DNA from: Rhodospirillaceae bacterium
GTDB lineage: Bacteria; Pseudomonadota; Alphaproteobacteria; Rhodospirillales; Rhodospirillaceae
Assembly (NCBI GenBank): GCA_004297485.1
Contig: SCTM01000053.1
Coordinates: 1 to 33,175 of the forward strand
DNA: 33,175 nucleotides
Direction: 5' to 3'
The position numbers and the translations under genes are program-made. The notes under the pieces are model-generated. The model worked only from the letters and a program-made list of their open reading frames with translations. It was not told the DNA's origin and ran no database searches. Below, piece by piece: positions 1-33,175 of this stretch (its first letter is position 1; each line of letters starts with the position of its first letter).

Positions 1-10
1 ACCTCGCTCC

Positions 11-59
11 GCTCGGCACCCTCTCCCCGGCGGGGAGAGGGTTGGGGTGAGGGGGCGCT
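11..59. repeat. 49-bp dispersed repeat with GC hairpin, copy 1
   Basis: This stretch is 48/49 identical to positions 2158-2206. Its core is a perfect hairpin with arms CCCTCTCCCC (19-28) and GGGGAGAGGG (32-41) around a 3-nt loop, followed by a G-rich tail. A diverged partial copy sits at 20680-20707. The pattern fits a REP-like intergenic repeat. It lies upstream of the uracil-DNA glycosylase and argues for starting that gene downstream of it. Confidence 0.8.
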
Positions 60-94
60 TGCGCTTCCGCGTGAAGCAATCGGGCTCTGAGAAC

Positions 95-748
95 ATGGCG
101 ATAACCGCACAAGCTCTCGCTGGGCCAGCCCCCGATTGCGGCCTGTGTCCGCGTCTGGTCGCCTTCCGCCGCGACAACCGCAAAGCCCACGCCGACTGGT
201 TCAACGGCGCGGTGCCGGCCTTTGGTCCGGCCACGGCGCGGGTGCTGGTGGTGGGACTGGCGCCGGGGCTCCAGGGCGCCAACCGGACCGGACGTCCCTT
301 CACCGGCGACTACGCGGGCGTGCTGCTCTATCCCACCTTGCTGAAATTCGGGCTGGCCAAGGGAACCTACGGCGCCGATCCCGGCGATGGTCTCACCCTG
401 GTTGATTGCCGCATCACCAACGCCGTGCGCTGCGTGCCGCCCGCCAACAAGCCCACCCCGGCGGAGCAGAATACCTGCCGCAGCTTTCTCGTCGCCGAGA
501 TGGCCGCGCTGCCCAAGCTCAAAGCCATCCTCGCCCTCGGCCGCATCGCCCACGATGCGGTGGTGACGACGCTTGGTCTACGCAAGTCCGCCGTGCCCTT
601 CGGCCATGGCAAGATTCACAAGATCAGCGACAAGCTGATCCTGGCCGACAGCTACCACTGCTCACGCTACAACGTGAACACGGGACGGCTGACGACGGAG
701 ATGTTTGAGGCGGTGGTGAAAAAGGTGGTGGGCGCAGCTAACGAATAG
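95..748 (+). CDS. Uracil-DNA glycosylase, family 5 (UDGb-like)
   Basis: Predicted to excise uracil, and probably other deaminated bases, from DNA as the first step of base-excision repair. With a start at 95 the protein is 217 residues. Cys15, Cys18, Cys113 and Cys128 fit the four-cysteine iron-sulfur pattern of family 4/5 enzymes. The motif GLAPGLQGANRTGRPFTGD (residues 54-72) is the family 5 version of motif A, which lacks the usual catalytic acid near its start. HCSRYNVNTGRL near residue 188 is the C-terminal substrate-binding motif. An upstream in-frame ATG at 47 would translate part of the dispersed repeat at 11-59, so the ATG at 95 is preferred. The gene converges on the orphan gene at 773-1294 with only 24 bases between them. 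Confidence 0.88.
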   Translation: MAITAQALAGPAPDCGLCPRLVAFRRDNRKAHADWFNGAVPAFGPATARVLVVGLAPGLQGANRTGRPFTGDYAGVLLYPTLLKFGLAKGTYGADPGDGLTLVDCRITNAVRCVPPANKPTPAEQNTCRSFLVAEMAALPKLKAILALGRIAHDAVVTTLGLRKSAVPFGHGKIHKISDKLILADSYHCSRYNVNTGRLTTEMFEAVVKKVVGAANE

Positions 749-772
749 TTCACTTCGTTGATGCGCGACGCA

Positions 773-1294
773 TTAATGCTTACCAGAAATAAGTTCATAT
801 GCCTTTGCGATACCTACAAGATACCCAACGGCACTACCGCCCAAGGTGAACCATTCCTGGGCTCTAACCTTCCATAATGGTCGGTGCCTATAAAGTTGCT
901 CTCCATGTAAGCGGCCCGTCATCGCGGCTTTATAGACACCGTCAGTATCCTTGCGGAATTGCGCAAGGTAGGACTCAAATAATTGCGGGCCACCGAATCG
1001 ACCGAACTTTGTCGTAAGTTGGCTAATGAACCAGTCAATTTCGTTCTGCAATAACCCTATGTGCTCTGTAGGGTCGGTCCATTCTTGCTTGCAATAAAGC
1101 AGGTACTCCCGCGTCAACACGTCGAGTGCCGCTTCGCAATGACGGCATGCAAGTTCACCAATTCCGCGCCCCTGTGCCGATTCTGATAGCGGATATTTTG
1201 CTCGGATAGGGACGACCTCCCGTTCGATGGCCGCGAAACGTGAATCAACCAAGCTATGAAGCCGCCCCACGATATAGGATTCTTCGAAACTCAT
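773..1294 (-). CDS. Hypothetical protein, AT-richer than neighbours
   Basis: I do not recognise this 173-residue protein. The ATG at 1294 is chosen because GGAG lies six bases upstream; a GTG at 1306 is the other option. The sequence looks largely helical and soluble, with many charged residues, a CRHC pair around residues 50-53, and a mildly hydrophobic glycine-rich stretch (GGSAVGYLVGIAKAYELI) close to the C-terminus. No signal peptide is visible. Base composition is clearly lower in GC than the flanking genes and the codon choice differs, which suggests relatively recent acquisition. It stands alone between two unrelated genes, converging with the glycosylase and upstream of no obvious partner. 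The reading frame is intact and has a good ribosome-binding site, so it is probably a real gene. Confidence 0.6.
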   Translation of the reverse strand: MSFEESYIVGRLHSLVDSRFAAIEREVVPIRAKYPLSESAQGRGIGELACRHCEAALDVLTREYLLYCKQEWTDPTEHIGLLQNEIDWFISQLTTKFGRFGGPQLFESYLAQFRKDTDGVYKAAMTGRLHGEQLYRHRPLWKVRAQEWFTLGGSAVGYLVGIAKAYELISGKH

Positions 1295-1386
1295 TGCGAT
1301 CTCCACGACATCACGGCGACACCCGATGTAACGTTAGAAGAATTGGATGGAAACCTCACGAAAGCTGGATGACTTCAGACCTTCGC

Positions 1387-2055
1387 TCAATCATACCTCT
1401 CCTCCTTCCACGGATCGCCGCGCATGTGATAGCCGCGCGCTTCCCAGTAGCCGGGCTGATCCTTCTCCATGAAGGTGATGTGGCGAAGCCACTTGGCGCT
1501 TTTCCAGAAATAGAGATGCGGAACCACCAGCCGCACCGGACCACCGTGCTCGCGCGCCAGGGGCTGCCCCTGCCAGGTGTGAGCGATGAGCACGTCGTCG
1601 CGGTCGATGTCCGATAGCGGCAGATTGGTCGAGTAACCGTCGTAGCTGCGCAGCATCACGAACTTGGCCGTGTCGAAAGGTTTCACCGCCGCCAACAACG
1701 CGCGCATGGGCACACCAACCCACGTGTTCTCGTATCGCGACCATGTGGTGACGCAGTGGATGTCGTTGGTGAGGGTTACTTGGGGCTGGGCGTTGAAGGT
1801 CTTCCAGTCCCATTTCAACGGGTGCTTCACCTGTCCCGCCACCGACAGGGTCCAGTCGTTGGGGTTGAGATTGGGCTGCACGCCCAGATCGAGCACCGGA
1901 AAATCCTTGGTCAGGCGTTGGCCGGGCGGCAACCGCGCCTTGGTGGGGTCGGCCGTGGTGCCGGTAAGGCCGCGTCCGTCCCGCGCCCACTGTTCCTTGG
2001 TGCGGATGAGTTTGTCCTTAACCGGACCAGTTGGTTCGTCGTTATCGTCTGTCAC
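1387..2055 (-). CDS. Sulfite-oxidase-like molybdopterin oxidoreductase
   Basis: A 222-residue protein of the oxidoreductase molybdopterin-binding (sulfite oxidase / YedY-like) superfamily. IHCVTTWSR places the molybdenum-ligating cysteine at residue 101, and the later segment ending in VPHLYFWKSAKWL is typical of the family. There is no Tat or Sec signal and no C-terminal dimerisation domain, so it resembles the short cytosolic 'sulfite oxidase-like' enzymes and not periplasmic MsrP; no MsrQ-type membrane partner is nearby. The substrate cannot be inferred. The start is GTG at 2055 with GGAG five bases upstream. It is transcribed in the same direction as yccF, but a dispersed repeat lies between them, so co-transcription is uncertain. 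Confidence 0.85.
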   Translation of the reverse strand: MTDDNDEPTGPVKDKLIRTKEQWARDGRGLTGTTADPTKARLPPGQRLTKDFPVLDLGVQPNLNPNDWTLSVAGQVKHPLKWDWKTFNAQPQVTLTNDIHCVTTWSRYENTWVGVPMRALLAAVKPFDTAKFVMLRSYDGYSTNLPLSDIDRDDVLIAHTWQGQPLAREHGGPVRLVVPHLYFWKSAKWLRHITFMEKDQPGYWEARGYHMRGDPWKEERYD

Positions 2056-2157
2056 AGACGCTCCGTGCAGTGTACCGATTACGAAATTTGATGAAGTTAA
2101 ATCTCCCCCTCACCGCCTCGCCCATTCTTAATCCGGGCGACGATGTCGCCCGGTCGG

Positions 2158-2206
2158 GCTCGGCACCCTCTCCCCCGCGGGGAGAGGGTTGGGGTGAGGG
2201 GGCGCT
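2158..2206. repeat. 49-bp dispersed repeat with GC hairpin, copy 2
   Basis: Almost identical to 11-59, with one substitution in the hairpin loop region. It lies in the 165-bp gap between yccF and the sulfite-oxidase-like gene, so it could act as an RNA hairpin at the 3' end of yccF. The same G-rich tail is kept, which shows that the repeat unit is longer than the hairpin itself. Confidence 0.8.
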
Positions 2207-2220
2207 ACACACGATCCAGT

Positions 2221-2592
2221 TCATTCGGTAGGAACAATCACTGTACCGACCGGCGCCAAGCTGAGACCAGCAAGTTTAAGGTGCGCCCAGGCGAACGGCA
2301 AACCGATGATGGTCACGGCCAGCAGCGCCGCATGCACCAAATGGCCAAGCGCAAGCCACCATCCGCCGAATATAAACCACACCACATTGCCGAGGAAGCT
2401 CAGCGGGCCGGTGCTGCCGTTCTCGACCTTCTGGCCGAAAGGCAGCAACGTATATCCCGCGATCCGGAGGCACGCCGGTGTCCACGGCAATCCGACAATA
2501 GTGATGGCCATCAATAGCGCCGCCACGAGCCAGCCGAGGGACATCAACAGTCCGCCACAGATCAGCCAGAGGATGTTGAGCAGCAAGTTCAC
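2221..2592 (-). CDS. yccF: YccF family inner-membrane protein
   Basis: A 123-residue membrane protein with two repeated halves, each carrying the YccF-domain pattern: ILWLICGGLLMSLGW...ITIVGLPW in the first half and VVWFIFGGWWLALGH...VTIIGLPF in the second. Each half holds one or two hydrophobic helices ending in the conserved I-x-G-L-P-(W/F) signature. The molecular role of YccF is not established. The start is GTG at 2592 with GAGGTGG five bases upstream. It follows smpB by 31 bases on the same strand and may be co-transcribed with it. Length is normal for the family. Confidence 0.87.
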   Translation of the reverse strand: MNLLLNILWLICGGLLMSLGWLVAALLMAITIVGLPWTPACLRIAGYTLLPFGQKVENGSTGPLSFLGNVVWFIFGGWWLALGHLVHAALLAVTIIGLPFAWAHLKLAGLSLAPVGTVIVPTE

Positions 2593-2623
2593 GATTCCAC
2601 CTCGGGATGATTATGGTGCACAA

Positions 2624-3097
2624 TCACCCCTTGGCGCGCATCACCCGCGCCTGCTCCCGTTGCCACTCGCGCTTCTTGATGTCCTCGCGGCGGTCGATGT
2701 GGTTCTTGCCCTTGGCCAGACCGAGCGTGACTTTCGCCAGGCCGCGCGCGTTGAAAAACATGCTGAGCGGCACAACCGTCATGCCCTGGCGCCCGACCGC
2801 CGCCGACAGCCGATGAATCTCCTTTTTATGGAGCAACAGCTTTCGTTTGCGCTTTTCATCATGTTGGAAATGGCTGGCGCCTTCGTATGCAGGAATGTGC
2901 AGATTGATAAGGTAGAAGCCATCGCCCTCCGGCTGGGCGAACGCTTCGGTCAAGGTACAGCGACCCTTGCGCAGGGATTTGACCTCGCTGCCGGTGAGGA
3001 CGATGCCGGCTTCGACGGTATCCTCAATGGCGAAGTCGTGGCGCGCCTTGCGGTTCTGCGCCACCGTGCCGTGAGAGATGAGGGCAGCTTTGGTCAT
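2624..3097 (-). CDS. smpB: SsrA-binding protein SmpB
   Basis: The 157-residue tmRNA-binding protein that delivers SsrA RNA to stalled ribosomes for trans-translation. Family signatures are clear: VAQNRKARHDFAIEDTVEAG near the N-terminus, TGSEVKSLRKG, the YEGASHFQHDEKRKRKLLLHKKEI stretch and a basic C-terminal tail rich in Lys and Arg. It lies downstream of dapA on the same strand, an arrangement common in alphaproteobacteria, although here a 271-bp repeat-filled gap intervenes. The ATG at 3097 has only a weak Shine-Dalgarno sequence. The tmRNA gene itself is not visible in this window. Confidence 0.96.
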   Translation of the reverse strand: MTKAALISHGTVAQNRKARHDFAIEDTVEAGIVLTGSEVKSLRKGRCTLTEAFAQPEGDGFYLINLHIPAYEGASHFQHDEKRKRKLLLHKKEIHRLSAAVGRQGMTVVPLSMFFNARGLAKVTLGLAKGKNHIDRREDIKKREWQREQARVMRAKG

Positions 3098-3156
3098 TGA
3101 TGCGTTGAATCCAAGCTCGACAATAGAATTCGCGGTTTCAGAGAATCTCAGTCGTC

Positions 3157-3224
3157 ATTCCCGTGCCGGCGGGCGAAGGCCCGCCACTATAAACCGCGCG
3201 CGTCTTAGCGCGCGACACGGGAAT
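3157..3224. repeat. Cloverleaf-like structured repeat
   Basis: Outer arms ATTCCCGTG (3157-3165) and CACGGGAAT (3216-3224) are perfectly complementary and enclose two perfect internal hairpins: GGCGGGC/GCCCGCC (3168-3174 with 3179-3185) and CGCGCGC/GCGCGCG (3195-3201 with 3208-3214). The result is a three-way junction in either strand. It lies in the dapA-smpB gap and looks like a small mobile palindromic repeat and not a gene. It could fold in a dapA-smpB transcript. Confidence 0.75.
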
Positions 3225-3243
3225 CCAGGGTTACAAAGCCAGC

Positions 3244-3318
3244 GGGATGCAGAAAAATCAACGGTTGCCGCATCCCACCGAGTCACACACTCTGGATCAC
3301 CGGGACAAGCCCGGTGAT
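3244..3318. repeat. Second palindromic repeat in the dapA-smpB gap
   Basis: It contains GGGATGC (3244-3250) paired with GCATCCC (3270-3276), and then the perfect hairpin ATCACCGGG (3296-3304) / CCCGGTGAT (3310-3318). The 'ATCACCGGG-ACAAG-CCCGGTGAT' form resembles widespread alphaproteobacterial intergenic repeats. A related degenerate unit is at 29793-29811. Together with 3157-3224 it fills most of the 271-bp gap, which otherwise shows no gene. Confidence 0.65.
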
Positions 3319-3368
3319 GACAGCGGAGGCGGTTCACCCTGCGGAGAATTACCGCCGCAATCGAAACG

Positions 3369-4247
3369 CTAATCCTCGATCAGGCCGACCGCGCGCAGGG
3401 CCTCTTCGACCCGGGCCTGGGATTTGACCGAAAGCGGTGCCAGCGGCAACCGCGTCTCGGCGGTGCACTTCCCAAGCATATAGGCGGCGAACTTCACCGG
3501 CGCCGGGTTGGTCTCCACGAACATAGCTTCGTGGAGCGGCGCAAGAATGTCGCGAATGCGGAATACGTCCTCATAGCTTTCCAGCTGCCAGGCATCCTGC
3601 AGCTGCGCGCACAGACGCGGCGCGACGTTGGCCGAGACGGAGATGCAACCGACGCCACCCTGGGCGAGGAACGCGACCGAGGTCAGGTCCTCACCGGACA
3701 GCTGCGCAAAGCTATCGCCGAGGTCGAGGCGAACGCGTACCGGACGCGCCAGATCGTTGGAGGCGTCCTTGACCCCGATAATGTTCGGATGCTTGGCCAG
3801 CTGCACCATGGTCTGGTGGCTCATGTCGATGACCGACCTGCCAGGTATGTTGTAGATCAGGATGGGAATCTCCACCGCGTCGGCGATGGCGCGGTAGTGC
3901 AGCAACAAACCTTCCTGGGTCGGCTTGTTATAGTACGGCGTCACCACCAGCGCGCCATCGGCACCGGCACGCTTGGCGTGCTTGGTCAGCTCGATGGCTT
4001 CCGCCGTGGAATTGGACCCGGTTCCGGCGATGACGGGCACGCGCCCCTTGGCAACCTCGACGCACAATTCCACCACCCGGCGATGCTCTTCATGAGACAA
4101 AGTCGGTGACTCCCCGGTGGTGCCGCAGGGCACCAGCCCGTGGATACCTTCTTGAATCTGCCATTCGACAAATTCCTGGAAAGCTTTTTCGTCGACCTTG
4201 CCGTTACGGAAGGGTGTGAGAAGAGCGGTGAGCGCCCCGCGGAACAT
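3369..4247 (-). CDS. dapA: 4-hydroxy-tetrahydrodipicolinate synthase
   Basis: Condenses pyruvate with aspartate semialdehyde in the diaminopimelate/lysine pathway that feeds peptidoglycan. With ATG at 4247 the protein is 292 residues, the standard length. Catalytic residues are in canonical positions: GTTGES (42-47), Tyr132 in LIYNIPGR, and the Schiff-base lysine Lys160 in IIGVKD. Two adjacent ATG codons (4250 and 4247) follow GGGAG; the second has the better spacing. An open frame extends further upstream to 4442 but has no family similarity. It is divergent from slt, sharing a 200-bp intergenic region, and precedes smpB. Confidence 0.96.
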   Translation of the reverse strand: MFRGALTALLTPFRNGKVDEKAFQEFVEWQIQEGIHGLVPCGTTGESPTLSHEEHRRVVELCVEVAKGRVPVIAGTGSNSTAEAIELTKHAKRAGADGALVVTPYYNKPTQEGLLLHYRAIADAVEIPILIYNIPGRSVIDMSHQTMVQLAKHPNIIGVKDASNDLARPVRVRLDLGDSFAQLSGEDLTSVAFLAQGGVGCISVSANVAPRLCAQLQDAWQLESYEDVFRIRDILAPLHEAMFVETNPAPVKFAAYMLGKCTAETRLPLAPLSVKSQARVEEALRAVGLIED

Positions 4248-4447
4248 CATAATCTCCCAATAAAAACTGCGGCGGACCTTAGCACAGGAACCCACGTCTG
4301 CAAGGGAACCGTCCCGGGCCATGCCCCCGGACTTGCTCATAGACTTGCCCCTAGACTTGCTCCCTCGGGCGGCACGGCTTAAGAGTTTAGCCCGTGTAAC
4401 GGCCGCAGCCCGGACGTGTCGCCGAAGAACCAGGATCACCATTACGC

Positions 4448-6736
4448 ATGCACGAGCCGCCCGGCGCCCGTAAGGACCTGCGCTACCGATTTCCCCGATC
4501 CGTCACGATCCTCGCCTTGGCTCTGGCGGTCTTGCTGGCCGCGCCGGCCATGCCGCGCGCGCAAACGCCAGAGGCTCCCCCTGCCCCGGCGCCGGCCGCA
4601 CCGGAAGCGCCTCAGAAAAACGCCCCCGCCCACGCAAAAAAGCACGGGGGCAAAAAGAGCGCTCATCATGCGCCGAAGAGTGCCAAGCCGAAGCCCGGTA
4701 AAGCCAAGGAGGGCAAAACCAAGCCCGGCGGCGGCAAAAAGAAGCCGCTCCCTCCGCTTCCGGCATCGGCCCGGGCCCCGGCTTTGCCGCGGCGCGAGCC
4801 CATCACGCTCACGGCCAAAGACCGGGAAGCTTTCGCCGAGGCCATGAAGGCGGTTTCCGCCCACGCATGGCCCCACGCGCAAGCGGCCGTGGCGCGAACC
4901 GATAACCCGATCCTCAAGAAGGTCGTGGACTGGAGCTATATGCGTGAGCCCGGCGCTCACGTTCCGTTCGCCGACCGCGTCGCGTTCATCACCAATAATC
5001 CGGGATGGCCCGGGTTAAAAGAATTGCAGCGGCGCACCGAGGAAGCGCTCGACGATCCCATCACCGTCACCGTGCCGGCGGCGCTGGTGGCCTGGTTCAA
5101 CGACCACCCGCCGCTGACCACCGCGGGCCAAGTCGGATATGCGCGCGCGCTGCAGACGGTGGGCGAAACCGACAAGGCCGCCCAGATCGCGCGCCAAGCC
5201 TGGATTACCGGCAGCTTCGATCGTTCCACGGAGCGCGCGTTCCTGGACACTTTCGGCGGCCTGCTCACACCCGGCGATCATCGGCAGCGGTTGGATAACC
5301 TGCTTTACGACGAGGATACGGCGGAGGCGGAGCGGATGTTTCCCCGCGTCGATACCGCCACCGCCGCCACGGCGAAGGCGCGGATATCGCTCATCACGTC
5401 CACCGGAAACGTCGATGCCCTGCTCCGGGCGGTACCGCCGGAATTCGCCGGTGATCCTGGGTTGCTCTATGACCGCATCAAATGGCGCCGCCGCCACGAC
5501 CAGGACGACGCGGCCCGTGCCCTATTGCCGCAAGAGCCGGATCGCGGCCCGCGCGCCGACCTGATGTGGAAAGAGCGCGAAGCCTTGGCCGAGGATGCCC
5601 TCGATAACGGCCTCATCACCGAGGCCTATAATATCGTGAAAAATCACGGCGAACTCACGGCCGCCACGGGGCTGGCCGACGCGGAATGGATGGCAGGCTG
5701 GATCTCGCTCCGTTTCCTCAAGGACGGGGAGATGGCCCTGCCCCATTTTGAAAAAGTCTACGACACGGTGCAAATGCCCGCCAATCTGGCCCGGGGTGCC
5801 TATTGGACCGGCCGGGCCGCCGCATCTCTCGGTCGCGCGGACATCGCCGCGGACTGGTACCGGCGCGCCGCCATTTATGTCACGACCTACTATGGGCAAC
5901 TGGCCCTCGCGCGCCTGCACGACGATCCGCTTCCGGCACTGTCCGACGATCCCGTTCCCACGGCCGATGATCGCGCCGACTTCGAAGCCCGTGAGTTGAC
6001 CCAGGCCATGCGCGCTTTGGCCGACGTCGGCGACACGACTTACCTGCGGGCATTCATTCTCGCCCTCGCGGAGTCATCGGACGACGCGACGGATCGTCTC
6101 ATGGCCGCCGAAATCGCCGATCGTCTCGGGCACCCGGATTGGGGCGTGACCCTCGCCCGCCAAGCGGGGCGCAGCAACATCACGCTGTTGACTTACGGCT
6201 TCCCCGTCCCCGCGTATCAGGTTCCAACCGAACCGGAGCGCGCTTTCATTCTGGCGATCACCCGCCAGGAGAGCAATTTCGATCCGAACGCCCGAAGCGG
6301 CGCGGGCGCCATGGGGCTGATGCAACTTATGCCGTTAACGGCGAAAGCCATGGCCAAGTCCAACGGCGTCAAATTCAGCGGCCCGAAATTGATCGCCGAC
6401 CCCGCCTACAATCTGCGGCTCGGGGCGCTATACCTGAAGACGTTGGTGAACAGCTTCGGTGGTTCATACCTGCTGGCGGCCGCCGCCTATAACGCCGGAC
6501 CCGGGCGCGTGCATCAATGGATGCGCGAATTCGGTGATCCCCGCGACGGACAAACCGATCCCATCGATTGGGTCGAAAAGATTCCCTTCGGCGAAACCCG
6601 CGCCTACGTACAGCGGGTGCTTGAGAATATGATGATCTACCGCGCGCGGCTGGCCAAGACGCGAGCCATCGGTCAGACCCTGGAAACCGAACTCGCCCGG
6701 CCCGGCGTGAAACCGCCCGACGATACGCCGGGGTAA
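4448..6736 (+). CDS. slt: Soluble lytic murein transglycosylase (Slt-type)
   Basis: A 762-residue periplasmic enzyme predicted to cleave the MurNAc-GlcNAc bond of peptidoglycan. An N-terminal signal peptide (hydrophobic core about residues 18-33) is followed by an unusually long low-complexity linker rich in Ala, Pro, Lys and Gly (about residues 36-110). Next comes an alpha-helical superhelical region (about 120-570) and a C-terminal SLT domain. The catalytic glutamate is Glu608 in ITRQESNFDP, followed by GAMGLMQLMP and AAYNAGPGRV, all standard. It is divergent from dapA and convergent with the Rieske oxygenase gene. The hairpin immediately after its stop is a likely terminator. The linker makes it longer than classical Slt70. 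Confidence 0.93.
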   Translation: MHEPPGARKDLRYRFPRSVTILALALAVLLAAPAMPRAQTPEAPPAPAPAAPEAPQKNAPAHAKKHGGKKSAHHAPKSAKPKPGKAKEGKTKPGGGKKKPLPPLPASARAPALPRREPITLTAKDREAFAEAMKAVSAHAWPHAQAAVARTDNPILKKVVDWSYMREPGAHVPFADRVAFITNNPGWPGLKELQRRTEEALDDPITVTVPAALVAWFNDHPPLTTAGQVGYARALQTVGETDKAAQIARQAWITGSFDRSTERAFLDTFGGLLTPGDHRQRLDNLLYDEDTAEAERMFPRVDTATAATAKARISLITSTGNVDALLRAVPPEFAGDPGLLYDRIKWRRRHDQDDAARALLPQEPDRGPRADLMWKEREALAEDALDNGLITEAYNIVKNHGELTAATGLADAEWMAGWISLRFLKDGEMALPHFEKVYDTVQMPANLARGAYWTGRAAASLGRADIAADWYRRAAIYVTTYYGQLALARLHDDPLPALSDDPVPTADDRADFEARELTQAMRALADVGDTTYLRAFILALAESSDDATDRLMAAEIADRLGHPDWGVTLARQAGRSNITLLTYGFPVPAYQVPTEPERAFILAITRQESNFDPNARSGAGAMGLMQLMPLTAKAMAKSNGVKFSGPKLIADPAYNLRLGALYLKTLVNSFGGSYLLAAAAYNAGPGRVHQWMREFGDPRDGQTDPIDWVEKIPFGETRAYVQRVLENMMIYRARLAKTRAIGQTLETELARPGVKPPDDTPG

Positions 6737-6737
6737 C

Positions 6738-6777
6738 GCGCGGAGCGATCCATTCGCCCCACGCTGCGCGCTTTATT
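6738..6777 (+). terminator. Probable intrinsic terminator of slt
   Basis: GCGCGGAGCG (6738-6747) can pair with CGCTGCGCGC (6762-6771) at nine of ten positions, and the plus strand continues with CTTTATTT. It begins one base after the slt stop codon and occupies the short gap between slt and the convergent oxygenase gene. The T-tract is on the plus-strand side only, so it serves slt better than its neighbour. Confidence 0.55.
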
Positions 6778-8131
6778 TGACGGGCTGTGGCGTGCCGGTG
6801 CCCATGTATTTCGCCAGCAACCGGTGAAAGTGGGTCACCGCCACCTCCTGCACTGGGCTCGGGCGCGCGCCCATGAAGCCACGGGACTTCATGCCCTTCT
6901 GCACCTGCGGCATATTGCCGAAGTCTTGAGACAGTATCTTGAGCCACTGCTCCTCGGTGGCTTCGGGTTTGTATACCCACTCGGTCTTTGGTTCCTGCCC
7001 TTCCGGAAAGCGCTCAAGGACGTAGACCTCGAAGATGCAACTGTCCGGGTTGTAACCGTTCGGCCGCGCGCGATAACACAGCGCAAACGCGGGACCTTGC
7101 AAGATGACGGTGTTCGGGAAGATGTGCCAATCGTGCCCGGCGGCCGCCCACTGCGCCGGATCGATCTTCGGCCAGATGACGCCGCGCGCGGCGTCATCAC
7201 GCTCGGCCGCCGCCATCAGATGGGCACCAACCACATCGGCCGGCGTCCCTGGCGGCAATTCATCCACCAGCCGGTTGGCCGCTCTGACCAGCGTTGCTGT
7301 CGTCACGGCATCGAGCGTTGCGATCAGTTCATTTTGATGTTCCGCGGCGGCGAGACGCGGATCCTGGTCCGGGGCGGCCATGACACCCCCCAATCCCTTA
7401 CTTCCCCCACGCACCTGTCCGTCACGGGACGAGGCCACCCCGTGCCAACCGCAATGGTTCTCGGCCTTACTCCACCATGATGTAGAGCCAAATCGAATCA
7501 ATTGCGGGTGGGTCGCATCCACGTGATAGCTCTCGTTGAATGCTTCAAGGGCGGTCTTCCAGTTGCAGGGGAAATAGAGCCACTGGCGCCAGCGGTACCG
7601 CATCTGGTCCAGTTCAAACGGGGCCAACATGGAGACAGCCGGCTCCAGGTAGTCCTTCAGCGGCTGGCAGTTGGAATCCATGTTGATCCAGACCCAGCCG
7701 CCCCAGGTGTCGACCTTGACCTCCTTCAGCCGCAGGTTCTCCGGGGTCAGGCACGCGCCCCAGTCTTGGGGGTCCAGAACGAACGTGCTCTTGCCTTCCA
7801 GATTCCAGCACCAGCCATGGAAGCGGCAGCGAAATTGTTTAGCTTGCCCACACCCCTCGGTGAGGCGGCGACCGCGGTGCTGACACACATTGTAGTATCC
7901 TGAGATCTTATCCGGCGCGCTGCGCACGACGATGATCGATTCATCGAGAATGTCATAAGTGACGTAGTCGCCGACCTTCGGGATCTCCTCCACCCGGCAG
8001 GCGATCTGCCAAACCTTTGGCCATAGCTTGTCGTTTTCGGCCCGCGCATAAGCCTCGGAGACATAGGCCTCATTGGGAATCACCTGGGGCTGTTCCGCGC
8101 TATCGCCGCCAACTTTACTCATCTCGTTCAT
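6773..8131 (-). CDS. Rieske non-heme iron oxygenase, alpha subunit
   Basis: A 452-residue aromatic ring-hydroxylating-type oxygenase. The Rieske [2Fe-2S] ligands are Cys83-x-His85 and Cys102-x2-His105 (VCQHRG ... CRFHGW). The catalytic domain contains NESYHVDATHP with mononuclear iron ligands His203 and His208. ATG at 8131 is chosen because GGGAG lies seven bases upstream; the longer frame to 8173 has no such signal. No beta subunit, ferredoxin or reductase gene is adjacent, so electron donors must be encoded elsewhere and the substrate is unknown. The gene is divergent from the TonB-receptor operon, with a 286-bp gap in which I see no gene. Confidence 0.9.
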   Translation of the reverse strand: MNEMSKVGGDSAEQPQVIPNEAYVSEAYARAENDKLWPKVWQIACRVEEIPKVGDYVTYDILDESIIVVRSAPDKISGYYNVCQHRGRRLTEGCGQAKQFRCRFHGWCWNLEGKSTFVLDPQDWGACLTPENLRLKEVKVDTWGGWVWINMDSNCQPLKDYLEPAVSMLAPFELDQMRYRWRQWLYFPCNWKTALEAFNESYHVDATHPQLIRFGSTSWWSKAENHCGWHGVASSRDGQVRGGSKGLGGVMAAPDQDPRLAAAEHQNELIATLDAVTTATLVRAANRLVDELPPGTPADVVGAHLMAAAERDDAARGVIWPKIDPAQWAAAGHDWHIFPNTVILQGPAFALCYRARPNGYNPDSCIFEVYVLERFPEGQEPKTEWVYKPEATEEQWLKILSQDFGNMPQVQKGMKSRGFMGARPSPVQEVAVTHFHRLLAKYMGTGTPQPVK

Positions 8132-8417
8132 GCGTGCTCTCCCTGACACCGATGTCCCAGCCGCTCCGCTCATCCCCGACGGCCATCGCCTAGCGCGGTC
8201 TCGCCAGCCAGAGACAAATTCAAGCAGAAAACCTTAGCCGAGGACGACTCATTTTTCAGGGCTGGGGCCGCGTCCCGGGGTTCAACGATGCCGATCTTTG
8301 CGACTCATACGTGCAGGCAACGTCTTTCTTTATAACGGTTTTGAGTACATACTACCTCCACAATCAGGGGTTTCGGCCGCGCGCGCATTAAGACAAAGAA
8401 GCACTGTGGGGACGGGA

Positions 8418-10352
8418 ATGGGGTCGAGAGTCTTGAGGCGCCAAAGTTATGCCGCGCTCTTCGCGGGCATAACTTCTCTTACCGCGATGTCGACAATTGA
8501 CGTACGGGCGGCAGACGCTGACGGCTTGAATTCAGTAGCGGAGATTAGCGCTCTTTCGATCGAAGAACTCGGCAATATCCAAGTTTCCTCCGTATCGAAA
8601 ACAGCCCAACCCCTGAGCACCGCACCAGCGGCGATTTATGTCATTACGCAGGATGACATCGCGCGTTCCGGGGCAACGCGTATCCCCGAAATGTTGCGGC
8701 TTGCGCCAAATCTCGACGTCGCGGCGGCAGGCTCCAGTGCCTATGCCATCTCGGCGCGCGGGTTTAACGGAACCTTGGCAAATAAGCTTCTGGTACTGAT
8801 CGACGGCCGCAGCGTCTACACGCCGCTTTACGGCGGCGTCTACTGGGACATGCAGGATGTGATGCCCGAGGACATCGATCGCATCGAGGTCATCAGCGGG
8901 CCGGGCGCCACGTTATGGGGCGCAAACGCCGTCAACGGCGTAATCAATATCACGACAAAGAAATCGTCAGACACCCAAGGTGGGATTCTAACTCTTGGCG
9001 CGGGTAACCTTGAGCGGAGCGCCAGCCTCCAATACGGCGGCAGTCTCAGTGACGACGCCTCCTACAGGGTCTACGCCAAAGGATACGAACACCAATCCAC
9101 CATAACGGCGGCCGGAAAGAATTCACACGATGGCTGGCGTGTACCGCAAGGCGGGTTCCGCTTCGACTGGAGTCCTGAAAACGACCTGATAACGGTGCAA
9201 GGCGATATTTATCGTGCCTCAGAAGATCAGCCGGCCGCATCTGACCAGATTGAATCCGGCCACAACCTGACCACACGTTGGGAACATCATTTCGCAAGCG
9301 GTTCGGTCGTACAGATCCAAGCCTACTACGACCGGGCTCAGCGCTTTGACAACAACGGCGGCTTTGCGCTCGACACCTATGATGTCGACGTGCAGCACAG
9401 TTTTAAGTTCGGAACTTGGAACGACATCGTCTGGGGCGGTGGCTATCGGGTCAATCACGACCAAATCCGGAACGCGGTCGCTTTCCAGATTCAGCCCGAC
9501 ACCCGAACACTCAGTCTCGGCAACGCCTTCGTGCAGGACAGCATCGCGCTTGCCAAATCGCTGAAGCTCACCGTCGGTCTAAAGCTTGAAGACGAGGAAT
9601 TCACGGGCCTCGAAGCCCTTCCCAGCGCGCGGGTGTCCTGGCAGGTCAACGATAAAGCCTTGATCTGGTCGGCGGTCTCCCGTGCCGTGCGGGCACCAAC
9701 ACGGTTCGACCGGGACGTTGTCGAGAAGCTTGGGCCGATCGTCTTTCTCATGGGCGGCGCGGACTTCCAGCCCGAGACACTCATGGCCTATGAACTCGGA
9801 ACCCGCGTCGAGGCTTCTTCCCGTCTATCGTTCTCGATTTCCACCTTCTACAATGTGTACGACTCACTCCGAAGCATCGAAGCGAACCCGGTAACCCACT
9901 TCCTTCCTCTGGTTTGGGGGAACTTGATGGCCGGCAAGGTCTACGGCATGGAGGCCTGGGCAAGCTACCAGATCAACAATTGGTGGCGCGTCAGCGGCGG
10001 CTTCAACGTGCAACACGAGAACCTGGGCTTCAAACCCGGCAGCAGCGGCTTGGGCGGAATTCAGCAAGCCGGGAACGATCCCGATCACCAGATTTCATTG
10101 CGTTCATCAATGAAGATCACCGACGACATCTTGTTCGACGCCGATGTGCGGTACGTGAGCGCGCTGCCGAACCCAGTCGTTCCGGCCTATGTTGAACTCA
10201 ATGGCCGACTGGGGTGGAAACCGACAAAATACATGGAAATCTCCATATCCGGGAACAACCTCCTCCATCGCTATTACCGGGAATTTAATGGCGGGCCCAC
10301 GGCTGTTGAAATGGCGCGCAGCGTCTTTGTCGAAACGCGATGGAGCTTCTAG
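8418..10352 (+). CDS. TonB-dependent receptor, first of a tandem pair
   Basis: An outer-membrane beta-barrel receptor, 644 residues from the ATG at 8418. This start gives a proper signal peptide ending near VRAADAD; upstream in-frame starts add unlikely residues. The plug domain is typical: SIEELGNIQVSSVSK, APAAIYVITQDDI, ARGFNGTLANKLLVLIDGRSVYTP and DRIEVISGPGATLWGANAVNGVINI. The C-terminus ends in Phe (ETRWSF), as outer-membrane barrels require. It opens a four-gene operon with a paralogous receptor, a YfiR protein and a hybrid histidine kinase. No ligand can be inferred from sequence. The 286-bp upstream region is shared with the divergent oxygenase gene and holds no promoter I can assign. 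Confidence 0.93.
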   Translation: MGSRVLRRQSYAALFAGITSLTAMSTIDVRAADADGLNSVAEISALSIEELGNIQVSSVSKTAQPLSTAPAAIYVITQDDIARSGATRIPEMLRLAPNLDVAAAGSSAYAISARGFNGTLANKLLVLIDGRSVYTPLYGGVYWDMQDVMPEDIDRIEVISGPGATLWGANAVNGVINITTKKSSDTQGGILTLGAGNLERSASLQYGGSLSDDASYRVYAKGYEHQSTITAAGKNSHDGWRVPQGGFRFDWSPENDLITVQGDIYRASEDQPAASDQIESGHNLTTRWEHHFASGSVVQIQAYYDRAQRFDNNGGFALDTYDVDVQHSFKFGTWNDIVWGGGYRVNHDQIRNAVAFQIQPDTRTLSLGNAFVQDSIALAKSLKLTVGLKLEDEEFTGLEALPSARVSWQVNDKALIWSAVSRAVRAPTRFDRDVVEKLGPIVFLMGGADFQPETLMAYELGTRVEASSRLSFSISTFYNVYDSLRSIEANPVTHFLPLVWGNLMAGKVYGMEAWASYQINNWWRVSGGFNVQHENLGFKPGSSGLGGIQQAGNDPDHQISLRSSMKITDDILFDADVRYVSALPNPVVPAYVELNGRLGWKPTKYMEISISGNNLLHRYYREFNGGPTAVEMARSVFVETRWSF

Positions 10353-12268
10353 TGGTGGCCGGACCGAAAATTTCCACCGGCAAACGCTTCGTTTTGGCCC
10401 TTACGACCGCGCTTACGGTGACGTCCGGAGCGGCGGCTGCGGACGCGGATGCGAACTCGGTGGCGGCGCTGAGCAGCATGTCGATCGAGGAATTGGCGAA
10501 TATCAAGATCGTTTCCGTATCAAGGAAAGCGGAGCCTTTGAGCGGCGCGCCTGCGGCAATTTATGTCATCACCAACGAGGATATTCGCCGATCGGGAAAG
10601 ACCAGCATCCCGGAGATGTTGCGTCTGGCCCCCAACTTGGTGGTGGCAGGCGTTGACTCCAGCACCTTTGCCATTTCCGCACGCGGGTTCAACAGCACCA
10701 CCGCCAACAAACTGCTCGTGCAAATCGATGGCCGCAGCATCTATACGCCGCTCTATTCCGGCGTCTTCTGGGATGCTCAGGATGTGATGCCAGATGACCT
10801 CGATCGCATCGAAGTGATCAGCGGCCCCGCCGGCACGCTCTGGGGCGGGAATGCCGTGAATGGTGTCATCAACATCTTGACCCGGAGTTCCCGCGACACC
10901 CAGGGCCTGGTGGCGAACGTCGGCGGCGGTAACTTCGAACGGAGCGCAGGCGCACGCTATGGCGGGAAGATCAACGATGACGCCACCTATCGCGTATACG
11001 CAAAGGGATTCGATCGCCTTGATACGGTAAAGGCGAGCGGTGTAAGCGCGAAGGACGCCTGGGAAAATGCCCAAGGTGGATTCAGGCTTGATTGGAATCC
11101 GAACACCGACACGGTGATGATCACCGGCGATGTCTATAGCGGTTCCATTCAGCAGCCCGTCGGCGCCGACAAGACCATCTCCGGCGGTAATGTCCTCGCG
11201 CGATGGGTTCATCCGTTGCCCGACGGATCGTCCATCGGTGCGCGCGTCTATTATGATCGAGTCAGCCGTGATTACCCTGGTACCTTCGGCGAGGCACGCA
11301 ACACCTATGATGCATTCCTGCAGTACCAGTTTCCCCTGGGCACACGCCAGGAGATCGTCGCGGGGGCAGAATATCGCACGTCGGCCGATCACATTACAAA
11401 TAGCCCGACCATCATGTTTCTACCGGCGGACCGCACGCTGGATCTGGGCAACGCGTTCGTCCAGGACAGCATCACCCTTACGAAGCGGCTCAAGCTGACC
11501 GTCGGAGTCAGATTGGAGCACAACACTTATACCGGCTGGGAAAACATGCCCAGCGCGCGCCTTGGATGGAAAATTAACGACAAGACGCTGCTATGGTCAG
11601 CGATTTCACGGGCTGTGCGCACGCCGTCGCGAATCGACCGGGATTTTTATTCTCCCGGCGTGCTTGCCGGCGGTCCCGATTTCCAATCGGAGGAATTAAC
11701 CGCCTACGAACTCGGTTACCGGGCCCAACCCACACAGCGCCTATCATTCTCAATCTCGGCGTTTTACAATGTATATAACGATCTGCGCAGCTTTGAACCC
11801 GCGACAGCCGGCAAACCCTTCCCTGTTGTATTTGTCAACAACATCGAAGGACATACCTACGGGGGAGAGATGTGGGGAAACTATGAGGTCAATGACTGGT
11901 GGCGGTTGAGCGCGGGATTCAACATGCTGCAGGAAGAACTCAAGTTTAAGCCGGGGACCAGCCAGCTTGGCGGTATACAGACCGCAGGCAATGATCCTTC
12001 CCACAAAATAACAGTGCGATCGAGCATGAACCTGTCGCATGATGTCGAGCTTGATGTTGGCCTGCGGATGATGGGCGCGCTGCCCAATCCTCGCGTACCG
12101 GGCTACGCCGCTGTCGATGGACGGGTTGGGTGGAATGTTTCGGATCATGTCACCCTGGCGCTGACCGCCGACGGTCTTCTCAATCGGCGCCACCCGGAGT
12201 TTGGAGCCGCAGGCACCCGCAGCGATCTTGGGCGAACATTTTACGTGAGCCTAAAATGGAAAAGCTGA
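10340..12268 (+). CDS. TonB-dependent receptor, second of a tandem pair
   Basis: A 642-residue paralogue of the preceding receptor, nearly collinear with it: SIEELANIKIVSVSRK, APAAIYVITNEDI, ARGFNSTTANKLLVQIDGRS and DRIEVISGPAGTLWGGNAVNGVINI. A signal peptide (about residues 15-33) precedes the plug domain. The reading frame overlaps the first receptor by 13 bases. An alternative start is GTG at 10352, overlapping the TAG stop by one base, with GGAG six bases upstream; this would give 638 residues and looks like translational coupling. The tandem duplication suggests related but distinct ligands. Its 3' end overlaps or abuts the yfiR-like gene. Confidence 0.93.
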   Translation: MELLVVAGPKISTGKRFVLALTTALTVTSGAAAADADANSVAALSSMSIEELANIKIVSVSRKAEPLSGAPAAIYVITNEDIRRSGKTSIPEMLRLAPNLVVAGVDSSTFAISARGFNSTTANKLLVQIDGRSIYTPLYSGVFWDAQDVMPDDLDRIEVISGPAGTLWGGNAVNGVINILTRSSRDTQGLVANVGGGNFERSAGARYGGKINDDATYRVYAKGFDRLDTVKASGVSAKDAWENAQGGFRLDWNPNTDTVMITGDVYSGSIQQPVGADKTISGGNVLARWVHPLPDGSSIGARVYYDRVSRDYPGTFGEARNTYDAFLQYQFPLGTRQEIVAGAEYRTSADHITNSPTIMFLPADRTLDLGNAFVQDSITLTKRLKLTVGVRLEHNTYTGWENMPSARLGWKINDKTLLWSAISRAVRTPSRIDRDFYSPGVLAGGPDFQSEELTAYELGYRAQPTQRLSFSISAFYNVYNDLRSFEPATAGKPFPVVFVNNIEGHTYGGEMWGNYEVNDWWRLSAGFNMLQEELKFKPGTSQLGGIQTAGNDPSHKITVRSSMNLSHDVELDVGLRMMGALPNPRVPGYAAVDGRVGWNVSDHVTLALTADGLLNRRHPEFGAAGTRSDLGRTFYVSLKWKS

Positions 12269-12846
12269 CCATGAGGCTACGGCTAACGCGGCGTCAGTTC
12301 GAGTGCACTGTCACGTCCGCGCTGATATTCCTCCTCGCGGTTTTTGCGCCTCATATCGTGTTTGCATTCGAAGGGGAAACGCTGGAATACGCTGTGAAGG
12401 CTGCATACCTCTACAAGCTCGGTGGGTTCGTGGAATGGCCGGCATCCGCGTTCGCCTCTTCGAACAGTCCGATAACGCTTTGTGTGGTGGGCGAGGATCC
12501 GTTCGACGGGATTCTGGATAAGGCCGTCGAGGGCCAGCACATTGGCGATCATCCAATTGCCGTTCGCCGCCTAAAGAGCGTAACCCATGAATCCGGATGC
12601 CAAATTTTATATGTCGGCGCTGCAGATCCGCGTCAGGTTGCTCAAGTCCTCGACGTGGTCCACGGGTCCAGCGTATTGACGGTGACAGATACGCCTGAGG
12701 ATTCTGAAACGGGCGGTGTCGTTCATTTCGTCATCAAGGATAACCGCGTCCGCTTTGATATCAACGATCAGGCCGCAGCGGAAAACGGTTTGGTCATCAG
12801 TTCGAAATTGTTAAGTCTCGCCATGTCCGTCAAGCCTCGCGCATAG
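12256..12846 (+). CDS. YfiR family periplasmic protein
   Basis: A secreted protein of about 196 residues. A signal peptide with hydrophobic core TSALIFLLAVFAPHIVFA precedes a YfiR/DUF4154 domain: YAVKAAYLYKLGGFVEWP, ITLCVVGEDPFDGILD, LTVTDTPEDSETGGVVHFVI and NRVRFDINDQAAAENGLVISSKLLSLA. In Pseudomonas, YfiR is a periplasmic repressor that binds the periplasmic part of the diguanylate cyclase YfiN. Here it lies between TonB receptors and a membrane histidine kinase, which suggests that it conveys receptor state to the kinase; that is inference. ATG at 12256 overlaps the receptor gene; ATG at 12271, directly after its stop, is also possible. The kinase gene starts 11 bases downstream. Confidence 0.9.
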   Translation: MEKLTMRLRLTRRQFECTVTSALIFLLAVFAPHIVFAFEGETLEYAVKAAYLYKLGGFVEWPASAFASSNSPITLCVVGEDPFDGILDKAVEGQHIGDHPIAVRRLKSVTHESGCQILYVGAADPRQVAQVLDVVHGSSVLTVTDTPEDSETGGVVHFVIKDNRVRFDINDQAAAENGLVISSKLLSLAMSVKPRA

Positions 12847-12857
12847 GTGGACACCTC

Positions 12858-15842
12858 ATGCTTAGATGGTTCGCCCGTCTTTCGATTCGTTGGAAGCTAG
12901 CTACCGTCACGATTGTTACGACCGCGGTATCGCTGCTTCTCGCCGGCGCCATCATGGCGGCATACGATGCCCGGACTTACGAGCGGCAAAAGGTTGAATC
13001 AACCACAGCCCAAGCGGACCTTCTGTCGGCCAGCATCGCCGCCTCTTTGGTCTTTAATGACCGTGACGCAACCCATGAATATCTGAGTGCACTCAACGTC
13101 AATCGCGAGATCGACGCCGCCGCCGCATATGACGCCGGAGACAATCTCGTCGCCAAATATGAACGGCCAAATGTCCATATTCGGCCCGTCCCCGAGATAG
13201 CCGAACCCCGGGGGTATCACTTTGACGGAGAACATCTCACCGTCTTCGTTCCCGTCATCGACCATAATGCCCGCCTGGGGAGCGTGTATTTGAGCGCAAG
13301 CGTCGAACCTGTCTCGACGCGGCTCGCGCGCTATGTGGCCAGCCTTGTTGTGATTGCATCCGCCGCACTCGCCGTGATTTTGCCCATCGCCCTCCGGCTC
13401 CAGCGCATTATAACAAACCCGATCGCCGAACTTGCCACGAAGAACGCGATTATCGAAACCACCCTTGAAGCTGTCGATCATGGTGTGATTGTCGTCGATT
13501 CCGAACTGCGCGTGTCATTTCTCAACGAGCGCGCTTACGTCATGCTGAACATACCGCGGCACAAGTTGCGGGTCGGCATGAACCTCGAGGCTTTCATGCG
13601 CGCGTGGGAGGCCGAGTTCGGGCTTCCAATTCAAGAGACAGGGTACAAGCGCCTGTACGCGACAGAAAAATTGCGCAAAGAATTTGTCTTGCCCGGTGGC
13701 AGAGTCATTGAGTTCCGTCAGTCGCCCCTGCCGCAGGGCGGGTTCGTCCGCACATATACCGACATCTCCGAGCAGCGCGTCCTGCAGGAAAAGCTGCAGC
13801 AGGCGAAGGAAAAAGCCGAGGAAGCCGCCACAGCAAAATCGAAATTCCTAGCGGCGATGAGCCACGAAATCCGCACGCCCATGAATGGCGTGGTCGGTAT
13901 TGTCGAGCTTTTGAAATCCACCCGCCTGTCGGACGAACAGAAACAGATGGTGGAGATTATCCAACGATCGGGAATCACGCTCCTGGACGTGATCAATGAC
14001 ATCCTCGACTATTCGAAAATTGAAGCCGGCCGGATGACCCTCGAAACGACAGCGTTTTCACTGGCCGACGTGGTCGAAACGACAGCTGAGATAAGTACGG
14101 CACACGCTCAGAGCAAGGCACTCGACATCTCATGCACCGTCGATCCGGACATCGACGAAATTCTCCAAGGTGATCCCGTCCGCGTTCGACAGGTTATTCT
14201 CAACATGATGGGTAACGCGGTGAAGTTCACCGAGAAGGGCGCCGTCGGCATCGAGGTTACAGCGGACACCATCACCGACGACCGTATCGTTGTTTTGTTC
14301 GAAATCACCGATAGCGGCATCGGCATCAGCTTGAAGAAGCAGAAGGCATTGTTTCAAGCTTTCCAGCAGGCGGATTACTCGACAACACGACGGTACGGCG
14401 GCACCGGCCTAGGTCTTTCGATCTGCAAGAACCTCGTAGAGTTGATGGGCGGTGAGATTGGCGTCAGCAGCATCGAAGGCAAAGGATCCACATTCTGGTT
14501 CAAGATTCCCTTTGAACGCCTGCAGCGCTCCGAGCCCACGAGCATGTTCAGTCATCATCAACGGCACCTGTCCGGCTTGCGTGTTCTCGTGCATGACTCA
14601 ATTCAGTCCCGGTCAGCCATTTCGCTATACTTGCGGGCGATCGGTATTGATGCAATCGAGTCAAAGGGAATCGCGGAACTGTTCGATACCCTTCGCCGCG
14701 CGAGAGCATCCGAACGGCCCATCCATATTGTGATCGTCCGTTTCCAAATCGGCGACGATCGCGCTCATACCTTTTATGAGGAGTTGGATCGGCATCCCTA
14801 CCTTGACGATACAAAATTTATTTTTGTCGTGCCGCACTTGAATGCCAGCGCGGCTCGTGTTGCCACAAAGGAAGGCGTTTCGTGGTCGATATCGGCGCCC
14901 ATTCGGCGGGCGAAGTTTTACGATCTGATCGCCCGCGTCACCGGCCGCATATCACGCAAGGTGAAGATGGAGGAAGACGCGGCCGATCTTAACTTCATTC
15001 CGCCGACGATAGACGAGGCCAGGTCCGCCGGTTGTCTGGTTCTCGTCGCCGAAGACAATGAGACAAACCAGTTTGTCATCAAGAGCCAGCTACAAAGACT
15101 GGGGATTGCCGCCGAATTTGTAAATGACGGACGCGAGGCCTGGGATAATCTGAGCCGCGAGGAAGATCGATATGGCCTTGTCATTACCGACTGCCATATG
15201 CCGTTTATCGATGGCTATCAGCTTACAGGACTCATCCGTGATCAAGAGCTGACAACGAAACGCCGTCGCTTGCCGGTTGTCGCGCTCACCGCCAACGCCC
15301 TGCAGGGCGAAAGCGATATTTGCCGCGCGGCGGGAATGGACGATTATCTTTTCAAACCCAGCAGTCTCGAGGCGCTCGATATCGTCCTGAACAAGTGGTT
15401 GCCGAAGGCCATCAAGCTGCGTCGGCCTCAGGCACCTTCGAGCACCGGCAGCGCCCCTGTTCACAGCGTCCGGAATACAACACCGGTTAAGAAGAACGGA
15501 GCCGCGAACCCGCCAATCGATATCGCCACCTTGGCAGGCGTTCTCGCTAAATATAATCCTGAATACCCGCGAAAAATATTGGAAGTGTTCCGGACAACGG
15601 AATCACAGACAGCAGCAAAATTGCGCGAGCTCGTGCGGACCCAGAACGCGACGGCATTGAGAGCTGCGGCCCATGGTGCAAAGGGCTCAGCGGCATCGGC
15701 CTATGCCGGAAAATTGGCGGGACTGTGCGCCGAACTCGAACGGAGCGCCGAACAGCCGGATTGGATAGCGATCGACGTTCTGACGGCAAAGATCGAGAAC
15801 GAATTTGAAGAGGTTCTGAGCTTCATCGAAAATCTCGAATAG
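12858..15842 (+). CDS. Hybrid sensor histidine kinase with HPt domain
   Basis: A 994-residue inner-membrane kinase. Transmembrane helices near residues 14-36 and 159-181 enclose a periplasmic domain resembling CHASE8 of YfiN ([16 protein letters not shown]). Then come a PAS-like region (about 196-310) and a short coiled coil. The HisKA domain has the phospho-acceptor His336 in [11 protein letters not shown], and the ATPase domain has NAVKFTE, DSGIGIS and GGTGLGLSI. Next is a degenerate receiver (about 574-690) with Arg628 where the acceptor Asp should be. A functional receiver carries Asp778 in [12 protein letters not shown], and the C-terminal HPt has His939 in [16 protein letters not shown] precedes the ATG. 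No response regulator is adjacent, so the final phosphate acceptor is unknown. It is last in the receptor/YfiR operon. Confidence 0.93.
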
Positions 15843-15958
15843 AGCTCAATCGCAATTCTGCCGGAAGGCCGCCGACGCTGCCGCGCACAGCATAGCGCTC
15901 CGTGCTACGGCGCGCGTGTTTGATATTTCACGAAATCGGGGAAGCTTGAGGGGAGCGT

Positions 15959-16426
15959 TTAACCGGCAACCCGGGCCGGCTTTGCCACCGGGGCACCGAG
16001 ACGCGCGCCCATGTCGTTACGCCGCACATCCAGAACGGGCGTCACGGGGCTTTCCGAGATCCGCTTGCAGTGACCTTCCATGTAGGCACCGGGTTCGATT
16101 GCAAGGCTTTCGTGCTCAACATCGCCCGCCATGCGCGCTGTGGACGCCAGGAAAACGCTCTTCGCGCGGACCGTGCCCTTGACGGCCCCGTGCATGCGCA
16201 CGGTTTGGGCATTCACTTCGCCAGTGACCTGCCCCTTGATCCCGACGATCAATGCCTTGCAGCGAATATCGCCGTGAACATTGCCGTCGACTTGAACTTC
16301 GCCGCTGGAAACCAGATTGCCTTCGATCGTCAGGTCCGCACTGATGATGGACGGCACCGATTTATTGACTTCGACCTTTGGCTCGGCGGACTTCAAATCA
16401 GCTTTGCTGCTAGTTCTTGAAAACAT
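15959..16426 (-). CDS. Bactofilin
   Basis: A 155-residue cytoskeletal protein of the bactofilin (DUF583) family, which polymerises into filaments that scaffold cell-wall enzymes. The repeated beta-helix rungs are visible from about residue 27 to 125: SIISADLTIEGNLVSSGEV, VDGNVHGDI, GQVTGEVNA, MHGAVKGTV and MAGDVEH. The N- and C-termini are unstructured and basic. The ATG at 16426 lies inside the end of the upstream M23 peptidase gene, overlapping by 17 bases, which indicates translational coupling. M23 peptidase-bactofilin pairs are known shape-determining modules in other bacteria. It converges with the hybrid kinase gene across 116 bases with no clear terminator. Confidence 0.93.
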   Translation of the reverse strand: MFSRTSSKADLKSAEPKVEVNKSVPSIISADLTIEGNLVSSGEVQVDGNVHGDIRCKALIVGIKGQVTGEVNAQTVRMHGAVKGTVRAKSVFLASTARMAGDVEHESLAIEPGAYMEGHCKRISESPVTPVLDVRRNDMGARLGAPVAKPARVAG

Positions 16427-17849
16427 CGCTGCCGGCTTTCAGGAATTTGAGCGGGTTTACGGGTTTGCCATTGACCAGGACTTCGTAATGGACGTGCGGA
16501 CCCGAGCATCGGCCGCTGCACCCCAGTTGTCCCAGCACGGTCCCACGGGAAACGTGGTCGCCTTCCTTCACAATGATGCGGTTGAGATGGCCGTAACGGG
16601 TCACCAAACCCATGCCGTGATCCACTTCAACCAGTCGACCATAACTGCCGTCCCAGCCCGCGTAAACCACCTTCCCCTCACCCGGACTTAGGATCGGAGA
16701 CTTGTATTCAGCCCCCATGTCGAGCCCTAGATGTTGTGAGATCGCTCCCGTGAAGGGGTCCTTACGGACCCCAAATCCAGAGTTGATCTCAAAGTTATGC
16801 ACAGGGGTATCGAGCGGCAGACGCGTCACGAGTCCCTGAAGATCGGTCAGGCGGTCCATGCGCGCGTCCAGGGCATCAAGGGATTCCTGGAGTGGACCGG
16901 CATTCTCCGGCGAAGCGGTGACAGGAATGAACGGACCGCCAGCCCCGCGGCTGCTTTTCTGCTGACGCAGAAGAAGATCAACATCCAGGCCTGTGATGCT
17001 GAGGGAGGATTCAATCCCGTTAATCTTATTGTCTGCGATTTCGGAGAACCGGTGCTCCAGCAACAGCTCATTGCTCTCCATATCGCGAATCTGATCCTCT
17101 AAGGTATGAACTTTCTGGGTCAATGAATTCCGGTCATTCATCGCCAAGTCACGCTCCAGGACGACCTGGCGCAGCTCCAGTCCATCCGGCGCGATAAATG
17201 GCGTGTGCTCGTGGTGGTTCACCACGTCCACCATGGAATCCTGAAGTTCCGCGAGTTCATTCAGAAGATCCTGCCGGCGCTGATCCTCGTGAGTACGATC
17301 CAGCTTGGCCTTGCTCAGCACCAACTCCACATTATCGTAGTCGCCACTGAGAGCACCCGCCGGGTCCTTGAGCGCCTCCTTGGCGCGGCTCTTGAGCTTG
17401 GCAACGAGGCCCTTCGGCGCCGCGCCGCCATCGACCTCCTGCGCTTTGGCGCTGAGTATGTCGGACTCCTTATCCAAGAGCGCCAAGGACTGATTATAGT
17501 TGGACTCAAGATCCTTGGTGAGATCGGCGACACGCTCCTTATAGATCGTCACCTGAGCCAATAACTGCTCATAGCCGACGCGCGCATCCTTAATCTCTAC
17601 GTTCTTCGCGCGGATACGTTCGGAATGGCTCATCACCAGGCTCGAACTGAGGAGAGTCCAACTCCCGAGCACCAAAGCGATCCCCGCCAGCACAGCCTGC
17701 CGGTTGGTGGAAAGCCTGAGGGTCCGCATGCGCTCGCCGGACCGGACAATGAGTTGCCGCTCCGGAAAGAACTGCTGCAGTACCTTTTGGGCGCGGCTGA
17801 GGCCGCGGTGATGTGGATCAAACTTGGAAAGATGCTTGCCTGAAAACAC
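16410..17849 (-). CDS. M23 family metallopeptidase, membrane-anchored
   Basis: A 479-residue predicted peptidoglycan endopeptidase. An N-terminal cytoplasmic basic segment is followed by one transmembrane helix (about residues 52-72) and then long coiled-coil regions (about 80-150 and 195-270). The C-terminal LytM/M23 domain carries metal ligands His373 and Asp377 (HLGLDMG) and His452/His454 (GPHVHYEV). All zinc ligands are present, so it should be catalytically active. The start is GTG at 17849 with AAGGGG five bases upstream. The 3' end overlaps the bactofilin gene, pointing to joint expression; the bactofilin probably positions this enzyme in the cell, by analogy with characterised M23-bactofilin pairs. 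Confidence 0.92.
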   Translation of the reverse strand: MFSGKHLSKFDPHHRGLSRAQKVLQQFFPERQLIVRSGERMRTLRLSTNRQAVLAGIALVLGSWTLLSSSLVMSHSERIRAKNVEIKDARVGYEQLLAQVTIYKERVADLTKDLESNYNQSLALLDKESDILSAKAQEVDGGAAPKGLVAKLKSRAKEALKDPAGALSGDYDNVELVLSKAKLDRTHEDQRRQDLLNELAELQDSMVDVVNHHEHTPFIAPDGLELRQVVLERDLAMNDRNSLTQKVHTLEDQIRDMESNELLLEHRFSEIADNKINGIESSLSITGLDVDLLLRQQKSSRGAGGPFIPVTASPENAGPLQESLDALDARMDRLTDLQGLVTRLPLDTPVHNFEINSGFGVRKDPFTGAISQHLGLDMGAEYKSPILSPGEGKVVYAGWDGSYGRLVEVDHGMGLVTRYGHLNRIIVKEGDHVSRGTVLGQLGCSGRCSGPHVHYEVLVNGKPVNPLKFLKAGSDVFKN

Positions 17850-18123
17850 GCTGTCCCCTTAACCCCGTTGACCTTCACGTCTGGAAAAACGGCCTGTAAG
17901 TTTCTTGAACTTTTTTGTCGGCCGCATCCGTGTGGTGGGCGTTGGTTCGCCCACGCTACTATTCGGCAACTCAAGACCGCTTTCGTTCGTTCCACCACCG
18001 GCACTTCAAGACCGGCACACGATCGCCACGACGAACTCAAATCCCGCGTTGCAGCAGAAAGACCCCCACTGCCATCGTTCATCCTGCCTATTATCCACAG
18101 CAAATTCAAAGAGAAAGTAAACT
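17850..18123. other. Intergenic region between M23 gene and pgpA promoter
   Basis: No gene is supported here. The one structured element is a perfect hairpin, GTGGGCG (17935-17941) / CGCCCAC (17948-17954) with loop TTGGTT. A promoter for the minus-strand peptidase gene should lie in this stretch but I could not assign one. Composition falls towards AT-rich at the right-hand end. Confidence 0.5.
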
Positions 18124-18152
18124 TTGAAATAATATATAAATATCAATATATT
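18124..18152 (+). promoter_or_regulatory. Sigma70-type promoter of pgpA-cinA
   Basis: TTGAAA (18124-18129) and TATATT (18147-18152) are separated by exactly 17 bases, and each matches the consensus at five of six positions. The start codon of pgpA follows at 18227, giving a leader of roughly 65-70 bases. The spacer lies within the inverted repeat TAATATAT-N8-ATATATTA (18130-18153). Confidence 0.6.
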
Positions 18153-18161
18153 ATGGGAAAT

Positions 18162-18198
18162 TTCTCGCATAATTTCTTAGCGCCAAGTGATGCGAGAA
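18162..18198 (+). promoter_or_regulatory. Inverted repeat in the pgpA leader
   Basis: TTCTCGCAT (18162-18170) and ATGCGAGAA (18190-18198) are perfectly complementary 9-base arms separated by 19 bases. The repeat begins close to the expected transcription start of the promoter at 18124-18152. It could be an operator for a dimeric regulator or an RNA stem-loop in the leader; the sequence alone does not decide. Confidence 0.5.
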
Positions 18199-18226
18199 GA
18201 TCACAGCTCGTAAATATTCGGGGCAA

Positions 18227-18766
18227 ATGACTCAGACCGAACCAAATGTAGATCCCTCTGTTGCCTCTCGGCCCAAACGCCGGTGGCCGCTGGCAGTACG
18301 CCGTATGGTGCTGAGCTGGTTTGGATGCGGTCTATCCCCCGTCGCGCCCGGTACGGTCGGTTCCCTCGGTGCGTTGCCGCTCGGCGCTCTCATCCATTGG
18401 AGTTTCGGCTCGCAAGCACTGGCCGTCTCCGCGGTCGTTCTGTTCTTGGTGGGATGGGCCATCACAGCAGCGCATCTTGACGAAGACTCCACTGGAAAAG
18501 ACCCGCAATGGATCGTGATCGATGAAGTCGCGGGCCAATGGCTGACGCTGGCAGCGGTTCCCCTTCATCCGCTCGACTGCCTCCTCGCGTTTGTGCTTTT
18601 CCGGCTCTTCGACATTGCCAAGCCCTGGCCGGTTAGTTGGGCCGACCGCCGGGTCGGCGGAGCCCTCGGCATAATGCTGGACGATCTTCTGGCAGGCCTG
18701 TATGCCGCTGTCGTAGCGTTCGTCCTTCTATCCGCCTTCCGCGCCTTCGGGACTGTCTTTCCATGA
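18227..18766 (+). CDS. pgpA: Phosphatidylglycerophosphatase A
   Basis: A 179-residue inner-membrane enzyme that dephosphorylates phosphatidylglycerophosphate to phosphatidylglycerol. Family hallmarks are FGCGLSPVAPGTVGSLGALP near residue 35 and the catalytic-region motif WIVIDEVAGQWLTL near residue 95, followed by FRLFDIAKPWP and the acidic pair in MLDDLLAGL. Several hydrophobic helices are visible. The stop codon overlaps the cinA start in an ATGA arrangement (18763-18766), so the two genes are translationally coupled. Expression is likely driven by the promoter at 18124-18152. Confidence 0.94.
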   Translation: MTQTEPNVDPSVASRPKRRWPLAVRRMVLSWFGCGLSPVAPGTVGSLGALPLGALIHWSFGSQALAVSAVVLFLVGWAITAAHLDEDSTGKDPQWIVIDEVAGQWLTLAAVPLHPLDCLLAFVLFRLFDIAKPWPVSWADRRVGGALGIMLDDLLAGLYAAVVAFVLLSAFRAFGTVFP

Positions 18767-19275
18767 CCGAATTACCAACCGATCTCCTTGATCTCGCGAA
18801 AGACGTGCTGGTTGCGGCAAAGGAGTCCGGCATCAGAATCACAACGGCTGAGTCCTGCACGGGTGGATTGGTGGCCGGATGCCTCACCGCTATTCCCGGC
18901 GCGTCAAAAGTGATCGATAGCGGGTTCTTCACCTATTCCAACGAGGCCAAGACCCGGCTGCTGGGCGTGCCACGGGATGCCATCACCGACCATGGCGCCG
19001 TAAGCGACATCGTTGCCGCGGCTATGGCGGAAGGCGCTCTGGCCCAGACCGATGCCGACCTCGCTGTTGCGATCACCGGCATCGCCGGCCCCGACGGCGG
19101 GACAAAGGATAAACCGGTGGGACTGGTTTACCTTGCCATCGCCCAAACGAACCGTGACGCCATGGTAAAGCGCTATGTGTTTGCCGGCACACGCACCGAC
19201 ATCCGCCGCGCCACTGTGGCCGCCGCCCTCGAACTTCTACACGAGCGCCTGACGGCCGATCAGCCCGATCCATAG
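18763..19275 (+). CDS. cinA: CinA-type nicotinamide-nucleotide amidase
   Basis: A 170-residue protein made only of the CinA C-terminal domain (PncC type), which deamidates nicotinamide mononucleotide in NAD recycling. Signatures are ITTAESCTGGLVAG near residue 25, SGFFTYSNEAK, AVAITGIAGPDGG and KPVGLVYLAI. The N-terminal molybdopterin-binding-like domain found in full-length CinA is absent, as in many proteobacteria. The start at 18763 overlaps the pgpA stop by four bases; longer in-frame extensions lie inside pgpA and are not supported. Its 3' end overlaps the convergent COQ10-like gene by 16 bases. Confidence 0.92.
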   Translation: MTELPTDLLDLAKDVLVAAKESGIRITTAESCTGGLVAGCLTAIPGASKVIDSGFFTYSNEAKTRLLGVPRDAITDHGAVSDIVAAAMAEGALAQTDADLAVAITGIAGPDGGTKDKPVGLVYLAIAQTNRDAMVKRYVFAGTRTDIRRATVAAALELLHERLTADQPDP

Positions 19276-19709
19276 AGGTGGCGAGCCCGCGTTTCAAAAG
19301 CGGCAACCATGCGCCGGACGGCCTCCTCGAACAGGGCCCCGATCACCGCCTGCAGTACACGTGATCGAAATTCGAACGCGAGAAAGAAATCCACCTTCGT
19401 CCCCTCACCCGACGGCGTGCCGGCCGGAACAAAAGTCCACGTGTTGACCAGATGGTTGAACGGGCCTTTGAGGTAACGAACCTCGATGTGCGACGTCGGG
19501 GTAAGTGTGACCTGGGACGTGAATTGCTCGCGGATCATCTTAAAGCCCACGGCAAGGTCGGCGGTAAACTGTGTCGGCGACTGACGGCTGGCGATCCGGC
19601 AGGCAACACACCACGGCAGGAATTCCGGATAGCGTTCCACGTCGGCGACGAGGTTGAACATCTGGGCCGGCGTATAGGGCAGAACCCGGCTCTCACGGTG
19701 CTCGGGCAT
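19260..19709 (-). CDS. COQ10/RatA family START-domain protein
   Basis: A 149-residue polyketide-cyclase/START-fold protein of the family that contains mitochondrial Coq10 and bacterial RatA (also annotated as a ribosome-association toxin). Recognisable segments are YTPAQMFNLVADVERYPEFLPWC near the N-terminus, LAVGFKMIREQFTSQVTL, and YLKGPFNHLVNTWTF. In alphaproteobacteria this gene commonly follows lipA at the end of the PDH cluster, which fits a role in respiratory quinone handling better than a toxin role. It starts nine bases after lipA on the same strand and is probably co-transcribed. Confidence 0.88.
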   Translation of the reverse strand: MPEHRESRVLPYTPAQMFNLVADVERYPEFLPWCVACRIASRQSPTQFTADLAVGFKMIREQFTSQVTLTPTSHIEVRYLKGPFNHLVNTWTFVPAGTPSGEGTKVDFFLAFEFRSRVLQAVIGALFEEAVRRMVAAFETRARHLYGSG

Positions 19710-19718
19710 TGGTCGCGA

Positions 19719-20642
19719 TCAGCCTGCCTGGGCCATCTGTGCTTCACGGGCCGCCTTCAGCCGCGCGAAATCCGCATCCGCGTGATAGGACGAACGGGTC
19801 AGCGGCGTCGCCGAGACCATCAGAAAGCCCTTTGCCCGGGCAATGCGTTCGTATTCGGCGAACTCCTCCGGCGTAACAAAGCGTTCGACGGCCGCATGTC
19901 GCGATGTTGGCTGCAGATACTGGCCGATGGTGAGGAAATCGACGCTGGCGGCGCGCATGTCGTCCATCACCTGGAGAACCTCTTCCCGGTCCTCGCCCAG
20001 ACCAACCATAAGTCCGGACTTGGTGAACATGGTGGGGTCCAACTCCTTCACCCGTTCGAGAAGACGTAAGCTGGTGAAGTATCGGGCGCTGGCGCGGATC
20101 TTGCGGTAAAGCCGCGGCACGGTTTCAAGATTGTGGTTGTAGACGTCGGGTTTGGCCGCCGCCACCAGATCGACCATGCCCATCTTCTTGCGGAAGTCAG
20201 GTGTCAAGACCTCGATCGTCGTATTGGGATTAAGTGCGCGGACCGCGGTAATAACCGCAACCCAGTGCGCGGCGCCGCCATCCTCCATATCGTCACGGTC
20301 GACCGACGTGATCACCACGTGCTGAAGCCCGAGGCTTCGCACCGCTTCGGCCACGTGATTCGGCTCGTCCGGATCGACCGCGCCGGGCTTGCCGGTCTTG
20401 ACGTTGCAAAAGGCACATGCCCGCGTGCAGATATCACCAAGGATCATCATGGTGGCGTGCTTGTGCGCCCAGCACTCGCCGATATTGGGACAAGCCGCTT
20501 CCTCACAGACCGTATGCAGCTTGAGTTCGCGCATGAGCTTGCGCGTCTGCTGAAATTCCAGCGACGTGGGCGCCTTGACCCGTAACCATGGCGGCTTCGG
20601 CAGGCGCTGCCCCTTAGGGGCGATGGACTCGACGTTGATCAT
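19719..20642 (-). CDS. lipA: Lipoyl synthase
   Basis: A radical SAM enzyme that inserts two sulfur atoms into octanoyl chains to form lipoyl groups on E2-type subunits. With ATG at 20642 it is 307 residues; a TTG at 20651 adds three residues. The radical SAM cluster cysteines are Cys72, Cys76 and Cys79 (CTRACAFC), and the auxiliary cluster uses Cys46, Cys51 and Cys57 ([12 protein letters not shown]). The conserved RSSYHAD near the C-terminus supplies the serine ligand. It lies downstream of lpd, so the cofactor enzyme is placed beside its substrate proteins PdhB and PdhC. A degenerate repeat hairpin separates it from lpd. Confidence 0.96.
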
Positions 20643-20679
20643 GGGGCTCAACAGTTCCAGACTTCAACCTTCATTCTAA

Positions 20680-20707
20680 CCCCCTCGCCCCTTCTTAGGG
20701 GAGAGGG
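20680..20707. repeat. Degenerate partial copy of the dispersed hairpin repeat
   Basis: CCCTCGCCCC-TTCTTA-GGGGAGAGGG has the same arms as the repeats at 11-59 and 2158-2206, with one mismatch and a different loop; the G-rich tail is lost. It lies inside the apparent operon, in the 72-bp lpd-lipA gap, where it could form an RNA hairpin that attenuates or stabilises segments of the transcript. Confidence 0.65.
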
Positions 20708-20714
20708 TTCTCGC

Positions 20715-22112
20715 TCACTTATTGATCGCGCGGCCGTAAGCATCCAGCACGGATTCATGCATCATTTCCGACAGTGTCGGATGAGGGAAGACCGTGTGCA
20801 TCAACTCCTGCTCCGTGGTCTCCAGGGTCTTGGCCACGGCGTAACCCTGGATCATCTCCGTGACTTCCGGGCCGATCATATGCGCGCCCAGAAGTTCGCC
20901 GGTTTTCTTATCGAACACCGTTTTGACAAAGCCATTGGTATCGCCGAGGGCAATGGCCTTGCCATTGGCCATAAAGGGATAACGGCCGACCCTCACCTCA
21001 TGCCCCTTGTCCTTGGCCGCCTGCTCGGTCAGTCCGACGCTGGCGATTTGAGGGTGACAATAGGTACATCCGGGTATGAGCGATGTGTCCAGCGGATGGG
21101 GATGTTGTCCCGCGATCTTCTCGACGCAAATCACGGCTTCATGGCCCGCCTTATGGGCGAGCCACGGCGGACCGCAGAGGTCACCGATGGCATAGACGCC
21201 GGGCTCGCCGGTTTCGCCATAGGGCCCGATCACAACGTGTGTGCGATCGACTTTGATCTTGGTATTTTCAAGACCCAGGTTCTCGACGTTGCCGACGATG
21301 CCAACGGCCGAGATGACCCGATCGACAGTCAATGTGTCCGTCTTGTCTCCCTGCTCGATCGTCACCGAGACGTTACCGTTGCCCTTCTTCAGGCTCTTGA
21401 CCGTGGCCTTGACGCGAATATCCATGCCCTGGCTTTGAAACTGCTTCGCGGCGAAAGCGGATATCTCCGCGTCCTCTACAGGCAGAATGCGGTCGAGCAC
21501 TTCGACCACTGTCACTTTGGCGCCAAGAGTTTGAAAGAAACTAGCGAACTCGATGCCAATGGCGCCGGAGCCGATCACCAACAATGTCTTCGGCATGATT
21601 TTCGGCACCAAGGCGTGGCGATAGCTCCACACCAACTCGCCGTCCGCCTCCATACCCGGCAAATCGCGCGCGCGGGCGCCGGTCGCGAGAATAATGTTCT
21701 TGGCCTGAAGTTCCGTGACCGCCTTGCCGTCCTTGGTCACGGCGACCTTGCCGGCGCCGGCCAACTTGCCGTCACCGGCTACGACAGTGATCTTGTTCTT
21801 CTTCATCAGCATCGTAACGCCGCCGTTGAGCTTGGCGGCAACATCGCGAGAGCGTTTCACAACGGCTTCCAGGTCAAAAGCAATGCCTTCGGCTTTGAGG
21901 CCGTATTCCTTGGCATGCTGCATGAGGTGGTAGACCTCGGCGGTACGCAACAGCGCCTTGGTCGGAATGCAGCCCCAATTGAGGCAGATGCCGCCGAGAA
22001 GCTCGCGCTCGACGATCGCCGTCTTCATGCCGAGCTGGGAGGCGCGGATGGCGGCGGTATAACCGCCGGGACCGCTGCCGATGACGACGAGATCGAATTG
22101 AGTATCGCTCAT
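20715..22112 (-). CDS. lpdA: Dihydrolipoyl dehydrogenase (E3)
   Basis: A 465-residue flavoprotein that reoxidises the dihydrolipoyl groups of the E2 subunit and reduces NAD. The FAD-binding motif GSGPGGYTAAIRA is at residues 12-24. The redox-active disulfide is Cys43/Cys48 in GGICLNWGCIPTK, the NAD-binding motif is IGSGAIGIEFASFF, and the C-terminal dimer interface contains the HPHPTLSEMMHE stretch with the catalytic histidine. It starts 14 bases after pdhC and serves the same complex. Length and motifs are complete. A long open frame on the opposite strand is a coding shadow. Confidence 0.96.
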   Translation of the reverse strand: MSDTQFDLVVIGSGPGGYTAAIRASQLGMKTAIVERELLGGICLNWGCIPTKALLRTAEVYHLMQHAKEYGLKAEGIAFDLEAVVKRSRDVAAKLNGGVTMLMKKNKITVVAGDGKLAGAGKVAVTKDGKAVTELQAKNIILATGARARDLPGMEADGELVWSYRHALVPKIMPKTLLVIGSGAIGIEFASFFQTLGAKVTVVEVLDRILPVEDAEISAFAAKQFQSQGMDIRVKATVKSLKKGNGNVSVTIEQGDKTDTLTVDRVISAVGIVGNVENLGLENTKIKVDRTHVVIGPYGETGEPGVYAIGDLCGPPWLAHKAGHEAVICVEKIAGQHPHPLDTSLIPGCTYCHPQIASVGLTEQAAKDKGHEVRVGRYPFMANGKAIALGDTNGFVKTVFDKKTGELLGAHMIGPEVTEMIQGYAVAKTLETTEQELMHTVFPHPTLSEMMHESVLDAYGRAINK

Positions 22113-22126
22113 ATGTGCTGCTCCGA

Positions 22127-23449
22127 CTAAAGCAACATCTTGAGCGGATCTTCGATCAGCCCTTGGAAGACCTGCAGAAACTCCGCGCCGACCGATCCGT
22201 CAACAACCCGATGATCGCAGCTCAACGTACATGTCATCATGGTAGCGATCGCCAACGCGCCCTTCTTCACCACCGGCCGCTGTTCCCCCTTGCCCACGGC
22301 GAGGATGGTCGCCTGCGGCGGGTTGATGACCGCGGCGAATTCCTTAATGCCGAACATGCCGAGATTGGAGATGGAAAAGCCGCCGCCCATGAACTCCTCG
22401 GGCTTCAGCTTCTTGTCCTTGGCTTTCGTGGCCAGTTCCTTCATCTCGTTGGAAATCGCCGCCAATCCCTTGGTGTCGGCCTTGCGGATGATGGGTGTGA
22501 TGAGACCGTCCGGCGTCGCCACCGCAACGGATATGTCCACATCGTCGTAAAACAAGACCGAGTCATCCGTCCACGATGCATTGACCGTGGGAACTTTGCG
22601 CATGGCAAGGGCGCTCGCCCGGATGATGAAATCGTTGACCGACAGCTTATAGCCTGCGCCCTCGCGACCGTTCAGTTCCGCGCGCAGACGCATCAAGTCA
22701 TCAATGAGGCAATCGATCGTCAGATAGAAATGCGGAACCGTCGTCTTGGATTCAAGCAGCCGTTTGGCAATGGTCCGGCGCATCATCGTGTTCTTGACCG
22801 GATGATAGGGCTGACCGAACTGCGTCACGCCAGGTGACGCGGGAGCCGCTTTTGGCGCCATGCCGGCCGGAGCCGGTGGGATCGCGGGCTTTGCCGCCGG
22901 TTGCGCGACCTGAGACGCCGCGGCCTTCTCCACGTCGGCCTTGACGACACGGCCGTTTGGTCCGCTGCCTGCCACTTTGGAGACGTCGACATGAGCGTCT
23001 GCCGCAATCCGTTTGGCCAGAGGACTGGCGAACACGCGATCACCGGCGGCTTGAGCAGCCTGAGCCGGAACGGGCTGCGGTTGCGACGGTGATGGAGCCG
23101 GAGATGCGGTCGGCGCCGGCACGGCCGGTTTTGGGGCTGGTGTCGGCGCGGGCGCAGGCATCGCAACGGTTGGCTTCGGTGCACCAGCAGCCGCGCTCGC
23201 CTTTTCGCCCTCGGCTAACAGAACGGCGATGGGACGATTGACCTGCACCTTCTCGGTCCCCGCCGGCACGAGAATCTTTCCCAACACGCCCTCGTCCACG
23301 GCTTCCATTTCCATGGTTGCCTTGTCGGTTTCAATTTCCGCGATGACGTCACCACTCTTGACCGCGTCGCCCTCCTTCTTCAGCCACTTGGAGAGCTTAC
23401 CCTCGGTCATGGTGGGCGAAAGTGCGGGCATAAGGATTTCTGTGCTCAT
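22127..23449 (-). CDS. pdhC: Pyruvate dehydrogenase E2, dihydrolipoyl acetyltransferase
   Basis: A 440-residue core subunit of the PDH complex that transfers acetyl groups to CoA. The N-terminal lipoyl domain (about 1-80) carries the lipoylated Lys43 in [10 protein letters not shown]. It is followed by an Ala/Pro-rich flexible linker, a peripheral subunit-binding domain ([34 protein letters not shown]) and the catalytic acyltransferase domain, with His413 and Asp417 in SCDHRVVDG. The ATG at 23449 has AAGGA upstream; the frame extends further but overlaps pdhB. The lipoyl domain is nearly identical to that of PdhB. It starts 31 bases after pdhB. Confidence 0.96.
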
Positions 23450-23480
23450 CGAATCAAGTCCTTGCGGGAAGATTAGCGGT

Positions 23481-24854
23481 TTAGCGGTAGCAGACGGCCT
23501 TGGCCGCCGCGACGATATCGGCGACCTGCGGCAACGCCATGGCTTCAAGATTTGCGGCGTAGGGCATGGGGACATCCTTGCCCGTCACGCGGGTGATCGG
23601 CGCATCGAGATAGTCGAATGCCTCTTCCATCACCTTCGCGGCGATCTCGGCGCCGATACCGGCATAAGCCCAGCCCTCTTCGCAGGTAACGATGCGCCCG
23701 GTCTTCCGAAGCGATGCCACGATGGTCGCCGTGTCGAGGGGACGTAAGGACCGCAGATTGATTACCTCCGCGTCGATCCCGTCCATCGCCAATTTCTCGG
23801 CCGCCTTAAGCGCTTTGCCAACCATGATGGAAAATGCCACCAGCGTGACATCTTTCCCTTGGCGCTCGACCTTGGCCTGGCCAATGGGGACAACAAAGTC
23901 GGCGGTGTCGGGAACCGGAAAGCTCTGGCCGTAAAGAATTTCGTTCTCGAGAAAGATCACCGGATTGGGATCTCGGATGGCGGCCTTCAGCAAACCCTTG
24001 GCGTCGCCCGCCGACCAGGGTGCCACCACCTTCAAGCCGGGAATATGGGAATACCAGCTGGCATAGCACTGAGAGTGCTGGGCCCCGACGCGCGCCGCCG
24101 CGCCATTGGGCCCGCGAAAAACGATCGGGCATCCCATCTGGCCGCCGGACATGTACAGGGTCTTTGCCGCCGAATTGATGATGTGATCGATCGCCTGCAT
24201 GGCGAAGTTGAAGGTCATAAACTCCACGATCGGCCGTAGCCCGCCGAAAGCCGCACCGACGCCCAAGCCGGCAAAACCGTGCTCGGTGATAGGCGTGTCG
24301 ATCACGCGGTCGTGGCTGAACTCGTCCAGCAACCCCTGACTTATTTTATATGCACCCTGATACTCGCCGACTTCCTCACCCATGAGGAACACGCTCGGGT
24401 CACGGCGCATTTCCTCGGCCATGGCATCGCGGAGCGCCTCGCGCACGCTCTGGGTTTTCCATGTGGAGTACTGCGGTTCGTCGGCGGGCGCCGCCGCAGC
24501 CGGAGGTGCGGGCGCGGGCGATGGCGCAGCGGGCTTTGACACCGGCGGTGATGCCACCGCCGGTGCCGGAGCGGCGGGAGATTGAGCCCCGTTGGTCGCG
24601 CTCACTTTCTCACCCTCGGCCAGAAGAACGGCGATGGGACGATTGACCTGCACCTTCTCGGTTCCGGCCGGCACGAGAATTTTTCCAAGTACGCCCTCAT
24701 CTACCGCTTCCAGTTCCATAGTCGCTTTATCGGTCTCGATCTCTGCCAGCACCTTGCCGCTGGAAATTACATCGCCTTCTTTGACCAGCCACTTCGCCAG
24801 CTTACCCTCGGTCATAGTCGGCGACAGCGCGGGCATGAGTATCTGAACGGTCAT
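23481..24854 (-). CDS. pdhB: Pyruvate dehydrogenase E1 beta with N-terminal lipoyl domain
   Basis: A 457-residue E1 beta subunit that decarboxylates pyruvate together with PdhA. Unusually compared with most bacteria, but typical of alphaproteobacteria, it carries its own lipoyl domain (about 1-80, lipoyl-lysine Lys43) and an Ala/Pro linker (about 85-125) before the transketolase-like domains. The pyrimidine-binding domain includes [16 protein letters not shown] and [25 protein letters not shown]; the C-terminal domain includes [14 protein letters not shown] and [13 protein letters not shown]. It follows pdhA by 24 bases. The lipoyl domain DNA shares a 38-base identical run with pdhC. Confidence 0.96.
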
Positions 24855-24878
24855 CGTCTTGTTCCCACTTCCGCCGGT

Positions 24879-25907
24879 TCAGGCGACCAGAATGTCCGTC
24901 CAGAGTTCGGCAGGGTCCGGCTCGGGGCTTTTTTGCGCGAAGTCGGCCGCGGCGATGACCACGTCCTTGATTTCCTTGTCGATGGCCTTGAAAGCTTCCT
25001 CGTCGAGCGCCTTCGCTTCCAGCAGCACAGCACGCAGATGATCGATGGGATCATGCTCCGTGCGCATTTTCTGCAGTTCTTCCTTGGTGCGGTACTTCGC
25101 CGGATCGGACATAGAGTGGCCGCGATAACGATAGGTCTTCGCTTCCAGCAGCACGGGGCCGTTGCCGGCGCGAATATGGGCGGCAGCTTCAAGGCCCGCG
25201 GCGCGAACCGCCTGCACGTCCATGCCATCAACCGACATACACTTCAGCTTGTAGGGTTCTCCGCGTTTCCAGAGATCGGGGGACGCCGAGGCGCGTTCAA
25301 CCGACGTGCCCATGCCATACATGTTGTTCTCGATGACATAGAGCGCCGGCAACTGCCATAGCCCCGCCATATTGAAACTCTCGTACACCTGTCCCTGATT
25401 GACGGCCCCATCACCAAAGTAGGTGAAGGACATGCCGCCGTCCTTTTTGTACTTGTGGGCAAACGCGAGCCCGGTTCCGATAGGAACCTGGGCGGCAACG
25501 ATTCCGTGTCCGCCGTAGAAGCCCTTCTCGCGGCTGAACATATGCATGGAGCCGCCCTTGCCGCGGGAATAGCCGCCGGCGCGACCCGTGAGTTCGGCCA
25601 TGACGCCCTTCGGGTCCATGCCGCAGGCAAGCATGTGACCGTGGTCGCGATAACTGGTCAGGATTGAATCACCCGGCTGGGCGCAGGACTGCAGTCCGAC
25701 GACGACGGCTTCCTGGCCGATATACAGGTGGCAAAAACCGCCGATGAGTCCCATGCCGTAAAGCTGACCGGCCCGCTCCTCGAAGCGGCGGATCAAAAGC
25801 ATGTCGCGGTAAAATTGGATCAACTGTGCGGGCGTCGCCGGACCGCCCGGACGCGCAGCCGCCACCTTGCTCGGCGCCCTGTCTTTAGCCACCGGGTCTT
25901 TAGCCAT
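24879..25907 (-). CDS. pdhA: Pyruvate dehydrogenase E1 alpha subunit
   Basis: A 342-residue thiamine-diphosphate-binding subunit that forms the heterotetrameric E1 with PdhB. Landmarks are LIRRFEERAGQLYGMGLIGGFCHLYIGQEA at the N-terminal third, SYRDHGHMLACG, and the ThDP motif beginning GDGAVNQGQVYESFNMA and ending in IENN. A phosphorylation-loop-like YRYRGHSMSDP is also present. It opens the PDH cluster: the ATG at 25907 has a near-perfect Shine-Dalgarno sequence, AAGGGAGG. Upstream lies a 374-bp non-coding region with an AT-rich block that probably carries the promoter and regulatory sites of the operon. Confidence 0.96.
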   Translation of the reverse strand: MAKDPVAKDRAPSKVAAARPGGPATPAQLIQFYRDMLLIRRFEERAGQLYGMGLIGGFCHLYIGQEAVVVGLQSCAQPGDSILTSYRDHGHMLACGMDPKGVMAELTGRAGGYSRGKGGSMHMFSREKGFYGGHGIVAAQVPIGTGLAFAHKYKKDGGMSFTYFGDGAVNQGQVYESFNMAGLWQLPALYVIENNMYGMGTSVERASASPDLWKRGEPYKLKCMSVDGMDVQAVRAAGLEAAAHIRAGNGPVLLEAKTYRYRGHSMSDPAKYRTKEELQKMRTEHDPIDHLRAVLLEAKALDEEAFKAIDKEIKDVVIAAADFAQKSPEPDPAELWTDILVA

Positions 25908-26058
25908 GGAGCCTCCCTTCGCCGCGATCTGCGACGGGAAACCCGCCTAAATCGGACTATGAGAAATAATATTGCAAGCAGTCATAGGCGGAGCAAGCGA
26001 ATGATCGGTTACGCCTATATTTTGCACCGCACAACAAACCCACGCCAAATAATACATA

Positions 26059-26071
26059 TAACATATTGATT
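26059..26071 (-). promoter_or_regulatory. Candidate IHF binding site
   Basis: On the minus strand AATCAATATGTTA matches the IHF consensus WATCAANNNNTTR at every fixed position. It lies about 150 bases upstream of the pdhA start. AT-rich DNA produces such matches by chance fairly often, so this is only suggestive. Confidence 0.3.
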
Positions 26072-26190
26072 AACAATAATATTTATCGTAAATACCAAAT
26101 CATATTGAAACAATCATATGTTCGTTACGGAAATTAGAGACTATAAATTTCATATATATGGTCAATTTGAAGTTATCTAATAATTATATT

Positions 26191-26208
26191 TAAATAGCCG
26201 GCTATTTA
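26191..26208. promoter_or_regulatory. Perfect 18-bp palindrome
   Basis: TAAATAGCCGGCTATTTA is a perfect palindrome of two 9-base halves at the ftsB-side edge of the AT-rich block. It could be an operator for a dimeric regulator of the pdh operon. Alternatively it could be part of the 3' end of the ftsB transcript, as a stem with a CCGG loop followed by A/T-rich sequence. Confidence 0.45.
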
Positions 26209-26220
26209 TTATAGCTAACG

Positions 26221-26279
26221 GGCAGGCAAAACCTCACCCCGGACCCCGGCACCTGGAGCCCACGGGGGTTATGCCTGCC
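26221..26279 (-). terminator. Hairpin just after ftsB, possible terminator
   Basis: GGCAGGCA (26221-26228) and TGCCTGCC (26272-26279) pair perfectly, and GC-rich inner segments can extend the fold. It begins two bases after the ftsB stop codon on the minus strand. No T-tract follows directly, so it may be an RNA-stabilising or processing element instead of a classical terminator. Confidence 0.4.
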
Positions 26280-26281
26280 GA

Positions 26282-26635
26282 TCACTGGGATGGTGGTTGG
26301 TCGTTCGGCGTTTTCGCGGGTTCGGGGACCACGCGGTCGTCGGGATGAACGAACCCCAGCATGATGCGGGCACGCTCTTCAAGCATGTCGCGGTCGAGAC
26401 TTTCGGGACGCAACAGCGACACCCGCCGCTCCAGCGCCACCTTCTCCGCTGTAACATCGGCGAGCGCAAGATCGGTCTTTTCGATTTCGTAGCGGAGTTT
26501 CCACCAGGCGATCAGACCGCGATCTCCTTGCACGGCGTGATAGGCGAAATACGCCATGAGCGCGGCGCCGGTAAGCGGGATCATCACCGCCCGTAGCTTA
26601 CCGTTGAAATCCCTGCGCTTGGTGATCGAGGCCAT
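26282..26635 (-). CDS. ftsB: Cell-division protein FtsB / DivIC-like septum initiator
   Basis: A 117-residue bitopic membrane protein. A short basic cytoplasmic N-terminus is followed by a single transmembrane helix (about residues 19-36), a coiled coil (about 45-80; LRYEIEKTDLALADVTAEKVALERRVSLL) and a C-terminal segment DRDMLEERARIMLGFVHPDD typical of the DivIC/FtsB family. It would act in the FtsQ-FtsB-FtsL divisome subcomplex. Its position between eno and pdhA is the usual alphaproteobacterial location. The ATG at 26635 has AGGA eight bases upstream. The C-terminal 15 residues are polar and probably disordered. Confidence 0.9.
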   Translation of the reverse strand: MASITKRRDFNGKLRAVMIPLTGAALMAYFAYHAVQGDRGLIAWWKLRYEIEKTDLALADVTAEKVALERRVSLLRPESLDRDMLEERARIMLGFVHPDDRVVPEPAKTPNDQPPSQ

Positions 26636-26764
26636 GAGCCATTTCCTATGCGATCGCTAGGAAGATGGAATCACGCCCGAGTCGCGCCGTCAATACCAAC
26701 GAGTCGCATCGATTCATTTTTATTGATTCGGCGCAAAACGATCGGCGGCCGTATAGGCCTGTGA

Positions 26765-28078
<1,314 letters not shown>

Positions 28079-28086
28079 TCAACTCG

Positions 28087-28143
28087 CAGAGCTTTAGCTC
28101 TGACATTCGCTTCGCAGTCCCACCGTTACCTGGGTAGCGAATG
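28087..28143. promoter_or_regulatory. Two palindromes upstream of eno
   Basis: CAGAGCTTTAGCTCTG (28087-28102) has perfect 7-base arms around TT. Directly after it, CATTCGCT (28104-28111) pairs with AGCGAATG (28136-28143). Both lie in the 245-bp divergent region between eno and the first small lipoprotein gene, within 100 bases of the eno start. They may be operators or leader structures; the role is unknown. Confidence 0.4.
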
Positions 28144-28296
28144 CCAAATCCGCTCCACGAGCGCGGTTGATGCGGGAAAAGCCGCTCAAGGTCAAGCGGC
28201 TCCCCACGTGCCACAAAAAGCACCCGATCGTGCCACACTTTTTTCGGTTTTTACCGTTAAAGAGAATGGCGGGGCGACGGCCAAGGAGTACTTACC

Positions 28297-28518
28297 ATGT
28301 CTGGTCTAAAAGTCTGTTTTGCCCTTCTAAGCTTGGCAACCTTCGCCGGCTGTGTCGCATACGCCGGCCCGGACCCCTACGAAGACCGGCACCGCGCCTG
28401 GTGGGCCGAGCACCACCGCGAGGAAATGTACGAGCGCGAGCGCGCCTATCACGATCATCGCGGCTGGTGTGAAGATCATGACGGCGACGATAGCTGCCAA
28501 GGTTGGTATCACCGGTAA
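28297..28518 (+). CDS. Small Trp/Cys/His-rich lipoprotein, copy 1
   Basis: A 73-residue precursor with a lipoprotein signal peptide: a hydrophobic core, then LATFAGC with lipidation Cys19. The mature part of about 55 residues is very rich in His, Glu, Asp, Trp and Tyr. It shares the pattern HRxW...HREEMYER...WCxDH...DxSCxGWY with the next gene. Two mature cysteines (in WCED and SCQG) could form a disulfide. AAGGAG precedes the ATG. I do not recognise the family, and no function is proposed beyond an envelope location. Codon use and composition match the genome, so it does not look recently acquired. Confidence 0.8.
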   Translation: MSGLKVCFALLSLATFAGCVAYAGPDPYEDRHRAWWAEHHREEMYERERAYHDHRGWCEDHDGDDSCQGWYHR

Positions 28519-28612
28519 CGGTTTCAGCCACCCTCCAGGGTGACGCTCATTTCCGCTGCGAAACTGCCCCGGGAATCCAGGATCTCCGGGGCGAGATCGA
28601 GGAGGATTTGCC

Positions 28613-28831
28613 ATGAAAGCCATGAGAATCTGCTTTGCCGTCCTGACCGTTCTAACCGTGGCGGCCTGTGCCGACGATGACGAGAGTTACGAGGCCCGCC
28701 ATCGCAGCTGGTCGTCGGAACAGCATCGCGAGGAAATGTATGAACGCCAGCGCGCGCTGGCGGCTCATCGGGCCTGGTGCGACGATCACCCCTCCGATAG
28801 CAGCTGCGAAGGCTGGTACAATCGCTACTGA
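28613..28831 (+). CDS. Small Trp/Cys/His-rich lipoprotein, copy 2
   Basis: A 72-residue paralogue of the preceding protein. The signal peptide ends in LTVAAC with lipidation Cys19, at the same position as in copy 1. The HREEMYER block, the WCDDH motif and the SSCEGWYNRY ending are conserved, whereas the segments between them have diverged. GAGGAGG precedes the ATG. The genes are separated by 94 bases that partly resemble intergenic repeat sequence (GGGAATCCAGGAT at about 28570). It ends 12 bases from the convergent kdsA gene. Conservation of spacing between the motifs after divergence suggests that both copies are under selection. Confidence 0.8.
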   Translation: MKAMRICFAVLTVLTVAACADDDESYEARHRSWSSEQHREEMYERQRALAAHRAWCDDHPSDSSCEGWYNRY

Positions 28832-28843
28832 TTGTGAAGTTGC

Positions 28844-29698
28844 TTAGTCGATCTGAAACGGATTGGCTTTTGCCAACCGGTCGAAGGCCTGCAAGGTCTT
28901 GAGGATCGCCGGCATGTCCTTGAGGTGAATCATATTGGGCCCGTCCGACGGCGCATGGTCCGGGTCCGGGTGGGTTTCCATGAACACCGCCGCCACCCCC
29001 ACGGACACGGCGGCACGGGCAATGACCGGCGCGAACTCGCGCTGGCCACCGGAGCTGGTCCCCTGCCCGCCCGGTTGCTGGACGGCATGGGTCGCGTCCA
29101 TGACCACCGGATAGCCGGTCTTGGCCAGGATCGGCAGACTGCGCATGTCGGCGACCAAGGTGTTGTAGCCGAAGGACACGCCGCGTTCGGTCACGAGAAT
29201 GCGGGTGTTGCCCGTGGACTCAACTTTCGCGACCACATTGGCCATGTCCCACGGGGCAAGAAACTGACCCTTCTTGACGTTGATGGCGGCCTTGGTCTTT
29301 CCCGCCGCCAGCAGCAGGTCGGTCTGACGGCACAGGAACGCCGGGATCTGCATGACGTCCACCACTTCGGACACCGGCACGCATTGGTCGATCTCGTGAA
29401 TGTCGGTGAGGGTCGCAAGTCCCAGTTTCTCTTTGATCTCCGCAAACACCGGGAGTGAGTCCTTTAAACCCATGCCGCGCTTGCCGGAAGCGGACGTGCG
29501 GTTGGCTTTGTCGAAAGACGTTTTGTAGATGAGGCCCAAGCCCAGTGCCGCCGTCATTTCCTTGAGGGCCGAAGCAACTTCAAGAGCGTGGGCGCGGCTT
29601 TCCATCTGGCAGGGCCCGGCGATGATCGCCATGGGCAGGTCGTTGCCCATGGTGACGGAGCCGATGGTGACGTGGTGGGACGCGGAAGATTGGGTCAT
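28844..29698 (-). CDS. kdsA: 3-deoxy-8-phosphooctulonate synthase
   Basis: A 284-residue enzyme that condenses arabinose-5-phosphate with phosphoenolpyruvate to make KDO-8-phosphate for lipopolysaccharide. Recognised segments are MAIIAGPCQMESRAHALEVA near the N-terminus, YKTSFDKANRTS, LTDIHEIDQ, QIPAFLCRQTDLL, NVKKGQFLAPWDM and DATHAVQQPGGQGTSSGGQREF. The ATG at 29698 gives the normal family length, although no strong Shine-Dalgarno sequence is visible; the frame runs upstream to 29764 into repeat-like DNA. It lies downstream of pyrG, a common alphaproteobacterial arrangement, with a 125-bp gap. Confidence 0.96.
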   Translation of the reverse strand: MTQSSASHHVTIGSVTMGNDLPMAIIAGPCQMESRAHALEVASALKEMTAALGLGLIYKTSFDKANRTSASGKRGMGLKDSLPVFAEIKEKLGLATLTDIHEIDQCVPVSEVVDVMQIPAFLCRQTDLLLAAGKTKAAINVKKGQFLAPWDMANVVAKVESTGNTRILVTERGVSFGYNTLVADMRSLPILAKTGYPVVMDATHAVQQPGGQGTSSGGQREFAPVIARAAVSVGVAAVFMETHPDPDHAPSDGPNMIHLKDMPAILKTLQAFDRLAKANPFQID

Positions 29699-29782
29699 GG
29701 GGACAATATAGATTGCACGGCGCTCAAATGTCACCCCGCGCCTGACGCAGGGTCCAAGCCTCAACGGCCGACTTTGCTAGCT

Positions 29783-29811
29783 GATCCAGGGATGCCGGCT
29801 CAAGCCCGGCA
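29783..29811. repeat. Degenerate palindromic repeat between pyrG and kdsA
   Basis: GATCCAGGGATGCCGG leads into a hairpin TGCCGG (29793-29798) / CCGGCA (29806-29811). The 'GGCTCAAGCC' centre and the adjacent GATCCAGG recall the repeat at 3244-3318. It lies directly downstream of pyrG on the minus strand, so it could also act at the 3' end of that transcript. Confidence 0.45.
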
Positions 29812-29823
29812 CGACGCCAGTGT

Positions 29824-31521
<1,698 letters not shown>

Positions 31522-31552
31522 TCAACATCCTAAAACTGCTGGAAAACCGGAA

Positions 31553-31903
31553 TCAGTTGGTCGGAACAGCCGGGCCCGCCGGACCGGCGGGAGGCGCGGC
31601 CGGCGTGTCATTGATCTTCGGCACTGTCGGCCCGCTCACGGGCTCAGACATGATCGAAACGGGACGGTGGTCTTGAGGCCGCGCCAGGAGCGCCAGGCCA
31701 ATGCTTGTGGCAAAGAAGCAAATTCCCAGAATGGCCGTCGCCCGGCCAATGGGATTGGCCCGTGCCCGGGGGCGCATCAGGCTCTCGACGGACGCGGATC
31801 CGGAGAATCCCGCACCAGAAGCATTACCTTCCGTCTTTTGCAGAAGGATGAGGCCGATCATCGAAATCGCGATCAGGATATGAATGACCAAAAGAACTGT
31901 CAC
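31553..31903 (-). CDS. secG: Preprotein translocase subunit SecG
   Basis: A 116-residue inner-membrane subunit of the SecYEG channel. The first transmembrane helix starts at the N-terminus (VLLVIHILIAISMIGLILLQ), followed by the conserved GNASGAGFSGSAS loop and a second helix (ATAILGICFFATSIGLALLA). The C-terminal 40 residues are Pro/Ala-rich and probably disordered. The start is GTG at 31903. It lies 100 bases upstream of pyrG and 106 bases downstream of tpiA, all on the minus strand. Confidence 0.93.
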   Translation of the reverse strand: MTVLLVIHILIAISMIGLILLQKTEGNASGAGFSGSASVESLMRPRARANPIGRATAILGICFFATSIGLALLARPQDHRPVSIMSEPVSGPTVPKINDTPAAPPAGPAGPAVPTN

Positions 31904-32009
31904 GATGGTCTCTCAGAAATTATTGCACTGGACGCGGAGCGTCTTTTAGTCGCTCGCCGCGCCTATGGCCATAGTTTTCTGGCCGCGACAACACGCCCCA
32001 TGACCGAGA

Positions 32010-32771
32010 TTATATGGGGCATGCGGTGATAATCCGCCAGAAGTCGTCCAAATCGAGGCTTGCCCCCCCAACCAGGGCACCGTTGACCCCCTTGGCCGCC
32101 AGCACTTGGGACGCGTTGCTGCCCTTCACCGAGCCGCCGTAGAGAATTCTCAACGCCGCACCATGACCATGGGCGCCATCGAAAAGTGCCCGGATTTGGC
32201 TGTGGACATCTTCGATCTCGGCCACTGTTGGTGTGCGACCGGTCCCGATTGCCCAAACCGGCTCATAGGCAATAACGGTCGTGGCAGCCTGAGATTGACG
32301 GGGCACGGACCCGGCCATCTGCCGCGCGATGACGGCAGCCGTCACCCCCTGGTCTCGTTCCTTCTCCGTCTCGCCGACGCAAATGATCGGAATCAGGCCC
32401 GCGTCACGCACCGCAGACGCTTTCCGCCGCACCAGGTCATCGGTCTCGCCGTGATCGGTCCGACGCTCAGAATGGCCGACGATGACATAGCGGCACCCGC
32501 ATTCGGCCAGGAGAACCGCGCTGACGTCGCCGGTGTGGGCCCCCTTAACGTCCTGGTGACAGTCCTGGGCCCCGAGCATAACCGACCTGCCCGCAACGGA
32601 GCCTCCAACCACGGACAGAAGCGGTGCCGGCGGACATAAAACAACCTCCGGCAAGGACCCGGTGGATTTGGCAACCCGGCCAGAGATCCGCTCCGCGATC
32701 CCTTGGGCGAGCGTCCGTGCCGACGCCAATGTGCCGTTCATTTTCCAATTGCCCGCGATCAAGCCGTTCAT
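32010..32771 (-). CDS. tpiA: Triosephosphate isomerase
   Basis: A 253-residue glycolytic enzyme interconverting dihydroxyacetone phosphate and glyceraldehyde-3-phosphate. The catalytic lysine is in AGNWKMNG at the N-terminus, the electrophilic histidine in VIVGHSERR, and the catalytic glutamate in AYEPVWAIGTGRTPT. The phosphate-binding ILYGGSVKGSNA and GGASLD are near the C-terminus. The ATG at 32771 has an AGGAAAGG-type ribosome-binding site upstream. It heads a tpiA-secG-pyrG-kdsA minus-strand series and is divergent from the gene entering at the right edge. Confidence 0.96.
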   Translation of the reverse strand: MNGLIAGNWKMNGTLASARTLAQGIAERISGRVAKSTGSLPEVVLCPPAPLLSVVGGSVAGRSVMLGAQDCHQDVKGAHTGDVSAVLLAECGCRYVIVGHSERRTDHGETDDLVRRKASAVRDAGLIPIICVGETEKERDQGVTAAVIARQMAGSVPRQSQAATTVIAYEPVWAIGTGRTPTVAEIEDVHSQIRALFDGAHGHGAALRILYGGSVKGSNASQVLAAKGVNGALVGGASLDLDDFWRIITACPI

Positions 32772-33015
32772 TACCCGCCTTTCCTCATATTGGCCCTCAT
32801 ACTGGGGTCCACGCCTCGTTCTGTGCTGACATAAAACGCACTCCGCTTCAATGCGTTACCGCCGTTTCCTCGGGCGCTTGCCGAAGATGGATGACGCTCT
32901 ATATGATGCACCGCCCCTTCAGCGTCGACCTTGCGGAAAGCGCGGGCGGTTGCGCCTTGGGCTTGCCGCGCGCCGAGGCTCCTGTAATCGCCGGCTCCGC
33001 ACTCCGATTCCGAAA

Positions 33016-33044
33016 TTGACTCTGGTGAGTTCGGCATCGATAAG
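33016..33044 (+). promoter_or_regulatory. Candidate sigma70 promoter for the right-edge gene
   Basis: TTGACT (33016-33021) and GATAAG (33039-33044) are spaced by 17 bases, matching consensus at five and four of six positions. It lies 82 bases upstream of the ATG at 33127. The remainder of the 355-bp tpiA-divergent region shows no supported gene, and no promoter for tpiA could be assigned. Confidence 0.4.
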
Positions 33045-33126
33045 AACACCAGATCAACTATTTAGCGACCTTCTGGTTGGGAAACCGCGTACGCGAATCC
33101 CATATCGGCACGTCCGGGGACCATCG

Positions 33127-33175
33127 ATGATCCAAGGTTTGAAGAACGCGATTAAAGACAGCATCCTTCTGAAGG
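33127..33175 (+). CDS. N-terminal fragment of a divergent gene, possibly PpiD-like
   Basis: ATG at 33127 opens a frame that continues to the window edge; 16 codons are visible (MIQGLKNAIKDSILLK). GGGGA lies seven bases upstream and a candidate promoter is at 33016-33044. A short amphipathic start of this kind is typical of the membrane-anchored peptidyl-prolyl isomerase PpiD/SurA-like genes that often sit divergent from tpiA in alphaproteobacteria. The fragment is too short to identify by sequence, so the name rests on genomic context only. Confidence 0.35.
   Translation, partial: MIQGLKNAIKDSILLK

Follow-up and report, generated by a model that had tools for sequence, protein, structure and literature searches.

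Tandem predicted lipoproteins and a decayed enolase copy between their genes in a Rhodospirillaceae contig

Two kinds of small lipoprotein come closest to the gene pair described here. Llp of phage T5 is a small disulfide lipoprotein that blocks the phage receptor. Entericidins A and B of Escherichia coli are encoded in tandem (ecnA/ecnB), and their mature parts are shorter than 54-55 residues. EcnAB is treated in one account as a toxin-antitoxin pair of lipoproteins (PMC5105897). The locus analysed here lies in a window of 33,175 nucleotides, which is one whole contig of a 4.56 Mb genome in 356 contigs. An earlier, sequence-only reading of this DNA had proposed two small tandem lipoprotein genes of 73 and 72 residues, and both are present on the plus strand at the positions listed in Table 1.

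Table 1 Features of the gene pair and its surroundings, in window positions
Feature	Position	Strand	Remarks
eno (enolase)	26765..28051	-	divergent neighbour, from which the duplicated scrap derives; name assigned by eye on the translation
Leader	28052..28296		245 bp, between eno and paralogue 1
Lipoprotein paralogue 1	28297..28518	+	73 aa; predicted signal peptide 1-18, lipid Cys19, mature part 55 aa
Decayed eno copy	28527..28603	-	codons ~4-30; reads ILLDLAPEILDSRGSFAAEMSVTLEGG, then stop
Lipoprotein paralogue 2	28613..28831	+	72 aa; predicted signal peptide 1-18, lipid Cys19, mature part 54 aa
kdsA	28844..29764	-	named by eye; convergent neighbour; ends 13 bp past paralogue 2

The gene pair and its coding evidence

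Both window proteins pass our test for a type II signal peptide (positive start, hydrophobic stretch and lipobox cysteine), and Cys19 ends the lipobox in each, in agreement with the identical lipidation position that had been claimed. The window contains 220 mechanically called ORFs of 50 aa or more, and only these two satisfy the lipobox rule, which follows PROSITE. Position -3 of paralogue 1 is occupied by phenylalanine, a less usual residue there. The motifs HREEMYER and WC[ED]DH-x4-SCxGWY, also part of the earlier description, are common to the two proteins, whose mature parts are identical at 30 of 48 residues (BLASTP E 7e-22, single comparison). SD-like sequences precede both starts (AAGGAG before paralogue 1 and GAGGAGGA before paralogue 2).

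Across 71 codon pairs, the paralogues differ 20, 20 and 36 times at codon positions 1, 2 and 3, respectively, a bias for which 16 of 20,000 within-codon permutations were equally extreme. This pattern argues that conservation acts at the protein level. The Nei-Gojobori estimates were dN 0.34 and dS 1.79, from which dN/dS is approximate because dS is near saturation; for the mature part alone, dS was incomputable, with synonymous sites near saturation. The first 19 codons differ at 11 of 19 residues (dN 0.47), and the remaining codons at 22 of 52 (dN 0.30). Judged by these comparisons, the two genes resemble functional paralogues that evolve as proteins, and the second copy appears to be maintained by purifying selection.

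A scrap of enolase between the genes

The pair lies in the order eno (-), the two lipoprotein genes (+), kdsA (-) and pyrG (-), with the flanking genes named by eye; the kdsA ORF was called mechanically from a TTG start, and its true start is probably further in. When the DNA of the pair was compared with its own genome, the intergenic gap matched eno at 27962-28030 (74% over 69 bp, E 9.2e-5). Local alignment extended this match to the full scrap listed in Table 1, against eno 27962-28041, with a score of 50. With 2000 dinucleotide-shuffled versions of the gap, no score exceeded 31, and the highest among 804 other window tiles was 26. Translated on the minus strand, the scrap is identical to eno residues 4-30 at 15 of 27 positions (hand count) and is followed by a stop. 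These alignments indicate that a tandem duplication carried the 5' end of eno along and that its remains sit between the genes. The duplicated segment thus started near eno codon 30 and ended no more than a few bases past the paralogue 1 stop, and the scrap marks the duplication breakpoint and explains the pair.

The leader and the gap share a best local match of only 16-17 nt. The ~27 bases immediately upstream of each start do align (about 20 of 27 columns); since this stretch partly coincides with the end of the eno scrap, the position of the duplication junction is approximate. No consensus sigma-70 promoter was found in 28000-28900, and hence none for paralogue 1 either, nor was a plus-strand terminator found in the same interval. 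Because most of the leader is without a counterpart before paralogue 2, the second gene is probably reached by transcription that passes through paralogue 1 and would start upstream of that gene.

Elsewhere in the window, two adjacent ORFs at 8298-12268 read by eye as tandem TonB-dependent receptors; next come an ORF resembling YfiR (12130-12846) and one resembling a hybrid sensor kinase (12858-15842). The receptor pair is possibly another tandem duplication on the same contig.

Relatives and genomic setting

With a single protein as query, 6 of 61 genomes matched, namely the window's own, the two other members of its genus that were returned (G001 and G002), and three weak matches (G026, G007 and G019). 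The weak matches were rejected, as they run across other frames of ordinary genes or lie in another lipoprotein (genes named by eye), and they also fail the family profile at E 0.01. With this profile, 4 of 73 genomes of the taxonomic family matched: the window's own, G001, G002 and G085, which belongs to another genus. The order-level profile search recovered the identical four, again including G085, among 317 genomes. The class sample (2 of 385) and the phylum sample (2 of 398) each returned the own genome and one false match, the former antisense to an RTX-like repeat gene (G607) and the latter in another frame of a cyclase-like gene (G722; both genes named by eye). The order, class and phylum searches scored only 17-22 first-look candidates per genome and may therefore have overlooked weak relatives.

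A pattern scan of 84,980 species genomes yielded 27 stretches, against roughly 16 chance matches expected by hand estimate. Two of these stretches (three matches) are G001 and G002; the other 25 have neither the family core nor a lipobox by eye and were taken as chance. The pattern was fixed at 8 residues between the two cysteines, which makes it blind to the 7-residue spacing of G085, and the scan may omit records of the window's own genome. With paralogue 2 as the sole query, no relative was found in 50,697 phage records, in 72,556 plasmid records or in viral contigs. The sequence-only reading had named a lack of both homologues and transcript as grounds for refutation; homologues were found, confined to a narrow clade, and the protein family is, as far as these searches indicate, narrowly distributed, lineage-specific and ordinary-looking.

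The two scan records are labelled Candidatus Marinimicrobia bacterium RH-23may17-447 (G001) and Rhodospirillaceae bacterium RH-23may17-603 (G002). The first label, on CANJPQ010000012.1, looks wrong: the record is placed in the window's genus, and its eno is 91% identical to that of the window.

Just 5' of eno, and pointing away from it, G001 carries one copy of the gene and G002 carries two. The G002 copies (locus 1366-1959) lie in a single open frame with no stop between them, and this double-domain frame may give a fusion protein or two products. A lipobox is present in five of the six family copies (both window proteins, G001, G002 copy a and G085). G002 copy b has a hydrophobic leader, lacks a lipobox and fails the type II signal peptide test; anchoring is therefore not kept in every copy.

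An eno match was obtained in 68 of 72 genomes, and the best 30 eno loci were examined. In three of these 30, all from the window's genus, the lipoprotein gene sits at eno. In 17, kdsA lies within up to 1500 bases of eno, with a kdsA-eno gap of only about 21 to 140 bp in five of them. G085 is among these five (gap about 28 bp), and its lipoprotein gene is located elsewhere. It therefore seems that the lipoprotein gene was inserted between eno and kdsA in the genus of the window. In G085, the homologue and an ORF that by eye resembles DsbA (CPYC motif) converge on each other (720-1412 and 1495-1752); such a neighbour is suggestive for a disulfide protein and was seen in this one genome.

The eno scrap was not found in the examined stretches beyond eno of G001 and G002, where the best scores were 22 and 25 at unrelated places. 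The window paralogues are 61% identical to each other over the mature alignment and 37 to 51% identical to the G001, G002 and G085 copies. Taken with the eno scrap, their closeness to each other suggests that the duplication took place in the window's lineage, and the G002 pair probably arose separately.

Conserved core, possible function and known systems

Invariant in all six copies are H12, W15, A30, H34, R35, C38, D44, S46, C47, G49 and W50 (paralogue 2 mature numbering). Conservation of the two mature cysteines, which the sequence-only reading had named as a check, therefore extends to six of six copies, and the invariant pair fits the disulfide-stabilised structure that had been considered. 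A disulfide between these two residues is likely from their conservation. The genome encodes both DsbB and signal peptidase II. For the annotation of unnamed genes, the core can be written as HR-x2-C-x7-8-C-x-GW, in which D and S precede the second cysteine.

AlphaFold models, which rest on a thin alignment because only six copies are known, gave helices 11-21 and 29-42 for paralogue 1 (pLDDT 82, pTM 0.64) and helices 5-19 and 21-40 for paralogue 2 (pLDDT 80, pTM 0.46). In both models, the first mature cysteine is placed close to where the second helix ends; a short loop and a three-residue turn follow, and the second mature cysteine is the last residue of that turn. The models disagree on the helix break, which is one residue in one and a seven-residue loop in the other.

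Searches of known families bore out the view that no described family has this pattern, with no credible match in Pfam, NCBIfam, PHROGs, PADLOC or PDB. The best Pfam match for the window proteins was DUF4005 (PF13178), which paralogue 2 resembles weakly (E 0.12 whole, 0.059 mature); the scores of 13.4 and 14.4 bits fall short of the curated cut-off of 22.1 and paralogue 1 is without a match, and we regard this likeness as chance. DUF2502 (PF10697) was weakly matched by one of the six family copies (E 0.0037), whereas the other five had no match at E ≤1 and the window proteins were not listed; we did not assign the family to DUF2502, and the lone match perhaps reflects composition. The best NCBIfam match reached E 0.012 and 15.6 bits against a cut-off of 118, and the best PHROGs match E 0.035. 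Neither protein matched any PADLOC-DB family at E up to 1, and the family profile gave 0 matches among PDB sequences at E up to 10. Foldseek found nothing in the PDB at E ≤0.001 for either model and nothing among viral models for paralogue 1, and Rfam found nothing in the window. A full-text literature search, a weak basis for absence, returned no paper on such a family.

We consider it probable that the locus encodes a lineage-specific, tandem-duplicated pair in which each protein is a lipid-anchored helical knob with one disulfide and an accessory role in the envelope. This reading is favoured because of the lipoboxes, the invariant cysteine pair with its D, S and GW, the protein-level constraint and the helical models, and further because of the DsbB and signal peptidase II genes, the eno-side relatives in the genus and the eno fossil. 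Each protein is predicted to be exported, to carry a lipid on Cys19 and to be anchored in the envelope. Position +2 is occupied by Val or Ala rather than Asp. In E. coli, a residue other than Asp at this position favours the outer membrane, and by this rule the outer membrane would be favoured here; the predicted site of both lipoproteins is the outer membrane or the periplasm. The mature 54-55 residues would form two short helices, according to models of moderate confidence. The cysteine near the end of the second helix would bond to that of SCxGWY and fold the aromatic tail back as a knob, as conservation and the models suggest. With its conserved His, Trp and Arg, the knob would most likely bind a putative envelope partner as an accessory or stress factor. 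Purifying selection would maintain the second copy, which is probably co-transcribed with the first.

Other readings were weighed against this one. Metal binding had been read from the density of histidines, and a lipoprotein that binds or buffers transition metal in the periplasm through His, Asp, Glu and Cys would suit the 7 and 4 histidines and the many acidic residues of the mature parts; the two His, two Cys and one Asp that are invariant could in principle form one site. What weakens this idea is that the six copies share no more than two invariant His, most being unconserved even between the paralogues. Moreover, an invariant cysteine pair in an oxidising compartment, in a genome with a DsbB gene, is more likely a disulfide, and the neighbours recognised by eye (eno, kdsA, pyrG and pdh genes) include no metal gene beside the pair. 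We hold metal binding to be unlikely, and the description of a His-rich metal sponge is not supported by the conservation pattern. A surface or periplasmic exclusion factor of the phage receptor-blocking type, brought by mobile DNA and duplicated under selection, is less probable still. Small disulfide blockers of this type are known (Llp), and the narrow distribution and the different gene sites in G085 and the window's genus would suit such an origin; against it stand the absence of phage, plasmid and viral-contig relatives of paralogue 2, of any PADLOC match or credible PHROGs match, and, in the listed ORFs as read by eye, of any integrase or phage gene.

That the tandem arrangement reflects an entericidin-like toxin and antidote acting on their own envelope we judge very improbable, as the gene is single copy in one of the three genus members and in G085, and the mature parts are longer and carry a cysteine pair. 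Moreover, no entericidin model was listed in the Pfam and NCBIfam scans run to E 10, in which HMMER filters drop most matches above about 0.1. Small gene size, narrow distribution and the missing consensus promoter could also be taken to mean spurious ORFs or decaying pseudogenes. This has the lowest standing of all, given the protein-level constraint, the lipobox in both proteins and in three relatives' copies, the ribosome-binding-site-like sequences and the syntenic relatives. A bolder version of our favoured account, to which we give little credence, is that the lineage invented a minimal disulfide-stapled helical lipoprotein whose copies were repeatedly duplicated under diversifying demand at the surface or in the periplasm. 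Such demand might be phage exclusion or a paired ligand and antidote, and the separate duplications would be those in the window's genome and in G002, with its two copies in one open frame.

What the locus offers is a well-bounded, narrow lipoprotein family in which the origin of a second copy is clearly recorded; the family alone answers no long-standing question. The phage receptor-blocking lipoproteins Llp and Cor are likewise small, and Llp has a disulfide, whereas the present proteins have no phage match and their models are helical. With entericidin A/B the pair shares the tandem arrangement of small predicted lipoproteins, and it differs in its larger mature part, its invariant cysteine pair and the one or two copies found in relatives. 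The family is undescribed, and families of this kind are familiar from bacterial genomes.
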